Below, piece by piece: positions 1 to 64,000 of a DNA stretch of 64,000 nucleotides; position 1 is the stretch's first letter; each line of letters opens with the position of its first letter. Below the pieces are notes generated by a model. The model was not told the origin of the DNA. It worked only from the letters and a program-made list of their open reading frames with translations, and made no database searches. The position numbers and the translations under genes are program-made. This DNA is from Seleniivibrio woodruffii (GTDB lineage: Bacteria; Chrysiogenota; Deferribacteres; Deferribacterales; Geovibrionaceae): assembly GCF_029267515.1 (NCBI RefSeq), contig NZ_JAJUIS010000001.1:310001-374000 (forward strand), in the 5' to 3' direction.

Positions 1-2
1 TC

Positions 3-809
3 TTCCATGAGTCAAAGGATGAGGTTGTGGCACAGTTCGACCAGTATTATTCCGCGGCGAATATGACCGTTTACGGGCGTAAAACCCTTTATTTCCGTAA
101 TGAGGGCGGGCAGCTCAGGATTGTTGCGGAAGATTTTGAACAGATGAAAGGCGGAAACGTGAGACTTGCGGCAAAAGCACAGGAGAGCAAGCCTGTTCTG
201 CCGGAGCTTGCTGAAAAACCGAAAGAGCAGTCTAAAAAACCTGAGCCTGTGGTTGTTGCCTCTGCGAAGCCGTTACCCAAAAAAGAACCGGTGAAAGAGG
301 TTGTTAAAGAAACGCCGAAAGAGACCCCGAAAGAAACTGTTAAACCTCTGTCTGAAAAGATAATCGCTCAGGTTGAGCCGGAAAAGACAGAAACCGCACA
401 GCCCGAAATTCATGAAACTCCGGAACAGTCCGAGCCTGAAAAAATTCTGGAAGACAACATGACCGGCATCCGTGAAACTGCCGCCGCGCTTCTGGACGGA
501 TGGCAGACTGCATGGGAAAGCAGAAATATAGACGAATATATGTCATACTATTCCGAAAGGTTCAAAGGCGGACGCATGAACTTTGACGCATGGAAAAAGG
601 ACAAGGGCGGCAAGTTCGGAAGAATAGCCTCTATCTCCGTAACGATTGAAGACGTCAAGGTTGAGATGGGCAAAGACGACACTGTAGTTGTCACATTCAT
701 ACAGAAATATACCGGCGATACCTACAGCGACACTGGTATCAAAACACTTATACTTGAAAACGGCGACAGCGGACTCCGTATAGTCTCCGAAAACTGGAGA
801 GCGAAATGA
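3..809 (+). CDS. L,D-transpeptidase-family protein (Csd6/Pgp2-like), C-terminal part only
   Basis: The reading frame is open to the left edge, so the start and any catalytic domain lie outside the window. What remains is the end of one NTF2-like domain, a long Lys/Pro/Glu linker with repeated KETPKE-type units, and a complete C-terminal NTF2-like domain of about 105 residues. That domain has the WQTAWESRNIDEYMSYYS start and the VVVTFIQKY strand typical of the tail of Csd6/Pgp2/YkuD-type proteins. In that family the YkuD fold trims or crosslinks peptidoglycan peptides in the periplasm. The stop overlaps the next start by 4 bp (ATGA), which ties it to the M99 peptidase gene. Family call is inferred from the tail and the neighbour; the active-site cysteine cannot be seen. 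Confidence 0.72.
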   Translation, partial: FHESKDEVVAQFDQYYSAANMTVYGRKTLYFRNEGGQLRIVAEDFEQMKGGNVRLAAKAQESKPVLPELAEKPKEQSKKPEPVVVASAKPLPKKEPVKEVVKETPKETPKETVKPLSEKIIAQVEPEKTETAQPEIHETPEQSEPEKILEDNMTGIRETAAALLDGWQTAWESRNIDEYMSYYSERFKGGRMNFDAWKKDKGGKFGRIASISVTIEDVKVEMGKDDTVVVTFIQKYTGDTYSDTGIKTLILENGDSGLRIVSENWRAK

Positions 810-2302
810 AAAAACTTTTATTGATTATTGTCACGCTTCTGACGGCGGTTTCCGCATTTGCCCAGACAAGACCCTATACGAAGGTGGAGAACTATTTCAG
901 AGGAACAGACTACGAACTGCAGGTCTATAAGATATACGGGCGGCAGGACGGACCCACCATGCTTATCCTCGGCGGTATACAGGGTGACGAGCCGGGCGGG
1001 TTCCTTTCCGCGGATTTATATTCCGACCTGCGGCTTGAAAAAGGCAACCTGATAGTAATACCCAGAGCTAATTTCAAATCCGTTATCCTATTCGACAGAG
1101 GACCCGACGGAGACATGAACCGCAGATTTCTGGACGAACCGGAAAGGTTTGAGATGGACAAGGTTGTGTCCGTCGTAAAGAAACTTATGAAAGAATCTGA
1201 CGTATTCCTTAATCTGCACGACGGGTGGGGATATCACAATCCGGTTTATGTGGATGCAAACCGCAACCCCAACAGGTTCGGTCAGTCTGTTATTACTGAT
1301 GCCGACGTGTATAAATGTGCGGACGGCAGAAGCATTGACCTGAAAAGCCATGCCCTCGATGTCCTTGAGACCGTAAACTCAAAGATAAGCGATGAAAGGT
1401 ATCACCTGCACTATTTCAACACTGATACTGCTAATCCGAAAACCCCGTTCAGCGATATGCGCAAAACAGCCACCTATTATGCTGTTAAACAATACTGCAT
1501 TCCGGCATATGGGATAGAATCCTCCAAAAACCTGCCCAGTGTGGAGCTTAAAGTGCTTTACCATAACTACGCTGTGAACGAGTTTATGAAGATATACGGC
1601 ATTGTGCCGGAAGTTCCCTCAATTATCCTTGAAAAGCCGAGATTTGACTACGCCATAATCGCCGTTAACGATGAGCCCAAAAAAGTGGACAGAGGTGAAA
1701 CCCTTTATATCAGCAGGGGAGATGTGGTGGAGCTTAGGCACATCGAATCCAACTATGACAGAGGCGTTTCAGGCGATCTTCTTGGGTACGGCACCCTTAA
1801 CGATCTTAATTCTAAATTTATAATAAAAAACAATTCGGTACTCCAGTTACGCAAGGACAACGTAAAAATTGGAAATATCAATATAGCGGTTGCTAAAACG
1901 ACTAAGCCAAAGAAAGAAACCGTCACTGCAACTGCGAAACCTGAACCGGCTAAAGAACCTTCAGTTCAGGCTCCGGTTTCCGGCTATTCTTTCAGCATAA
2001 AAGTGAACGGAAAACCTTCTGTTGTAACAAATGGCGACACTCTGACCGTGCGTGTGGGAACGAAGCTCGAGCTTATCGCACTCCTGCAGGACGGAGCGGA
2101 CACAGGTCTTTCCGTTAACCTGAAAGGATACGTCCCCTCTTTCAGCGTCGTTAACGACGGCGACGACAGAGGCTATGTTATAAATCTTCAGCCAAAACGC
2201 TTCATGACAAAATATGCGGAAGACAGCTCTAAGATGCTATATCCCGTTGTGGTTTCAAAAGATAAGGCTGAAGTTGCGAAATTCTGGATAAAAATGAAAT
2301 GA
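806..2302 (+). CDS. M99-family D,L-carboxypeptidase (Csd4/Pgp1-like)
   Basis: 498-residue exported protein with a signal peptide ending near AFA-Q20. The zinc-site pattern of family M99 is present: Q59 and E62 in GGIQGDEPGG and H138 in NLHDGWGY. A glutamate in YGIESS (E238) sits where the catalytic base is expected. Csd4 of Helicobacter and Pgp1 of Campylobacter use this Gln/Glu/His site to cut muropeptide tripeptides to dipeptides, which creates helical or curved cell shape. The C-terminal third contains beta-rich segments after a Lys/Pro linker (about residues 370-395), probably wall-binding or regulatory. It overlaps both neighbours by 4 bp, so it is translated with the Csd6-like gene upstream. 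Family is confident; the shape role is inferred. Confidence 0.88.
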   Translation: MKKLLLIIVTLLTAVSAFAQTRPYTKVENYFRGTDYELQVYKIYGRQDGPTMLILGGIQGDEPGGFLSADLYSDLRLEKGNLIVIPRANFKSVILFDRGPDGDMNRRFLDEPERFEMDKVVSVVKKLMKESDVFLNLHDGWGYHNPVYVDANRNPNRFGQSVITDADVYKCADGRSIDLKSHALDVLETVNSKISDERYHLHYFNTDTANPKTPFSDMRKTATYYAVKQYCIPAYGIESSKNLPSVELKVLYHNYAVNEFMKIYGIVPEVPSIILEKPRFDYAIIAVNDEPKKVDRGETLYISRGDVVELRHIESNYDRGVSGDLLGYGTLNDLNSKFIIKNNSVLQLRKDNVKIGNINIAVAKTTKPKKETVTATAKPEPAKEPSVQAPVSGYSFSIKVNGKPSVVTNGDTLTVRVGTKLELIALLQDGADTGLSVNLKGYVPSFSVVNDGDDRGYVINLQPKRFMTKYAEDSSKMLYPVVVSKDKAEVAKFWIKMK

Positions 2303-2571
2303 TACGCGTCCGAGCAAGGGTATACGGTATTGTGCAGGGTGTGGGCTACCGCGCCTCGGTGCACAGGCGTGTTTCGCGTCTTGCCGTATCAGGCTATGTA
2401 CGCAACATGCCCGACGGCTCGGTTGAGCTTGATATAACAGGTGAAAGAGCCGCTGTTGAGGAGGCGCTTGCCGAAGCGAAAGAGGGTTCGCCCTTCTCGT
2501 CCGTTGAAAGTATGGACATTGAAGAGATACAGGGTGATTCCGGTTATACGGAGTTTGTCATAGAAAGATAA
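2299..2571 (+). CDS. acyP: Acylphosphatase
   Basis: 90-residue protein of typical acylphosphatase length. It has the phosphate-cradle motif GIVQGVGYR (about residues 10-18, with the catalytic arginine) and the catalytic asparagine in GYVRN. The family hydrolyses acyl phosphates such as acetyl phosphate or carbamoyl phosphate in the cytoplasm. Its start overlaps the M99 gene stop in an ATGA, making it the last gene of the cell-wall operon. A functional link to the wall genes is not evident, and this small gene often hitchhikes. Confidence 0.93.
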   Translation: MIRVRARVYGIVQGVGYRASVHRRVSRLAVSGYVRNMPDGSVELDITGERAAVEEALAEAKEGSPFSSVESMDIEEIQGDSGYTEFVIER

Positions 2572-2581
2572 AAAATCACTC

Positions 2582-2610
2582 TTGCGAACGTATGTGAAAA
2601 GTAATATAGT
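2582..2610 (+). promoter_or_regulatory. Sigma-70 type promoter of the thi operon
   Basis: A -35 box TTGCGA (2582-2587) and a -10 box TATAGT (2605-2610) are separated by 17 bp. Transcription would start near 2617, right at the first stem of the TPP riboswitch. Confidence 0.7.
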
Positions 2611-2614
2611 TTTA

Positions 2615-2692
2615 AAACCGTGGGGGTGCCCGATGCGGCTGAGATATACCCCTAAGACCTGATTCGGGTAATGCCGACGTAGGGAACGGACA
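2615..2692 (+). promoter_or_regulatory. TPP (THI-box) riboswitch
   Basis: The conserved TPP aptamer sequence is readable: GGGGUGCCC, then GCUGAGAUAUACCC, then ACCUGAUUCGGGUAAUGCC and GUAGGGAAC. The closing stem pairs 2618-2621 (CCGT) with 2686-2689 (ACGG). It sits between a good promoter and thiC, and is followed at once by an intrinsic terminator. Binding of thiamine pyrophosphate is therefore expected to stop transcription before thiC-thiE-thiL. Confidence 0.95.
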
Positions 2693-2709
2693 TTTAGCAA
2701 GGCTTTATG

Positions 2710-2746
2710 ACCCCGTTTCGGCATTTGTCCGGAATGGGGTTTTTTG
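2710..2746 (+). terminator. Riboswitch-controlled intrinsic terminator before thiC
   Basis: A 12-bp stem with two G-U pairs joins 2710-2721 and 2729-2740 around a 7-base loop and is followed by a run of T (2740-2745). The thiC Shine-Dalgarno (GGAG, 2751-2754) comes just after. The placement fits transcriptional attenuation by the TPP aptamer. Confidence 0.88.
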
Positions 2747-2760
2747 TTAAGGAGTGAAAT

Positions 2761-4026
2761 ATGACACAGCTTGAGGCGGCAAAAAAAGGAATCATAACAC
2801 CGGAGATAGCGAAGGTTGCGGCGGATGAGTTTATAGACGTTAACGAACTCGTTAACCTCATAGCGGAGGGCAAGGTCGTTATCCCTAAGAATATAAACAG
2901 AAATTTCGATGTGCGCGGCATCGGCAGAAAGCTGAAAACCAAGGTTAACGCCAACATCGGCACGTCCGGCGACTGCCCTTTTCTTGATGTGGAGCTGAAA
3001 AAACTGGAAGCAGCGATACGCGCCGGGACAGACAGCGTTATGGATCTTTCCACAGGGGGCGACCTGAACGCCATCCGCAGGGAGATAGAGAAGAACTGCC
3101 CCGTTATGCTGGGTACGGTTCCGATATACGCAGTTGCTGCGGAACTCGCCATGAAAGACCTTACCACTGACAAAATCGATGAAGAAGTGCTCCTGCGCAA
3201 CATAGAGAAACAGTGCCGCGAGGGTGTGGACTACATCACGGTTCACTGTGGAATAACCAAAGAATCCGTCGCCAGAATGGACAACAGCGATCGCGTATGC
3301 GGAATCGTTTCACGCGGCGGTTCAATTCTTGCCAACTGGATACGCACACATCAGAAAGAGAACCCCCTTTATGAATATTACGATGAACTGCTAAAAATTG
3401 CATACAAGTATGACGTTACGCTGAGCCTTGGCGACGGTTTCCGTCCGGGTGCGACGGCCGACGCCACCGACAGACCCCAGATAGACGAGCTTATCATCCT
3501 CGGCGAGCTGGCAAAGCGCGCCTATGACAAAAATGTTCAGGTAATGATTGAGGGACCCGGACACGTCCCGCTGAGCCAGATAGCCACAAACATGATGCTC
3601 CAGAAGCGCCTCTGCAACGAAGCACCCTTCTATATTCTCGGACCGCTCCCCACAGACATAGGCGCTGGATACGACCATATCACCGCAGCCATCGGCGGAG
3701 CCATCGCCGGTGCCGCAGGTGCGGATTTCCTCTGCTATGTAACCCCTGCCGAGCATCTTTGTCTCCCTGACGAGGACGATGTTTATCAGGGTGTCATGGC
3801 TTCCCGTCTTGCCGGACACATCGCCGATATGGAAAAGGGAGTGCCCGGAGCCGTTGAACGCAACAGACAGATGAGCATCGCCAGAAAGGAACTGGACTGG
3901 GAACGCCAGTTCGAGCTTGCCCTTGACCCTGAAACGGCAAGAAAGAAATTCAAGCGCAATCACGACATGGGTTCATGCTCCATGTGCGGAAAGCTGTGCG
4001 CGGTCAAAATAGACAAGAAGCTGTGA
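2761..4026 (+). CDS. thiC: Phosphomethylpyrimidine synthase ThiC (short form)
   Basis: 421-residue radical-SAM enzyme that converts aminoimidazole ribotide to the HMP-phosphate pyrimidine of thiamine. Family blocks NANIGTSGD, DLSTGGD, TVHCGI, GDGFRPG and EGPGHVPL are present. The C-terminal iron-sulfur motif is C406-x2-C409-x3-C413, one residue shorter than the CX2CX4C of the long proteobacterial/plant type. With the 421-aa length this matches the short ThiC form found in many anaerobes and archaea. Start ATG has a GGAG Shine-Dalgarno. Controlled by the TPP riboswitch; stop overlaps the thiE start by one base. Confidence 0.96.
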   Translation: MTQLEAAKKGIITPEIAKVAADEFIDVNELVNLIAEGKVVIPKNINRNFDVRGIGRKLKTKVNANIGTSGDCPFLDVELKKLEAAIRAGTDSVMDLSTGGDLNAIRREIEKNCPVMLGTVPIYAVAAELAMKDLTTDKIDEEVLLRNIEKQCREGVDYITVHCGITKESVARMDNSDRVCGIVSRGGSILANWIRTHQKENPLYEYYDELLKIAYKYDVTLSLGDGFRPGATADATDRPQIDELIILGELAKRAYDKNVQVMIEGPGHVPLSQIATNMMLQKRLCNEAPFYILGPLPTDIGAGYDHITAAIGGAIAGAAGADFLCYVTPAEHLCLPDEDDVYQGVMASRLAGHIADMEKGVPGAVERNRQMSIARKELDWERQFELALDPETARKKFKRNHDMGSCSMCGKLCAVKIDKKL

Positions 4027-4640
4027 TGAAAAACCATTTAAAGCTCTACCTCGTTCTTGAAACGCAGATGCTGAAAAAACCTCTGGAGGTTTTCATTCCG
4101 GAGGTGGTGAAAAACGGCGTGACGGCGGTTCAGCTTCGCGACAAGGGCATGACTGCCAGAGAGCAGTATTTGACCGGACAGAAGCTCATGGAGCTTCTTA
4201 CGGGAACCGACGTGCTTTTCGTTGTTAACGACAGAATAGACCTTGCACGCTGTCTCGGCGCGCGGGCGGTGCATCTGGGCGTTAAAGACATTCCGCTGAA
4301 AAGGGCGAAAGAGACCTATCCAGATATGCTTTACGGCTATTCGTGCAACACGACAGAGGACATTGATACTGCGAAACTTGCGGACTACATCGGTGTGGGT
4401 CCCGCTTTTATGACGGGAACAAAGAAAGACCTGCGTCCGGTTATAGCGCCGGAAGGCATAGCGGAGCTGATAAAGCTCACATCAAAGCCCGCAGTTGCAA
4501 TCGGCGGGATAAATGCTGAGAATATACACACGCTTTACGGCTGCGGGCTGTCAGGCGTTGCTGTTTCCTCGTGCATATGCGCGGCGGAAAACCCCGCAAA
4601 AGCGGCGGCGGAACTGCGCGAAAAAACGGAAAAGTTATGA
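4026..4640 (+). CDS. thiE: Thiamine-phosphate synthase ThiE
   Basis: 204-residue TIM-barrel enzyme that joins HMP pyrophosphate and thiazole phosphate to give thiamine phosphate. Motifs are QLRDK (36-40), VNDRIDLA (67-74), VHLG (82-85), GTKKD (131-135) and the phosphate loop AIGGI (158-162). An in-frame ATG exists 51 bp upstream inside thiC; I chose 4026 because it overlaps the thiC stop by one base and begins the conserved sequence. Middle gene of the riboswitch-controlled thi operon. No thiD or thiG is present here, so HMP kinase and thiazole synthesis must be encoded elsewhere. Confidence 0.93.
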   Translation: MKNHLKLYLVLETQMLKKPLEVFIPEVVKNGVTAVQLRDKGMTAREQYLTGQKLMELLTGTDVLFVVNDRIDLARCLGARAVHLGVKDIPLKRAKETYPDMLYGYSCNTTEDIDTAKLADYIGVGPAFMTGTKKDLRPVIAPEGIAELIKLTSKPAVAIGGINAENIHTLYGCGLSGVAVSSCICAAENPAKAAAELREKTEKL

Positions 4641-5509
4641 AAGAATTCTCTCTTATAGAGAGTTTGTCACATATGCTGGATAACAGCGGCATCGCCCTAG
4701 GGGTAGGTGACGATGCCGCCTTATTCGGCACGACACTTATTGCAAAAGACATCATGGCGGAGGGCGTGCATTTTACACACGACGCTCCGTTCAGTCATAT
4801 CATGCAGAAACTCCTTACAGCGAACGTCAGCGACATAGCCGCAATGGGCGGCGTGGCGAAATATGCACTTTTGGGGATTGCCGTTCCGGCAGGAAGGGAA
4901 ATTTCCGCTGAGGATATAGTCAGACCGTTTGAATCATACGGCGTAAAACTCATAGGCGGGGACACAACGTCTTCCGCATCGGGGCTTTTCGTTTCGCTTA
5001 CCATCGTCGGGGAGCGAAATGAGCACGTACTCACCCGTTCCGGTGCGAAAGTCGGTGACCTGCTGTTTCTTTCCAGACCTGCCGGACGCGTGCGGCAGCT
5101 TCTTGACAGAGAGATTGCGGGCAATACGGATAATTATAACCACTATCTTGTGCGCGCAGAGACTGCTCTGGGGGATTTTCTCGGCAGAACGGGTATCGCG
5201 AATTCATGTATAGACGTGAGCGACGGTATTGGCAGAGACGCTTCCCATATATCCGGCAGGAGCGGTGTAAAAATTGTTATTGAATATCCAAAGGTACCGC
5301 ATGACGGTTATTCCGTTGAATACGCACTGGGTTCCGGCGAGGAGTTTTCACTGCTGTTCACAGTTCCTGCTGACAGGGTTGATGATCTGAAATCAGCATA
5401 TCCGTCCGCTGTATGTATCGGGCGTGTTGAGGCGGGTTCCGGCGTGTGGCTTGAAAAGGACGGACAGCTTACCGACATCTCAGATGTCGGCTACGAACAC
5501 AATTTTTAA
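4637..5509 (+). CDS. thiL: Thiamine-monophosphate kinase ThiL
   Basis: 290-residue AIR-synthase-fold kinase that phosphorylates thiamine monophosphate to the active cofactor. It has the nucleotide/Mg motif GVGDDAA (22-28), NVSDIAAMGG, the GGDTTSS segment, DVSDGIGRD and GSGEEF. The start was placed at 4637, whose ATG overlaps the thiE stop; an in-frame ATG at 4571 would add 22 unlike residues. Last gene of thiC-thiE-thiL. It ends 10 bp before the convergent radical SAM gene with no terminator hairpin visible between them. Confidence 0.94.
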   Translation: MKEFSLIESLSHMLDNSGIALGVGDDAALFGTTLIAKDIMAEGVHFTHDAPFSHIMQKLLTANVSDIAAMGGVAKYALLGIAVPAGREISAEDIVRPFESYGVKLIGGDTTSSASGLFVSLTIVGERNEHVLTRSGAKVGDLLFLSRPAGRVRQLLDREIAGNTDNYNHYLVRAETALGDFLGRTGIANSCIDVSDGIGRDASHISGRSGVKIVIEYPKVPHDGYSVEYALGSGEEFSLLFTVPADRVDDLKSAYPSAVCIGRVEAGSGVWLEKDGQLTDISDVGYEHNF

Positions 5510-5519
5510 TGTCTCTGTT

Positions 5520-6770
5520 TCACTTCTGAAACTTTTTCATCCTGCCGTAATCAGGCGGCGTTCTGAAATTGAACATCGAACAGGCGAAATAATAAAAGAG
5601 ATCGCTCCACCAGTCCCTCGTGAACTGCGGATCTCTTATGAAGGTCATGGCTGTTTTCAGGGGTCTGCGAAAAATTTCCGCTATGGCTCCAGTCTGGTTG
5701 GAAGGGTCGCGGAAACACTCCCAGTCGCATTCGCGGCAATAAGATTTTATGCGGATATCCTGCGTATTCAGACTGACATATTCACCTAAATCGTCACCGG
5801 AACGGAAGCCGCATGGATAGGCGTGTCCGTTTACGCTGTTGACGAAGAAATAATCTATACCGCCGTAACATGCAAATCCGGCATCTTTTTCGCCGGAATA
5901 CTGGCGCATCAACATCCGCAGTGAGTTTCTGGGGGTGAAAATGCGTATCCTGCCGCGAAACTCCGGTATTGTGTCATAAAGAGCTTTGAACAGCAGATAT
6001 TTTTCCGTATCATTGTAACAGACCATGTTGTCGGATGATTCCGCCTTATAGACAGCCCCCTCCTGCATACTCATGGGATAGCAGGCGTTCGCTATGGTGA
6101 ATCCCATTGCCTCGGCAAATCCGTAAAATTTAGCGAAACCCTCTCTGTAAGCCTCATAGAAACGTACTTTTTCAAAGTCGCTGCTGTCTTTGTCAACCGT
6201 CAGTTCGCCCCGCACTATCGTCCTGTTTATGCCTAGATTGGCGGACGGGTAGATCCCCTCCTCTCTGAAAACAGGCAGTGCCATGCGTATTCCGTCGGTG
6301 ACACCGGCGAGACCGCGGTTTGCTTCATGCTCCATTACGTCCCATGTGTCCAGACTTATCCAGAAGGTATAAAGCCCGCTATGTTTCAGCCTCCGCGCAA
6401 ACTCACGCATACGGTCGGCGAATCCTGGCTTATTAGCCCCAATGAACATGAAACCGTTGGTGCCTGTGCGGATGAAGGGTATATTTCTGCGGTGTGCATG
6501 TGCTATGCAGGTCAGCAGTGTCTCCTGAAAAAGGAAGGGCTCGCCCCCTGTGAAAGAGAGTGCTTTTACGCGGTTTTTTGCCGCGCGGTCTATTATCGCT
6601 ATAATGCTGTCGCCGTCCAGTTTGGAACGTTTGAACTGCTCCTGGGTGCGCATTCCGCACTGCGGACATTTCGCGTTGCACATGTCCGTGGTCTGAATTA
6701 TAAGCTGTCCCGCTGTCCTGCCCCGCATCAGTGCCGGCAGATTACTCACAGCCTCTTTAAAAAGTCCCAT
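5520..6770 (-). CDS. Radical SAM protein with cysteine-rich tail
   Basis: 416-residue protein with the radical SAM cluster motif C31-x3-C35-x2-C38 and a GGEPF SAM-binding loop. The last third has additional cysteines (YPCGF and SYCRECDWEC), resembling a SPASM-like auxiliary cluster region. Such enzymes use a 5'-deoxyadenosyl radical to modify peptides, lipids or sugars; the substrate here is unknown. It overlaps the stop of the upstream PHP-glycosyltransferase gene by one base, so the two are surely co-translated, which suggests work on the same glycan or glycolipid. The specific function is not recognised. Confidence 0.85.
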   Translation of the reverse strand: MGLFKEAVSNLPALMRGRTAGQLIIQTTDMCNAKCPQCGMRTQEQFKRSKLDGDSIIAIIDRAAKNRVKALSFTGGEPFLFQETLLTCIAHAHRRNIPFIRTGTNGFMFIGANKPGFADRMREFARRLKHSGLYTFWISLDTWDVMEHEANRGLAGVTDGIRMALPVFREEGIYPSANLGINRTIVRGELTVDKDSSDFEKVRFYEAYREGFAKFYGFAEAMGFTIANACYPMSMQEGAVYKAESSDNMVCYNDTEKYLLFKALYDTIPEFRGRIRIFTPRNSLRMLMRQYSGEKDAGFACYGGIDYFFVNSVNGHAYPCGFRSGDDLGEYVSLNTQDIRIKSYCRECDWECFRDPSNQTGAIAEIFRRPLKTAMTFIRDPQFTRDWWSDLFYYFACSMFNFRTPPDYGRMKKFQK

Positions 6771-9154
6771 CAGACGGCAAGTCGCCTGGATATGGCGGGT
6801 TTCGGAGCATCAGCGTCGGGCTTGCGCACAAAGAGTTCCTCAAGAACCTTGTCCCAGTTAAAATGTTCAAGGACGTGTTCGCGGGCATTCCGTCCGAAAT
6901 TTCTGTAAGCTGCAATGTCCGTCTGCCATAGTTCTATCATATAGGAAAGTTTCTGCGTCCAGTCTGAATAATCGCTCGCCTTGGCAACGAATCCTGTGAA
7001 TTTGTCCTCTATAATCTCTTTGGGTCCGCCCATGTCTGATACTACGGCGGGGATGCCGCACGCCTGCGATTCAAGCACAACCATGCCGAAGGTGTCGGTG
7101 TTGCTGGGGAATACGAAAAGATCACTCTGGGCATAGACTTCCGGCATTTTCGAGTGCTCTATCTCCCCTTTGACGATTACGTTGTCCCTGCCCTTGGCAA
7201 ACTCCTCAACGCGCGGACTGTAGGGTCCGTGTCCGGCAATGATGAGCCTTACCCTGTATTTTTTTTCAAGGTCGGTGAATAGGTTCAGCAGGAAATCGAT
7301 GTTTTTGTCCTGCGAAACCCTTCCGGCGTAGCAAAGGGTGAATACGTTGTCGGGTCTTTTGTCCATAGGGCAGAATAGACGCGCATCTATACCGCGTTTG
7401 AAAACGGACATCTTGTTTCTGCTTATGCCTCTGTCTTCAAGGTAATCAAGGTACTGTGCAGATGTTGTTTTAAGCTCCGTAACGGAATCAAAGAACCATC
7501 TGGTATAGGCTTCCACAAGGTTTGACAGCGAGTCGTTATGGGTTATCTCTTTCGCCTCTTTTGTAAAATCCGTGTGGTAGATGCCTGTCGATTTAACGGA
7601 AAGAAGTCTGGCGGCAAGCAGCCCCAGAAGCCCCACCGGTCCCGGAGTCGATATAAAGACCTCATCCGGTTCGAAGTCGTAAATCTCTTCCAGAGCGCGG
7701 ATAACTGAGGGCACTTTTACGGTTATCTTTTCATAGTAAGGCAGCTTGAACGTTTCTATGGGTTTCAGGTTTATGAGGTTGGGCGGTAGACGGTGGTCTA
7801 TCTCCTCCGGCGTGAGACAGGAGACGATTTTAAGGTCGTATCCCTTGTCGTGTGCCATTTTGCCGATGGTGCGCAGGGTGACGGAAACACCGTTCAGGTC
7901 GTTTATGGTGTCTGTAAACCACAAAATGCGTTTGCGGACGGGTGTTGACCCGTAGTTGTAGCTCTCGTTCAACTGGTTTATCAGCTCCCTGTCCTTGTAT
8001 ATCTGGTTGAAAGAGCTGAAAAACGGTATGGACAGAAACACAGCCGGAAGCGCAGTGGTGACACTTCTGTAAAGGTCGTCCATGTTTATCTTTTCGATAT
8101 CTTTTGCCATGTGGGAAAACATCATACGGAAATATTCGTCTGAGATGTCGGAAGCCTTGTGGTAGACCATATTCAGCTTGCGCTCTATGTTGTTGAAGGA
8201 CTCGTTCTGCATCTCCTGAATCAGCTCCACTATGAGCTGGTTAATTTTGCCGGAGTTCTTCATTTTAAAGCCTTTCAGCTTTATGCGCTCCATGAGCGAC
8301 GGTTTCTCCTGTTCGAAGATATAACCCGTTATCTTGCTGAAAAAGCCACCTGCAAAGTGGACGCTCTTTTTTGTGCGGCTGAAATCGTGGGCTATTTTGT
8401 ATACGGTGAATGCGAGTGAGTGGAAATCGCTGTAGCGTCCCGCGTGGCGACATTCCTTTTTGCGGATGCCCTCAACGTATTCCTGCGGTGTCGCCGCACG
8501 GGTGAGGGTGTATGTCTTGCCGAGGAAAAGCCCGGCGTGGTCGTCGGAACCCGCCGTAAAGCCCTTTACCCAAGGCGTATCGCTTATAGGTTCTATGCGG
8601 TAGCGGGAGTAAAGATTCTCCATTGCAAGTGGTGTCAGGTTTTCAAGAGTGCGCACCCACGTGGTGTTGTGCAGTTTGCCCCTTCCGCCGTTTATGCCTT
8701 CGAAAACGTCGAAGAGCAGCATCAGTTTTTCAAGGTGGTTAAGCGCCAGCCGTCCGTTTACGCTGAACGTTGCGTGGGCGACGGAGTATGCCAGCCGCTG
8801 TTCCTTTATATAGTCGCGGAACTGATATATGTCCCGCCTGAGTTTCTGTATCATCTCGAACTGCTTGTGGTTAAGCCCGTATACGAGAATGTGCATCTTG
8901 CATCCGTCTTCGGGGAAATATACGGTGGACTCCACCCCTGTGAAGGTATCCTGCGGATATTTTTCGTTAAGGTAAACGGAGGCGTCTATGCAGTTGTGGT
9001 CTGTTACGGTGACAAAATCCATTCCGCGGCTTTTCGCCGTCTGATAGATGAAGTCCGGCTCCGTGTATGATTCGGCAGCCCCGATGCGCTGAAGAAACCA
9101 TTCAGAAGGATGTTTTGAGAATTTGGAGTGACAGTGCAAGTCCGCCTGTGCCAT
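6770..9154 (-). CDS. PHP-domain / GT4 glycosyltransferase fusion
   Basis: 794-residue two-part protein. The N-terminal roughly 250 residues are a PHP phosphoesterase-like domain with DLHCHSKFS, VTVTDHN, GVEST and GSDDHAG metal-site motifs. A linker of about 150 residues follows. The C-terminal 380 residues are a GT-B glycosyltransferase of family 4, with KRILWFTDTINDLNGV at its start, YAGRVSQDKNIDFLL and the donor-binding segment SNTDTFGMVVLESQACG. It should transfer a sugar from a nucleotide donor, while the PHP part could remove a phosphate from lipid or sugar. The second ATG was chosen because AGAGG lies 7 bases before it. Co-transcribed with the radical SAM gene. Confidence 0.9.
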   Translation of the reverse strand: MAQADLHCHSKFSKHPSEWFLQRIGAAESYTEPDFIYQTAKSRGMDFVTVTDHNCIDASVYLNEKYPQDTFTGVESTVYFPEDGCKMHILVYGLNHKQFEMIQKLRRDIYQFRDYIKEQRLAYSVAHATFSVNGRLALNHLEKLMLLFDVFEGINGGRGKLHNTTWVRTLENLTPLAMENLYSRYRIEPISDTPWVKGFTAGSDDHAGLFLGKTYTLTRAATPQEYVEGIRKKECRHAGRYSDFHSLAFTVYKIAHDFSRTKKSVHFAGGFFSKITGYIFEQEKPSLMERIKLKGFKMKNSGKINQLIVELIQEMQNESFNNIERKLNMVYHKASDISDEYFRMMFSHMAKDIEKINMDDLYRSVTTALPAVFLSIPFFSSFNQIYKDRELINQLNESYNYGSTPVRKRILWFTDTINDLNGVSVTLRTIGKMAHDKGYDLKIVSCLTPEEIDHRLPPNLINLKPIETFKLPYYEKITVKVPSVIRALEEIYDFEPDEVFISTPGPVGLLGLLAARLLSVKSTGIYHTDFTKEAKEITHNDSLSNLVEAYTRWFFDSVTELKTTSAQYLDYLEDRGISRNKMSVFKRGIDARLFCPMDKRPDNVFTLCYAGRVSQDKNIDFLLNLFTDLEKKYRVRLIIAGHGPYSPRVEEFAKGRDNVIVKGEIEHSKMPEVYAQSDLFVFPSNTDTFGMVVLESQACGIPAVVSDMGGPKEIIEDKFTGFVAKASDYSDWTQKLSYMIELWQTDIAAYRNFGRNAREHVLEHFNWDKVLEELFVRKPDADAPKPAISRRLAV

Positions 9155-9341
9155 GTGCCGACCTCTCATATGTTTATATGCGCTTATATATATGCCAGCC
9201 TTGTCAGCATAATTTCCCTGAAATGTCAGATTGTTGTTATAAATAGCGGCTGTTGTGAAATATTTGATGGATTTATTGCAAAATACGCACCGTTTTTTAA
9301 CATTTGATTGCTACTTTTCAGACATAAACTGTGAGGTGTCT

Positions 9342-10214
9342 ATGAACGCATTAAAGGAAAAGCTGGCTCCCGCGAATGTGAAAAAAGCGGTGGGCGTTAT
9401 AAGGGACATTTCGAAGACTCTGCGTTTCCGCATACGCACATACCGCCCCAACACAACCTTCTGCGAGGACAACAGCAGATTTGTAATTAAGATAATAGAA
9501 AACGGCGACGAGCTTATGGAGGTTCTGCGCCTTCGCTATCAGGTGTTTTACGGCGAATACGCATATAAAACAGATCTTTACGGCATAGACGTTGACAAAT
9601 TTGACACTTTCTTCGACCACCTTGCCATAATTGACAAAAAAACAGGAAAACCTGTGGGCACATACAGGCTGAACAGCACGAGATTTAATAAAAAGTTCTA
9701 TTCGGAGAAAGAGTTCCACATGGATGAGATAAAAGAGCTTTCCGGTCACAAAATAGAACTTGGGCGCGCGTGCGTACATCCTGAATACCGCAACGGAGCC
9801 ACCATAGCGGCTCTCTGGAAGGGGCTCGGTGCTTATATGTCCATAACCGATTCAAGATATATGTTCGGCTGTTCGTCAATCCACTCCGACGATACTTTCC
9901 AGACGGCGCTCATCCATCACTGGCTGCAAGGCAGCGGCTATCTGCCGGAAGAATACGAAAAGATAAGACCACGCGGCAAATTTAAAGATAAAAAATTTGA
10001 CAGAATGATCGAAAAAACAGGTGAAGAGCGTTTCGCACCTTTCCGCGAGGCGGCGGTGAACCTTGTTCCGCCCCTTCTGCTCTCATATCTGAAAGCTGGC
10101 GGTTTCGTATGCGGGAAACCTGCCTATGACAAGGCTTTCAAATGCTACGACTATCTTACGCTCATTGACCGCAAAAAAATGGATCCCTCATTCGTAAGGA
10201 AGTTCCTGAAATAG
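9342..10214 (+). CDS. OlsB-like N-acyltransferase (GNAT, hemolysin family)
   Basis: 290-residue protein with the acetyltransferase-5 pattern: VLRLRYQVFYGEY, FDHLAIIDKKTGKPVGTYRL and ELGRACVHPEYR. OlsB adds a 3-hydroxy fatty acid to ornithine to give lyso-ornithine lipid. Upstream in-frame codons exist to 9255, but the ATG at 9342 follows a GAGGTG Shine-Dalgarno at proper distance and starts the conserved region. The next gene, one base after the stop, is a PlsC-type acyltransferase, matching the olsB-olsA order needed for ornithine lipid synthesis. The amino-acid acceptor cannot be deduced from sequence alone. Confidence 0.8.
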   Translation: MNALKEKLAPANVKKAVGVIRDISKTLRFRIRTYRPNTTFCEDNSRFVIKIIENGDELMEVLRLRYQVFYGEYAYKTDLYGIDVDKFDTFFDHLAIIDKKTGKPVGTYRLNSTRFNKKFYSEKEFHMDEIKELSGHKIELGRACVHPEYRNGATIAALWKGLGAYMSITDSRYMFGCSSIHSDDTFQTALIHHWLQGSGYLPEEYEKIRPRGKFKDKKFDRMIEKTGEERFAPFREAAVNLVPPLLLSYLKAGGFVCGKPAYDKAFKCYDYLTLIDRKKMDPSFVRKFLK

Positions 10215-10215
10215 C

Positions 10216-10980
10216 ATGTTTAAAGCATACCGTCTGGCGGGCGTTGTTTTTCTGTTCTGTGTTTTCATCATCGGCGCGCTGGTGATGCGGTTTTATGCAG
10301 TAACTGACGTGAACCGCCGCAGAGTATCCGTGTGGTGGACGTCTGTGATGTGCCGCACAGGGTGCAGGTTTCTGGGAATAAGAGTGCGCGCAGACCTTTC
10401 GGATGATTCCTGTGGAAAAGGCAGGCTCATGGTTTGTAACCATATGTCATATCTGGATATTATGGCTATATCGTCCGTTCGCCCTTCAGTTTTCATCTCT
10501 TCGGTTGAGATGGAGAATACCTTTTTTCTGGGATTTATGGCGCGCATCGGCGGAACTTTTTTTGTGGAGCGGCGGAACGTCCGTAACATAAAGGGAGAGC
10601 TTGACGGTATAACGGAGATAATCTCACAGGGTTTCAATGTCGTGCTCTTTCCGGAGGGGACGTCCACAGACGGCTCACAGATTCTTCCCTTCCGCTCGTC
10701 TTTCCTTGCAGGAGCTTCTGAGGCGGGTGTTGACGTGGTGCCTGTCTGCCTGAAATATTCGCGAATAGACGGCGCGGTCTTCTCTCCTGAAAACTGCGAT
10801 CTGGTCTGCTGGTACGGAGATATGAGCTTTGCTCCACATTTTCTCCGGTTTATCACAGTGCGCAGAACGGAAGTTGACATAGCTTTTATGCAGGGGATGA
10901 ACAGCCTTGAACATGACAGAAAATATATTACCCGCCGCGCGCAGGAACTCATCGAGTCGGTATATTTCACAGCATCCTGA
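10216..10980 (+). CDS. PlsC/OlsA-like O-acyltransferase
   Basis: 254-residue membrane-associated lysophospholipid acyltransferase. An N-terminal hydrophobic segment (about residues 7-27) precedes the catalytic H76-x4-D81 motif in NHMSYLD, and the acceptor-phosphate motif FPEGTS lies at 145-150. PlsC makes phosphatidic acid; OlsA acylates lyso-ornithine lipid. Position directly behind the OlsB-like gene favours the OlsA role, but a general 1-acylglycerol-3-phosphate acyltransferase is possible. No Shine-Dalgarno is evident; start is probably coupled to the upstream stop one base away. Confidence 0.85.
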   Translation: MFKAYRLAGVVFLFCVFIIGALVMRFYAVTDVNRRRVSVWWTSVMCRTGCRFLGIRVRADLSDDSCGKGRLMVCNHMSYLDIMAISSVRPSVFISSVEMENTFFLGFMARIGGTFFVERRNVRNIKGELDGITEIISQGFNVVLFPEGTSTDGSQILPFRSSFLAGASEAGVDVVPVCLKYSRIDGAVFSPENCDLVCWYGDMSFAPHFLRFITVRRTEVDIAFMQGMNSLEHDRKYITRRAQELIESVYFTAS

Positions 10981-10995
10981 AATTCTTTTTAACTC

Positions 10996-11023
10996 TTCAC
11001 ATTTAACGGCTATACTGTATAAT
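10996..11023 (+). promoter_or_regulatory. Promoter of the DsrE-like gene
   Basis: TTCACA (10996-11001) and a consensus TATAAT (11018-11023) are separated by 16 bp. A GGAGG Shine-Dalgarno follows at about 11035, ahead of the GTG start at 11046. Confidence 0.6.
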
Positions 11024-11045
11024 ATTATTCTACGGAGGATTTGCC

Positions 11046-11408
11046 GTGTCTGAAAAAATCATTATCGTTCACCTGACTTCAAGCGAACCCATAAAAGCGG
11101 GAAAGGCGCTCAGATTTGCAAAATCGGCACTTAGCCACTCTTCGGTGGTGATTCTGCTCCTTTCCGCGGAAGGAGTGCTGGTCGCGGATAAGGCGAAACC
11201 GACATTCACCGTGCCGACAACCCAGATGGACGCTCTGGACACCATCAGAGAATTTATCAAAGACGGCGGGCGTGTGTTTATCGGTCTGGACGATATGAAG
11301 AGTCTTAACATTCGTGCGGCGGATATAATCGCCGGATGCGAGCAGGCGGAGACCAGCTATTTCTTTAATATCCTGATGTCTGATCAGGCAGTTATAATGT
11401 CGTGGTGA
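11046..11408 (+). CDS. DsrE-family-like small protein
   Basis: 120-residue single-domain alpha/beta protein opening with IIIVHLTSSEPIKAGKALRFAKSAL, with a VVILLLSAEGV strand and a GRVFIGLDDMKS strand, the layout of DsrE/DsrF/YchN-like proteins. Some members relay sulfur through a conserved cysteine; here the only cysteine is in AGCEQA (about residue 98), so a sulfur-carrier role is possible but unproven. GTG start with GGAGG upstream. The deacetylase gene begins two bases after its stop, so both share a transcript. Confidence 0.6.
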   Translation: MSEKIIIVHLTSSEPIKAGKALRFAKSALSHSSVVILLLSAEGVLVADKAKPTFTVPTTQMDALDTIREFIKDGGRVFIGLDDMKSLNIRAADIIAGCEQAETSYFFNILMSDQAVIMSW

Positions 11409-11409
11409 T

Positions 11410-12768
11410 ATGCCTCCCAGAAAAAATGTAAGAAAACCGGCAGCAAGACCCCGGCGCACATCAAAAAGCGTAAATAAAAAACAGATGCCGATCGGCGTTC
11501 TGATAATCTTCCTGCCGCTTATAGTCGCGTCCGTTTTCTATATGATGAAGGACGATGATAAATCACCTGCCAGAAAAACCGCAGTACCGGAAAAGACTGT
11601 TGTTGAAAAAAAAGCGGAGAAGAAACCTGAAGTAAAAATTGTTGAAAAAACCATAGAGAAAACCGTTGAAAAAACGGTGGAAAAACCTGTTGAGGTAGTG
11701 AGCGCCGTTAACGCCGTAAAACTGTTCATGTTCGACCGAGGTCTGAGTCAGGACAGAATAAGCCGTGCGGATAAATCAATCACCATACAGACCGACAGCG
11801 AACAGGCGGCGAAGAAACTTTCCGCCGACCTTGCCGTATATATGAAAGAGAACGGACTTGAGATAGTCTCGAAGTCTCCGCTGGTGGTGAAAGATACTCA
11901 CGGCGAATACTCCATCGGTTTTTTTGTGCCTAAGGCTCCGAAGGTTGAGGAAAAGAAGCCTGAACCGAAGCCGGAAGTGAAAAAGCCTGCTGAAAAAAAA
12001 CCGGAACCGCAGAAACCCGTATCTAAGAAGGCACCGGAGCCTAAACCGCTTCCGGCTGTGAAAAAACCGATAAAATATACCGCAAAACTCGCCGTTGTAA
12101 TAGACGACTGCGGCTACAGCATCCCTCTGGCAAAGCAGCTTGCGAACGTAGGCTATCCTGTAACTTTCGCTGTTATTCCGTACACCCCTTATGGCGTTGA
12201 GACAGCGAAAATAGCGAAAAGCAGCTCCAACGTTGTTTTCATACACTTTCCAATGCAGCCCAAAGCATACCCAGATTTTGACCCCGGAAAGGGCGCCTTG
12301 CTGCTCAATATGCCCGATGCCCTCATTGGCGCCATAACCAAGGCTAACTTTGCATATTTCGGTATGCGGCTTGACGGCGCGAACAATCACACCGGTTCGG
12401 CGTACACTGAGGATGCTGAGAAGATGGAACAGGCTCTTAAATATATGAAACTTTATACTGACAGATTTCTGGACAGTCACACTTCCCCGTCTTCAAAGGC
12501 ATATGAAGAATGTCGGAAGGCTGGAATGAAGTGCGCTGTTAACAGCACGTTTCTGGATAACGAGGAACCGGGGCTGGTGTCGAAGACTGACAAGGAGAAC
12601 CACGTCCGTGTTCAGCTTGTGGCTGCGGCAAGAAAAGCTCTTTCAAACGGAACATCAATTGCCATCGGGCATCTGAGAGACGGCACGGTCGGGGCGCTGC
12701 CGGAGGCGCTGGCTGAGATAGAGAAGATGGGAGTCAGGATAGTTCCTGTTACCGACCTCATGTATTGA
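11410..12768 (+). CDS. Divergent polysaccharide deacetylase, membrane-anchored
   Basis: 452-residue protein with a basic N-terminus, one membrane helix (about 26-46), a long low-complexity Lys/Glu/Pro/Val linker with EKTVEKTVEK-type repeats, and a C-terminal divergent polysaccharide deacetylase domain from about residue 225. The domain shows KLAVVIDDCGYS, FAVIPYTPYGVETA, FIHFPMQPK, NNHTGS and DSHTSPSS, the spaced Asp/His positions of this family. It should face the periplasm and act on a polysaccharide, possibly peptidoglycan or exopolysaccharide. Substrate is unknown. Translationally close to the DsrE-like gene. Confidence 0.86.
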   Translation: MPPRKNVRKPAARPRRTSKSVNKKQMPIGVLIIFLPLIVASVFYMMKDDDKSPARKTAVPEKTVVEKKAEKKPEVKIVEKTIEKTVEKTVEKPVEVVSAVNAVKLFMFDRGLSQDRISRADKSITIQTDSEQAAKKLSADLAVYMKENGLEIVSKSPLVVKDTHGEYSIGFFVPKAPKVEEKKPEPKPEVKKPAEKKPEPQKPVSKKAPEPKPLPAVKKPIKYTAKLAVVIDDCGYSIPLAKQLANVGYPVTFAVIPYTPYGVETAKIAKSSSNVVFIHFPMQPKAYPDFDPGKGALLLNMPDALIGAITKANFAYFGMRLDGANNHTGSAYTEDAEKMEQALKYMKLYTDRFLDSHTSPSSKAYEECRKAGMKCAVNSTFLDNEEPGLVSKTDKENHVRVQLVAAARKALSNGTSIAIGHLRDGTVGALPEALAEIEKMGVRIVPVTDLMY

Positions 12769-12771
12769 CAG

Positions 12772-12912
12772 GTTGTTATTGGCGTTTATATGCTTCGCAT
12801 TTCTGCATTGTCGTATAAAAAATAATGCTCATGTACTTTTATACGTACAATGCGCTTATTTTTTCTCCGCCGCCTTGAACTGCCCGCATCTAAACACCGA
12901 GTTTAAATACCG
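12772..12912 (+). repeat. Intergenic repeat family A, copy 1
   Basis: Right after the deacetylase stop lies a unit also found at 17325 and, worn, at 49025. It begins with a GCGTTTATATGC-type segment. It then has a hairpin whose 20-base arms (12817-12836 and 12845-12864) pair AAAAAATAA...GTAC with GTAC...TTATTTTTT almost perfectly, and ends with an AACTGC...CATCTAAACACC segment. The hairpin, with A-rich and T-rich ends, could serve as a two-way terminator. The 384-bp gap 12769-13152 holds no credible gene, only this and the two repeats that follow. Confidence 0.75.
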
Positions 12913-12950
12913 GAGTCTTTCTTCCTCTTTTGATAAAGAAGGGCTTAAAG

Positions 12951-12990
12951 TGAGATCGCTTCGTCGCTGTGCTCTTCGCGAAGACGGAGA
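12951..12990 (+). repeat. Intergenic repeat family B, half copy
   Basis: GAGATCGCTTCGTCGCTGTG followed by CTCTTCGCGAAGACGG is one arm of the palindromic repeat found complete at 27273, 46676 and 57040. Only one arm is clear here. Confidence 0.6.
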
Positions 12991-13004
12991 GAGTGATGTC
13001 AGAC

Positions 13005-13151
13005 GACATTTTGATGCCTGACAAGTGTCCATGGATGGACACCGCGGAGGAGTTTTTAGTGGTTTTACCGCATAAAACTCAGTAGCGTGAGCATAGGGAG
13101 GTTTAACCGACCGGAGCGTTTACATCAAAATGTCACGACGACATTTTGATG
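13005..13151 (+). repeat. MITE-like element with 12-bp inverted ends
   Basis: GACATTTTGATG occurs at 13005-13016 and 13140-13151, and its exact reverse complement at 13123-13134. The outer pair gives a roughly 130-bp unit with perfect 12-bp terminal inverted repeats. The last two copies form a hairpin with a 5-base loop directly after the fur stop codon. Inside are a hairpin with 8-bp arms (13025-13042) and another GAGTTTT/AAAACTC pair. No protein is encoded. It resembles a small non-autonomous mobile element relic. Confidence 0.6.
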
Positions 13152-13152
13152 T

Positions 13153-13596
13153 CTAACCTTTCTGACACTTAGGGCATATTCCGTAAAGGTTCAGCGAGTG
13201 ATCCACAAGCTGATAGCCGTATTTAGAAACCACCCTTTTCTGGAGGTTTTCAATCTCTTCGTCAAGAAACTCTATATTCTCTCCGCATTTAACGCAGACG
13301 AGGTGGTCGTGGTGTTCTTTGCTTGTGTCGGGTTCGTAACGGATTGAGCCTTCGCCGAAGTTAAGTTCCCTTGCAATCCCCGCTTCTGTGAGAAGTTTCA
13401 TGGTTCGGTACACAGTGGCATGTCCGATTGTGGGGTCTGCTTTTTTCAATATTTCGTAAAGCTGTTCGGCGGTGACGTGTTTTTTCTGTTTACAGAAAGT
13501 TTTAAGAATAAGTTCGCGCTGAGTTGTCATTCTCAGGTTCTGTTCGCTCAGATATTGAGAAAATATACTGTGAATGTCTTTTGTATTGTGGCTCAT
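13153..13596 (-). CDS. fur: Fur-family metal-dependent repressor
   Basis: 147-residue winged-helix regulator. The DNA-binding part includes LRMTTQRELILKTF and GHATVYRTMKLL. The metal site region has HHDHLVCVKCG and the C-terminal CPKC, giving two CXXC zinc pairs. The family uses ferrous iron (Fur) or other metals and peroxide (PerR, Zur). I chose the second ATG because GGGG lies 6 bases before it and abuts the first ATG. It is divergent from feoA, whose promoter carries a Fur-box-like sequence, so an iron-responsive Fur is most likely; PerR cannot be excluded. Confidence 0.85.
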   Translation of the reverse strand: MSHNTKDIHSIFSQYLSEQNLRMTTQRELILKTFCKQKKHVTAEQLYEILKKADPTIGHATVYRTMKLLTEAGIARELNFGEGSIRYEPDTSKEHHDHLVCVKCGENIEFLDEEIENLQKRVVSKYGYQLVDHSLNLYGICPKCQKG

Positions 13597-13711
13597 GCAC
13601 ATCCCCGACTGTTTTCTTTATTACAGAATAACCCGATAATTCTGTTTATTCCATATATTTTTGCACTGGAAATAAATTTCGGGATTAAAAATCCGCAATT
13701 ACTATGCAAAT

Positions 13712-13746
13712 TTGATATTGATAATGAGTTTCATTCGCTGTATAGT
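13712..13746 (+). promoter_or_regulatory. feoA promoter with overlapping Fur box
   Basis: -35 TTGATA (13718-13723) and -10 TATAGT (13741-13746) have 17-bp spacing. The -35 lies within TTGATAATGAGTTTCATT (13718-13735), a close match to the GATAATGATAATCATTATC Fur consensus. Iron-bound Fur would block this promoter. Confidence 0.65.
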
Positions 13747-13767
13747 TAGCATACGGGAGAACTCGAA

Positions 13768-14112
13768 GTGTCAAATACATGCTGTGAAAACGCAATTACA
13801 ACAGTTCCGCTTCTTATGCTGAAAGCGGGCAGCCGCGGGATTATCAGAAAGCTGGTCATAGACTGCGAAGACCACGAGCACTGCCGCTTTGCCCGTCGTC
13901 TGAAAGAGATGGGCATATACGAAGGTGCGAACGTTGAGGTTTCAGGCAACGACGGCGGCGGAGAAATAATTGTCACCTGCGAGGGTACGAAGATTGTTCT
14001 CGGACGCGGCATGGCTGGCAAGATACTTGTTCAGATGACATCTGGCGAACTCCTCGACGACAGCCGCCTTGGCAGGTTCTGCCGCAAATTCGGTATCGGC
14101 TGCCGCATCTGA
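13768..14112 (+). CDS. FeoA-domain protein, cysteine-rich
   Basis: 114-residue protein with one SH3-like FeoA domain (about residues 12-92; LKAGSRGIIRKL, RRLKEMGIYEGANVEV, VLGRGMAGKILV). It has N- and C-terminal extensions and seven cysteines (5, 6, 33, 39, 71, 105, 112), including C33-EDHEH-C39, which could bind metal. FeoA normally assists the FeoB ferrous iron transporter, but no feoB follows; the next gene is lnt. Start is GTG with GGGAGA about 8 bases upstream. The Fur box upstream supports an iron-related role. Confidence 0.82.
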   Translation: MSNTCCENAITTVPLLMLKAGSRGIIRKLVIDCEDHEHCRFARRLKEMGIYEGANVEVSGNDGGGEIIVTCEGTKIVLGRGMAGKILVQMTSGELLDDSRLGRFCRKFGIGCRI

Positions 14113-14159
14113 CTTTTCTTTAGATTGCAGTTATCCCTGTCTTATATTATCATCTGCCA

Positions 14160-15623
14160 ATGAAAGAAAAACTCATTCCATATTTTTCTGCTCTGCTGTC
14201 GGCTTTCCTGCTGACACTCGCTTCTCCCGGAATAGATCTCTGGTTTCTGGCATATTTCGCACTGGTGCCCGTTATTCTGGCGGCATCGCGAAACAGCCGT
14301 CCGTGGCTGGTTTTCTTTACTTTCGCTTTCCTTTATTATTGTTATAACCTTAGATGGGTCGAAACGTCCGTTTCGCATTTCGGCGGTGCCCCCGCCATAA
14401 TCGGAATGATGCTGGTTGCGGTTTTTGCCGCTGTGCTGGCTCTTTTCTGGGCGCTTTTCGGTTGGGTATATATGCGCCGTCCATCGGCGAATATCCTTGG
14501 GGCTACGGTAATAGTTGCGCTTGAGATAGTGCGTGCACATTTTTTTACAGGTTTCCCGTGGCTTTATCTGGGACACACGCAGACTTCGTTTGCTCCAGCC
14601 GTTCAGGCGGCGGACATTGGCGGAGAATATCTGATAAGCCTTGCGGTGGCTTATTTCAACCTTGCGCTGGCGTCTTTTATAAGGGACAGGAACAGAAATT
14701 CGTTCGCAATCGCGTCTGTGGCACTGCTTGCCTTGTTTGCATACGGTTTTCTGGCGCAGCACAGGGAATATAACCACGAAGTGCTGAAAACTAGGATAAT
14801 TCAGCCTGCTTACAGCCAGAACGACAAATGGGATACGGACAAGGAGCTTGAGGTTACCTTGCAGGTGAGCGAACTCATACGCAATTCGTCCCCGCAGAAC
14901 TACGAGCTTCTGATGCTGCCGGAAAGTGTTTATCCGAAAATGATGGATAAGGATTTCACAGGTTACAGGCTGATGAGTATCGTTTCGGAGGATACTCCGG
15001 TGCTGGCGGGTGTTATACGCAACAACGGAAAAGTGAAGGACAGGGAATATTACAACAGCGTATACCTGTTTGAAGGAAAGAACGTTCAGACGTATGACAA
15101 ACGGCACCTTGTGCCTTTCGGGGAATATTTTCCGCTGGGTGCTCTGTTTAAACCTATAGACTACTATTTTTTTAAAGGGGCCGAGGACTTTTCCGCAGGC
15201 AAAATTCCTGGGGTTTTCGATTACGGCAAGATAAAAGCTGCGCCTCTGGTTTGTTACGAAAGCGCATACAGCAGTCTTGTCCGCCCGCAGATAGAAGACG
15301 GGGCGAACATGATAGCCGTTGTTACAAACGACAGTTGGTTCGGCGATACACAGGGACCCTATCAGCACATGGCAACCGATATAATGCGCGCTGTTGAGTA
15401 CAGGCGGAGTGTAGTCCGTGCGGCGCAGACCGGAGTTTCGGCGTGTATAAATCCGGATGGAACTATTCAGGCGGAACTTGGTCTGAATAAAGCGGGCTAT
15501 CTCGACTGCGATGTGCAGACAGTTACGGCGCGGAGTATATTCTCCGTGACGGGTTATCTGTGGCTGGTGCTGCTTATACTTGGAATTTACTTATACGAAC
15601 GCAGAAGACGTTTTTATAAATAA
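14160..15623 (+). CDS. lnt: Apolipoprotein N-acyltransferase Lnt
   Basis: 487-residue inner-membrane enzyme that N-acylates the diacylglyceryl cysteine of lipoproteins, the last step of lipoprotein maturation. An N-terminal set of about six membrane helices (to about residue 200) is followed by a nitrilase-like domain with E255 in MLPESVYP, the lysine in YDKRHLVPFGEY and the nucleophile C365 in PLVCYESAY, then a final helix. TNDSWFGDTQGPYQH is also typical. The presence of lnt argues for an outer membrane. No Shine-Dalgarno is seen before the ATG. Confidence 0.96.
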   Translation: MKEKLIPYFSALLSAFLLTLASPGIDLWFLAYFALVPVILAASRNSRPWLVFFTFAFLYYCYNLRWVETSVSHFGGAPAIIGMMLVAVFAAVLALFWALFGWVYMRRPSANILGATVIVALEIVRAHFFTGFPWLYLGHTQTSFAPAVQAADIGGEYLISLAVAYFNLALASFIRDRNRNSFAIASVALLALFAYGFLAQHREYNHEVLKTRIIQPAYSQNDKWDTDKELEVTLQVSELIRNSSPQNYELLMLPESVYPKMMDKDFTGYRLMSIVSEDTPVLAGVIRNNGKVKDREYYNSVYLFEGKNVQTYDKRHLVPFGEYFPLGALFKPIDYYFFKGAEDFSAGKIPGVFDYGKIKAAPLVCYESAYSSLVRPQIEDGANMIAVVTNDSWFGDTQGPYQHMATDIMRAVEYRRSVVRAAQTGVSACINPDGTIQAELGLNKAGYLDCDVQTVTARSIFSVTGYLWLVLLILGIYLYERRRRFYK

Positions 15624-15626
15624 ACA

Positions 15627-15655
15627 TTGAGTTTTTCCACTATTGCATATATTAG
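15627..15655 (+). promoter_or_regulatory. Promoter upstream of tatA
   Basis: TTGAGT (15627-15632), 17-bp spacing and TATTAG (15650-15655). The -10 is overlapped by a small inverted repeat, CCACTA (15637-15642) with TAGTGG (15653-15658), which may be an operator or just a hairpin. Confidence 0.45.
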
Positions 15656-15676
15656 TGGGTAACACGGAGGAGAAAC

Positions 15677-15892
15677 ATGTTCGGACTTGGTTCAACAGAG
15701 ATTCTTGTTGTTTTAATTATCGCCCTTGTTGTTTTCGGCGCGGGCAAACTTCCCCAGATAGGCGAAGGCATGGGCAAAGCGATCAGAAATTTCAAAAAAG
15801 CGGCTAACGATGTAAGCAGCACGGAAGATGCTGTGGACATTACTCCCAAAACACAAAAAAAGATCGCTGACGACGAAGAAAAGCAATCCTGA
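15677..15892 (+). CDS. tatA: Sec-independent translocase subunit TatA
   Basis: 71-residue protein. One N-terminal membrane helix (about residues 5-22), then the FG hinge and the amphipathic helix KLPQIGEGMGKAIRNFKKA, then an acidic tail. TatA oligomers form the pore for folded proteins with twin-arginine signals. No tatB or tatC is nearby. Start ATG follows a GGAGGAG Shine-Dalgarno. Confidence 0.95.
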   Translation: MFGLGSTEILVVLIIALVVFGAGKLPQIGEGMGKAIRNFKKAANDVSSTEDAVDITPKTQKKIADDEEKQS

Positions 15893-15898
15893 GAATAG

Positions 15899-16597
15899 AT
15901 GGGCATGGCAGCAGGCGACAGGACTGCTGCCGGTTCTGTTCTTTATGAGCTGAATCCGGCGGTTAAGCTGATCATATTTCTGAGTATAATCCAGATGGTC
16001 GGCATGTCCGGTTCGGTATTGTCATACTCACTCATAACTATTCCTGCAATAGCGGTGCAGATTTTTGCAAGGATCAGTCCAGTTGAAACTTTTTATAAGA
16101 TAAAACCTTTCATAACTGTTCTGATAGTCACATTCGCAGTTAATTTCTTCTTTGCTGCAGGTCTTAAAAGCTCCGCCGTGCTGACATACCGCTTTTTTCT
16201 GATAATATATTATTCCATTCTTCTTTCGGCGCTGACAGACACGAGGGCTCTCGCAGCTCTGCTTTCATTTCCGGTGCGCGGAAATGCCGGAAAGAACCTG
16301 CGGGTGGTGATGATGGTTGCTCTGGAATTTATCCCGATATTTATAGACGATGCGAAGAGGACAGTTAAAAAGATAACACTTTCGCCTGAATACAGCGGAA
16401 AGGCTTATAAAGTGCTTTTTCGCCCCAACGAATATATCAAGCCGCTGATGCACAGCCTTCTCGCCCATGCCGACACTGTGGCGCGTAAGGTTGACGCGGG
16501 CGAATATACCGCTGTGCCTATCAGTCTGCCAAACATGTATGAAATGCTGCTCGGTGCCTGTGCCGTTGCGGCTGCGGTGCTCTATGCCCTCGTATAA
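15899..16597 (+). CDS. EcfT/CbiQ-type transporter membrane protein
   Basis: 232-residue protein with several hydrophobic helices (about 22-40, 42-58, 72-92, 98-115, 213-231) and a cytoplasmic helical region between them, the layout of energy-coupling-factor T components. It lacks neighbouring EcfA ATPases and an S component, so it may serve as the shared T subunit for substrate binders encoded elsewhere. It begins 6 bp after tatA and its end overlaps truA. Substrate cannot be assigned; the family call rests on topology and the LYELNPAVKLI start. Confidence 0.78.
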   Translation: MGMAAGDRTAAGSVLYELNPAVKLIIFLSIIQMVGMSGSVLSYSLITIPAIAVQIFARISPVETFYKIKPFITVLIVTFAVNFFFAAGLKSSAVLTYRFFLIIYYSILLSALTDTRALAALLSFPVRGNAGKNLRVVMMVALEFIPIFIDDAKRTVKKITLSPEYSGKAYKVLFRPNEYIKPLMHSLLAHADTVARKVDAGEYTAVPISLPNMYEMLLGACAVAAAVLYALV

Positions 16598-17324
16598 TAA
16601 GGCTGTAATAGTTGAATACGACGGGACAGACTATTCCGGCTGGCAGTGGCAGACCCACTCCCCTTCCATTCAGGAGGAGCTGCAAAAAGCGCTCAAGGTG
16701 CTGTATAAGCAGGATGTCGTTGCTGTCGGTTCAGGCAGAACCGATTCAGGTGTCCACTCTCTGGGGCAGACGGCAAATTTCATAACTGAAACCTATATCC
16801 CGGACGAAGCGGTTGTTCTGGGTCTTAACAGCATTTTACCAATGGATATTTCAATAGCTAAGGCATGGGATGTCCCGATTGAGTTTAATGCCCAGCGGTC
16901 TGCCGTTTCAAAGACTTATATGTACAGGATGCACCACGCAAGGGTGCGCAGCGCATTCATGCACAACAGAGCATGGTGGGTGCGCGGGCGCATAGATTTC
17001 AGCCCTGCGCCGGATATTCTGGCTGCATTCGAAGGAACGCACGATTTCACAGCCTGCTGCGCGGCGGAGAGTCTGAGGGAGAATTGCGTCAGGACGATAA
17101 ACTTCACTAAATTCTATAAAGAGGGAGACCTCTGGTGTCTTGAGGTGAACGGGAGCGGGTTTCTTCACAACATGGTGCGGATAATCACCGGAACGGTGGT
17201 GAAGTTCTGCCGCGACGGACACGGACCTGAACGGGTGCGGGAGATGCTTGAAACCAGAGACAGAAAAAAGGGAGGTCCGACGGCTCCGGCGGAAGGGTTA
17301 TACCTTAAACAGGTCTTCTATTGA
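16584..17324 (+). CDS. truA: tRNA pseudouridine(38-40) synthase TruA
   Basis: 246-residue enzyme that isomerises uridines 38-40 in the tRNA anticodon arm. The catalytic aspartate is D54 in GSGRTDSGVHS; YDGTDYSGWQ near the start and GSGFLHNMVRIITGT near the end are family blocks. The start was set at 16584 (MPSYNKAVIVEYDG), giving a 14-bp overlap with ecfT; the frame extends further upstream but without homology. ecfT-truA adjacency is also known from Firmicutes. Confidence 0.95.
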   Translation: MPSYNKAVIVEYDGTDYSGWQWQTHSPSIQEELQKALKVLYKQDVVAVGSGRTDSGVHSLGQTANFITETYIPDEAVVLGLNSILPMDISIAKAWDVPIEFNAQRSAVSKTYMYRMHHARVRSAFMHNRAWWVRGRIDFSPAPDILAAFEGTHDFTACCAAESLRENCVRTINFTKFYKEGDLWCLEVNGSGFLHNMVRIITGTVVKFCRDGHGPERVREMLETRDRKKGGPTAPAEGLYLKQVFY

Positions 17325-17448
17325 TATTGCCGTTTATATGCGGCGCATTACTTCTTTCTGCTCAAAAAAATAATGCTCAGGTACAAACCTCGTACAATGC
17401 GCTTATTTTTTGGCACGCCTCAAACTGCTTGGTTCTGAACAGCAAGTT
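17325..17448 (+). repeat. Intergenic repeat family A, copy 2
   Basis: Second copy of the unit seen at 12772: a GCCGTTTATATGCGGCGCATTA segment, a hairpin with 20-base arms (17365-17384 and 17392-17411), then AACTGCTTGGTTCTGAACAG. Both arms differ from copy 1 by very few bases. It directly follows the truA stop. The 323-bp gap 17325-17647 has no credible gene. Confidence 0.78.
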
Positions 17449-17460
17449 TCCTGACTGAAT

Positions 17461-17543
17461 GAGACTGCACCGCCCCTTCAGGGTTCGCAGAGACATGACT
17501 TTTATTCCGTCTTCGCTAGGAGTGCAGATACGCGGTGATATGC
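17461..17543 (+). repeat. Intergenic repeat family B, worn copy
   Basis: Starts GAGACTGC and later has CCGTCTTCGCTAGGAGTGCA then GATACGCGGTGAT. It lines up along its length with the better copy at 27273-27354. The remaining bases to 17647 show no feature. Confidence 0.6.
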
Positions 17544-17647
17544 TCCATTCAGCATTAATATGTTGCAAATGGAGTTCGCTCCTCTCGCAAAGAGAGCACA
17601 TCTTATGAAAATGCTCTAAACGGCAATCCGGTAGAGTCCTATTCTTC

Positions 17648-17884
17648 TCAGCAGCCTTCGCTGGGTTTGATAAATATCTTGGTCTCTATGTCGAGATATT
17701 TTGCATACCAGTCCGAGAATTGGCTGTCATACCATTTTTTGTCCTCGTCGCAAAGGGCGTTGTACAGGTCGTCGTGCTCTTTCTGGAGTTGTTTCAGTTC
17801 AGTCCTTTCTTCTGGGTCAAGCTCTTCATAGGCGTCTTTCATGGGGAGAATCTTCTTTCTGATTTTAAGCGCTTCCTCTTTCAT
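17648..17884 (-). CDS. Small hypothetical charged protein
   Basis: 78 residues, rich in Glu, Lys and Asp, predicted almost wholly helical, with one C-terminal cysteine. It has no signal or membrane segment and I recognise no family. The gene is well supported: its ATG has an AGAGGTG Shine-Dalgarno and a near-consensus promoter (TTGACA, 17 bp, TATAGT) lies upstream. It is a lone gene, divergent from the phospholipase-like gene. Confidence 0.7.
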   Translation of the reverse strand: MKEEALKIRKKILPMKDAYEELDPEERTELKQLQKEHDDLYNALCDEDKKWYDSQFSDWYAKYLDIETKIFIKPSEGC

Positions 17885-17910
17885 AAGGCACCTCTTGTGT
17901 TGTTAATTAC

Positions 17911-17939
17911 ACTATAATGGTCTTATTCTCATTTGTCAA
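17911..17939 (-). promoter_or_regulatory. Strong promoter of the small hypothetical gene
   Basis: On the minus strand, TTGACA (17939-17934), a 17-bp spacer and TATAGT (17916-17911). This is one of the strongest promoter matches in the window. Confidence 0.75.
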
Positions 17940-18006
17940 CCAAAGGACAATTTTTGTCCGTTACATTTCCCTTGTTTTTAAGGGCAAGTGTAATAAATTA
18001 ATCTCT

Positions 18007-18858
18007 ATGCCGATATTTTTAATAATTATAGCAGCATTTGCTTTTCCTGATATATCTTTTGCGTGGGGGTTTGAGACCCACCTGAGCATAGGGATGCAGG
18101 TGCTTCAAAACAGCAGAATAGACGTTATCACCTCAAACCCGCAGTTCTTCCTTTGCGGTAATATCTTTCCCGATCTGTTCAATCTGTTTAAAGATTTCTC
18201 AAGTTTCAAGAAAAACCTGCCTACACATAGCTGGCAGACGGTTTCAAAGATGTTTTCCGATATCCGCAGTGATGAGGAACAGGCATTTGCCTACGGGTAC
18301 AGTGCCCACCTTTCAGCGGATGTCATCGCACATAATAACATGGTTCCCCAGCATATCGCATATGTAGATGCGGGGCGGATGCGCTCCCACCTTATATTTG
18401 AAATGGCGGAAGAGTCAATGCACTATAACCGCTATTCTAAGATGCTGCAGCTCCTGCTGAAATTCTCACCGAAATACGGCGACGTTTTCCTCAGGAACAT
18501 GGGCATAAAGCCCGACTGGTTTGCAGGAGAGGTCAGAGCCATACGTCTTGGTGTCATTTCCCAGAAAAACCTTAAAATACACGCTATCACACGTATGATA
18601 AAAAAGACTGCCCAGCCGGGGTTTGAGGAGCGGGTGGCATATTTCAGAGAGGCTGCACTGAAGCAGGCTATGGAGGCTGTGAATAACGGTTTCCAGAATC
18701 TTGAGCATATGGATCCTTCCGGCAGACAGAGCATGGAATCTGCAAGACAGCTCCGCCAGGAGATGCTGAAAAACAATTCGAAACGTGAGCTTCGCCGCGA
18801 ATACCACAGCCGCATAGATCAGCAGCACTTTTCACTGGAAAACAAAGGCGCATCCTGA
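18007..18858 (+). CDS. Exported zinc-dependent phospholipase C-like protein
   Basis: 283 residues from the chosen start. A signal peptide is followed by W20-GFETH, the N-terminal Trp/His pattern of zinc-dependent phospholipase C after cleavage. Further metal-site segments are CGNIFPDLFN, PTHSW and AYGYSAHLSADVIAHNN. The family hydrolyses phospholipids, though many bacterial members have no proven activity. The C-terminal part is helical and charged. An in-frame ATG at 17917 would put 30 odd residues before the signal, so 18007 is preferred. No Shine-Dalgarno is seen; a possible -10 (TAAATT) ends 7 bases before the ATG. Confidence 0.75.
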   Translation: MPIFLIIIAAFAFPDISFAWGFETHLSIGMQVLQNSRIDVITSNPQFFLCGNIFPDLFNLFKDFSSFKKNLPTHSWQTVSKMFSDIRSDEEQAFAYGYSAHLSADVIAHNNMVPQHIAYVDAGRMRSHLIFEMAEESMHYNRYSKMLQLLLKFSPKYGDVFLRNMGIKPDWFAGEVRAIRLGVISQKNLKIHAITRMIKKTAQPGFEERVAYFREAALKQAMEAVNNGFQNLEHMDPSGRQSMESARQLRQEMLKNNSKRELRREYHSRIDQQHFSLENKGAS

Positions 18859-18875
18859 TTTTTTCTTTTCATTTG

Positions 18876-18904
18876 TTTACATCGCGTTCCGCTTTTTTTA
18901 TAAT
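18876..18904 (+). promoter_or_regulatory. Promoter of the crotonase pair
   Basis: TTTACA (18876-18881), 17-bp spacing and a consensus TATAAT (18899-18904), 31 bases before the first crotonase start, which has a GAGGT Shine-Dalgarno. Confidence 0.65.
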
Positions 18905-18934
18905 AAGCAAACTTATTATTTTTCTGAGGTTGAT

Positions 18935-19735
18935 ATGGACAATCCGGTAACATTTTCCAGTTCCAACGGCGTGTGCCTGATAACCGTTTCATGCAGCGTG
19001 CAGGGCAACCCCGTCTGCATGGAGACTCTTGACGGGCTTTTCGCCGCACTGGACGCGGCGGAGGGAGACAGAAGCGTCAATCTTGCGGTAATCCGCAGCG
19101 GACATGATGGTGTTTTCTCCAAAGGGCACAACATCGAGAAACTGTCAAAGGCTGACACTGCTGTGGTTAAGCAATATAACATAATGGGGCAGAGGCTGGT
19201 TTCATTCATCAGAAATATGAAAAAGCCTGTGCTTGCCGCTGTGGACGGAGATTGTTTCGGTCCCGCGTTTGAGATTATACTTGCCTGCGATATGGTGTAT
19301 GCCACAGCGAAGAGCCGTTTCGGTTTCAACGAAACTGAATACGGCTTCGTTCCCGGTTTCGGAGGAACACAGCTTGCAGCAAGAAAAACCTATGAAACGT
19401 TTGCGAAATACCTCGTTTTCACAGGAGAACCTGTTGACGCAGCCGAACTTTACGGCAAAGGGATGGTCAGTAAGGTATTGGACGGCGCAGACTCACTTGC
19501 GAAAGCGGTTGAGGACACCGCAACCCTTATGAGCAAACGCAGTTCGTTTGCCGTGGGGCTTGCAAAAGAGACCATAAACAGTACGCTGGATATGGATTTT
19601 GCCAAGGGACTTCTTCTGGAGCAGAACGCATTCACCTTCTCATTTTCTACCTTTGATAAGACGGAAGGTACTTCGGCGTTTGTTGAAAAACGCGAGGCGC
19701 AGTTCAGAGACAGATGGGAAGATTACAGGTTCTGA
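18935..19735 (+). CDS. Enoyl-CoA hydratase/isomerase-family protein
   Basis: 266-residue crotonase-fold protein. It keeps both acidic positions of enoyl-CoA hydratases: E113 in GPAFEIILACD and E133 in FNETEYGFVPGFGGTQ. The oxyanion-hole segments GVFSKGHNIEKL and DGDCFGPAFE are recognisable but divergent, with CFG where GGG is usual. It acts on an acyl-CoA, but no fatty-acid oxidation partner is nearby to name a substrate. One base separates its stop from the second crotonase gene. Confidence 0.82.
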   Translation: MDNPVTFSSSNGVCLITVSCSVQGNPVCMETLDGLFAALDAAEGDRSVNLAVIRSGHDGVFSKGHNIEKLSKADTAVVKQYNIMGQRLVSFIRNMKKPVLAAVDGDCFGPAFEIILACDMVYATAKSRFGFNETEYGFVPGFGGTQLAARKTYETFAKYLVFTGEPVDAAELYGKGMVSKVLDGADSLAKAVEDTATLMSKRSSFAVGLAKETINSTLDMDFAKGLLLEQNAFTFSFSTFDKTEGTSAFVEKREAQFRDRWEDYRF

Positions 19736-19736
19736 T

Positions 19737-20390
19737 ATGATAGAAACCCGTATAGAGGGGCTTACAGCCCATATCAGACTGGTTCCGCAGACAGGGCAGT
19801 TCACGCTTCTGGATGTGGAGACACTTAAAGAGATTATAAAAAATCTGCGCATGGTGAGAGACAGTCACGCGAAGACCGTAAGAATTTACGGCGAGGGCGG
19901 ATGTTTTGCCGTGGGTGCGGATCTGCGCACGCTGAGCAAATATAACGGATTTGAGGCGAAGTGGTTTTCGAAACTGGGCAACACAATGTTCGGGACAATA
20001 AGAACCATGCCGCAGGTGGTGATCGCCGAGATAGACGGTTTCTGTATGGGCGGCGGGATGGACTTTGCGGCTTCGTGCGATTTCCGTTATGCAACGGGGA
20101 AGAGCAAATTTGCACACCCCGGTGCAAAGCTGGGCATCATAACCGGATTCGGCGGCACGCAGGCGATACCGAGACTGATGCAGTCGGCGGCGGCTTCCGA
20201 GTTTCTGATAACCGGAAACGCGTTCGACGCGGAATATATGAAGCGAGGCGGTTTTCTGAACGGTGTTGCACACAGCAAGGAAGAGCTTAAACACATGACC
20301 GACATCCTCTGCGAAAAGATAAACCGCAAAAGCAGAGTGCTGCTTTCCGGCTTTAAACTGTCACTGGATGGCTCTTCAGCTATTTTTTAG
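19737..20390 (+). CDS. Second, shorter crotonase-family protein
   Basis: 217 residues, shorter than the usual 255-265, ending soon after the core. It has GCFAVGADLRTL and the glycine-rich oxyanion loop GFCMGGGMDFAASCD. The first catalytic position is Asp (D109) rather than Glu, and the second is Gly (G129 in HPGAKLGIITGFGGTQ). Hydratase chemistry is therefore unlikely; isomerase, decarboxylase or hydrolase activity, or a purely structural role beside the first crotonase, are options. Start ATG is one base after the previous stop. Confidence 0.8.
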   Translation: MIETRIEGLTAHIRLVPQTGQFTLLDVETLKEIIKNLRMVRDSHAKTVRIYGEGGCFAVGADLRTLSKYNGFEAKWFSKLGNTMFGTIRTMPQVVIAEIDGFCMGGGMDFAASCDFRYATGKSKFAHPGAKLGIITGFGGTQAIPRLMQSAAASEFLITGNAFDAEYMKRGGFLNGVAHSKEELKHMTDILCEKINRKSRVLLSGFKLSLDGSSAIF

Positions 20391-20399
20391 GGTTTATTT

Positions 20400-20427
20400 T
20401 TGAAGACTGAGGCATAATTTATATAAT
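20400..20427 (+). promoter_or_regulatory. Promoter of the MBL-fold/DUF2461 pair
   Basis: TTGAAG (20400-20405), 16-bp spacing and TATAAT (20422-20427). The gene start at 20453 follows a GGGAG Shine-Dalgarno. Confidence 0.6.
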
Positions 20428-20452
20428 TATTGTCTTTATTCAGGGAGTTGCG

Positions 20453-21517
20453 ATGGGAAAGATATTTCTGGCCGCAGCGGTCATAGTCGTTGTAATGTTT
20501 GCCACATACGAAAAAAAGGTTGTGTATGCGTCGGAGCATTTCCGCGACGGAACTTTTCACAACCTTATAGAAACCCCTTCCGGGGGCTCCGGAAATAAAT
20601 TACTTTCTATTTACAGGATACTTTTCGAGAGCGGTAAGTTTTCTCCTGAAGAGACGATAAAGGTGCACCGTGTCAACCCAATGTACGCCAATATGGATAC
20701 AGGCGACACCCTTCAGGCGACATGGCTCGGTCATGCAAGCGTTATGCTTAAACAGGGGCAGATGAAGATAATCACCGACCCCGTGTTTTCCGATATAGTT
20801 TCTCCCGTCAGCTTTCTTGGACCCAAACGCTATACCGACATAAATCCCATTGAGGGAGTAAACATCGGTTATGTCGATGCTGTCATAATCTCCCACAACC
20901 ACTATGATCATCTTGATGAAAAGGCAATAAAGGCGCTCAAACAGCGTGTCGGTATGTTCATAGTGCCACTAGGCGTGGGTCAGTATCTTGAGAAATGGGG
21001 TGTGGAACCTCTGCGCATCATAGAGCTTGACTGGTACCAGTCGGTCTCCATGCCTAACATTAAGATTACCGCCACTCCGGCGCAGCACAGATCCGGCAGG
21101 GGTTATTACGATACCAACAAGACTTTCTGGGCATCGTATGTCATTGAGATGGGCGGTCACAGGGTATTTTTCAGCGGTGATTCAGGATACATGGAGCAGT
21201 TCAAACAGATAGGGCACGAGTTTGGACCCTTCGACCTGGCTCTGATTGACATAGGCGCCTATAACGCTAAATGGGCATACAGCCATATGACGCCGGAACA
21301 GGCTGTGCAGGCATCGGAAGATCTCGGCGGCGGGCTTGTTCTTCCGATACACTGGGGAACTTTCACTCTTTCAGAATTTTACTGGAAAGAACCCATCGAA
21401 AGATTCACCGCAGAGGCGCATAAAAAACACCTCAGCTATGCGGTTCCTGAGATAGGAATGCCGTTCACTGTGGGCGGTGTTGTGCCCGTCGGCGGATGGT
21501 GGGAAAAGTATAAATGA
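20453..21517 (+). CDS. Metallo-beta-lactamase-fold hydrolase, NAPE-PLD/RomA-like
   Basis: 354 residues with an N-terminal membrane helix or uncleaved signal (1-19). The metal motif is H148-x-H150-x-D152-H153 in SHNHYDHLDE, with later ligands in PAQHRSGRG, FSGDSGY and LPIHWGTF. TWLGHASVML and DPVFSDIVSP are typical of the N-acyl-phosphatidylethanolamine phospholipase D-like branch. It probably faces the periplasm and cleaves a phosphodiester, but the substrate is unknown. Its stop overlaps the DUF2461 start in an ATGA. Confidence 0.85.
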   Translation: MGKIFLAAAVIVVVMFATYEKKVVYASEHFRDGTFHNLIETPSGGSGNKLLSIYRILFESGKFSPEETIKVHRVNPMYANMDTGDTLQATWLGHASVMLKQGQMKIITDPVFSDIVSPVSFLGPKRYTDINPIEGVNIGYVDAVIISHNHYDHLDEKAIKALKQRVGMFIVPLGVGQYLEKWGVEPLRIIELDWYQSVSMPNIKITATPAQHRSGRGYYDTNKTFWASYVIEMGGHRVFFSGDSGYMEQFKQIGHEFGPFDLALIDIGAYNAKWAYSHMTPEQAVQASEDLGGGLVLPIHWGTFTLSEFYWKEPIERFTAEAHKKHLSYAVPEIGMPFTVGGVVPVGGWWEKYK

Positions 21518-22206
21518 TGCGTCAGTATTTCAAAGGATTCGTTCCTGAAACCTTCGGATTTTTCCGCGGTATCAGGGACAATAACAACCATGAATGGTTT
21601 GAGGCTCACAGGGACGAATATAAAAAGTATGTCCAGACTCCCATGAAGGAGCTTTCTGCGGAACTTACCGACGGTATGCTCTCCATAGACGAACAGTTCA
21701 TCACCGGCGGACGAACAGTTTCGCGCATACGCAGGGACACACGCTTTTCGAATGACAAGACGCTTTATAAATCGGTGAGCTGGCTTGTTTTCAAAAGACC
21801 GAATGCGGACTGGTGTGACGCTCCTGCTTATTTCGTTGAGATAGGAGCGGAACGCTATGTGTGGGGAATGGGTTTTTACAGCGCAAAATCCGCCACTATG
21901 CGCCGTTTCAGAGAGATGATAGACACAGATACAAAACGATTCGCAGACGCCGTGTCTTTTTACGGTTCAGATTCCGGTCAACCCTTCTCACTTCAGGGAG
22001 ATGAGTATAAAAGGAGACCTTCCGGCAGCGGAAACGACCTTTTTGCCGAATGGTACGGACGTAAGAACCTTTTTATGGTCGCGGAAAGAGACAATGATGA
22101 ATCTATATACGGAAACGGGTTCGCAGGTATGCTGCTCGAAGGTTTTTTCAGCCTCGCGCCGTTATATCGCTTTCTTCTGGAAGCATCCCGTGAACCCGTC
22201 GCCTGA
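21514..22206 (+). CDS. DUF2461-family protein
   Basis: 230 residues with the family signature near the start (FFRGIRDNNNHEWFEAHRDEYK) and SRIRRDTRFSNDKTLYKSVSW in the middle. The biochemical role of DUF2461 is unknown. It is translationally coupled to the MBL-fold gene by a 4-bp overlap. It ends 11 bp from the convergent Rrf2 gene. Confidence 0.88.
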   Translation: MMRQYFKGFVPETFGFFRGIRDNNNHEWFEAHRDEYKKYVQTPMKELSAELTDGMLSIDEQFITGGRTVSRIRRDTRFSNDKTLYKSVSWLVFKRPNADWCDAPAYFVEIGAERYVWGMGFYSAKSATMRRFREMIDTDTKRFADAVSFYGSDSGQPFSLQGDEYKRRPSGSGNDLFAEWYGRKNLFMVAERDNDESIYGNGFAGMLLEGFFSLAPLYRFLLEASREPVA

Positions 22207-22217
22207 TATACTGTGTC

Positions 22218-22655
22218 CTAAACCACCGGATTCATCTTTTTCAGCCAGCTTCCGTCCGATACGCTTTTTCCAAGCATATCTGAAATCTTACATTTTCTCA
22301 GTTCGCCGAGGAACATTCCCCTTGCCGCGTTAAAGGCTTCCGTCAATCCGCATTTGCCTGCCAGTCCGCATTTGCGTGATCTGGATTCGCATTTGTAAAA
22401 AGCGTCGCCCTCAACAGCATTGAAAATGTCTTCCAGAGTGATTTCATCAGCAGATCTTGCTAAAACGTATCCTCCATTTACCCCCACGGAGGATTTCAGA
22501 ATACCGCTCTTTGTGAGCAGCCGCATGACCTTTGCCAGATACTCTCTGGAAATTCCCTGTGCAGCGAGTTCGTCCAACAGAACTGTCCGGTCTTTAAAAA
22601 AAGTAATATAGAGCACACTGTGTACCGCGTACTCGGTCTTCTTGGATATTCTCAT
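22218..22655 (-). CDS. Rrf2-family iron-sulfur transcription regulator
   Basis: 145 residues: a winged helix-turn-helix (about 1-70; ISREYLAKVMRLLTKSGIL, NGGYVLARS) and three cysteines C89, C96 and C102, the spacing seen in Fe-S-sensing Rrf2 proteins such as NsrR and IscR. It could sense nitric oxide, oxygen or cluster supply. No isc/suf or NO genes lie nearby, so the target is unknown. The ATG has no Shine-Dalgarno but is 5 bases from a perfect -10 box, so its mRNA looks leaderless. Confidence 0.88.
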   Translation of the reverse strand: MRISKKTEYAVHSVLYITFFKDRTVLLDELAAQGISREYLAKVMRLLTKSGILKSSVGVNGGYVLARSADEITLEDIFNAVEGDAFYKCESRSRKCGLAGKCGLTEAFNAARGMFLGELRKCKISDMLGKSVSDGSWLKKMNPVV

Positions 22656-22660
22656 ACTAT

Positions 22661-22690
22661 ATTATATCACCGTATGTGGGGAAATGTCGA
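22661..22690 (-). promoter_or_regulatory. Promoter giving a leaderless rrf2 mRNA
   Basis: Minus strand: TCGACA (22690-22685), 18-bp spacer, TATAAT (22666-22661), then only 5 bases to the ATG at 22655. Confidence 0.65.
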
Positions 22691-22742
22691 ATCATGACGA
22701 GGTTATTATTAACAAAAATAAGCGATTATTGAAAAAATACTG

Positions 22743-24263
22743 TTATTCCTGTATGAGACGGTATTGAAGGGATTCGAGGATGTGTTTTGCACCGATATGC
22801 TCTGACCTGTCTAAATCTGCTATTGTGCGGGCTGTTTTAAGCACTTTTGAATAACTTCTGGCGCTTAGATTGTATTTCTTTGCCGCGGTTTCCAGCAGTT
22901 TAGATGTTTTTTCGTCGAGGATGCAATATTTTTTGGTTTCCTTTTCGCTCATTCTGCTGTTGAAGCGGGTTTTTGAATGTTTAAACCGAGCCGACTGAAC
23001 CGCGTGGGCATGTGCAACCCGCCCGCGTATGGCTTCGGATGGTTCACCGTCAGCCATTGCCGCAAGCTCGGCTATGTCTGCTGAACCGACCTCCACGTGG
23101 AGGTCAATCCTGTCCATAAGGGGACCCGAAAGCCTCGATCTGTATTTCTGTATCTGTGACGGCGAGCAGGTACACTCCTTCTGTTTGTCGCCGAGGTATC
23201 CGCAGGGGCAGGGGTTCGCAGCGGCAACAAGCATAAAGTTTGCAGGATACGTCACTGTGCGTCCGGCTCTGGAAACAGTGACCTCTTTGTCTTCAAGTGG
23301 CTGGCGCAGGGTTTCCAGAACGCTTCGGGGGAACTCCAGCAGTTCGTCAAGAAAGAGTACGCCGTTTGAGGCGAGGCTCACCTGACCAGGAATCGCTTTT
23401 GATGTTCCGCCGATGAGGGCTATGCTGCTGCTTGTGTGGTGCGGGCTGCAAAATGGTCTGTGCACTGCAAGGTCGCGTCCTGAGCGGATCAGTCCTGCGA
23501 CCGAATATATCTTTGTTGTTTCAATAGCTTCTGTAAGTGTCATATCAGGAAGGATGGTGGGCATCCGGCGGGCAATCATGGTTTTCCCGCTGCCGGGAGA
23601 GCCTATCATAAAGAGGTTGTGCATCCCCGCCGCGGCTATCTCCGCGCATCTTCTGGCGGCGAACTGCCCCTTTACGTCGGAGAAATCCACGTCATATTCC
23701 ATTACGGATGTGAAGAGCGACGCTTTGTCCAGAGTGTGCGGAGTTCCTTTGCAGTCGTTGTTGATAAATTCAGTGACGGATGAGAGATCTTCGAAGGGGA
23801 AAACGTCTATGCCGTCTATAACGGCAGCCTCGTCTGCGTTATCCGAAGGCACTATGAGCTTTTTAAATCCGGCTTTTTTAGCACCCTCCGCAATAGGGAG
23901 TATTCCGCCAACGGCGCGCAGTTTTCCGTCCAGTGAAAGTTCCCCTGCGAAAAGGCAGTCTTCGGGGACAGACTTCACCATTCCCGCGGAGCAGGTTAGC
24001 CCCACGGCAACAGGCAGGTCGAAGTGCGTACCCTCTTTCTTTATGTCGCCGGGTGCGAGGTTAACGGTTATTGGGTGTGCGAACACGTTGAGGTTCATAT
24101 TCTTCATAGCTGCTTTAACTCGGTCGCGGCTCTCCTTTACGGCTGTTTCAGCCAGTCCAACCATGTTGAATGACGGCAGACCGACGGCTCCTATGTCCGT
24201 TTCAACCTCAACAATCTCCGCCTCTATACCGTTTACCAGTGCACTGTATACTTTTGAGAACAT
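22743..24263 (-). CDS. comM: YifB/ComM-family Mg-chelatase-like AAA+ ATPase
   Basis: 506 residues: an N-terminal Lon-protease-like S5 fold domain (about 1-170; GIEAEIVEVETDIGAVGLPSFN), an AAA+ module with Walker A GSPGSGKT near residue 220 and LFLDELLEF as Walker B, a cysteine segment CPCGYLG...CTC, and a C-terminal helical part. ComM is a hexameric helicase that extends branch migration during integration of transforming DNA. The frame runs 84 residues further upstream without homology, and a promoter sits just before the chosen ATG. The ATG has no Shine-Dalgarno. Confidence 0.94.
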   Translation of the reverse strand: MFSKVYSALVNGIEAEIVEVETDIGAVGLPSFNMVGLAETAVKESRDRVKAAMKNMNLNVFAHPITVNLAPGDIKKEGTHFDLPVAVGLTCSAGMVKSVPEDCLFAGELSLDGKLRAVGGILPIAEGAKKAGFKKLIVPSDNADEAAVIDGIDVFPFEDLSSVTEFINNDCKGTPHTLDKASLFTSVMEYDVDFSDVKGQFAARRCAEIAAAGMHNLFMIGSPGSGKTMIARRMPTILPDMTLTEAIETTKIYSVAGLIRSGRDLAVHRPFCSPHHTSSSIALIGGTSKAIPGQVSLASNGVLFLDELLEFPRSVLETLRQPLEDKEVTVSRAGRTVTYPANFMLVAAANPCPCGYLGDKQKECTCSPSQIQKYRSRLSGPLMDRIDLHVEVGSADIAELAAMADGEPSEAIRGRVAHAHAVQSARFKHSKTRFNSRMSEKETKKYCILDEKTSKLLETAAKKYNLSARSYSKVLKTARTIADLDRSEHIGAKHILESLQYRLIQE

Positions 24264-24269
24264 ACTGCG

Positions 24270-24299
24270 ATTATACAGATATTTTTGAAATATGTGCAA
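24270..24299 (-). promoter_or_regulatory. Promoter giving a leaderless comM mRNA
   Basis: Minus strand: TTGCAC (24299-24294), 18-bp spacer, consensus TATAAT (24275-24270), then 6 bases to the ATG at 24263. Confidence 0.68.
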
Positions 24300-24356
24300 T
24301 TCATTTAATTTTCCCACTTGCGGATTTGGCTCGGCGGCACATATTAACATTATAAG

Positions 24357-24536
24357 TTGCAGCCTAGGCAGTAACGAAGCCCCCCGAACAGAAGACGGTA
24401 TCTGAGAAGAAGTTACTACGGATTTGAATGGTTTCGCGAAAGGTTCGGGACAGGAGAAAGACCAATGGGTAATGAGTTGACGCCACCCAACGTCTAAAGC
24501 CCCGCCAATCAGCACAGATTGCGGGGCTTTCTACTT
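24357..24536 (+). ncRNA. Candidate structured noncoding RNA
   Basis: About 175 bases on the plus strand between two minus-strand genes, with no open frame of note. A TATAAG box (24351-24356) could start it, and a strong terminator ends it. Helices I can draw: AGTAAC (24370-24375) with GTTACT (24412-24417); CCCGAAC (24383-24389) with GTTCGGG (24443-24449); and a TTTCGCGAAA hairpin (24432-24441). The first two cross, so they would form a pseudoknot or be alternative states. I compared it mentally with 6S, SRP RNA, tmRNA, RNase P and common riboswitches and found no match. It could be a lineage-specific RNA. Confidence 0.45.
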
Positions 24537-24539
24537 TTC
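24496..24539 (+). terminator. Strong intrinsic terminator
   Basis: Arms 24496-24510 and 24517-24530 form a GC-rich stem (AAAGCCCCGC with GCGGGGCTTT) around a 6-base loop, followed on the plus strand by a T-rich tract. It ends the candidate RNA. On the minus strand the hairpin lies just after the acetolactate decarboxylase stop and may end that transcript too. Confidence 0.82.
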
Positions 24540-25286
24540 AACCTTCTGAAGCTCGCCGCTTCTGTCTTTCGATAAATCTATATCTTTGAGTCCCCTTTCA
24601 GGGAGAATCAGCGTAAGCCTTCTTTCAGTTTCTGCGGACACACTTCCATCCGCCATTTCAAATCCGAGTATGTGACCGCCGTATGTCTTTGAACTGTCGA
24701 TGAAATGCAGGTGATATCCGCCGACGTTTATCCCTTTAACGAACGCGGGCAGTCTGTAACCGACTATGGTACCACTGATGTTTTCATACTCGAAAACCGG
24801 CTGTGTTTTGACCACCTCCGCAAGGGGCGGATACGGTTTTGCCTGTGCCGGCACGGAGCGCACCTTCATCCTTTTGAAGTTCCCTTCCGCCTTAACGGCG
24901 CAGAAAACGTTCATATCGGGTACTTTTTCATCCACTAGCTTTTCAATCTCTTCGAAAGTGGCGGGTTTATCTATATTGACAGTGATTTCCGGTTCGAAGA
25001 ACGATACGGATGCGAAAGGCGTTGTGATGTTCTCCGGAGTGTATATCCTGCCGTCCGCCTTCGCCTGATATACTTTGCCGTCAAGGACTATCATTTCCCC
25101 TTCCAGCCTGTCGAACGTGCCTATTCCGAAATTCCCGTATTTCGTGAGCTTCGAGGTCTTTTCAGATCCGTCGTAGTCGCCCGCAAGAAGTGCATCAATG
25201 GTAGATATCTGGGTTATTGCTCCGGTGTCATGTGCACATCCGGCGAGCGCTGCGGCAAAAACAAAGGACAGCAGAAGCCGTTTCAT
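24531..25286 (-). CDS. Acetolactate decarboxylase with lipoprotein signal
   Basis: 251 residues. The first 17 form a lipoprotein signal with lipobox L14-A-G-C17. The rest matches alpha-acetolactate decarboxylase: STIDALLAGDYDG, YGNFGIGTFDRLEGEM (E64), TPFASVSFFEP, and zinc-site histidines H192, H194 and H205 in GYHLHFID and GGH. The family converts 2-acetolactate to acetoin. Secreted forms are known, but membrane lipid anchoring is unusual, since acetolactate is made in the cytoplasm. Start overlaps the small lipoprotein stop by 4 bp; a LysR gene precedes both. Family call is firm, physiological substrate less so. Confidence 0.88.
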   Translation of the reverse strand: MKRLLLSFVFAAALAGCAHDTGAITQISTIDALLAGDYDGSEKTSKLTKYGNFGIGTFDRLEGEMIVLDGKVYQAKADGRIYTPENITTPFASVSFFEPEITVNIDKPATFEEIEKLVDEKVPDMNVFCAVKAEGNFKRMKVRSVPAQAKPYPPLAEVVKTQPVFEYENISGTIVGYRLPAFVKGINVGGYHLHFIDSSKTYGGHILGFEMADGSVSAETERRLTLILPERGLKDIDLSKDRSGELQKVEK

Positions 25287-25471
25287 TTTTGAAGCTCTTT
25301 ATACTGATCATAGCTCATGTTGCCCTGTCGGAGGCATTTCTCTCTCGCTTCACCTTCAAGTTTTCCGCAGTCATAGTTGTGTCCTGTCTGCATACCGTCA
25401 TACCATGCTCTTTTGGAGCATCCGGCGGTCAGCAGAAGAAGGGCAGCCAGCAGAATAGCGGCAGTTTTCAT
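25283..25471 (-). CDS. Small lipoprotein
   Basis: 62 residues with a lipoprotein signal (LLLLTAGC) and a mature part of about 45 residues containing two cysteines and ending NMSYDQYKELQK. Similar tiny lipoproteins with a C...C...SYxxY pattern occur in other Gram-negatives with no known role. The ATG at 25471 is preceded by GAGGTG. It lies between the LysR regulator and the acetolactate decarboxylase and overlaps the latter by 4 bp. Confidence 0.75.
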   Translation of the reverse strand: MKTAAILLAALLLLTAGCSKRAWYDGMQTGHNYDCGKLEGEAREKCLRQGNMSYDQYKELQK

Positions 25472-25472
25472 A

Positions 25473-26348
25473 TCACACCTCATATACGTCGGTTATGGTT
25501 TTCATCGCAAGGTCGATGAGCGGTTCATCTTTGCGGTTTTGCAGGCAGGAGATACATATCGGAACGGAGATTGTCTTGTCATGGAGTATGTCAACATATC
25601 CCTGTTCGGCGAGTTCCTGTGCGTTGTCCTCACGGAGAACGCAGACCCCCGTACCTGTTTTAACCAACTCTATCATCAGATTTTCATCGGATGCGACGAT
25701 TATCTTTTTCGGATTTTTTATGCCGGGCAGGGAGCGCACAAGCTCCGTGCGGAAAGGGCAGTCCTCGCTTCCCCATACCCACGGAATTTCCGCAAGAGTA
25801 TCCCACGATACGTTCTCTGTGCTCTCAAGATGGTCTTTCGGGACCACCATGCAGAGTTTTACAGGGAAAAGCTCTATTGTATATATGTCCTTATCGGCGT
25901 ATCTGCCGTATGAAAAACCGAGGTCAAGCTCGCCGGAGCGGAGCATCTGGGGAGTCTTACCGGATTCACTCACGGCAAAGCGCAGCGAAATGTCGGGCAT
26001 GTTTTTAAGGAATGCGGTGTTGATTGTCTGGATGCGCAGAAAGACGGGGTTTGTGTTCACGCCGAGGGTGACGCTGCCTTTAACCTCTTTCTGCATACGC
26101 AGTGCCTGTCTTTTTATGCTCTGCACTGTGTCGTTGACTGCAATTGCACTCTCAAGGAGTGCCGCACCTTCCGGAGTAAGATCAACGCCCCGCGCCTGTC
26201 TTGAAAACAGGTTAACGTTCAGCTCTTCCTCAAGCAGTTTTATTTGCGTGGACAGCGCGGAAAGGCTCAGGTTGAGCTTCTGCGCCGCCTTTGTCATATT
26301 TTTAAGTTCAGCCGTAGCTGCAAAAGCCGCAAGCTGGGCAAGCTCCAT
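25473..26348 (-). CDS. LysR-family transcription regulator
   Basis: 291 residues: an N-terminal winged helix-turn-helix (about 1-60; FAATAELKNMTKAAQKLNLSLSALSTQIKLLE) and a periplasmic-binding-protein-like effector domain. LysR proteins usually control a neighbouring gene in response to a small metabolite. In Bacillus the alsS/alsD acetoin genes are run by the LysR protein AlsR, so this one plausibly controls the acetolactate decarboxylase just downstream. It starts 2 bp after sppA with no clear Shine-Dalgarno, so it is probably coupled. Confidence 0.9.
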   Translation of the reverse strand: MELAQLAAFAATAELKNMTKAAQKLNLSLSALSTQIKLLEEELNVNLFSRQARGVDLTPEGAALLESAIAVNDTVQSIKRQALRMQKEVKGSVTLGVNTNPVFLRIQTINTAFLKNMPDISLRFAVSESGKTPQMLRSGELDLGFSYGRYADKDIYTIELFPVKLCMVVPKDHLESTENVSWDTLAEIPWVWGSEDCPFRTELVRSLPGIKNPKKIIVASDENLMIELVKTGTGVCVLREDNAQELAEQGYVDILHDKTISVPICISCLQNRKDEPLIDLAMKTITDVYEV

Positions 26349-26350
26349 GG

Positions 26351-27217
26351 TCAGAGTCCCGGTTTGTACAGATAGTATATACCGCCGTCAACACCCTCTG
26401 AAGCGGCGAGTGTCTTCGCCTTTGTCATGAGTGAGCGAAGAAAACTCTGCTCCGGCTCATAAAACTCCTCAATCTGAATATCGGGCATATCAAGCTGTTT
26501 TTTCATAGCTTCCTCTGCATCTTCTCTGGTGCCGATGTTATCTATGAGACCCAGCTTCTGCGCCTGTCTCCCGCTGAATATACGTCCGTCCGCAAGTTCG
26601 CGGAGTTTCTTTTCGTCGATTTTTCTGCGTTTAAGGATATCGCGGAGAAACTGCTCATAGAAGTCGTTTATGTTGCCCTGAAGGTATTTCTGTTCCTCTT
26701 CCGTAAGGTCCCGTGTGGGTGACGGAACGTCCTTCATTTTTCCGCTTTTGATGACGACGCTCTGAACGCCGAACTTATCCATCAGCCCGCGGAAATTTGT
26801 GTATTCCATGATAACGCCGATGCTGCCGGTTATGGTACTCTCCATAGCGTATACTTTGTCACATGCAACGGCTGTGTAATAGCCGCCGGATGCCGCCATG
26901 GTTTCCATCACTGCGTATACTGGTTTGTGCATCTTCATTATGCGGATGTAAAGCTGCTGTGACGGTGCGACAGCGCCGCCGGGAGAGTTTATTTCAAGGA
27001 TTATTCCTTTCACTTTGTCGTTTTCATCGAGGCTTTTCAGCTTTTCATCCAGATAGTGCGTGTCCATTATAACACCCTCAAGGCGGACGACAGCTATGGT
27101 ATCCTCAAGGATGAGGTCTTCGCCTGATGCGCTCATAACGGATATTATTCGGACTATGACTGCGAAAATGAGAATGAAAAGAGCCGCTTTGCCGATGAAC
27201 TTAAAAAATCTGCTCAT
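26351..27217 (-). CDS. sppA: Signal peptide peptidase SppA
   Basis: 288 residues, the short single-domain type. One N-terminal membrane helix (about 10-30) anchors a periplasmic ClpP-like serine protease domain. The nucleophile is S110 in TMAASGGYYTA; the general-base lysine lies in SGKMKD (K160 or K162). It degrades cleaved signal peptides in the membrane. Start ATG has a GAGGT Shine-Dalgarno. It follows rpsA after a repeat-bearing gap of 145 bp. Confidence 0.93.
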   Translation of the reverse strand: MSRFFKFIGKAALFILIFAVIVRIISVMSASGEDLILEDTIAVVRLEGVIMDTHYLDEKLKSLDENDKVKGIILEINSPGGAVAPSQQLYIRIMKMHKPVYAVMETMAASGGYYTAVACDKVYAMESTITGSIGVIMEYTNFRGLMDKFGVQSVVIKSGKMKDVPSPTRDLTEEEQKYLQGNINDFYEQFLRDILKRRKIDEKKLRELADGRIFSGRQAQKLGLIDNIGTREDAEEAMKKQLDMPDIQIEEFYEPEQSFLRSLMTKAKTLAASEGVDGGIYYLYKPGL

Positions 27218-27272
27218 ATAACCTCGCGGATTAAAGAAAATAAAGGCTTCTGATAATCAGGAACATTTTAAT

Positions 27273-27354
27273 GAGACTGCCGCGTCAACTTTCCTGCTCC
27301 CACGCAGAGACAGTTATTTGTCTTCGCGAGGAGCGAAAGCGACGCGGCAATCCC
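27273..27354 (-). repeat. Intergenic repeat family B, good copy
   Basis: GAGACTGCCGCGTC at the left and GACGCGGCAATC at the right form the outer arms; GCTCCCACGCAGAGAC and GTCTTCGCGAGGAGC form the inner arms. It fills the rpsA-sppA gap, inside an operon. Confidence 0.72.
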
Positions 27355-27362
27355 TTATCTAT

Positions 27363-29057
27363 TTACTGCTGCAGTTTGTCTTTAAGGATGTTTCCGAGGC
27401 TGAAGCTGCTGTCGTCGGACTGTTCCAGCCTTCTGAGGTACTCTTTTACCTCGCGTTTTTCGGAATCCTGCTGGAATCTGCGTACTGACAGAAGAACGTT
27501 CCTCTCTTTTGCATCGTTGCGGAAGACAACGGCTTTGATGGTATCGCCCACTGCGAATTTATCCGCGGGGTCAACTCTTTCGACATCAAGCTCGTTTTCG
27601 GGGATGAAGCCCACAAGCTCTCTGGGAAGTTCTACCTCAAGTCCGTCTTTGCGGATTGAAAGAACCTTAACCTCAACAACTTTGCCCTGAGGAAGAAGTT
27701 TTCCTATCTCTCTCCATGGGTTAGTTTCCATCTGTTTGATACCAAGGCTGATTCTCTCTCTTTCGGGGTCAATTTTAAGGACTTTCGCCTCAATTTTGTC
27801 ACCCTCTTTGTAGAGAGTGTTCAGATCCTGAGGTTCGTCCGTCCATGAGATATCTTTTTTGCGGATGAGACCGTCAAGAAACTCGCCGAAATCTACGAAA
27901 ATACCGAAATCTGTGATGGACTTAATAGTCCCTGCAACAACAGAACCTTCGGGGTGGTTGTTTTTCAGCGACGACCAGGGATTTTCCTGAAGAGCTTTCA
28001 GGGAAACCACGAGTTTCTTCTTTTCGTTATCGATATCGGTTACGCGTCCGAGAACGGCATCTTTGGGTTCGATGGATATCTTGGCGTTTTTGAGCCATGA
28101 AATTTCTTCCAGAGGGATGAAACCGTCAACGCCCTGTTCGATCTCCATTACGAAGCCTTTGTTCTTTCTGGCAACAACCATACCTTTGACTTCCGAGCCG
28201 ACGGGGTATTTTGCCGCAGCCATATCCCACGGGTCAACAGCCATCTGTTTCAGACCGACTTCAAGTTTCTCGTTTTCGAGGTCAATGCTGAGAACCTTGA
28301 CTTCAAGCTCGTCACCCTCTTCAAGATACTGGTTGGGGTGTTTAACAACGCCCCATGCGATGTTGTTTTTGCGCAGGAAGCCGTCCACGGAACCGAAGTT
28401 CATGAACGCGCCGTAGTGTTTTATGGTTTTCACTTTACCTTTAAGCACCTGACCCTCTTCAATGCCTTCGAAGAACTCTTTTTTGCCGGCTTCGATAGAC
28501 TGGATCATGTGGAGCTTGCGGGAAGCAAGGAAAGAACGCTGTTTCTTATTGGATTTCAGAACTTTAACTTCGAATGACTTGCCGATATATTCTTCGGGTT
28601 TCATTGTGGAGTTTTTGAAATCCATGTGGTTTTCCGGAATGAAACATTCGATTTCCCCGTATTTGCCGAGAAATCCTTTATCAACAACAGCAGTTATCTT
28701 AACTGTCAGAGGCGCGCCGCTTTCCAGAGATTTATCGACGTCCACCCAGTCCGTTTCCTTTTCGATGGCTTTTCTGGACAGCTTGAGATAGCCGCCGCCG
28801 CCTGAAACGCCGAGGAAAAGAACCTCGATTTCGTCGCCGACTTTAACGCTTATTTTGCCGTCTTTGAGAAATTCGGAGGTGGGGACGATGCCCTCTGTTT
28901 TGTACCCGATATTCACCAGCACGTCGCTGTCGTTTATCTGGGCTACGGTTCCTTTCACGACGGAGTTCTTTTCAGGCTGCTGGAGAGACTCCTCAAGCAT
29001 CGCTTCAAAGTCTTCCATACGCATGTTGTCGCCGCCGTTTTCGTTAATCCTGCTCAT
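27363..29057 (-). CDS. rpsA: 30S ribosomal protein S1
   Basis: 564 residues made of about six S1 RNA-binding repeats, visible as recurring G..V.G.V..I...G.FV and KVLSID blocks. S1 brings mRNAs to the 30S subunit. The start at 29057 has AAGAGG 7 bases before it, inside the ispH end, giving a 14-bp overlap; a second ATG 11 codons later is less likely. ispH-rpsA adjacency, and even fusion, is known in other phyla. The apparent leaderless genes in this genome would bypass S1. Confidence 0.95.
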   Translation of the reverse strand: MSRINENGGDNMRMEDFEAMLEESLQQPEKNSVVKGTVAQINDSDVLVNIGYKTEGIVPTSEFLKDGKISVKVGDEIEVLFLGVSGGGGYLKLSRKAIEKETDWVDVDKSLESGAPLTVKITAVVDKGFLGKYGEIECFIPENHMDFKNSTMKPEEYIGKSFEVKVLKSNKKQRSFLASRKLHMIQSIEAGKKEFFEGIEEGQVLKGKVKTIKHYGAFMNFGSVDGFLRKNNIAWGVVKHPNQYLEEGDELEVKVLSIDLENEKLEVGLKQMAVDPWDMAAAKYPVGSEVKGMVVARKNKGFVMEIEQGVDGFIPLEEISWLKNAKISIEPKDAVLGRVTDIDNEKKKLVVSLKALQENPWSSLKNNHPEGSVVAGTIKSITDFGIFVDFGEFLDGLIRKKDISWTDEPQDLNTLYKEGDKIEAKVLKIDPERERISLGIKQMETNPWREIGKLLPQGKVVEVKVLSIRKDGLEVELPRELVGFIPENELDVERVDPADKFAVGDTIKAVVFRNDAKERNVLLSVRRFQQDSEKREVKEYLRRLEQSDDSSFSLGNILKDKLQQ

Positions 29058-29892
29058 TAGTGACCTCTTTTAAAAATTCTATTACTTCGTCAACCAGATA
29101 GCCGGGGGTACTGGCTCCCGCGGTGATGCCAACCTTCCGGCAGTTTGTAAACATTTCCTTTTTCAGCTCGTCTTTGGTCTCGATATGCAGTGTATTCGGG
29201 CATATCTCTTTGCATATCTCGAAAAGCCTGCGGGTGTTGCCGCTGTTCTTTCCGCCGATGACAAGCATTGTGTCCACCTGTCCTGCGAGACTGATGGCGG
29301 ATACCTGCCGGAGATTTGTCGCGTTGCATATAGTGTTGCTTACGGTGAGACCGCTGCATTTAGTTTTAAGTATTTCGGCAATTTTGTCAAATGATTCCGA
29401 ATTTTGTGTGGTCTGGGCTATCAGAGCGTATTTCTCTCTGAATGGCAGAGCTTTTGCCTCGTCCTCGCCGGACACGATAAAATATTCAGAATCTATAAAA
29501 CTGACAATGCTTTTCACTTCAGGGTGGTTATTTTCTCCGTAAACGACCACACTTGCGCCTCCCTGTCCCAGCTTTTGTGCAGAATTTTGAGCTTTTTTGA
29601 CAAAGGGGCATGTTGCATCGACAATATTGACCGACTTTTCGTTCAGATCGCCGTATATCTGTTTCGGAACGCCGTGGGAGCGGATTACAACCGTGTTTTC
29701 GCTGTTGAACTTTTCAGTGTCTTCGCACACGCCGACTCCCTGTTCGGCGAATTTTCGTACTATCTGCGGGTTGTGAATTATGGGTCCCAGTGTATAAACT
29801 TCCGTGTGTTTGCGGGAAGTCTCCTCAACCAGACCCACGGCTCTTTCCACACCGAAACAGAATCCGGCATGGTCAGCTATTATAATTTCCAC
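29044..29892 (-). CDS. ispH: 4-hydroxy-3-methylbut-2-enyl diphosphate reductase IspH
   Basis: 282 residues. The three cysteines that bind the Fe-S cluster are C12 (AGFCFGV), C95 (DATCPFV) and C189 (NTICNAT). RSHGVP and the ASTPGYLVDEV end are also typical. It makes IPP and DMAPP in the last step of the MEP isoprenoid pathway. Between cmk (after a 93-bp gap holding a repeat) and rpsA (14-bp overlap). Confidence 0.96.
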   Translation of the reverse strand: MEIIIADHAGFCFGVERAVGLVEETSRKHTEVYTLGPIIHNPQIVRKFAEQGVGVCEDTEKFNSENTVVIRSHGVPKQIYGDLNEKSVNIVDATCPFVKKAQNSAQKLGQGGASVVVYGENNHPEVKSIVSFIDSEYFIVSGEDEAKALPFREKYALIAQTTQNSESFDKIAEILKTKCSGLTVSNTICNATNLRQVSAISLAGQVDTMLVIGGKNSGNTRRLFEICKEICPNTLHIETKDELKKEMFTNCRKVGITAGASTPGYLVDEVIEFLKEVTNEQD

Positions 29893-29919
29893 CTATTCTC
29901 CGTATCTGTTTTTCAAAAT

Positions 29920-29985
29920 AAGGCTGCCGCGCCGATTTCATCGGCTCGCAGAGGCGTCTTTGCGGGCACAGCAAAGCAATCTGCT
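29920..29985 (-). repeat. Intergenic repeat family B, short copy
   Basis: GGCTGCCGCG and GCAAAGCAATCTGC mark the ends, with CTCGCAGAGGCGTCTTTGCG between. It fills the gap between cmk and ispH within the operon. Confidence 0.6.
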
Positions 29986-30636
29986 TTACTTTCCGCTTAC
30001 CGTCTGGGTTATTATTGATATAACTTGTTCTATTGTCAAGTCAGTTGTGTCGATTTCAACGGCATCCTCCGCCTTTTTCAGCGGAGCGTGCTCCCTTTCG
30101 GAGTCCAGTTTATCACGTTTTATAATGTCTGCTTCTATCTCTTCGATGGATTTTTCAAACCCCATCGCCTCAAAATCCTTCATTCTGCGCCTTGCGCGTT
30201 CCCTTGGGCTTGCCACCAGAAAAAATTTGTATTCGGCGTCAGGAAAAACACAGGTTCCAATGTCCCTTCCGTCCATTATTACGGATGTTTTTGAAGCCAT
30301 GAATCTCAGCTTGTCCGTAACCAGCCTGCGGATATCCTCCATGGCTGCAACGGCGCTGACATTCGCAGCTATTTCCGGTGTGCGTATGACTGTTGATATA
30401 TCTTCGGTTTCACCGTTAAGGGTGAGAAAAAGTTTTCCTGTCGTGTCGAACTCTAGTCCGGCATGTGCGACCTGCTCAACCAGTGCCGCGTCCTGCGTAC
30501 CGGTTTTCACGCCTATGTATGCGCACGCTCTGTAAAGTGCGCCGGAATCCAGGTATGTGATGCCTAGATTTTTCGCAACAACCTTGCTGACGGTACTTTT
30601 GCCGCTTCCCGCGGGACCGTCCACTGCTATTTTCAT
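29986..30636 (-). CDS. cmk: Cytidylate kinase
   Basis: 216 residues. P-loop GPAGSGKST at residues 7-15; MDGRDIGTCVFPDAEYKFFLVAS is the CMP-site block and RDKLDSEREHAPL the lid. It phosphorylates CMP and dCMP. Of two adjacent ATGs I chose the second (30636), which is 4 bases after GGAGG and overlaps the aroA stop by one base. aroA-cmk-rpsA order is common in bacteria. Confidence 0.95.
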   Translation of the reverse strand: MKIAVDGPAGSGKSTVSKVVAKNLGITYLDSGALYRACAYIGVKTGTQDAALVEQVAHAGLEFDTTGKLFLTLNGETEDISTVIRTPEIAANVSAVAAMEDIRRLVTDKLRFMASKTSVIMDGRDIGTCVFPDAEYKFFLVASPRERARRRMKDFEAMGFEKSIEEIEADIIKRDKLDSEREHAPLKKAEDAVEIDTTDLTIEQVISIITQTVSGK

Positions 30637-31916
30637 CATCCCTCCAGTTCGGAAAAGGTCTCCATGAACGTGGGGAATGATACATCGACACACTGTACGT
30701 TGTCCACACTGATTTCACCGCCGAACCTTTTGGCAAGCATAATGGCTATCATGGCAATGCGGTGATCGTCGAATGATTTCAGAGCGGCTTTGGTGTTTAC
30801 GTTCTTTATGGGGTATACCTTCATGCCGTCCTCGTACTCTTCGGTTTCGGCACCAAGTGCGTTGAGGTTATGGAGAGTTGCGGCTATCCTGTCGCTCTCC
30901 TTGACGCGAAGCTCCTTCGCGCCGCGTATGGTGACAGGGCTGTCCGCAAAAAGCCCCAGAGTGGCAATCATAGGCAGCTCGTCTATTATGTTGGGGATGA
31001 TGTCCCCCTCTACGGTGCAGCCGTTGAAGTTCTGAGAGGTTATGATTATGTCCCCCAGCTTTTCCGCCCCGCCCCGCTCGTTTTCGATTGCGTATTTTAC
31101 TCCCATGTCGTCGAGAATCTTGAGCATCCCGCTTCTGGTGGGGTTCAGCCCGACGTTCTCAAGCATAAGCTCCGAACCTTCGAACATGAGCGCCGCGCCG
31201 AGAAAGAATGCGGCCGACGAAAAATCGCCGGGAACGACTATGTCTATGGCGTTAAGGTCAGCTCCGCCTTCAACGGTTATTTTAAGCCCTTCTGTGCGTA
31301 TCTTTGCACCCAGAGCGGCAAGCATTATCTCGGTGTGGTTTCTGGTGACAGCTTTTTCGGTATAGGTTGTTGTGCCCTCCACCTGGACGCCAGCCAGAAG
31401 AACGGCACTTTTGACCTGTGCGCTCTTAGTTTCCGCCATGATGTCAGCGGCGTGCATATTCGAAGGCATTATAGTCAGCGGGAGGCATCTTCCGTTGTCA
31501 CGCGCCGCGAAGTTCGCTCCCATCTTCGACAGTGGGATTATAACCCTGTCCATGGGTCTTTTGCGCAAGGAGTGGTCGCCTGTCAGGACTATATATTTGC
31601 CCGAAGGCGCGTATACGCCTGTGAGCAGTCTCGCAGTTGTGCCGGAGTTCATGCAGTCGATAACGTTGTCGGGTTCCTTGAAATCTTTGTAACCCTGCGA
31701 TGTGACCGTGAAGCCGTTCACCGTCTCCTCAAAGGTAACGCCCATCGCCTGCATAGCTGCCATTGTCGCCTTTGTGTCAGCGGAAAGGAGCGGGTCGATT
31801 ATGCGCCCTTTGCCCTTCGCCATGGAAAGGAACATGAACGAGCGGTGGCTGATGGATTTGTCCGAAGGAACACGGACGGTGCCTTTAAGGCTCTTAACCT
31901 GTTTAAATACGGTCAT
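30636..31916 (-). CDS. aroA: 3-phosphoshikimate 1-carboxyvinyltransferase (EPSP synthase)
   Basis: 426 residues with substrate motifs SDKSISHRSFM near the start, NSGTTARLLTG, and LRVKESDR and DDHRIAM near the end. It joins shikimate-3-phosphate and PEP on the way to chorismate. Overlaps tyrA by 4 bp and cmk by 1 bp. Confidence 0.96.
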   Translation of the reverse strand: MTVFKQVKSLKGTVRVPSDKSISHRSFMFLSMAKGKGRIIDPLLSADTKATMAAMQAMGVTFEETVNGFTVTSQGYKDFKEPDNVIDCMNSGTTARLLTGVYAPSGKYIVLTGDHSLRKRPMDRVIIPLSKMGANFAARDNGRCLPLTIMPSNMHAADIMAETKSAQVKSAVLLAGVQVEGTTTYTEKAVTRNHTEIMLAALGAKIRTEGLKITVEGGADLNAIDIVVPGDFSSAAFFLGAALMFEGSELMLENVGLNPTRSGMLKILDDMGVKYAIENERGGAEKLGDIIITSQNFNGCTVEGDIIPNIIDELPMIATLGLFADSPVTIRGAKELRVKESDRIAATLHNLNALGAETEEYEDGMKVYPIKNVNTKAALKSFDDHRIAMIAIMLAKRFGGEISVDNVQCVDVSFPTFMETFSELEG

Positions 31917-32740
31917 TTCAGGGTTCTCCTGATGCCCGCCGCCTTCTCTATCATGCTGTAAACGGCATCGGCATCTTTATTCTTTATTGCTTCTTTCCAC
32001 ACGTTCAGGAAAGAGATGTATTCGTCTATCATTGCGAGCATGTTTCTGTCGTTCTCCATAAAGATGTCCGTCCACATGCGCGGGTCGCTTGCGGCTATTC
32101 TGGTAAAATCGCGGAAACCGCCCCCAGTATAGTTGAGCGCGTTGCTGTCTGTTTTGAAAACCGTCTGCACCAGCGCGAAAGCCGATATGTGCGGGAGATG
32201 GCTTATCAGCCCGAAAACCCTGTCGTGGGTGGCTGCATCCATTATGCAGACCCTCATACCGATTGATTCGTGCAGATCTTTCAGCCCTTCGGGGTCTAGT
32301 CCGCCCTCTATTGGTGTGAGGATGTGGTATGCGCCGCCGAAAAGCCCTCTGATGGCGTTTGAAAAGCCGGAAACCTCTTTCCCTGCGATGGGGTGCCCGC
32401 CGCAGAAATTAAGTTTCGCCGCTTTTGCCGCCTCAACCGTGGCGGTTTTTGTGCTGCCGCCGTCGGTAACGGCTCCTTTGAACCCTTTGGCTCCGAGGTA
32501 TTTCACAAACTCCACAGCCGAACGGACAGGCAGGCAGATATACAGCAGGTCGAAATCCAGAGACAAAAGGGTATCGGCATCATCGGTCAGATACTCGAAA
32601 AGCCCCGTTTTTGCGGCGTTTGCCAGCGTTTCAGGGTTCTTGTCGTATGCGATGAGACGTATATTCTTCTCGGCGAAGGAAAGAGCCAGTGACCCGCCGA
32701 TGAGTCCCAGACCCGCAAAAGCTATTGTTCTGATACTCAT
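31913..32740 (-). CDS. tyrA: Prephenate dehydrogenase TyrA
   Basis: 275 residues: Rossmann NAD(P) site GLGLIGGSLA near the N-terminus, CLPVRS, HPIAGKEVSGF and SHLPHISAFAL. It makes 4-hydroxyphenylpyruvate, or works on arogenate in the cyclohexadienyl group, for tyrosine. There is no C-terminal ACT domain. Overlaps aroF and aroA by 4 bp each. Confidence 0.93.
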   Translation of the reverse strand: MSIRTIAFAGLGLIGGSLALSFAEKNIRLIAYDKNPETLANAAKTGLFEYLTDDADTLLSLDFDLLYICLPVRSAVEFVKYLGAKGFKGAVTDGGSTKTATVEAAKAAKLNFCGGHPIAGKEVSGFSNAIRGLFGGAYHILTPIEGGLDPEGLKDLHESIGMRVCIMDAATHDRVFGLISHLPHISAFALVQTVFKTDSNALNYTGGGFRDFTRIAASDPRMWTDIFMENDRNMLAMIDEYISFLNVWKEAIKNKDADAVYSMIEKAAGIRRTLK

Positions 32741-33759
32741 GCAGTGGTCAGCTTTCTTCCTATGGTTTCTGCGATTATGTTAAGACGTTTCATAAGAACG
32801 TCGAAATCATCGGGAAGTATTGACTGGTCACCGTCGCTGAGAGCCTCTTCGGGACACTGATGCACCTCGACTATAAGTCCGTCGGCACCCGCCGCAACAG
32901 CCGCCTGCGACATGGGCAGGATACAGTCTCTGCGCCCTGTGCCGTGGCTTGGGTCTGCCACAACAGGCAGGTGACTCATGCTTTTCAGCACGGGGATAGC
33001 CGACAGGTCGAGTGTATTTCTGGTCTCCGTTTCAAAGGTGCGTATGCCCCTTTCACAGAGGATGATGTCGTCGTTTCCGCCCGCCGCAACATATTCAGCC
33101 GCCATGAGAAGTTCCTTCATGGTCGCCGCCAGACCGCGTTTAAGCATGACTGGTTTTCTGACGGTGCCCAGATCTTTAAGCAGACGGAAATTCTGCATGT
33201 TCCGGGCGCCAATCTGGATTATGTCAGTGTATTTGCAGATTAAATCCATATCGCGGGGATCCATAAGCTCTGTTATGACAAGCATATTATGCGCGTCCGC
33301 AGCCTCGCGGAGGTATTTCAGACCCTCCTCCCCAAGCCCCTGAAAGGCATAGGGGGATGTGCGGGGTTTGAAAGCGCCGCCCCGCAGTATCCTTGCGCCC
33401 GCTTTGCTTGTGCGCTCCGCAAGATACATGAGCATATCGCGGTTTTCAACGGAACAGGGCCCCGCCATGACGACGACATTTCCGCCGCCAATCTTTACGC
33501 CCTTTATGTCGATTACGGTTTCAGTCTTTTTAAAATCGGAGCTTACCAGCTTGTAAGGTTTTGATATGGGCACGACCTTTTCAACGCCGGGCATGGCAAA
33601 AAGAGGCTTTTCCCGCAGAATACGTTCGTCGCCGATGGCGCCGAGTATCGCTCTGCCGTTTGTTTCGGACATGCTCGTTTTAAAGCCGAACTGTTCCAGC
33701 CTGTTCTGAACATGGTCGATGTCAGCCTTTGCCGCATCCTTTTTAAAAACTATAATCAT
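32737..33759 (-). CDS. aroF: 3-deoxy-7-phosphoheptulonate synthase, type I-beta with regulatory domain
   Basis: 340 residues. The first 70 form a ferredoxin-like/ACT-like domain as in the Thermotoga enzyme, where it gives feedback control by aromatic amino acids. The TIM barrel carries AGPCSVE, RGGAFKPRTSPYAFQG, LKRGL and DPSHGTGRR. It condenses PEP and erythrose-4-phosphate, the first shikimate step. The gene symbol is by convention; aroG or aroH are equally possible. Overlaps hisC and tyrA by 4 bp. Confidence 0.94.
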   Translation of the reverse strand: MIIVFKKDAAKADIDHVQNRLEQFGFKTSMSETNGRAILGAIGDERILREKPLFAMPGVEKVVPISKPYKLVSSDFKKTETVIDIKGVKIGGGNVVVMAGPCSVENRDMLMYLAERTSKAGARILRGGAFKPRTSPYAFQGLGEEGLKYLREAADAHNMLVITELMDPRDMDLICKYTDIIQIGARNMQNFRLLKDLGTVRKPVMLKRGLAATMKELLMAAEYVAAGGNDDIILCERGIRTFETETRNTLDLSAIPVLKSMSHLPVVADPSHGTGRRDCILPMSQAAVAAGADGLIVEVHQCPEEALSDGDQSILPDDFDVLMKRLNIIAETIGRKLTTA

Positions 33760-34853
33760 TTGCCCAGAACCTTTTTGAGCTGTTCAATGAAGGCTTCGTT
33801 CTCTTCCATCGTGCCCACGGATACACGGATGTATTTGCCAAGTGAAGGTCCGAGGTAGCGGACTATTATTCCTTTTTTCAGAAGGTCGTTGAAAACCTTT
33901 TCGCCGTCGCCCACTTCGACAAGGATGAAGTTTGCCTGTGACTTGACGAAAGGCAGTCCGAGGTTTTTGAACTCTTTCTGGAGATAGTTTCTGCCTTTTT
34001 TGTTCTTTTTGATGACTTTGTCCAGATATGCCTCATCGCCGAGTGCTGCCTCCGCAGCTACCTGTGCAGCCATGTTGGTGTTAAAGGGCTGACGCACGCG
34101 GTTCATCATGTCTATAGCCATTGCGTCCGCAACCACATATCCGCAGCGCAGAGCCGCAAGACCGTATGCCTTTGAAAAGGTGCGCATGATGAAAATATTG
34201 TGGAATTTGTCCAGATATTTCATCGTATCGGGGAAGTCTTTAGCATCTGCAAACTCGACGTATGCCTCATCGAAAACGACTATGACATCGGAGGGAACTT
34301 TTTCCATAAACGCGCGCAGTTCTTTGTCTGCGGTGTATGCGCCTGTGGGGTTATTGGGGTTCGCTATGAATATCATGCGGGTCTTGTCGTTTATTGCGTC
34401 AAGAAGCGCGTCGAAATCGAAGGAGAAGTCTTTTTTACAGGGTATCCAGTTACATGATTTGCCCGCCGCCTGAGCGATTGATGAGTAAACGGAGAAGCTG
34501 GGCGCGGGGCTTATGACATGCTCGCCGTCTTTCAGGAACGTGCGGATTGCGAGCTCTATTATCTCGTTTGAGCCTGTTCCGAAAAGGAGCATGTCGGCGG
34601 GTACTTCAAGTTTTGCGGCGAGTTTTGTGCGCAGGTAGTGCGCGTCGCCGTAGGGGTAGCGTGAAATTTCGGGAAAGAAGTCTTTAATTGCCGCTTTCAC
34701 CTTTGGTGAGGGACCGAAAGGGTTTTCGTTTGATGCGAGTTTTATGGCTTCCTTGATTCCAAGCTCTCTTTCAAGCTCTTTAACGGGTTTGCCGGGTTTG
34801 TAGGGTACGATATCTGATATTGCTTTTCCGGCGAGTTTTTTGAAATCTGTCAT
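33756..34853 (-). CDS. hisC: HisC-like aminotransferase
   Basis: 365-residue PLP enzyme of fold type I. Motifs are LASNENPFGPS, NPNNPTGAY, FDEAYVEF and the PLP lysine in TFSKAYGLAALR. HisC acts on histidinol phosphate, but enzymes of this group also transaminate prephenate and phenylpyruvates. Placement between pheA and aroF argues for a role in Phe/Tyr synthesis, perhaps in addition to histidine. Overlaps both neighbours by 4 bp. Confidence 0.92.
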   Translation of the reverse strand: MTDFKKLAGKAISDIVPYKPGKPVKELERELGIKEAIKLASNENPFGPSPKVKAAIKDFFPEISRYPYGDAHYLRTKLAAKLEVPADMLLFGTGSNEIIELAIRTFLKDGEHVISPAPSFSVYSSIAQAAGKSCNWIPCKKDFSFDFDALLDAINDKTRMIFIANPNNPTGAYTADKELRAFMEKVPSDVIVVFDEAYVEFADAKDFPDTMKYLDKFHNIFIMRTFSKAYGLAALRCGYVVADAMAIDMMNRVRQPFNTNMAAQVAAEAALGDEAYLDKVIKKNKKGRNYLQKEFKNLGLPFVKSQANFILVEVGDGEKVFNDLLKKGIIVRYLGPSLGKYIRVSVGTMEENEAFIEQLKKVLGK

Positions 34854-35920
34854 TTTTCCCCCTTAGGATAGGAACCGAGCACCTTGAAAAATGCCGTATG
34901 TTCGCTGAGACCGTCCAGTGCGATTTTTAATCTTTTATCCGCTATATGCCCTTCAACGTCAACAAAAAAGACGTATTCCCACGCCTTTTGGCGGGACGGA
35001 CGGGACTCAATCTTTGTCATGTTAACTTCCGCCTTTGCAAGAACAGAGAGCGCTTCGTAAAGCGAACCAGCCTTGTGGGCAACGGAGAAGACTATGGAAG
35101 TTTTGTCGTTGCCTGTCGGCAGAGGCTCATAGTTGCCTATCAACAGGAAACGTGTGAAATTGTTCGGGTTGTCCTCAATGGACTTTTCAACCACCCGCAG
35201 GCTGTATTTAAGCTGAGCCATCTCGCTTGATATGGCCGCAACGGTGGGGTCTTTGGATGCAAGTTCCGCAGCTTTGGCAGTGGAATCTATTTCGTGAACA
35301 GGGATGTCGGGGCAGTTCGCGGCAAGCCATTTGCGGCACTGACCGATTGCCTGATAGTGGCTGTATATCACCTGAACATCCTCGAAATTGCCCGTTTTGT
35401 TCATAAGGTTATGGCTTATCTCAAGGTATATCTCGCCGCATATTTTCAGGTGGCTGGTGGTGAAGGTGTCTAGCGTATGGTTGACTATGCCCTCAAGGGA
35501 GTTCTCCACAGGCACTATGCCGAACGCCATCCGTCCGCGCTCAACACTGTCGAACACTTCAGGGATGTTGCGGATGGGTATCAGCGTTGCGGAGAGTCCG
35601 AACTGCTTTATAGCCGCCATGTTTGTGAATGTGCCTTCGGGTCCGAGATATCCCACCTTCTGCACCTCTTCCAGAGAGAGGGAGGCGGAGATTATCTCAC
35701 GGTAAACCGAGCGCAGAGCGTCGTTGGGAAATGGTCCCCTGTTAAGCCCTGTCAGGCGGTCAAATATTTTCTTTTCCCGCGAAGGAACGTAAAGGGGCTG
35801 TCCTGCGGCTTTTTTAATCTCGCCTATGTGCATAGCCTCTTTTGCCCTGTTGTTCAGGAGTTCCAGAATTTTCTGGTCGATATCGTCAATGTTTTGTCTG
35901 TGTTTGTCAAGTTCTTCCAT
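34850..35920 (-). CDS. pheA: Bifunctional chorismate mutase/prephenate dehydratase (P-protein)
   Basis: 356 residues from the chosen start: chorismate mutase helices (about 1-85; RQNIDDIDQKILELLNNRAKEA), prephenate dehydratase (about 90-270; VGYLGPEGTFTNMAA, VPVENSLEGIVNHTLD, FLLIG) and a C-terminal ACT domain with the ESRPSR Phe-binding motif. It turns chorismate into phenylpyruvate. The frame opens 12 residues earlier, but a promoter (-35 at 35956-35951, -10 at 35933-35928) points to transcription starting at or next to the ATG at 35920. First gene of the aromatic operon. Confidence 0.94.
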   Translation of the reverse strand: MEELDKHRQNIDDIDQKILELLNNRAKEAMHIGEIKKAAGQPLYVPSREKKIFDRLTGLNRGPFPNDALRSVYREIISASLSLEEVQKVGYLGPEGTFTNMAAIKQFGLSATLIPIRNIPEVFDSVERGRMAFGIVPVENSLEGIVNHTLDTFTTSHLKICGEIYLEISHNLMNKTGNFEDVQVIYSHYQAIGQCRKWLAANCPDIPVHEIDSTAKAAELASKDPTVAAISSEMAQLKYSLRVVEKSIEDNPNNFTRFLLIGNYEPLPTGNDKTSIVFSVAHKAGSLYEALSVLAKAEVNMTKIESRPSRQKAWEYVFFVDVEGHIADKRLKIALDGLSEHTAFFKVLGSYPKGEK

Positions 35921-35927
35921 GGAAGAG

Positions 35928-35956
35928 AAGATAGCAGACAAATGCCCGTTTCGCAA
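35928..35956 (-). promoter_or_regulatory. Promoter of the aromatic operon, leaderless
   Basis: Minus strand: TTGCGA (35956-35951), 17-bp spacer, TATCTT (35933-35928), 7 bases, then the pheA ATG. No Shine-Dalgarno fits between. Confidence 0.62.
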
Positions 35957-36055
35957 GAGTTTGAAGCGCGTTTTGATGCAAAAAAATTAAAACGCTATAT
36001 TATCTCGGAAAACCGTATCGCGTTGGTTAGTTATTTAACTATTTTCCGAAACAGA

Positions 36056-36084
36056 TTGATTTCGTCCGCGGCTGTCTGTATATT
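36056..36084 (+). promoter_or_regulatory. Promoter of the heptosyltransferase pair
   Basis: TTGATT (36056-36061), 17-bp spacing, TATATT (36079-36084). Just upstream is an inverted repeat TCGGAAAA (36005-36012) / TTTTCCGA (36042-36049), between the divergent pheA and heptosyltransferase promoters. Confidence 0.6.
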
Positions 36085-36116
36085 CTGAAATACCAACGTA
36101 ATCAGGTGAAAATAAC

Positions 36117-37154
36117 TTGAAAATATTAATATTCAATCCGTCCTTTCTGGGCGACAGCGTGCTCACTACGCCGCTGATACAGGCTGTTAAGAACAAATAT
36201 CCCGAAGCGGAAATATCTTTCTGTGTACGTCCGGAATATGTGCCGCTCTTCGAGGGGCTTGCCGAAATTTCGGAAGTGATACCCTTTGATAAACGAAGAA
36301 ATTATTCAGGTCTGTCCGGCATTTTCCGTTTTGCAAAGGAACTTGAACAGCACGGATTCGATATGGTGCTTTCGCCGCATAAATCTTTCCGCACCAATCT
36401 GACTCTGTTTCTGGCGAAGATACCCGTACGCGTGGGATTTGTTGAGGGTGCGTTCTCCGCTCTTCTCACGAAATCCTGCGCAAGATATATGGATATACAC
36501 GAGGTGCAGCGCAACCTGACCCTTTACGAGACAGCGTTCGGTGAGTATCCGGCGAAATATCCATTAAAGGTTGCCATAGATGCAACCGCAAAAGCTGAGT
36601 TTGCGAAGCTGGGCGAAAACCTGATAGGTATAGCTCCCGGAAGCGTATGGGCTACGAAGATGTGGCCTGCGGAGAGGTTTGCCGAGGTTGCGGACAGGCT
36701 TAAAGATGAAGGCTATACGCCTGTGATAATCGGTGCTCCGGACGACGTTCCCGCCGCGGAAAAACTTATGCAGGCGGCAAAGCATAAACATATTAACATG
36801 TGCGGAAAAACCTCGCTGAAAGAGCTTCCCGCGCTGATAGCGAATTTTGAGTTTCTTGTCACCAACGATTCGGGTCCTATGCACATAGCCGTTGCGGCGG
36901 GTGTGCAGTGCATCGCAATCTTCGGACCAACTGTGAAAGAGCTTGGATTCACGCCTTACGACGAAGTAAGCCGCGTTGCGGAAGTGGAGGGGCTTAGCTG
37001 CCGCCCCTGCGGACTGCACGGCAGCAGAAAATGCCCTAAAAAACACTTTCGCTGTATGCTTGAGATATCTGCGGACGACGTTCTGGCACTCCTTGAAAAA
37101 GAGGTTGTACCGGAACCTGTAAAAGCGAAATACGAAACCGTGAAGGCGGACTGA
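36117..37154 (+). CDS. GT9 heptosyltransferase, WaaF-like
   Basis: 345-residue GT-B enzyme. Family blocks are PSFLGDSVLTTPLIQAVK at the N-terminus, IAPGSVWATKMWPAERFAEV and NDSGPMHIAVAAG with the donor-binding HIA. LPS heptosyltransferases add heptose from ADP-heptose to Kdo-lipid A or the growing core. The start is TTG at 36117, supported by AGGTGA 8 bases before it. A CRPCG...CPKKHFRC segment near the end, typical of WaaF/WaaQ types, is present. Next gene overlaps in TGATGA. Confidence 0.88.
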   Translation: MKILIFNPSFLGDSVLTTPLIQAVKNKYPEAEISFCVRPEYVPLFEGLAEISEVIPFDKRRNYSGLSGIFRFAKELEQHGFDMVLSPHKSFRTNLTLFLAKIPVRVGFVEGAFSALLTKSCARYMDIHEVQRNLTLYETAFGEYPAKYPLKVAIDATAKAEFAKLGENLIGIAPGSVWATKMWPAERFAEVADRLKDEGYTPVIIGAPDDVPAAEKLMQAAKHKHINMCGKTSLKELPALIANFEFLVTNDSGPMHIAVAAGVQCIAIFGPTVKELGFTPYDEVSRVAEVEGLSCRPCGLHGSRKCPKKHFRCMLEISADDVLALLEKEVVPEPVKAKYETVKAD

Positions 37155-38092
37155 TGAAAGTTCTTTTTGTCCGTTTCAGCTCCCTCGGCGACATAATCCT
37201 CACAACTGGGGTCATCCGCAAATTCAAAGAACTGTTTCCCGATGCCGAGGCGGACGTGTTGACCTATGCGCCCTATGCCGACGTTTTCAGGGGACTGCCG
37301 TTCGTTAACCGGGTGCTGGAGCACAACAAAAAGGATGGGATAATCTCCTATTTCAGCCTTATCCAGAAGGAAACCGAGGAGTATGACCATATCTTCGATC
37401 TCCACGGCAAACTGCTCTCCATGTTTCTCAGGTTCCACGCGCAGGCTGACTACCATAAATATGTGAAGGATTCCGCCGCCAGACGCAGATTTGTGAAGAC
37501 GCGGAAACATGATCCGCGGCTAGATCTTCACGTCGTGCAGAAATATTTCGAACCCATAGCGCAGACTTTCAACGTTCCCATGCCGGAGCTTGAAGAACTC
37601 CGTCCTGTGCTGTTTTCAGATGCAAGGTCGGTGGCGAAGCACGTTCTTGTGCATCCGTTCGCCAGCAGATATACGAAGACCTACCCCTATGCCGGGGAGC
37701 TTGCGGAGCTTCTGATAGAGAACGGCTATATGCCGGTTTTTGCAGGTGACGGGAAAGCGCCGGATGTTAAAGGGATAATCGACAGGACAGGCAAGTCAAA
37801 AATAAGGGATTTTTTCGATACGATAGCATCATGCGGAGCTGTGATATCGTCCGATTCGGGTCCGCTCCACGCCGCCGTCGCCCTTAAAAAGCCAACGGTC
37901 GGGATATTCGGTTCCACAACGAAAGATTTCGGGTTCTATCCGTCGTTTTCCGGTGTTAAGGTTGTGGAGGATAACTCCGTTGAGTGCCGTCCATGCGACG
38001 TGCACGGGCTTGAAGCCTGCCCGAAAGGGCATTTCGACTGCATGAAAAGACTGACTCCTGATAAGGTTGTGGAAGCTCTTAAAAGCCTTTAA
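37154..38092 (+). CDS. GT9 heptosyltransferase, second copy
   Basis: 312 residues, same fold as its neighbour but only distantly similar: RFSSLGDIILTTGVIRKFK, VHPFASRYTKTYP, SDSGPLHAAVALKKP, CRPCDVHG...CPKGHFDC. Probably adds a second sugar of the LPS inner core. Its start overlaps the previous stop by one base. Its last 14 bp overlap the end of the convergent tetR gene. Confidence 0.87.
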   Translation: MKVLFVRFSSLGDIILTTGVIRKFKELFPDAEADVLTYAPYADVFRGLPFVNRVLEHNKKDGIISYFSLIQKETEEYDHIFDLHGKLLSMFLRFHAQADYHKYVKDSAARRRFVKTRKHDPRLDLHVVQKYFEPIAQTFNVPMPELEELRPVLFSDARSVAKHVLVHPFASRYTKTYPYAGELAELLIENGYMPVFAGDGKAPDVKGIIDRTGKSKIRDFFDTIASCGAVISSDSGPLHAAVALKKPTVGIFGSTTKDFGFYPSFSGVKVVEDNSVECRPCDVHGLEACPKGHFDCMKRLTPDKVVEALKSL

Positions 38093-38663
38093 CGCCGTTC
38101 AGGAAGAGTTTTACGCAGGTTTCCGCATGTTTTTCTATCTCGTCTGTGCATGGAACATCTCTTGTGTTCATTAGTATTGGCGAGCGCATGGAAAGCAGCA
38201 TGGTTATAAGCAGGTTCGCCATTCTATCCGCTTCTTTGACACTCAGTCTGTCAGACAGAAATTCTGTAAGCGGTTTTCTGCGGGCATCCTGAATCATGCT
38301 TTTGAACATTCCGCCTATCTCGCTTCCGTCTCTGCTTTCGGCTATCATCATACGGAAAAGCTCCAGTCTGTGCCTTGCCATGTGCATGGAGATAAACTGT
38401 ATCCCGAATTTTTTAAGTTCCTTTTCGGGTGTCATATCGCCGAAAGTGTAGATGTCGTTCTCTTTGCTCATCTGTGAGATAACTTCAGCGAACAGGTCGG
38501 ATTTCGACACAAAATAGCGGTAAACCGTCTGTTTGGTCACGCAGGCTGTCTTTGCCACCTCGTCCATGCTTGTGCGGGAATAGCCGTGGTTCAGAAAAAG
38601 CTCTCTGCCGGCTTTTATTATTGATTCGCGTTTCGTTTTGTAGTTTTCAAGCGCCTTTGACAT
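38079..38663 (-). CDS. TetR-family repressor
   Basis: 194 residues with an N-terminal helix-turn-helix (about 10-58; GYSRTSMDEVAKTACVTKQTVYRYFVSKSDLF) and a helical ligand domain. Divergent from an EamA-type exporter, with two inverted repeats between them, so it most likely represses the exporter and itself until a small molecule binds. The ATG lacks a useful Shine-Dalgarno but follows a consensus promoter by 6 bases, suggesting a leaderless mRNA. Confidence 0.9.
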   Translation of the reverse strand: MSKALENYKTKRESIIKAGRELFLNHGYSRTSMDEVAKTACVTKQTVYRYFVSKSDLFAEVISQMSKENDIYTFGDMTPEKELKKFGIQFISMHMARHRLELFRMMIAESRDGSEIGGMFKSMIQDARRKPLTEFLSDRLSVKEADRMANLLITMLLSMRSPILMNTRDVPCTDEIEKHAETCVKLFLNGVKGF

Positions 38664-38669
38664 GTCTAA

Positions 38670-38698
38670 AGAATACCTGTTGACAACAATACTGTCAA
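38670..38698 (-). promoter_or_regulatory. tetR promoter with inverted repeat
   Basis: Minus strand: consensus TTGACA (38698-38693), 17-bp spacer, TATTCT (38675-38670), 6 bases to the ATG. TTGACA on each strand at 38680-38685 and 38693-38698 makes an inverted repeat, so each strand carries a -35-like box at the same site. Confidence 0.62.
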
Positions 38699-38708
38699 GT
38701 ATTAGCTT

Positions 38709-38728
38709 ATCATACTATATAGTATGAT
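38709..38728. promoter_or_regulatory. Perfect 20-bp palindrome, probable TetR operator
   Basis: ATCATACTAT followed by its exact reverse complement. It lies between tetR and the exporter gene, 18 bases before the exporter ATG, where a bound dimer would block transcription. Confidence 0.68.
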
Positions 38729-38745
38729 TTCATTCGGAGGTTCAT

Positions 38746-39603
38746 ATGTCAGAGCAGTTAAAAGGTACTCTGTATGCGTTTTCAGGGATCTTTCTTATGA
38801 GTTTCGATGCGATATTCATCAGGTTTTCGGGGCTTGGCGGATTCGAGGCATCCTTTCTTTTCGGTGTTTTTTCGTTTGTGTCGATGGCGGCGGCGGCTCA
38901 TTTTTTCGGGAAGGGAATTTTCAGCTCTTTGAAAAGCGGCGGGTTCATAATAATTCTGTCCGGAGCTGTGATGGGCGGCAGCGGAACGACTTTCGTTCTG
39001 GCGGTTCAGGAGACAACCATAGCAAACGTGGTGCTTATTATGACCTCTTCCGCAGTTTTCTCATCGGTTTACAGCCGCATACTTCTGGGCGAGCGGACGG
39101 ATTTGTGGACGTGGGCGGCTGTTGCCGCGTCTGTTATCGGGGTGTATATAATAGTGCGCGGGTCTATGGCCCATCACGGGTTAAAGGGGGATATGCTGGC
39201 GCTTGCCGCTTCCATGTTCTCGTCGATGAACTATGTAATCTGGCGGAAATACCCGCAGATAAGCCGCACTATGGCAATCGCTCTGGGCGGATTTTTTGTG
39301 GCGATATTCAGCTCGTTCGGAACGGACTTCGGCGGTTTCGGCATGGTTCCCGTTCTGATAATGGCTGCCATGGGGCTTTTCAGTGCGCCCGTGGGCAGGG
39401 CTTTCATTTCAACCGCGGCAAGACACATAACCGCCATGGAGATAAGTCTTTTCACACTTTCCCGCACGGCGCTTGTTCCTTTTCTGGCGTGGCTGTTTTT
39501 CACGGAGGTTCCGCCTGTTCAGACATTTGTAGGCGGCGCAGTGATTTTTTCCGTGGTTGCGCTCCATTCGCTGTCCCGTATCAGACGGGCATCAGCCAAA
39601 TAA
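38746..39603 (+). CDS. EamA-family (DMT) exporter
   Basis: 285 residues with about ten membrane helices in two EamA repeats. Start has a GGAGG Shine-Dalgarno. Family members export amino acids, metabolites or drugs; the cargo here is unknown. Control by the divergent TetR protein suggests the cargo or a related toxic compound is the inducer. Confidence 0.88.
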   Translation: MSEQLKGTLYAFSGIFLMSFDAIFIRFSGLGGFEASFLFGVFSFVSMAAAAHFFGKGIFSSLKSGGFIIILSGAVMGGSGTTFVLAVQETTIANVVLIMTSSAVFSSVYSRILLGERTDLWTWAAVAASVIGVYIIVRGSMAHHGLKGDMLALAASMFSSMNYVIWRKYPQISRTMAIALGGFFVAIFSSFGTDFGGFGMVPVLIMAAMGLFSAPVGRAFISTAARHITAMEISLFTLSRTALVPFLAWLFFTEVPPVQTFVGGAVIFSVVALHSLSRIRRASAK

Positions 39604-39604
39604 A

Positions 39605-39633
39605 TTGACACATCTCTGCATACGTTATATAAA
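39605..39633 (+). promoter_or_regulatory. Strong promoter of the transketolase operon
   Basis: Consensus TTGACA (39605-39610), 17-bp spacing, TATAAA (39628-39633). A small hairpin AAGCCT/AGGCTT (39632-39637 with 39646-39651) lies at the start of the leader; a TGAGGT Shine-Dalgarno precedes the ATG. Confidence 0.75.
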
Positions 39634-39678
39634 GCCTAAGCCGAAAGGCTTATATATGAAATAACTGAGGTAATATAT

Positions 39679-41589
39679 ATGAGAAACCGAGGCTTTGACG
39701 TAGATTTCACCGCAGAGGATGAAAAAGCGCTGGCGGAGACCGCAAGGTTCTGCCGCGGCGATATACTTAAAATGACAACACTTGCCGCAAGCGGACACCC
39801 CGGCGGCTCAATGTCTTCCATAGACATGTATCTGACCGTTTACAGGTTTGCCAACATCACTCCTGAAAACGTAAAATCTGCCTCACGCGACAGAATATTC
39901 GTTTCCCACGGACACACCAGCCCCGGCGTATACTCCGCGCTGGCAAGAAACGGCTTTTTCGACATTGATAAGGCTGTTTCCGAGTTCCGTCTTGCAGGGA
40001 GCATCTATGAAGGGCACATCGAAAGGATGGTGAACGGCGTTGAATGGACTACGGGAAACCTCGGGCAGGGACTTTCCGCTGCCTGCGGCGCTGCCATGGC
40101 GGGCGAGATTGCCGGTGAGGATTTCAACGTATTCTGTTTCATGGGCGACGGCGAACAGCAGAAAGGTCAGCAGTCCGAAGCAAGACGCTTCGCCGCCATG
40201 CACGGACTGAACAACATCACCGCTTTCATCGACTATAACAAACTCCAGATAAGCGGCGATATCGAACACGTTATGTATCAGAACATCAAAGACGACTATA
40301 CGGCGGACGGCTGGTTCGTTATCACAGTTGACGGACATGACTATGAAAAGCTCTTCACCGCCATCAAATACGGACAGAAGATAGAGCAGCCTGTGCTTAT
40401 CCTCGCCGAAACCGTTATGAGCAAGGGCGTATCTTTCATGGAAAACATCCACGGATACCACGGTAAGCCACTCACTGATGACCAGCTTGATAAGGCGCTT
40501 GCGGAACTCGGTCTGGAAAACGACATAGCTAAATATAAAGAGATGAGGAAGAATTTCGTATTCGATCCGTCTCACCATGAGCTTGAGATACCGGAAGTCA
40601 GAGTTTCATACGATAAAGACAAGGAATACGGACTGGATGTTAAAACCGACTGCCGTTCGGCTTTCGGGGACGCTATATACGACCTTGTGAAGGGTTCGCA
40701 GGCTGAGGGCATGACCCCCATAGCCGTTTTCGACTGCGACCTTGCAAGCTCTGTCAAAACAGACAAAGTTGAAAAAGATTTTCCCGACAACTTTGTTCAG
40801 ACGGGTATTCAGGAGCACCACGCATGTTCTGCGGCAGGTGCGGCAAGCGTGAACGGCGTACTTCCGTTCTTCGCTGATTTCGGTGTGTTCGGTGTTGACG
40901 AGGTTTATAACCAGCAGAGACTGAACGACATAAACGGCGCGAGCCTGAAAACCGTTACAACACACATCGGCATCGATGTGGGCGAGGACGGAAAGACTCA
41001 CCAGTGCATAGACTATCTCGGCACACTGCGCAACCTCTTCGGTTTCCGCGTGATAATTCCCGCAGATCCCAACCAGACTTACAAGGCTGTGTGCTTTGCG
41101 GCGGAAAACCCCGGCAATTTCCTCGTCGGTATGGGACGTTCAAAGCTGGCTGTTGTTGCGAACGGTGACAAACCCTTCTTCGGAAAAGACTACAGTTTTA
41201 AATACGGACAGGTTGACGTTCTGCGCGACGGCGATTTCGCCATCGCAACCTACGGCAGCATGACCGCAAGGGCGCTCAAAGTAGCGGATATCCTTGAGAA
41301 ACAGGGGATAAAGGCGGCAGTGCTCAACTGCTCATGCCCTCTTCACCCTGACATGGAAGTATTTGAGAAATATACTGATAAGCCGGTTTTTGTTTATGAG
41401 GACCATAACGAATTTACCGGACTTGCCGCGACTCTGGCGAATAAATTTTCAGATGACGGAGAACCGGTGCGTCTGGTGCGTTTCGGCGTGAGAGGCTATG
41501 CGTTTTCAGGAACACCGGACGATATCTTTAAGCTGCTCGGTCTCGACCCTGAAACAGTCGCAGAGAGCATCAAAGCGGAGCTTGCATGA
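39679..41589 (+). CDS. tkt: Transketolase
   Basis: 636 residues, full length. TPP-binding domain with SGHPGGSMSS, SHGHTSPGVYSAL, GNLGQGLSAACG and GDGEQQKGQ...YNKLQ; pyrimidine domain with GIQEHHACSAAGAASVNGVLPFFADF; C-terminal domain with EDHNEFTGLAA. It moves two-carbon units between sugar phosphates and supplies erythrose-4-phosphate for the aromatic operon. Ends in a 4-bp overlap with the next gene. Confidence 0.95.
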   Translation: MRNRGFDVDFTAEDEKALAETARFCRGDILKMTTLAASGHPGGSMSSIDMYLTVYRFANITPENVKSASRDRIFVSHGHTSPGVYSALARNGFFDIDKAVSEFRLAGSIYEGHIERMVNGVEWTTGNLGQGLSAACGAAMAGEIAGEDFNVFCFMGDGEQQKGQQSEARRFAAMHGLNNITAFIDYNKLQISGDIEHVMYQNIKDDYTADGWFVITVDGHDYEKLFTAIKYGQKIEQPVLILAETVMSKGVSFMENIHGYHGKPLTDDQLDKALAELGLENDIAKYKEMRKNFVFDPSHHELEIPEVRVSYDKDKEYGLDVKTDCRSAFGDAIYDLVKGSQAEGMTPIAVFDCDLASSVKTDKVEKDFPDNFVQTGIQEHHACSAAGAASVNGVLPFFADFGVFGVDEVYNQQRLNDINGASLKTVTTHIGIDVGEDGKTHQCIDYLGTLRNLFGFRVIIPADPNQTYKAVCFAAENPGNFLVGMGRSKLAVVANGDKPFFGKDYSFKYGQVDVLRDGDFAIATYGSMTARALKVADILEKQGIKAAVLNCSCPLHPDMEVFEKYTDKPVFVYEDHNEFTGLAATLANKFSDDGEPVRLVRFGVRGYAFSGTPDDIFKLLGLDPETVAESIKAELA

Positions 41590-42269
41590 TAGTTCACGGA
41601 CGCAACACTGTTGAGGAAGCCCTCAAACTTGATATGGTAAAACTCCTTCATGTGAAGGTGAACTCAACTTTCGATCCCAAAAGGTTCGGAGTGGAATACC
41701 GTACTTACGGTTCAAAAGAGTTTGAACACTTTTTCGGACAGGAGGCGCAGGGTGTCGCCGCCGAAATTAAAGATATAGAACCGAAAAACTTTGACAAAGC
41801 GTTTGATAAAATACTTGAAAACGGTCCTGTAATAGTTCTGGACAGGATTTTTGATCCCCACAACTACGGGGCGATAATAAGAGCGGCTAACTGCTTCGGC
41901 GTTAAGACGGTACTGGTAGGATTTGATAAACAGGCTCCGGTAACGGCAGCCGTATGCAAGGCTTCCAGCGGAACTATTTTCCATACGCTGATCGTCGGCG
42001 CGGTGAATACCGCAACAGCGCTTAAAAAGCTGAAAGACTCCGGATACAAGGCGTATGCTGCCGATGTTAACGGTCAGACAGCGCTGAAAGATGCCGTGTT
42101 TGATCAGAAATCAGCGCTTATCATGGGTTCAGAGGGGAAAGGAATCCGTCCCGCTCTTCTGGAGATGGCGGATACCCATGTGAAAATCCCCATGCGCGGG
42201 GATATAGACTCTCTGAACGTTGCTCAGAGCGCTGCTGTTATACTTTATGAGTTTACGAGGAATTTGTAA
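41586..42269 (+). CDS. TrmH/RlmB-type RNA 2'-O-methyltransferase
   Basis: 227 residues. A short N-terminal substrate-binding region starts IVHGRNTVEEAL. The SPOUT domain carries LDRIFDPHNYGAIIRAANCFG, IMGSEGKGIRP and IPMRGDIDSLNVAQSAAVILYEF, the trefoil-knot SAM site. It is most like RlmB (23S G2251) by architecture, but TrmH on tRNA is possible. Coupled to transketolase by a 4-bp overlap. Confidence 0.9.
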   Translation: MIVHGRNTVEEALKLDMVKLLHVKVNSTFDPKRFGVEYRTYGSKEFEHFFGQEAQGVAAEIKDIEPKNFDKAFDKILENGPVIVLDRIFDPHNYGAIIRAANCFGVKTVLVGFDKQAPVTAAVCKASSGTIFHTLIVGAVNTATALKKLKDSGYKAYAADVNGQTALKDAVFDQKSALIMGSEGKGIRPALLEMADTHVKIPMRGDIDSLNVAQSAAVILYEFTRNL

Positions 42270-42295
42270 AAAGTATTCTTTCACTCTGAAAAGAG

Positions 42296-42324
42296 TTGAC
42301 AGACTAAAACTCATTCTATATTTT
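42296..42324 (+). promoter_or_regulatory. Promoter of rlmH
   Basis: TTGACA (42296-42301), 17-bp spacing, TATTTT (42319-42324). The rlmH ATG is 13 bases on and lacks a Shine-Dalgarno, so the leader would be only about 7 bases. Confidence 0.65.
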
Positions 42325-42337
42325 ACGAGCAATTCCG

Positions 42338-42745
42338 ATGCTGATAAAAATTGTGATGGCATCCAAAATTAAAGAGCCTGAGATAAAGAACTTAGTTGAC
42401 AGATACATAAAAATGTCTAACGGCTTTGTTCCCGTTCAGGTTGAGGTTGACAAAAGCAGCCGCGGCGGAAACTGCAAAGGACTTCTGGTGGGGATGGATC
42501 CCGCCGGGACGAAGTTTTCCAGTGAAAAGTTCGCTGAATGGCTCAAAAAACGTATCGAAACGTACGGGGATGTCACTTTTTACATCGGCGAGGCGGAGGG
42601 ACTGCCCGCGGAAGTTCGGGCGTCGGCTAAAGAATTTATTTCGCTGTCCGAAATGACAATGGCACACAGGGTCAGTCTTTTGGTGCTGGCGGAACAGATA
42701 TACAGGGCGCTGACCATCATGAACGGTCATCCGTATCATAAATAG
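42338..42745 (+). CDS. rlmH: 23S rRNA pseudouridine(1915)-N3-methyltransferase RlmH
   Basis: 135 residues, normal length. SPOUT motifs include TFYIGEAEGLPAEV, ISLSEMTMAHRVSLLVLAEQIYRALTIMNGHPYHK; the closing HPYHK is diagnostic. It methylates helix 69 at the subunit interface. No Shine-Dalgarno; see the promoter just upstream. Confidence 0.95.
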   Translation: MLIKIVMASKIKEPEIKNLVDRYIKMSNGFVPVQVEVDKSSRGGNCKGLLVGMDPAGTKFSSEKFAEWLKKRIETYGDVTFYIGEAEGLPAEVRASAKEFISLSEMTMAHRVSLLVLAEQIYRALTIMNGHPYHK

Positions 42746-42801
42746 AAACTGCGTGTAAAAGGCTTTTCTGCTTTTACATCTGGCTTTTAAGGAGGGCTGG
42801 T

Positions 42802-43164
42802 ATGGACAGGGAAAGACTGAACTACCACAGGGACAAACTGCTCAAGATGAGGAGAGAACTCATCGACAAGCTCAACGAGAGATATCAGGATGCAATGAGC
42901 CTCGGCGAAGACGGAACACAGGACGCCGCCGATGAAGCATACAATCTCTATAACAAAAACCTCATGCTGGGGCGTGTTGAGACGGACGCTTTAAAGCTCC
43001 GGCTCATTGAGCAGGCTCTCGTGCGCATCGAAAACGGCACCTATGGCGTCTGTATCGAATGTGAAGAGGACATTGAGGAGAGACGCCTCGAATATGTGCC
43101 CTTCGCCAGATACTGCACCGACTGCAAGACCGAACTGGAAAAGAAAGGTCTTATCAAGATGTAA
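42802..43164 (+). CDS. DksA/TraR-family zinc-finger protein
   Basis: 120 residues: a coiled-coil hairpin followed by a C4 zinc finger, C84-x2-C87 and C105-x2-C108. The family binds the RNA polymerase secondary channel and can act with ppGpp. The acidic tip motif (GEDGTQDAADEA) is preserved in outline. The gene has an AAGGAGG Shine-Dalgarno and its own terminator. Confidence 0.9.
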   Translation: MDRERLNYHRDKLLKMRRELIDKLNERYQDAMSLGEDGTQDAADEAYNLYNKNLMLGRVETDALKLRLIEQALVRIENGTYGVCIECEEDIEERRLEYVPFARYCTDCKTELEKKGLIKM

Positions 43165-43169
43165 CAGGC

Positions 43170-43200
43170 ACCCCGTCTATTATGGCGGGGTTTTCTTTTT
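43170..43200 (+). terminator. Intrinsic terminator after the DksA-like gene
   Basis: CCCCG (43171-43175) pairs with CGGGG (43186-43190), then TTTTCTTTTTTTT. Confidence 0.85.
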
Positions 43201-43245
43201 TGTGCTAAACTCACGTTCAAATCACCAATCTTTTTGGAGAATGTC

Positions 43246-44763
43246 ATGTCGAATCAGAAAACCGTACTGCTCATCCTCGACGGCTGGGGTCTCAGAGACG
43301 AGGAAGAATATAACGCCATCAGAATAAGCAAAGCTCCGAACTTCTTTAAACTCATGGCGGAATGTCCGCATACAAGGCTTAATGCCAGTGAGGAATATGT
43401 CGGTCTTCCGGCGGGTCAGATGGGAAACTCTGAAGTCGGTCACACAAACATCGGCGCGGGACGTATAGTTTATCAGGAGCTTCTGCGCGTAACACTTGCC
43501 ATAAAAGACGGCAGCATGGCGAAGAATCCTGAATTTGCTGCCTTTCTGAACACCGTTAAAGCTGATACGGGCAGACTGCACCTTTTCGGACTGCTCTCCG
43601 ACGGCGGTGTGCACAGCCATATCGAGCATCTTAAAGGTATCATTTCTATAGCGAAACAGTTCGGAATACCGGAAGTTTATGTCCATGCCTTTATGGACGG
43701 GCGGGACACTCCCCCAAAAAGCGGTCTTGGTTATATGCAGGAACTGGTTGCATATATGAATGAACTGGGCTGCGGCAGGGTTGCCACAGTTGCCGGACGC
43801 TATTACCCGATGGACAGGGACAAAAGATGGGACAGAACCAAGCTGGGGTATGAAGCCATTCGCGAAGGTATCGGGTTTGAGGCGGACGATCCATGTGGAG
43901 CCGTTCAGTCCGGTTATGACAGAGGCGAGACCGACGAGTTTATAAAACCTACGATCATAAAAGGTTTTGACGGAAAAGTGAACGACGGCGACGGTGTTTT
44001 CTTCTTCAATTTCCGCGCGGACAGAGCAAGGCAGCTTACCACAGTTTTCACAGACAAGGCTTTTACGGAATTCAGCCGTGTCACACCGGATATACACTTC
44101 ATGACTCTCACCCAGTACGACAGCAAATTTCCGTGTCCCTATGCTTTCGGACCGGAAGCTCTTAAAAATATCTTCGGAGAGGTTGTCAGCAAACACGGAC
44201 TGAAACAGCTTCGAATAGCAGAAACCGAGAAATATGCGCATGTTACATACTTCTTTAACGGCGGAGCCGAAACGGTTTTCGAGGGCGAGAAACGCGCACT
44301 GCTGGAATCGCCCCGCGACGTTGCCACATACGATCTGAAACCCCAAATGAGCGTTTATCAGGTGGTGGACAGGTTCAAGCAGGAGATAGATTCCGTTGAC
44401 GTTGTCATCATGAATTTTGCAAACCCCGATATGGTGGGGCACTCAGGTATTCTTGATGCGGCGGTCAAGGCTTGTACGGCAGTTGACGAGTGCCTCGGCG
44501 AAGTTATGAAGGTTGTTAAAGAGAAAAACGCGGTTCTCGCAGTTACGGCTGACCACGGAAACTGTGAGCTTATGTGGGACTATGAGAACAACCAGCCACA
44601 TACAGCTCATACTTTGAATCCTGTTCCTTTCATTATTTATAATTATGACTGCAAACTCACGGATAAAACTGGCAAGCTGGCCGACATAGCGCCCACCCTG
44701 CTCGATATCATTGGAATTGACAAACCCGCGGAGATGACGGGAGAAAGCCTGATAGTGAAGTGA
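43246..44763 (+). CDS. gpmI: 2,3-bisphosphoglycerate-independent phosphoglycerate mutase
   Basis: 505 residues, alkaline-phosphatase superfamily. D12 in LLILDGWG and the phosphoserine S62 in GQMGNSEVGH are visible; TADHGNCE and PHTAHT near the end give further Mn ligands. Interconverts 3- and 2-phosphoglycerate. The ATG at 43246 is preferred over an upstream TTG because GGAG sits 6 bases before it. Confidence 0.95.
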   Translation: MSNQKTVLLILDGWGLRDEEEYNAIRISKAPNFFKLMAECPHTRLNASEEYVGLPAGQMGNSEVGHTNIGAGRIVYQELLRVTLAIKDGSMAKNPEFAAFLNTVKADTGRLHLFGLLSDGGVHSHIEHLKGIISIAKQFGIPEVYVHAFMDGRDTPPKSGLGYMQELVAYMNELGCGRVATVAGRYYPMDRDKRWDRTKLGYEAIREGIGFEADDPCGAVQSGYDRGETDEFIKPTIIKGFDGKVNDGDGVFFFNFRADRARQLTTVFTDKAFTEFSRVTPDIHFMTLTQYDSKFPCPYAFGPEALKNIFGEVVSKHGLKQLRIAETEKYAHVTYFFNGGAETVFEGEKRALLESPRDVATYDLKPQMSVYQVVDRFKQEIDSVDVVIMNFANPDMVGHSGILDAAVKACTAVDECLGEVMKVVKEKNAVLAVTADHGNCELMWDYENNQPHTAHTLNPVPFIIYNYDCKLTDKTGKLADIAPTLLDIIGIDKPAEMTGESLIVK

Positions 44764-45422
44764 TGCTGGGTGAGATATTTTCGCCTGAGTGCGCAGGATG
44801 CGGGGGCAGATGTGAAACGCGGCTTCCGCTTTGCAGTGACTGCAGAGGCGGTCTGACAGGATATAAGCATTTCTGTGAAAACTGCGGGCACCCTTCCGGT
44901 TCGGAGGTTAAGGTATGCGGGCACTGCCTCGGCGGTGCGCCATGGGACAGGATATATATTGATTACAGATATACGGGAGCGTTGAAAAAGCTCCTGCTCC
45001 AGATAAAGTTCGGATACAGGGTGACGGGCGTCGGCAGTCTGGGTGCCCTTGTCCGCGCTGACTTTTTACAAAAATATGATATAATCACAGACGTTCCGTC
45101 ACATTTCACAAGAAAATTCAGAAGAGTAGCACATCCCGCACGCAGTCTTGCAAAACATATTGCCGGGCTTTGCGGGGCTGAATATGAACCGTTGCTTGTC
45201 CGCGGGCGAAAAACCGAATATCAGTATAAACTTAAAAGCAGGATGCGGCATCTTAACGTTAAAGGCGCTTTTTTCTGCCGCATGGATTTAACTGGTTTGA
45301 AAATTCTGCTCGTTGATGATATTATAACCACAGGCGCCACTGTCAGCGAGTGCTGCAAAGTGCTTAAACAGTCCGGTGCTGAAAAGACGGAAGTTTATGT
45401 CCTTTCGGGCGGACATTACTGA
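44763..45422 (+). CDS. ComF-family phosphoribosyltransferase-like protein
   Basis: 219 residues. The N-terminal 55 residues form a zinc finger region with repeated CxxC pairs (CAGCGGRC, CSDC, CENCG, CGHC). The C-terminal domain has the PRPP loop ILLVDDIITTGAT. In transformable bacteria ComF helps DNA uptake across the inner membrane. Together with comM at 22743 it hints at natural competence. GTG three bases earlier is an alternative start. Overlaps the gpmI stop. Confidence 0.9.
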   Translation: MLGEIFSPECAGCGGRCETRLPLCSDCRGGLTGYKHFCENCGHPSGSEVKVCGHCLGGAPWDRIYIDYRYTGALKKLLLQIKFGYRVTGVGSLGALVRADFLQKYDIITDVPSHFTRKFRRVAHPARSLAKHIAGLCGAEYEPLLVRGRKTEYQYKLKSRMRHLNVKGAFFCRMDLTGLKILLVDDIITTGATVSECCKVLKQSGAEKTEVYVLSGGHY

Positions 45423-45457
45423 AATCTCTCAGATAAAGTAGTGTCCAAGAGGTATTG

Positions 45458-46639
45458 ATGAACTCACTTATATCCAGAGTGTCTGTTATGTTCAGGGACT
45501 GCTCTTTCCCTGTGTATATTTATTTACCCGATCAGGGAGCGTTTTATCAGGTCGTCGCCGGACAGCATGAAAAAGTTCCGGTGCCCGTTACAATGAAGTC
45601 CTATCTGGACAGTGACGAAACCTTTTTTCAGTCCTTTAAAAAGGGCGAAACTATGATGTCCTTCTACTTCCTTCGCTCAGTACACGAAGGGGAGCGGGTC
45701 GTCGTTATGATAAACTCCGACAAGAACCGCAAACACCTCAACTCGGTGGCCCGGTCTTTTTACGGAGTCATGGCAGAGGCACAGGAGTCCGTAAGGGTTC
45801 TCCGTCACAGCCGTATGAAGATGATGAAACTGCTGGACGGTCTTAAAATGCCGCTTTTCAGCGTTTCTTCTGAATATTTGATAATAAACGTCAACAAGGC
45901 GCTGGCTGATTTTCTGGGGATAGCCAATATCCCTCAGATAATCGGGAAAAAGTGCTATGAAGTGATACACGGACGCACAGAACCATGTTCATTCTGCCGC
46001 ATGGCGGAGATAATAGCCGGGGAAAACGTCGGGTCACAGAATATACGCATAGAAAAAGACGGCGAAACAAGGCATTTCGAGCACCATATGTTCCCTGTGT
46101 ATGACCAGACGGGGGAACTGAATGAGTTCGGCGAGTTTATGTTCGATATCACAGAGAACTTTCAGCTCGTACAGTCCATCGAAAAATATAAGGAACGGGT
46201 TAAAACATTTCAGAAGGCCGAAGTTGACAAGATGAACGAGATAGGCGATCTGAAAAAGGCGTACAAAGACCTTGAAAAGAACTATGACGAGGTTTTCCTT
46301 AAAAACCGGAAAATGAGCAAGGCGCTTGAAAAACTCTTTGCGGACGACAACATAAATGAGCTTCTTAAACTCCGCCAGGAAAATAAGGATATAAAGAACA
46401 AGCTGGTGCGTTCCGCAACTGCGCTGAAAAACTTTCAGAGCACACTTGAATTGCAGCAGGAGAAATATAACGACCTCAGCAAGAGAACCGTTTATCAGCT
46501 TGAAAGGCTTATCAATACTGTAAATAAGAAATCCGTTGTTACTGACAAGGAGCTTGGGACGCTGCTTAAAATGGTGACAGACGAGATAAAATCCGTCCGC
46601 CGCCACCTGAAGCTGGAAGCGCCCCCCGAAAGCGACTGA
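45458..46639 (+). CDS. PAS-domain coiled-coil protein
   Basis: 393 residues, no signal peptide. An N-terminal region of about 110 residues of unknown fold; a PAS domain (about 130-245) containing KKCYEVIHGRTEPCSFCRM, the cysteine-bearing form often seen in anaerobes; then a long coiled coil (about 250-345) and a helical tail. No histidine kinase, GGDEF or methyl-accepting signature is visible, so the output is unknown. It may pass a redox or ligand signal to a partner. ATG at 45458 with AGAGG upstream. Confidence 0.78.
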   Translation: MNSLISRVSVMFRDCSFPVYIYLPDQGAFYQVVAGQHEKVPVPVTMKSYLDSDETFFQSFKKGETMMSFYFLRSVHEGERVVVMINSDKNRKHLNSVARSFYGVMAEAQESVRVLRHSRMKMMKLLDGLKMPLFSVSSEYLIINVNKALADFLGIANIPQIIGKKCYEVIHGRTEPCSFCRMAEIIAGENVGSQNIRIEKDGETRHFEHHMFPVYDQTGELNEFGEFMFDITENFQLVQSIEKYKERVKTFQKAEVDKMNEIGDLKKAYKDLEKNYDEVFLKNRKMSKALEKLFADDNINELLKLRQENKDIKNKLVRSATALKNFQSTLELQQEKYNDLSKRTVYQLERLINTVNKKSVVTDKELGTLLKMVTDEIKSVRRHLKLEAPPESD

Positions 46640-46675
46640 AATATAAAAATATCGGAGTGATGAAAAGTCATAAAT

Positions 46676-46754
46676 CCGGATCGCCGCGTTGCGGTCGTTC
46701 CCCGCGAAGACAAACAGATGCCTCTGCGAGGAACATTGTGACGAAGCAGTCTGT
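46676..46754 (+). repeat. Intergenic repeat family B, good copy
   Basis: GATCGCCGCG ... TTCCCCGCGAAGAC is followed by CTCTGCGAGGAACA and GACGAAGCAGTCTG, which pair back. It lies between the PAS gene and the gapA promoter. Confidence 0.7.
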
Positions 46755-46815
46755 TTTTATGAAAATGGTTTATCGACACAGTAATAAATAACAAGGGATA
46801 ATACCGGAGGTTAAA

Positions 46816-47814
46816 ATGGGTGTAAAACTTGGAATCAACGGTTTCGGACGTATCGGACGCTGTACCCTCAGAGCTATAATCCAGCGGGGACTGGATGTTG
46901 AGATTGTTGCCATCAACGACCTGACAGACACCAAGACACTGGCACATCTGCTCAAATACGATTCTGTCCATGGACCCGCAAAGTTTGATGTTGAAGCTGC
47001 GGAAGACGGCATCATTATCAACGGTAAAAAAGTGAAAATATGCGCGGAAAAAGACCCCGCCCTGCTGCCATGGAAAGAGATGGGTGTTGAAGTGGTTCTG
47101 GAATCCACAGGCAGATTCACAAAAGGTCCCCTTGCACAGAAACACATAGATGCAGGCGCTAAAAAAGTTGTCATCTCCGCACCCGGAGAAGATGTTGACC
47201 TTACTCTGGTTATCGGCGTTAATGACAGCCAGTATGACAAAACAAAGCATCACATCATCTCCAACGCTTCCTGTACAACAAACTGTCTGGCACCTGTTGC
47301 CAAAGTTCTCAACGACACCTTCGGACTGAAAAAAGGTATCATGACCACAGTCCACGCATATACAAACGACCAGAACGTACTCGACCTGCCCCACAAAGAC
47401 CTGCGCCGTGCAAGAGCATGTGCCGTCAGCATGATCCCCACCTCAACAGGTGCGGCAAAAGCTGTGGGTCTGGTTCTGCCCGAACTGAAAGGCAGGCTGA
47501 CAGGTTATTCCGTTCGTGTTCCCACTCCCAACGTCTCCATGGTTGACCTTACCGCTGAGCTTGCCGCCGAGACAACAAAAGAGGCTGTGAACGAGGCGAT
47601 GAAAAAAGCCGCCGAAGGTGCTATGAAAGGCGTTCTGCGTTATACCGACGAACCCCTTGTTTCAATCGACCTTAACGGTGAACCCGCATCATCAACATTC
47701 GATTCTCTGCTCACTATGGTGCTTGAAGGCAACATGGTGAAGATTGTAAGCTGGTATGACAACGAATGGGGCTACTCAAACCGCTGTGCCGAGCTTATTA
47801 CTAAAGTTATTTAA
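46816..47814 (+). CDS. gapA: Glyceraldehyde-3-phosphate dehydrogenase
   Basis: 332 residues. NAD site INGFGRIGR near the start; catalytic C153 in SNASCTTNCLAP; WYDNEWGYS near the end. Converts glyceraldehyde-3-phosphate to 1,3-bisphosphoglycerate. Strong GGAGG Shine-Dalgarno; a likely promoter (TCGACA 46773, GATAAT 46797) lies upstream. Followed by pgk after 9 bp. Confidence 0.97.
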   Translation: MGVKLGINGFGRIGRCTLRAIIQRGLDVEIVAINDLTDTKTLAHLLKYDSVHGPAKFDVEAAEDGIIINGKKVKICAEKDPALLPWKEMGVEVVLESTGRFTKGPLAQKHIDAGAKKVVISAPGEDVDLTLVIGVNDSQYDKTKHHIISNASCTTNCLAPVAKVLNDTFGLKKGIMTTVHAYTNDQNVLDLPHKDLRRARACAVSMIPTSTGAAKAVGLVLPELKGRLTGYSVRVPTPNVSMVDLTAELAAETTKEAVNEAMKKAAEGAMKGVLRYTDEPLVSIDLNGEPASSTFDSLLTMVLEGNMVKIVSWYDNEWGYSNRCAELITKVI

Positions 47815-47823
47815 GGGTTATTT

Positions 47824-48993
<1,170 letters not shown>

Positions 48994-49000
48994 ATAACGT

Positions 49001-49027
49001 GCGGGGCATGTTTGCCCCGCTTTTTTT
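49001..49027 (+). terminator. Intrinsic terminator after pgk
   Basis: GCGGGGCA (49001-49008) pairs with TGCCCCGC (49013-49020), followed by seven T. Confidence 0.93.
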
Positions 49028-49152
49028 GGCGCATATATACGTCGTATTACGGTGTCAGGCTTTTTTCGGGGCTGCTAACATACTCCTCTGTGTGCTCACA
49101 GTCCTCTCAAAAAGGCTTCCTTGTAATGCTCGCATCTAAGCACCAATCAAAA
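49025..49152 (+). repeat. Intergenic repeat family A, worn copy 3
   Basis: GGCGCATATATACGTCGTAT and, further on, TGCTCGCATCTAAGCACCAA line up with both ends of copy 1 at 12772. The central hairpin is lost. Same orientation and same place, directly after a gene end. Confidence 0.5.
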
Positions 49153-49251
49153 TAACATAAGCCTGATGCGCGGTTGTCTCGTTTTTCAATATCAGTTGTC
49201 ATAGTCTGGGGCGTTTTTGCGAGAAAAGCGACGGGTTGCTCCGAGGTTATT

Positions 49252-49629
49252 ATGAAAGAAGTCAACGTTGTTGCGGCGGTTCTTCAGAAGGAAGGAAAGT
49301 ATTTCATAGCCCGTCGTCCGCTGGACAGACAGCTTGGCGGTCTCTGGGAGTTTCCCGGCGGAAAGATAGAGCCGGGCGAAACTCACGAAGAAGCTCTAAT
49401 CCGCGAAATGCTGGAAGAATTTGACGCTGATGTAAAAGTGTGCAGGTTTATCCAGACGATTCAAAAGGTTACAGACGAGAGAAAAATTATTTTGCACTTC
49501 TACCATTCTGATCTGATTTCGAGCAGATTCGAAATGAAAGAGCATATCGGCATGTTTTGGGGAACCGTGGACGAACTCAAAACAAAAGAGCTCGCCCCCG
49601 GTGATCTTGAAATTCTTGATTATTTATAG
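49252..49629 (+). CDS. MutT-type Nudix hydrolase
   Basis: 125 residues. Nudix box GGKIEPGETHEEALIREMLEEF, starting near residue 36, is complete apart from the usual final glycine. RPLDRQLGGLWEFPGG is typical of MutT, which destroys 8-oxo-dGTP. ATG at 49252 has GAGGT upstream; the longer frame to 49174 has no support. Its last 10 bp overlap the convergent ATPase gene. Confidence 0.9.
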   Translation: MKEVNVVAAVLQKEGKYFIARRPLDRQLGGLWEFPGGKIEPGETHEEALIREMLEEFDADVKVCRFIQTIQKVTDERKIILHFYHSDLISSRFEMKEHIGMFWGTVDELKTKELAPGDLEILDYL

Positions 49630-50354
49630 ATGTTTTTGTAAATCGCAAACTGTTTGGCAATTCTGCCGCTTCTTCCGCCCCTATCCATCGCATAGGCTTC
49701 AGCTTCAATTTCCCATCTCTCGTAAAGACCTATGTTAAATTGCTCAAGATAAGATTTAACAATTTGTTTGTAGTCTTTGGGATTCAAGGGATAAAATCCT
49801 ATAGCAAGCCCGAAACGCGCAAACAGAGAGGCTTTTTCGTTCACTTCGTCGCGGTCGTATACGTCGCCGAAGGTTTCAGCCTTTTCCGTTATCATGTGCC
49901 GCTTGTTTGAAGTGGCAACAAAGATGCAGTTTTTCGGCTTTTCTTCCAGTCCTCCTTCGAGGATAGACTTGAAAAGGCGGTACACGGAGTCTCCTGCATC
50001 GAAAGAAATATCGTCCATATATATCATAACAAAACGATCAGGCATCTTACGGATTTCTCCATAAAGACCATAGAGATCCGTAATGTCAGTATGGCGGAAC
50101 TCAACTGCTGTAAGCCCCTCTTCCGCATATTCCGTAAGGAGCATTTTTATCATGGTGGATTTGCCCAGTCCCTTTTCGCCCCAGAGGAGCATGTTGAGAG
50201 CGGGTATGCCTTTTATGAACGCTTCAATATTTCTGACAGCCAGATCCACCTGCCTGTCGATGGCGACAAGATCGCCTCTGAACACCTTTTCAATGTGGTC
50301 TATCTGGACAAGTTCGCCTTCAAACCACCTGTAAGCATTTGTTTTATTTCCCAA
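49620..50354 (-). CDS. DUF815-family ATP-binding protein
   Basis: 244 residues of AAA+ type: Walker [10 protein letters not shown] and Walker [11 protein letters not shown], sensor [10 protein letters not shown] and an arginine-finger-like ARFGLAIGF. The role of DUF815 is unknown. It starts 11 bp inside the hemB end and is the last gene of the haem operon, a pairing with no obvious explanation. Confidence 0.85.
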
Positions 50355-51315
50355 GAGCTTTCGCCGCTTCCTTCGCGTAATAGGTTATGATTATGTCAGC
50401 ACCCGCACGTTTGATGGATGTGAGTGCTTCCATCATGGCTCTGTGTCCGTCCATCCAGCCGAGCTGGTCTGCCGCCATTATCATAGCATATTCGCCGCTG
50501 ACGTGGTATGCGGCAACGGGTCTGTCAAAATTCTGTTTCAGATCGCTGATTATGTCCAGATAGGGCAGAGCTGGTTTGACCATTATTATGTCGGCACCTT
50601 CCGCTATGTCCAGTGCCGCTTCTTTAAGTCCCTCTGTGCGGTTCGCCGGATCCATCTGATATGTTTTTCTGTCGCCGAATTTAGGAGTTGATTCCGCTGC
50701 CTCGCGGAAGGGTCCGTAGAAAGCGGAGCAGTATTTAACGGAATAGCTCATAATCGGTATGTTGGAATATCCGTTGTCGTCGAGAATATTGCGCATCTCT
50801 TCCACGCGTCCGTCCATCATATCGCTGGGTGCAACCATGTCCGCGCCCGCTTTGACGTGTGTAAGGGTTTCAAGGGCGAGGTAGTGGAGGGTTTCGTCGT
50901 TGTCCACTTCGCCGTTTTTAATGATTCCGCAGTGACCGTGGTCTGTATATTCGCACATGCAGACGTCGGTTATGACCAGCAGGTCTTTAACGTGTGCCTT
51001 GATTGCGCGTATGGCTTTCTGAATTATGCCGTGTTCGTTGTATGCTTCGGAACCCATTTCGTCTTTATAGGCGGGGATGCCGAAAAGGATTACGCCGGGG
51101 ATGCCGAGAGCTTTGACTTCCTCGCACTCTTTGATGATGTTGTCGATGGACATCTGGAAAACGCCGGGCATGGAGGAAACGGGATTTTTGATGTTCTCGC
51201 CCTCGCAGACGAACAGCGGGTAGATGAAATCGTTTGCGCTGAGAGTGGTTTCACGTACCATTCTTCTCATTGTTTCGCTGGTTCTGAGTCTTCTGGGTCT
51301 GTCTATGGGGAACAT
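50344..51315 (-). CDS. hemB: Delta-aminolevulinic acid dehydratase (porphobilinogen synthase)
   Basis: 323 residues. Active-site lysines K194 ([17 protein letters not shown]) and K247 (IMVKPALPY). The three zinc cysteines C119, C121 and C129 in [14 protein letters not shown] mark a zinc-dependent enzyme. Condenses two ALA to porphobilinogen. AGAGGTGG Shine-Dalgarno upstream. Confidence 0.96.
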
Positions 51316-51326
51316 ATGCCACCTCT

Positions 51327-52004
51327 TTAAAGTGAGTTTATAATCTCTGTCATAGCCTCAAGGGTGAAATCCTTAGGGGTCAGGCAATCTTTATTATATT
51401 TTTTAACCGCGTCTGCGGTGGTTTTGCCGATTACGACGATGGTTTTGTCCGTATCTGCCACATCGAAGAACGCACGCACGGCTGAGGGCGAAGCAAAAGT
51501 GACAACGTTGATTGCGTTGTCAGTGATATAAGCCTCAATTTCAGCTTTTGTTCTCTGAACAGGAACCGTTCTGTATATAGTGACAATTTCGGCGGTGCAT
51601 TTGTTCTGTTTCAGCCACTCGTGAAAATTTCCGGCGCGGGTTTCAGCACCCGCCATAAGGAAGGTTCTGCCGGTCAGGTCGCGTCCTTCAAATAACTTTA
51701 TAAGTCCTTCTGCGGAGAACTCCTCCGGCATAAGGTCAACATTAAAGCCAGCCTTTTCCATGGCGCCTTTCGTTGCGGAACCAACCGCCACTATCTGTCC
51801 GAAACGGACGGAATCTTTATATCTGTCAAAATATTTCACCGCGTTAAGGCTGGTAAAAACGCCAAAATCGTAATAGCCGCCTATCTCCGCATCAACGGGG
51901 ACGCACTCTATCATCGGCAGGGAGAACGGGGTGTGACCCGCCTGCGAAAGAATTTGTGCAAACTTCGCGGTTTTGTCGGCTTCCCGTGTTATAAGGACGT
52001 TCAT
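51327..52004 (-). CDS. hemD: Uroporphyrinogen-III synthase
   Basis: 225 residues with the two-lobed HemD layout, poorly conserved as usual: [17 protein letters not shown] at the start, [37 protein letters not shown] and [13 protein letters not shown]. Closes and inverts ring D of the tetrapyrrole. Overlaps hemC by one base. Confidence 0.92.
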
Positions 52005-52927
52005 CAGGCGTTTTTGTAGATTTCGTCCAGTATCTCTTTTCCGCCGTTGCCGAGAATCTTGTCGGCAAGAGCTTTTCCGAGAGCTTCCGCGTCTTTTATG
52101 TCGCCTGTGATGCTCTCTTCTATGAAGACGCTGCCTTCGATATCGGAAACGAGACCACGCATGGATATCACGTTATCTTTGATTACGGAGTGTCCTGCTA
52201 TGGGTGCCTGACATCCGCCCTCCAGACGGCGAAGGAACGCACGTTCGCATTTAACGCGTGTTTCGGTTTCGTCGTGGCGGAGGAAATTCAGCAGGTTCAT
52301 CATCTCTGTGTCATTCTCGCGTATCTCGATGCCGAGTATACCCTGACAACAGGCGGGGAGCATCAGTTCTGTGTTGAAAGTGTCGCGGACACGTTCTTCG
52401 AAACCGAGGCGTACAAGTCCCGCTTTCGCAAGGATTATACAGTCATATTCGCCCTTTTCCAGCTTGGCAAGGCGTGTGTTCACGTTGCCGCGCAGGTCTT
52501 TGATAACGAGGTCGGGGCGGTATTTTTTAAGCTGCACTTTTCTGCGCAGGCTGCTTGTGCCGACGATTGCGCCCTGAGGCAGTTCGTCCAGCTTATTATA
52601 TTTAACGGAAACGAAGCAGTCATAGGGTGTTTCGCCTATGGGGCTTGCGTAAAGTGTCAGTCCTTCGGGCAGTTCCATTGGAACGTCTTTCATGCTGTGC
52701 ACGGCTATGTCGGCGGTGTTGTCCAGAAGCGCCTGTTCAATCTCTTTAACAAACAGCCCTTTGCCGCCTATTTTTGCCAGCGGAACGTCGAGGATGATGT
52801 CCCCTTTTGTCTTTATTACGTTAAGCTCAACCTCAACTCCATGTTTTTCCATAAGCAGTGCTTTGATGTGTTCTGCCTGCCAGAGTGCGAGGTTGCTGCC
52901 CCTTGTTGCGATTACGACTTTTTTCAT
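52004..52927 (-). CDS. hemC: Hydroxymethylbilane synthase
   Basis: 307 residues. RGSNLALWQAEHI at the start, HSMKDVP, GTSSLRRKVQL, LRGNVNTRL and the dipyrromethane-cofactor cysteine (C239) in LEGGCQAPIAGH. Polymerises four porphobilinogens. Overlaps hemA by 4 bp. Confidence 0.96.
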   Translation of the reverse strand: MKKVVIATRGSNLALWQAEHIKALLMEKHGVEVELNVIKTKGDIILDVPLAKIGGKGLFVKEIEQALLDNTADIAVHSMKDVPMELPEGLTLYASPIGETPYDCFVSVKYNKLDELPQGAIVGTSSLRRKVQLKKYRPDLVIKDLRGNVNTRLAKLEKGEYDCIILAKAGLVRLGFEERVRDTFNTELMLPACCQGILGIEIRENDTEMMNLLNFLRHDETETRVKCERAFLRRLEGGCQAPIAGHSVIKDNVISMRGLVSDIEGSVFIEESITGDIKDAEALGKALADKILGNGGKEILDEIYKNA

Positions 52928-54195
52928 TTCACATCCTCAAGTTCGAATAAGATTTTAAGAGCCTCGTCCAGTGAGTATCTGCCCTTAACCGCGGAAGCGT
53001 TTTTCAGGTTTTTCAGCGGCGTGTGCAGCACTTTGTTCATGTATGCAGTAACGAGGTATTCTATTTTAGCAAGTTCTTCTTTGTCCTCAATCTTGAATTT
53101 GGACGAAAAGCGTTTAAGCTCCTCCTCCTTTTTCTCTTCAAACTGCTGACGCAGGGATTTTATGACGGGAATTATCTTCATGGATTCCAGCCACTCGTAA
53201 AACATTTCAAGTCCGGCGTCGATGTATTCCATGGCTTTGACAGCCTCTTTTTCACGCTGTTTGCGGTTGGCGTCAACAACAGCCTTGAGGTCGTCTATGC
53301 TGTAAACGTATACGTTTTCTAGTTCGTTTATGAGGGGGTCGATGTCTCTGGGCACGGCAATGTCTATGAAGAACATGGGGCGGCGTTTTCTCTGCGCCAT
53401 AGTCTCTTTAACGTCGGCGGCTGTCACCAGAAGGTCTGTCGCGCCTGTGGAGCTGATGATTATATCAGAATCGGGCAGGCAGGTTTTGAAACGGTCAAAT
53501 TCAACAGCCGAACCGTTCACCTCGCCTGCGAGGCGCTGCGCCTTTTCAAAGGTTCTGTTGGTAACGGTTATTCCGCCTATGCCCGTGGTGACAAGGTGTT
53601 TCGAGGCAAGTTCGCACATCTCGCCCGCGCCTATGATGAGCGCATGTTTGTCGGAGAGGCTGCCGAAAATCTTAGTGGCAAGCTCAACGGCGGCGTAGCT
53701 GACGGAAACGGGGTTTTCGCCTATACCTGTGTATGTGCGCACTTTTTTGGTGGTTTTGATGGTGTATTCCTCAAGTTTTTTGAGGAAAGTACCCGCACCG
53801 CCGTAAAGACGGCAGTTCTCGAACGAGTCTTTCACCTGTCCGAAGATCTGGGGTTCACCCATGACAAGAGAGTCCAGTCCGCTCGCCACACGGAAAATAT
53901 GGCGCACGGAATCCTCTCCGCAGTGGATATAGGTATACTTGCGAAGTTCCGACCTGTCCATTTTGCAGTGTTCGGAGACAATCTCAAGAACGCTTTCAAT
54001 GTTGCACAGGAAATCGTCGGTTACGATGTAGTATTCCACCCGGTTGCAGGTGGAGATTATCATAGCCTCATAAATCCTGTCGTTGCTCATTATTTCAGAA
54101 TAAATCTCAGCAAGTTCCGACCCGTCAACGGCAAGGGTTTCCCTCACGCCGACAGGGGCGGTGTTGTGGTTTAAGCCTAAGACTGCAAGCTGCAT
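52924..54195 (-). CDS. hemA: Glutamyl-tRNA reductase
   Basis: 423 residues. Catalytic C50 in ISTCNRVEYY, NADPH site GAGEMCELASKHL, VTNRTFEKA, FIDIAVPRDIDP, and the C-terminal helical dimer domain. First committed step of tetrapyrrole synthesis by the C5 route, which uses glutamyl-tRNA. Seven bases after ccsA. Confidence 0.96.
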   Translation of the reverse strand: MQLAVLGLNHNTAPVGVRETLAVDGSELAEIYSEIMSNDRIYEAMIISTCNRVEYYIVTDDFLCNIESVLEIVSEHCKMDRSELRKYTYIHCGEDSVRHIFRVASGLDSLVMGEPQIFGQVKDSFENCRLYGGAGTFLKKLEEYTIKTTKKVRTYTGIGENPVSVSYAAVELATKIFGSLSDKHALIIGAGEMCELASKHLVTTGIGGITVTNRTFEKAQRLAGEVNGSAVEFDRFKTCLPDSDIIISSTGATDLLVTAADVKETMAQRKRRPMFFIDIAVPRDIDPLINELENVYVYSIDDLKAVVDANRKQREKEAVKAMEYIDAGLEMFYEWLESMKIIPVIKSLRQQFEEKKEEELKRFSSKFKIEDKEELAKIEYLVTAYMNKVLHTPLKNLKNASAVKGRYSLDEALKILFELEDVK

Positions 54196-54202
54196 ATTTG
54201 TG

Positions 54203-54994
54203 TCATCCCATTACAAAAAAAGCCACACCGACGTATGTTATCAGTACGGAAATAAAACCCACTATGGTAGACAAAGCGGTGTCCTTTGGAGACATCCCTT
54301 TTATCTGTTTATAAAATGTTATACCGCTGTAAATTATCCATGTGATTATGGCGAAAACGAGCTTGGGGCTGTAAATATTTATCATGCCCTTTGCGTACAT
54401 CATCCATATGAGTCCGGAAAGAAGTCCTATGGTGAAGGTGTAGAAGCCTATGTAAAGCGTGGTATTTATCAGTTTGTCTATGGTGTCAAGCGGCGGGAAG
54501 CTGCGGAAGATTATTCCGAAGTTCTTGTTTTTAAGCTGGCGCTCCTGAACGAAATACATGATTCCGCCGATGGTGGAAACCATGAAAAAGGCTGTGCCGA
54601 TTATTGTGAACGGCAGGTGGATATAGAGCCAGAAACCAGCCGCGTGGGGGTTTACGTTCGCGGGAATTCCGCCTGCGAAACGGGCTATAATAATGAAAAG
54701 CACCGTAAGGGGGAAAATGAACAGTCCAAGTGTAAGCCTTCGGTATTTCACATACATCATGACATAAACAAGCATCAGCGCCTGAGCGAGAAACAGGAAA
54801 AGTCCGCTGACAGAGCCGAAGGGAAGCACATGCTTTGTCTGCCAGAGGGTGATGAACTGTGCCGAAGAGAACACCAGCCCAAGAACGGCGAAGATGTTTG
54901 TTATTGCCGCAAGCCTCTGGTGTCCCATGAAAATGAACAGGGTCACATGCAGAAGCGCAAGCACTGCGCACAGAATGGAAAGGTCGAAAAACAT
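54203..54994 (-). CDS. CcsA/HemX-type cytochrome c assembly membrane protein
   Basis: 263 residues with eight or so membrane helices. NPHAAGFWLYIHLPFTIIGTAFF holds a conserved histidine of the CcsA family, and GLLSGLIWMMYAKG and WIIYSGITFY follow. The tryptophan-rich WWD loop is only partly kept. HemX/CcsA-like proteins stand before hemA in many genomes and affect haem supply for c-type cytochromes. GGAG Shine-Dalgarno present. Confidence 0.88.
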   Translation of the reverse strand: MFFDLSILCAVLALLHVTLFIFMGHQRLAAITNIFAVLGLVFSSAQFITLWQTKHVLPFGSVSGLFLFLAQALMLVYVMMYVKYRRLTLGLFIFPLTVLFIIIARFAGGIPANVNPHAAGFWLYIHLPFTIIGTAFFMVSTIGGIMYFVQERQLKNKNFGIIFRSFPPLDTIDKLINTTLYIGFYTFTIGLLSGLIWMMYAKGMINIYSPKLVFAIITWIIYSGITFYKQIKGMSPKDTALSTIVGFISVLITYVGVAFFVMG

Positions 54995-55020
54995 TGTTTA
55001 TCCGCTCCGTTTTACGCTCT

Positions 55021-55115
55021 TATCTCCCCCTTTAACAAAGGGGGATTAAGGTGGATTTTAATTAGATATCAATTAAATCCGCCCCAGCCCTCCTTTCTCA
55101 AAGGAGGGGGTAAGA
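55021..55115. repeat. Long palindromic repeat with nested hairpins
   Basis: Two arms (55021-55063 and 55071-55115) pair imperfectly over about 43 bases, and each arm holds its own hairpin: CCCCCTTT/AAAGGGGG (55026-55044) and CTCCTTT/AAAGGAG. Related TCCCCCTTT...AAAGGGGGA palindromes are scattered in many bacterial genomes. It sits in the 366-bp gap 54995-55360 between divergent ccsA and DUF2156; the rest of that gap holds only the DUF2156 promoter. Confidence 0.8.
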
Positions 55116-55320
55116 CACGGTTGTTTAGTCCGCCGGCAATCCTCTGTCGGCGATGAATCAAAACCTGAAACTAAATTATATATAACACAGGTATTTTTGA
55201 AAGGGAAAATTTATTAAGCCCCGATGCAAAATTATTTCATAAATGAGATTTTATGTTGCGTTACTTGGCATTTAGGGCGTACAACAACAAAATAATTTTT
55301 ATACTTGCATTTAATTGAGT

Positions 55321-55349
55321 TTGGACGAAATTGATGTAGATGGTACAAT
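55321..55349 (+). promoter_or_regulatory. Promoter of the DUF2156 gene
   Basis: TTGGAC (55321-55326), 17-bp spacing, TACAAT (55344-55349). Transcription would begin near 55356, which rules out the ATGs at 55340 and 55352 and leaves 55361. Confidence 0.6.
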
Positions 55350-55360
55350 GTATGACAGAA

Positions 55361-56218
55361 ATGATCGGCACACCTATCTCGCTGGAACATAAATCAATGC
55401 TTGCTCCAAAGCTGAAATCCGTTAATATCCCTGTATCCGAGTACAGTTTTCAGAACCTCTTCCTTTTCCGCGGAAACCATGACTACCACGTTTTCGACAG
55501 GGACGGTTTTACCTTCATACAGGGAACGACATATGACGGAAAGACACATATCATGCCCGCTGCGGACATGCGCGAGGTTCCCGTTGAAACACTGCGCGCA
55601 CTTCAAAAGAACTGCGACTTTTTCTTTCCCGTTTTCGAGGACTGGGCGGAGTATTTCAGACAGTACGGCGTGAACCTTACATATCTTGACGGCGATACGG
55701 ACTATATATACACCAGTGTGAAGATGTCCACCTATGCCGGACGCAAACTCCACAAAAAGCGTAATCTGCTTAAACAGTTCACACAGCTTTATTCCGCCAC
55801 GGCGTTCATGATTACTGACGACAACATTCAGGACGCGTTCTATATCCTTGACGAATGGCAGAAACAGGCGGATCTGCCCAGAGAGGAGACCGATTTTAAA
55901 GCGTGCCACGAGGCGCTTACGCTTTATAAAGAGCTGGGGATATGCGGCGGGATATACTATGCGGACAAGAAGCCTGCGGCGTTCATCCTCGGCGAAGAGC
56001 TGACGGAGAACACTTATGTCATGCACTTTGCAAAAGGGCTTACCATGTACAAAGGCATTTATCAGTTCATCTATAATGATTTCGCATCGATACTGCCGAA
56101 AAGGTACGAGTTTATAAACTTTGAACAGGATCTGGGCAGTGTCGCCCTGCGCGTAGCAAAGACCAGCTACGTTCCCGACGTACTTGTCAAAAAGTACAGA
56201 ATGACTTTTATTCAGTGA
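55361..56218 (+). CDS. DUF2156-family (GNAT-like) protein
   Basis: 285 residues from the chosen start. FQNLFLFRGNHDYHVF at the N-terminal part and GGIYYADKKPAAFILGEEL and the INFEQDLGSVALRVAK block at the C-terminal part fit DUF2156, a double acyltransferase-like fold related to the phosphatidylglycerol lysyltransferase catalytic domain. It is soluble with no membrane helix. Substrate is unknown. No Shine-Dalgarno; start set from the promoter position. Confidence 0.82.
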   Translation: MIGTPISLEHKSMLAPKLKSVNIPVSEYSFQNLFLFRGNHDYHVFDRDGFTFIQGTTYDGKTHIMPAADMREVPVETLRALQKNCDFFFPVFEDWAEYFRQYGVNLTYLDGDTDYIYTSVKMSTYAGRKLHKKRNLLKQFTQLYSATAFMITDDNIQDAFYILDEWQKQADLPREETDFKACHEALTLYKELGICGGIYYADKKPAAFILGEELTENTYVMHFAKGLTMYKGIYQFIYNDFASILPKRYEFINFEQDLGSVALRVAKTSYVPDVLVKKYRMTFIQ

Positions 56219-56963
56219 CCAGAAGAAGGACGGCGAACAGTATCACCGCCGCCGAAACGAATCTCTTAACAAAAACGTTCCCCGCCTTAACGGAAAATTT
56301 TGCGGCAATGACAGCTCCGGATGCCATTCCGAGACCCAGAAGAATTCCAGGCAGCCACATCACCTTGCCGTTGTAAATAAAGACAACCATTGAAAGGGTG
56401 GCTGTGGAGAGGTTCATAAACATCTTTATGGCGTTCCCGCGGATGTAGTCCATTCCGCTCATAACGCAGTACGCAAGAACCAGAAAGCCCACCCCTGCCT
56501 GTATGAATCCGCTGTATATGCCCATAACAAAGAACACCAGAACGCTGACAGCCGTATTTTTAAGACCGTGTTCAAGGTCTTCCGCGACTTTAAGCGATTT
56601 CGGTCTGAAAAAGGTCACAAGGGTCATAATGACCATAAAGAACGCAAGATATTTGCGGAAAGCATCCTCGGCAACGATTGTTGCAAGATATGAACCCAGA
56701 AGCGCACCGGTCACGGACGGAATTATTGATACTCTTCCCATGCGGACAGGAAAATAGCCCATGGTGCGGAATTTGTTGAAACCGAAAACGGACTGTATCC
56801 AGATGCCAAGTCTGTTCGTGGCGTTTGCCACGGTGGGTTCCAGACCTGTGAATATCAGCAGAGGGGTTGTAAGAAACGAACCTCCTCCAGCCATGGTGTT
56901 GATGAATCCGGCAAGAAAACCGAATACCGGAAGTATCAGATATTTAAGAAATTCAAAGTCCAT
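56208..56963 (-). CDS. TauE/SafE-family membrane permease
   Basis: 251 residues with about eight membrane helices. FLAGFINTMAGGGSFLTTPLLIF is the family's first repeat and GIYSGFIQAGVGFLVLAYC the second. Members export sulfite, sulfoacetate or similar organic anions. The frame opens 51 residues earlier, but that part is unlike the family and overlaps the promoter. The ATG at 56963 has no Shine-Dalgarno. Confidence 0.9.
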   Translation of the reverse strand: MDFEFLKYLILPVFGFLAGFINTMAGGGSFLTTPLLIFTGLEPTVANATNRLGIWIQSVFGFNKFRTMGYFPVRMGRVSIIPSVTGALLGSYLATIVAEDAFRKYLAFFMVIMTLVTFFRPKSLKVAEDLEHGLKNTAVSVLVFFVMGIYSGFIQAGVGFLVLAYCVMSGMDYIRGNAIKMFMNLSTATLSMVVFIYNGKVMWLPGILLGLGMASGAVIAAKFSVKAGNVFVKRFVSAAVILFAVLLLVTE

Positions 56964-56968
56964 TGCGG

Positions 56969-56998
56969 ATTTTACACTTAAAAACTGCGTATGGGCAA
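56969..56998 (-). promoter_or_regulatory. Promoter giving a leaderless permease mRNA
   Basis: Minus strand: TTGCCC (56998-56993), 18-bp spacer, TAAAAT (56974-56969), then 5 bases to the ATG at 56963. Confidence 0.6.
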
Positions 56999-57039
56999 AC
57001 GGAAAAAAATAAATTATAAATAGAACGTATTGAGTAAAG

Positions 57040-57116
57040 ACGGGATCGCGTCGTCGCCGAGCTCCTCGCGAAGACGGGTATCGTTTGTATTTGCGAGTGC
57101 AGCAAAGGAATCTCAT
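57040..57116 (+). repeat. Intergenic repeat family B, copy near nth
   Basis: GGGATCGCGTCGTCGCCGAG with CTCCTCGCGAAGACGGG, then TTTGCGAGTGCAGCAAAGGA and ATCTC. It lies between the divergent permease and nth genes and ends 15 bp before nth. Confidence 0.68.
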
Positions 57117-57130
57117 TCGATCGGATAAAT

Positions 57131-57763
57131 ATGGATAAAAAAGAACTCTCGAAGATTTTTGAAAAGTATCTGGAAGAGAACTGGAGGGATGCCTCCTGTT
57201 CGCTGGACTATGTAAGCCCGTTCCAGCTTATCTGCGCAACGGCTCTTTCCGCGCAGTGCACCGACAAGCGGGTGAACGAAATCACCCCTGAGCTGTTTAA
57301 AAGATATCCCGACGCTTTCGCTCTGGCATCAGCAAAATACGAGGACGTGTCGGAGATCATAAAGAGCGCGGGAATGTATAAGGTCAAGGCGAAGAACCTT
57401 ATCAGCATGGCGAACGATCTTGTGGGAAAGCACGGGGGAGATGTGCCCGAAGATATGGACGCGCTTACGGCTCTGGCAGGTGTCGGGCGCAAGACGGCAA
57501 ACGTTGTGCGCGGCAACATATGGCACAGGGCGGGTGTCGTTGTGGACACACATGTCAAAAGGATAACTAACAGGCTGGGTCTTGTGGACAGCGAGGATCC
57601 GGTTAAGATAGAGCACGAACTTGAACAGTTGATAGACGGAGAAAATCACTGCATTTGGGGGCACAGGTGCATCCGCTTCGGGCGGGAGATATGCACGGCA
57701 AAAAATCCGAAATGCGGAATATGCGGGGTGAGAAATGTCTGCAGGTACTACGCTTCACTTTGA
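57131..57763 (+). CDS. nth: Endonuclease III
   Basis: 210 residues. Helix-hairpin-helix LAGVGRKTANVV with catalytic K121, D139 in VVVDTHVKR, and the [4Fe-4S] motif C188-x6-C195-x2-C198-x5-C204. Removes oxidised pyrimidines and nicks the abasic site. Its last 29 bp overlap larC. Confidence 0.96.
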   Translation: MDKKELSKIFEKYLEENWRDASCSLDYVSPFQLICATALSAQCTDKRVNEITPELFKRYPDAFALASAKYEDVSEIIKSAGMYKVKAKNLISMANDLVGKHGGDVPEDMDALTALAGVGRKTANVVRGNIWHRAGVVVDTHVKRITNRLGLVDSEDPVKIEHELEQLIDGENHCIWGHRCIRFGREICTAKNPKCGICGVRNVCRYYASL

Positions 57764-58892
57764 TATAGTTTCGGGGATATCCGGCGATATGTCTGTCGGG
57801 GTTCTCTGCGGGCTGGGACTTGACATAGCGGAGGCGGCGAAACTCGTTTCCGGTATGGTCGGTGTAGATATAAAGGCTTCCATGGAGAGTGCTGACGTTT
57901 CCGGTGTTGTCTGCGGACGGCTGAAACTGGATCTGCCACATGAGCACGCCCACAGAACAATGAAGGATATACGCGAAATGCTGGAGCGCTCCGCTTTTTC
58001 CGGACAGGTGAAGAGGGATGCAATCGGTATATTTCAGATAATTGCAGATGCCGAGGGTGCGGTTCACGGAAAATCGCCGGAGGACGTGCATTTCCACGAG
58101 GTAGGGGCGCTGGATTCCATATTCGATATAGCCGTGTTTGCATACGGCGTGGAGCAGCTCGGCATAAAGTGTATAACCTCGTCCGCACCTGTTCTGGGCA
58201 GCGGTATGGTGAAAATGGCGCACGGTATGATGCCCGTTCCGGCTCCCGCAGTGCTCAAAATACTTGAGGGCATACCGGTCGCCCCTTCATCGGAACAGAC
58301 CGAGATGACCACTCCCACAGGCGCCGCAATCCTGAAATATTATGTGAAACAATACGGCGGATTCTCCGGAAAAATGGTTAAGACTGCATTTTCCACCGGA
58401 ACTAAGACTTTTAAAACAGTGCCCAACATGCTTCGCGGCATACTTATTGAAGATGCTGCTTCCGGCGGGCTGGTCATGGCGGAAACGTCCGTTGACGACT
58501 GCACGGGAGAGATGATGGGGCACCTGTTCGCACGGCTGAAATCAGTTGCGCTGGATGTCACTGTCACTCAGACCATCGGCAAAAAGAACAGACCTGTCTT
58601 TCTTCTGAACGTACTTTGTGAAAAGGAGAATCTTGAGGCTGTGGCGCGCGTGCTGTTTGCTGAAACTTCCACGGCGGGACTGAGACATTATCCTGTTGAA
58701 AGGATTATCATGGACAGACGGATGGAGAGCGCCGATGTGCGCGGAGTCAAGGTTGGTGTCAAGGTGCTTGAATACAAAGATATTATAAAATACAGTCCGG
58801 AATGGGACGACTGTGTTGCAGCGGGAGAAAAACTGAACATACCCGCCGCCGAGGTGTATTCCGCTGCTAAAGCAGCTTTTTACCGCTCCTGA
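57735..58892 (+). CDS. larC: LarC-type nickel-insertion protein (DUF111)
   Basis: 385 residues. HFDIVSGISGDM at the start, VHFHEVGALDSIFDI, MTTPTGAAIL, and VDDCTGEMMGHL. LarC inserts nickel into the pyridinium bisthiocarboxylate mononucleotide cofactor of lactate racemase and related enzymes. A histidine-rich stretch (PHEHAH) is short here compared with some homologues. larB and larE are not nearby. GGGGTGAG Shine-Dalgarno inside nth. Confidence 0.92.
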   Translation: MSAGTTLHFDIVSGISGDMSVGVLCGLGLDIAEAAKLVSGMVGVDIKASMESADVSGVVCGRLKLDLPHEHAHRTMKDIREMLERSAFSGQVKRDAIGIFQIIADAEGAVHGKSPEDVHFHEVGALDSIFDIAVFAYGVEQLGIKCITSSAPVLGSGMVKMAHGMMPVPAPAVLKILEGIPVAPSSEQTEMTTPTGAAILKYYVKQYGGFSGKMVKTAFSTGTKTFKTVPNMLRGILIEDAASGGLVMAETSVDDCTGEMMGHLFARLKSVALDVTVTQTIGKKNRPVFLLNVLCEKENLEAVARVLFAETSTAGLRHYPVERIIMDRRMESADVRGVKVGVKVLEYKDIIKYSPEWDDCVAAGEKLNIPAAEVYSAAKAAFYRS

Positions 58893-61386
58893 GAAGTGCG
58901 ACGAACTCGCTGAAAGTCAGGGGCTTGCTGAAAAAGAAACCCTGAATCCCGTCGCATCCACGCTCGCGGCAGAAATCCAGTTGCGCCTGCGTCTCCACCC
59001 CTTCGGCTATCACATGAAGGTTAAGACCCTTCGCCAGATTGATTATAGCCGTGGATATCGCTATGTCGTCGGCATCTTCCGGGATATCTTTTATAAACTG
59101 CCTGTCCACCTTCAATATGTTTATGGGAAACAGTTTCAGATAGCTCAGTGAGGAATAACCCGTGCCGAAATCATCTATGGAAATCTTTATCCCATGCTGA
59201 ACAAGATGGGCAAGGGCTATGATGGTGGTCTGGATATCCTCCATCATAGTGTTCTCCGTTATCTCAAGTCCCAGAAGCTCAGGTTTTATACCTGTTTCCT
59301 TAACTATGCCGCATACTGTGTCTATGAGGTTTTCATCTCGGAACTGTCTTGCTGAGAGATTCACGGCAACGTCGATATCTTTAAATCCGAGTTTGTGCCA
59401 TTTAACGGCGTCACCGCAGGCTTTTGTCAGAACAAATTTTCCTATGGCGATTATGTGCCCCGTCTCCTCTGCAATCGGGATAAATTCCTGAGGGGAGATT
59501 ATCTGTCCATCTCTGTTCCAGCGGATAAGGGCTTCCGCGCCGCATATCATACCCGTTGTGAGGCTGACTTTGGGCTGATAAACGACTTCGAACTCTCCGG
59601 ACATAACAGCTTTCCTCAGCTCTCTTTCCATGCTGACGCGGGTCTGAACTTTTTCGTTCATGTTTTTAGTGAAAAGCTGATAGCCGTTTTTGCCCGTTTC
59701 TTTGACACGGTACATGGCGAGGTCTGCGTTTTTCACCATGGTTAGAACGTCCTCCCCGTCGTCCGGATAGATGGTTATGCCGAGGCTGGCGTTTATGAAG
59801 AACTCGTTCCCGTTTATATTGATGGGTTTTGCAAACTCTGTCAGTATCCGCCTTGAAGTCTCAACAGCGTTGGATTCCGTAAGGATGTCCTGAAGAATAA
59901 GCATGAACTCGTCACCGCCGAGACGTGCGACGGTATCTTCGGTGCGGACGCATTTTTTTAGGGTTTCTGCGACACGCTGTAAAAGAATATCTCCGACATA
60001 GTGTCCCAGTGTGTCGTTCACGTTCTTGAAGTTGTCAAGATCTATGAATATGACGGCAACCTTCTGACTGTGGCGTTTTGCGAAAGCTATTGCCATTTCC
60101 AGACGGTCGTTGAAAAGCTGTCTGTTGGGCAGCCCCGTCAGAGTATCGTGGTTCGCCTGATATTTGAGCTTCTCCTCGCCCTGTTTAACCTCTGAGATGT
60201 CGTGGAACACAGCCACAAAGTGGGTTATGTTGCCCAGTTCGTCCTTAATGGCGTTGATGGAGAGCCATTCGGGGTATGCGTCACCGTTTTTGCGTCTGTT
60301 CCATATCTCCCCCGACCAGTTGCCTCTTTTTATTAGGCTCTGCCACATGCTGCTGTAAAACTGCTCGTCGTGCTTTTCAGATTTCAGTATGCGCGGAGTC
60401 TTACCTATTGCTTCTTCGGGTGTGAAACCAGTTATCTGGGTGAACGCGGGGTTCACCTGCAATATTGTGCCGAAGCAGTCCGTTATGGTGATTCCTTCGA
60501 TGGTATTCTCTATAACGCTGGCGGCGAGAAGAAGCTGACGCTCCTTTTCGATACGCTCGTCGATCTCTTTCATGAGCTGACGGTTTGCTTCGTTCAGCTC
60601 GTTTGTGCGCTTTTCCACCAGCGATTCGAGGTGTTTTCTGTATTTGACCAGTTCATCTTCGTATTTTTTTCTCTCCGTAACGTCGGTTATTGAGCAGATG
60701 AACCCCTTGATGCGTTGTTTGCTGTCACGTATGTAGTCCCATGCCAGCTCAACGTACACCGTTTCGCCGTTTTTTTTCAGGTGTCTGTGGGTGAAGCGTG
60801 TCGGAAGCGCCTCGCTTATAGCCGCCATACGGAAATTGTCCATAACAAAGCTGCCGCTGTGCTCCTCAAGAAGGATTGAAAGGCTCTGCCCGTGCAGTTC
60901 TTCAGCGGTATAGCCGTAAATCTCCTGAATCGCTTTGTTGGCGGTTATAATGCGGCATTCCGTGTCCATTTCTATCATTCCGCCGGGCATGGTGGAAAGG
61001 ATGGTTTCCAGCCGGGCGGAGATTTCCGAACTGCCGGAGTTGTCGCTCATATATCCGGATATGCAGTCTGAAGTAATGCTGAAAAATGAATGAACGCTGA
61101 TTATTTTGCCTGAACCGCAGATTATGCGGAAACCGGATTCGAAGCACGCCGTCTCTTCGTCCTGCACTTTTTCCTCAAGTGTTGAAAGGACGGAGAAACG
61201 GTCATCACGAAAAACTATATCGGTCAGACATAAGCCATTTTCGATATCCGCTTCAGAGTAACCGATTATATCTGCTGAGTTCATGGACAGCCATGCAAAA
61301 GGGTATCCGGTTTCAGGTTTAAGCCTGAAAAAGATAATGTTCCCCTTGCTCAGAAGATCTGCGAGACATTCACCCGTGTTTATCAT
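58867..61386 (-). CDS. PAS-PAS-GGDEF-EAL cyclic-di-GMP protein
   Basis: 839 residues with no membrane helix. A divergent N-terminal PAS (about 15-115), two clear PAS domains (about 125-240 and 285-405) separated by a coiled coil, a GGDEF domain with an intact GGDEF motif near 489-493, and an EAL domain with intact EAL near 616 and DDFGTGYSSL. Both diguanylate cyclase and phosphodiesterase activities are possible. AGGAAA precedes the ATG. Its 3' end overlaps larC by 26 bp on the other strand. Confidence 0.94.
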   Translation of the reverse strand: MINTGECLADLLSKGNIIFFRLKPETGYPFAWLSMNSADIIGYSEADIENGLCLTDIVFRDDRFSVLSTLEEKVQDEETACFESGFRIICGSGKIISVHSFFSITSDCISGYMSDNSGSSEISARLETILSTMPGGMIEMDTECRIITANKAIQEIYGYTAEELHGQSLSILLEEHSGSFVMDNFRMAAISEALPTRFTHRHLKKNGETVYVELAWDYIRDSKQRIKGFICSITDVTERKKYEDELVKYRKHLESLVEKRTNELNEANRQLMKEIDERIEKERQLLLAASVIENTIEGITITDCFGTILQVNPAFTQITGFTPEEAIGKTPRILKSEKHDEQFYSSMWQSLIKRGNWSGEIWNRRKNGDAYPEWLSINAIKDELGNITHFVAVFHDISEVKQGEEKLKYQANHDTLTGLPNRQLFNDRLEMAIAFAKRHSQKVAVIFIDLDNFKNVNDTLGHYVGDILLQRVAETLKKCVRTEDTVARLGGDEFMLILQDILTESNAVETSRRILTEFAKPININGNEFFINASLGITIYPDDGEDVLTMVKNADLAMYRVKETGKNGYQLFTKNMNEKVQTRVSMERELRKAVMSGEFEVVYQPKVSLTTGMICGAEALIRWNRDGQIISPQEFIPIAEETGHIIAIGKFVLTKACGDAVKWHKLGFKDIDVAVNLSARQFRDENLIDTVCGIVKETGIKPELLGLEITENTMMEDIQTTIIALAHLVQHGIKISIDDFGTGYSSLSYLKLFPINILKVDRQFIKDIPEDADDIAISTAIINLAKGLNLHVIAEGVETQAQLDFCRERGCDGIQGFFFSKPLTFSEFVALLRSGKKLL

Positions 61387-61437
61387 GATATTTTCCTAAG
61401 TATAATCTAACAGAAAGGTTCTGCCGCCGCAAGTCGG

Positions 61438-62124
61438 TCAGGATGTGAATAATGCCCTAAATTTACTGTAGCAGCAGATTATTTGGATGAGCAGAAGTTT
61501 AATTCTGTTTCTATCGGATTTTTCGGCAGTCTGCATGGAGGCGCAAAGTTCCTGCAATCTCAGAACCATCATCCCCGCTGCAGCACCCTTCATCTTGTGT
61601 GCGACGTGGGTAATAATCTCTTTGTCTCCGGCGAAAACGGAATCTCTGAGGTTGAGTATCTCCTCGTCCATAACGGCTATAAACTCCTCCATGAGCATTA
61701 ACATGGTTTCACTGTCCAGACCGATTATCTCCGAGACCTGTGTGATATCATATTTAATATCTTCGCAGCACTCTTCAACGGCGTGTAGAAACTGTGAAAT
61801 ATCATCACTCATAAATGGTTTTGAAAGGGAATAGTCGAATAACGGCGAATCTGAAAAGTCGTTGTCGGCTGAGATACATACAAGCACAGGCGGTTTTTCG
61901 TTTCTGTCCGCAAAATCAGCCCGTATCTTTTCCGCACAGTCGGGACCCTGAATAAATGGCATGTTTATGTCCAGCAGCACTGCATCGAAGTTTCCGGTCA
62001 GGGCAATGTCCAGCGCTTCCTGTCCGTTTTCCGCAAGGGAACACTCTGCTCCCAGCTTCTGCATCAGCTTTGAAAGCAGAATCCTGTTCATTTTGTCGTC
62101 ATCGGCAATGAGCAGCTTTGACAT
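61438..62124 (-). CDS. REC-HPt response regulator/phosphotransfer protein
   Basis: 228 residues. The receiver domain has acidic D8-D10, the phospho-acceptor D52 in LLDINMP and K102 in LSKPF. The C-terminal HPt domain carries H176 in VAHKMKGAAAG. Such proteins can receive a phosphate on Asp and pass it on from His, or act as a phosphate sink. There is no DNA-binding or enzymatic output domain. Its start overlaps the MCP-like gene stop by one base. Confidence 0.9.
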   Translation of the reverse strand: MSKLLIADDDKMNRILLSKLMQKLGAECSLAENGQEALDIALTGNFDAVLLDINMPFIQGPDCAEKIRADFADRNEKPPVLVCISADNDFSDSPLFDYSLSKPFMSDDISQFLHAVEECCEDIKYDITQVSEIIGLDSETMLMLMEEFIAVMDEEILNLRDSVFAGDKEIITHVAHKMKGAAAGMMVLRLQELCASMQTAEKSDRNRIKLLLIQIICCYSKFRALFTS

Positions 62125-63596
62125 CAGAAGAACTCAATACTCGACTGTTCGTCCTCAGAAGCGAGAATATCTTTAAGCTCGGAATCGTTCCGTCCTCTTG
62201 TGAAGTCATCATCGGAAAGGATGCTGTCGGTGAGTCTGGCGTTGAATTTTTCAAATTCTTCCTGCACGTTGTCAATGAACTCGCCGAAGAGCTCTATAAG
62301 TCTTTCCGTGTTGGAATCGAAAAACGTCATATATTTATCGCCGGTGAATATGGTTCTGAAATGGGTGAGATGTTCCTCCAGTTCGTAGGTGTTTTTCAGC
62401 ATCTGGTCTCTGTCTGTAGACATTGTGGCGCTGCACACGGACCGGAGATGTGTTCCTGCTTCCTTAAAAGTCGAGCTGAAATCTTTCTGCAGGTTCTGCC
62501 AGAGGGTTATGTTTGCGTGCAGTTTGAGTATAAGTGTCTGCAGTTCCTGCTCTGTGCTGAGCATTGACGAAACAACACTTCGGAGGTCTTCGTCGTTTAT
62601 GCGTGCAACCTCTATGGCTGTCACCACAACAAGGTTTTTAAAGGTCTTGGATTGCTTTCCCAGCCCGTTGACCCGCATTGTCGCCTGATTAATTGCCGTC
62701 TGGGATTGTGTGGTTTTAACCTGCAAATCGCGTATGGTGTTGCATATGGTGCTTGAAACCTCATGCACCCGCACGAGCTCTTCTCTGAGGATATTGGTCT
62801 TTCCCACTATATTTTGCAGGTCTGTGTTGAAAGAATAGAGGAAATCTTTCATAACCTCTTTAATCATGTATAACTTATTCTGAAGTTCGGATTTGATGAA
62901 ATCAAGTTTTGCCAGTGACTTTTCATATACTCCGAAAACCTTTCCCGCTTCGTATGCGTTCTGGAATTTGTTCTGTCCCATGGCTTCTTTGATTATCTCA
63001 AGCTCCTGCGAGAAGATATCGTGAAACTGGGAATGTTCTATAAGGACGGAAACGTCGGACGTTATGACAATGTTGTCTGTATCGTCCAGTTTAAGAAATT
63101 CGGCGCTGCTGTTAATGTCGCTGTTGAGGATATTTTCGGCTATGTAGCGGAATTTCTCATACACCTCTGCAAAATCCTTTGTTATTTCGTCCAGAAGGCT
63201 TTTGACGGTTGTGGAGTATTTTTTAATTTCCTTGCTGATGTGGGTGATGGTTGAACCTTTGTCGCCCAGCGCCATTGTGCGGCAGATGGTGTTGTACGAC
63301 AGAAGTTCAAGCTCGTCAGTAATGGACAGGAAAGTCCCGGTAGCTTCGTTGAGCTCCTCCCGCATTTTATCCATGTTCAGGTTTTCGATTTTCCTGTTTA
63401 TGTTCTCGGAAATGTGGCGGACTATCTCGTCCGTATTGCCGACAAAACTGTGGGAATCGCTCTGAATCTTCTCACCGACGCTGAGCATAGCGGCGAAACT
63501 CTCGCTGCGGTGCTCGATTATCTCGTTGATAATTCCGACGATTTGATAGAAACAGCCGTCAATTTCACCTTTCAGTTTGTCGTATGCGCTACTCAT
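62124..63596 (-). CDS. Soluble chemoreceptor-like coiled-coil protein with two eroded tips
   Basis: 490 residues, nearly all helical, with no membrane segment and no classical sensor domain. Residues 94-131 (ITDELELLSYNTICRTMALG) line up without gaps with the chemoreceptor signalling tip (ISDQTNLLALNAAIEAARAG), and KGSTITHISKEIKKYS continues the match. A second stretch at 318-350 (NLVVVTAIEVARIND) looks like another tip. The residues that contact CheA/CheW are largely replaced. An acidic tail ends SSIEFF. It sits between a lone receiver and a REC-HPt gene, overlapping both, so the three proteins likely form one signalling unit. Confidence 0.75.
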   Translation of the reverse strand: MSSAYDKLKGEIDGCFYQIVGIINEIIEHRSESFAAMLSVGEKIQSDSHSFVGNTDEIVRHISENINRKIENLNMDKMREELNEATGTFLSITDELELLSYNTICRTMALGDKGSTITHISKEIKKYSTTVKSLLDEITKDFAEVYEKFRYIAENILNSDINSSAEFLKLDDTDNIVITSDVSVLIEHSQFHDIFSQELEIIKEAMGQNKFQNAYEAGKVFGVYEKSLAKLDFIKSELQNKLYMIKEVMKDFLYSFNTDLQNIVGKTNILREELVRVHEVSSTICNTIRDLQVKTTQSQTAINQATMRVNGLGKQSKTFKNLVVVTAIEVARINDEDLRSVVSSMLSTEQELQTLILKLHANITLWQNLQKDFSSTFKEAGTHLRSVCSATMSTDRDQMLKNTYELEEHLTHFRTIFTGDKYMTFFDSNTERLIELFGEFIDNVQEEFEKFNARLTDSILSDDDFTRGRNDSELKDILASEDEQSSIEFF

Positions 63597-63945
63597 ATTT
63601 TTTCAGTGTCTCCGCCAGAAGGGTTTCTGTTACCGGTTTAAAAATAATTCCGTCGAAACCCGCTCCGTCAAGATGGCTCTTTTCCGCAACATCCGCTGTC
63701 AGCGCTATGTATTTTGTACGCGTCCATTTATTTTCATCTTTCAGCATTTTCAGGATATCGACCCCTGTCACTCCAGGTTCAAGCCTGAAATCCACAAAAG
63801 CCACGTCCGGTTCTTTCATGCTGCGCAGTCCGCTTTTGAGACTGGCAACCGATTCCGCCGTCTGCACGGTGTGCTTCAGCTTCTCAAGTAATATTCTGCA
63901 CATTTTAAGGTGCAGAGTATTGTCGTCCACAATAAGTACGTTCAT
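63589..63945 (-). CDS. Single-domain response regulator
   Basis: 118 residues, one receiver domain only: D7-D8 pocket, D52 in FVDFRLEP, T83 in ALTAD and K103 in FKPV. CheY-like in layout but no flagellar motor genes are nearby. ATG at 63945 is preferred: the ATG at 63957 overlaps a TATAAT box that would be the promoter -10. Ends 8 bp inside the MCP-like gene. The region from 63946 to the right edge holds no other gene I can support. Confidence 0.9.
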   Translation of the reverse strand: MNVLIVDDNTLHLKMCRILLEKLKHTVQTAESVASLKSGLRSMKEPDVAFVDFRLEPGVTGVDILKMLKDENKWTRTKYIALTADVAEKSHLDGAGFDGIIFKPVTETLLAETLKKYE

Positions 63946-64000
63946 AAGACCCGCCATTATAATAATTTATTGACGTTCAGAACCAGAACAGCCTGCCCGT

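Follow-up and report, generated by a model that had tools for sequence, protein, structure and literature searches.

Several small bacterial transcripts are known that stand as independent units and carry a short ORF, among them Spot 42/SpfP, SgrS/SgrT and VcdRP (PMC11188072, PMC8672173). Spot 42 encodes a 15-residue protein, which binds Crp (PMC11188072), and VcdRP encodes a protein of 29 residues (PMC8672173), indicating that products of dual-function RNAs this small can be real. The small RNA described here would share with these systems an independent small transcript and a short translated ORF, both of which are predictions in our case, but it showed no sequence relation to any Rfam family, belongs to another phylum and has an ORF of 10-11 codons that lies directly against the terminator. 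The 5' hairpin of the ompA transcript reportedly stabilises its mRNA. Stem-loops in the 5' region, as in recA and vacA, and strong Shine-Dalgarno sites stabilise bacterial mRNAs (PMC7509114). Our RNA resembles these messages in having a predicted hairpin directly at its 5' end or close to it, upstream of a strong Shine-Dalgarno site. In contrast to them, 0-2 nt separate this hairpin from the Shine-Dalgarno site, and the RNA is a tiny message whose 5' domain has a length between about 60 and about 510 nt in the different relatives.

In type III toxin-antitoxin RNAs a terminator is preceded by repeats with a length of about 36 nt. One relative of the Denitrovibrio group (G011) likewise has 35-nt repeats arrayed in a terminator-ended RNA, but such arrays occur in some Denitrovibrio copies only and are missing from the Seleniivibrio copies and from G007. 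As, in addition, no toxin gene lies downstream on the same strand, this class was rejected. In the literature on the phylum Deferribacterota we found no small-RNA or transcriptome study, and the RNA characterized here would add a small RNA family in this phylum.

A probable small RNA gene divergent from comM

The window, i.e. the whole stretch of DNA that was analysed, comprises 64,000 nucleotides of the 2.83 Mb genome (35 contigs) of Seleniivibrio woodruffii. The original prediction placed an unassigned structured RNA on the plus strand of this stretch, between comM and an acetolactate decarboxylase gene and opposite in strand to both. The gene coordinates and strands agree with this: comM (22746-24263, start codon at 24263) and the gene of the acetolactate decarboxylase-like protein (24531-25286), the convergent neighbour of the small RNA, are both encoded on the minus strand, and the segment between them is intergenic. 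Based on its own promoter and terminator, its occurrence at the same place in two genera and the lack of an Rfam family, we consider it very probable that a real small RNA gene, as yet unassigned, is present at this locus. The predicted transcription unit of about 185 nt extends from the promoter to the U-tract (24351-24535, plus strand) and exists as a single copy in its own genome; its DNA is kept in all five genomes of the genus and its architecture in Denitrovibrio. Folded by itself, the 180-nt segment does not stand out (z = -1.39), and the gene is therefore argued from its conservation, its promoter and terminator, and the ORF.

The unit is preceded by a -35 element TTGCGG (24318-24323, plus strand) and a -10 element TATTAA (24342-24347, plus strand). 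In eight of nine copies, from two genera, a spacer of exactly 18 nt separates a TTGCRR-type hexamer from a -10 element that reads TATTAA, TATTAG or TACTAA, while the ninth, the first G011 copy, has a possible variant promoter that was read by eye (TTGCAT, 17 nt, TATATA). A possible -10 box had been proposed before. A promoter is supported by the comparison of copies, but the conserved pair is TTGCGG-18-TATTAA, and the TATAAG at 24351, which is also conserved, sits at the transcript start expected at about 24353. On the other side, the strong terminator of the original prediction is borne out by a folding z of -6.5 for 24496-24530, with none of 200 shuffles equally stable. The intrinsic terminator (24496-24535, plus strand) has a stem that starts within the stop codon of the ORF described below, and its z ranges from -5 to -8.5 in all nine copies. 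The stem is maintained while its sequence changes, and paired changes are visible between copies.

Searches against Rfam 15 gave no match at gathering thresholds, and under relaxed settings only weak terminator-like or chance matches were obtained, the best sub-threshold score being 17.8 bits compared to a gathering score of 60. 6S RNA (RF00013) was rejected, as the only 6S RNA of the genome is located at another locus (C13) and 6S lies elsewhere in 12 of 12 genomes of the family. At the window locus and in the relatives examined no gene follows downstream on the same strand; the small RNA is therefore not a leader. A riboswitch or attenuator leader was rejected accordingly, the adjoining gene being convergent with nothing to regulate on the same strand downstream.

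Distribution and conservation

In a nucleotide search the segment was matched as DNA in all five genomes of the Seleniivibrio group. An RNA with the same parts, missed by the nucleotide search, occupies the same place in Denitrovibrio, so that the small RNA is divergent from comM in five of five Seleniivibrio-group and three of three Denitrovibrio-group genomes. Conservation in close relatives, on which the original prediction depended, is thus found across two genera. As the Rfam searches gave no hit to a common family either, the proposal of an RNA survives both conditions that had been named as refuting it. The nine copies compared comprise five from the Seleniivibrio group and four from the Denitrovibrio group, two of the latter in G011, where the whole small-RNA gene is tandemly duplicated (G011:C11, L115 1750-2920, minus strand). 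The second G011 copy had been left out of covariance model building; it scores 63 bits with the model (E = 9e-18) and repeats every part, i.e. promoter, helix, ribosome site, ORF and terminator. This untrained tandem copy is the strongest single test that the predicted parts belong together.

Among the 51 genomes searched in the phylum with the strict pattern and the covariance model, no other genome contains a convincing copy. Besides the real copies, the strict pattern hit a single, unrelated coding sequence per genome in three genomes from another genus of the family. The covariance model yielded weak matches of at most 32 bits outside the real copies, and those inspected were terminator-like and devoid of the ribosome site and the short ORF. 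The remaining two genera of the family have other genes upstream of comM. A scan of 84,980 species returned 41 pattern matches, in which the short ORF and the terminator were present only in four from Deferribacteraceae, and none of 12 pattern matches in the viral contigs scanned was of this kind. As judged from these searches, the small RNA is new, lineage-specific and confined to the Seleniivibrio-Denitrovibrio branch.

The gene on the convergent side differs among the relatives (the decarboxylase gene, a small lipoprotein-like gene or a histidine kinase gene), while comM is constant. Judged by this variable gene order, the decarboxylase gene is outside the story. From the Shine-Dalgarno site to the stop codon, identity to the window copy amounts to 100, 87, 89 and 87%, compared to 87, 82, 79 and 75% for comM DNA.

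The 5' domain

In the Seleniivibrio group the 5' domain consists of a small 5' hairpin and a subsequent hairpin domain closed by CCCGAAC/GUUCGGG. The 5' hairpin, GUUGC-A-GC/GC-A-GUAAC (24356-24375, plus strand; arms 24356-24363/24368-24375), has a mean pair probability of 0.98-1.0 in four genomes, and G002 harbours an equivalent hairpin of different sequence (AGCUG...CAGUU). In alignment A5 it is fully paired in four of five sequences, a count that understates the hairpin because G002 is misaligned there. The hairpin domain (24383-24449, plus strand) ends 2 nt before the Shine-Dalgarno site. Its closing helix, 24383-24389/24443-24449, comprises seven pairs with 91% of cells paired; it had been drawn as the second helix in the original prediction. 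Four relatives have it in complete form, and the fifth retains part of it.

The Denitrovibrio 5' hairpin starts no more than a few bases away from the expected 5' end and runs right up to AGGAG. The closing helix reads GCUGCGG/CCGCAGC, and GCUACGG/CCGUAGC in G009; two of its eight pairs show compensatory change. The hairpin interior varies in length, with about 45 nt in G007 and about 500 nt in G011 as the extremes, and the Denitrovibrio 5' domains measure 60, 230, 300 and 510 nt. The first G011 copy contains 11.5 copies of the self-complementary 35-nt unit, for which a long rod is the predicted fold. For this domain the folding z lies between -2.4 and -3.2 in the four copies of the Denitrovibrio group and between -0.75 and -3.1 in those of the Seleniivibrio group, where the window copy does not exceed shuffles in stability (z = -0.75).

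The original prediction had combined the closing helix with a first helix, 24370-24375/24412-24417, that would cross it as a pseudoknot. The window sequence allows both helices, of which the second is conserved. The first, in contrast, shows no two-sided change and is incomplete at its outer positions in two of five sequences; its 5' arm is at the same time the 3' arm of the better-kept 5' hairpin, with which it competes, and Denitrovibrio has no crossing counterpart for either helix. Since the first helix is unsupported and its 5' arm is taken by the 5' hairpin, the pseudoknot was rejected as the resting structure. It is conceivable as a transient form, but we consider it very improbable that the locus is explained by a pseudoknotted structured RNA. 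From the proposed structured RNA, the small RNA gene, the terminator and the second helix are retained, while the crossing-helix pseudoknot and the absence of a reading frame are not.

A short ORF between the ribosome site and the terminator

The Shine-Dalgarno site AGGAG (24452-24456, plus strand) is identical in all nine copies and located 8-9 nt before an ATG. This opens an ORF of 10 codons with the sequence MGNELTPPNV and the stop codon TAA (24465-24497, plus strand), whose ATG GGT and frame are kept in nine of nine copies and which we infer to be translated. The earlier statement that the segment has no useful reading frame is thus probably wrong. The five ORFs of the Seleniivibrio group have 10 codons (MGNELTPPNV twice, MGHEVTPPNS, MGSEVTPPNS and MGFEVTPPNV), those of the four Denitrovibrio-group copies have 11 (MGFEEESELFQ, MGSVEDSELLS, MGSVEDLESIF and MGLEEDSELFS), and inside each genus the frame is free of indels. 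In every copy the terminator's first base pairs adjoin the stop codon, which is TAA or TGA, or overlap with it. Between the genera most of the RNA has diverged and the best-kept part is the Shine-Dalgarno site, the spacer and AUGGGU. Dinucleotide shuffles produce a Shine-Dalgarno site with a closed ORF of at least eight codons in about 1-6% per sequence compared to nine of nine real copies, a frequency that is not an independent probability because the nine copies are related. The weight of the evidence for the putative ORF is rather that site, spacing and frame survived while the rest changed.

Within the Seleniivibrio group the majority of codon changes are non-synonymous and variation is not concentrated at third positions, which gives no codon-level sign of coding in an ORF that is too short to judge such a signal. 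The peptides of the two genera have little in common beyond MG and acidic residues. A hairpin inside the ORF, UGGGU/ACCCA (24466-24489, plus strand), is predicted for the window copy; its arms are identical in five of five genomes of the genus and it is restricted to the Seleniivibrio group. Within the genus, this RNA hairpin could equally explain the conservation of the ORF region. In Denitrovibrio no equivalent pairing is found although the frame is retained, and this argues for coding. The Shine-Dalgarno site is partly paired in several predicted folds. Some copies have a longer upstream ORF in the frame of the ATG; it was rejected as it has no start codon and is cut by a stop codon or frameshift in others.

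Discussion

In its predicted anatomy the RNA corresponds to a very short message protected at both ends, composed of a hairpin, a ribosome site, 10-11 codons and a terminator. With modest confidence we lean towards a micro-mRNA or dual-function RNA. The polymerase would start near 24353 and stop in the U-tract near 24535, and the 5' hairpin and the terminator may shield both ends from RNases. Ribosomes would load at AGGAG and make a tiny peptide starting with MG. Another component of the cell could then be the target of this peptide, of translation as such or of the RNA. Should the 10-codon frame be translated, few conserved bacterial messages with a promoter and terminator of their own would be shorter. 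The 5' domain has grown rapidly through self-complementary repeats while all other parts were kept, which is a natural experiment on what a leader of this kind tolerates.

A non-coding trans-acting small RNA that pairs with mRNAs, perhaps with Hfq, is a possible but doubtful explanation. The ORF would then be a by-product of a G-rich pairing region around AGGAG...CCAAUGGGU, consistent with Hfq being encoded at two loci of the genome, with the standalone unit of promoter and terminator, and with an ORF region that is kept at all codon positions within the genus and contains a hairpin. It does not account for the exact ribosome-site spacing of the conserved block in nine of nine copies, or for a frame and stop codon that are kept though the remaining ORF differs between the genera. 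Moreover, small RNAs that block ribosome sites usually use a C/U-rich seed, while the motif found here resembles a ribosome site. The contact of stop codon and terminator stem in all nine copies, together with a convergent neighbour on the terminator side in the genomes examined, would also suit a translation-coupled attenuator, in which a ribosome at the stop codon blocks termination and read-through yields an antisense RNA to the convergent neighbour. However, no same-strand gene follows and the convergent neighbour varies, hence there is no constant regulated gene, and we regard this explanation as improbable.

CsrA is encoded in the genome, and AGGAG can occupy a small hairpin loop in G004 and G002 (GGAC/GUCC and GGAA/UUCC), as would be expected for a CsrA-binding sponge that presents the motif in a short hairpin loop (GGAC-AGGAGAAA-GUCC). 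In the window copy this little hairpin is broken, and GGA motifs are not enriched in any copy (three in the window copy compared to a shuffle average of 3.7). The RNA is therefore not an obvious CsrA sponge; the CsrB/RsmZ type was rejected and we hold a sponge function to be highly unlikely. Finally, the segment might contain no functional RNA and represent a conserved intergenic remnant with the comM promoter region, given that the comM-side gap is fairly conserved among the closest species, too. This is scarcely credible, as promoter, ribosome site and terminator are kept between the genera with their distances preserved, the duplicated copy retains all parts, and the terminator stem is kept as its sequence changes.

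A more specific form of the micro-mRNA is speculative and rather unlikely. It would be a lineage-specific message with a double-stranded 5' rod directly adjoining the ribosome site. The rod could grow by self-complementary 35-nt tandem repeats, from a 5' domain of about 60 nt to one of about 510 nt between sister species, alongside a retained frame of 10-11 codons that ends on the terminator. The lifetime of the RNA, or its termination, would depend on the length of the rod and on whether the tiny frame is translated. If true, this architecture would be new among bacterial small RNAs.

Further observations concern the neighbourhood of the RNA and the genomes analysed. A promoter-like sequence of comM, TTGCAC-18-TATAAT, is located at 24270-24299 of the window (minus strand), and its hexamer TTGCAC is similar to the TTGC-type -35 element of the small RNA. 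Since the end of its -10 element is 6 nt away from the start codon, a leaderless comM transcript is possible in this and the two closest species. In G007 (Denitrovibrio) two copies of a 257-bp repeat with TCATTGCGAG...GCAATGACGAAGCAATCTC lie directly downstream of the small RNA (L043 1590-2106), perhaps a mobile or dispersed repeat. G008 contains a repeat array with the spaced unit TTTCTAAGCTGCCTGTGCGGCAGTGAAC (L026 509-2020), which is CRISPR-like as read from repeated translations. Besides the ordinary hfq, the second Hfq locus of the source genome (G000:C11:245422-245853, minus strand) has a single open frame of 185 codons that contains two Hfq-like stretches. The sole Rfam match at gathering level in the window is a TPP riboswitch at 2612-2702 (plus strand, 70.8 bits).
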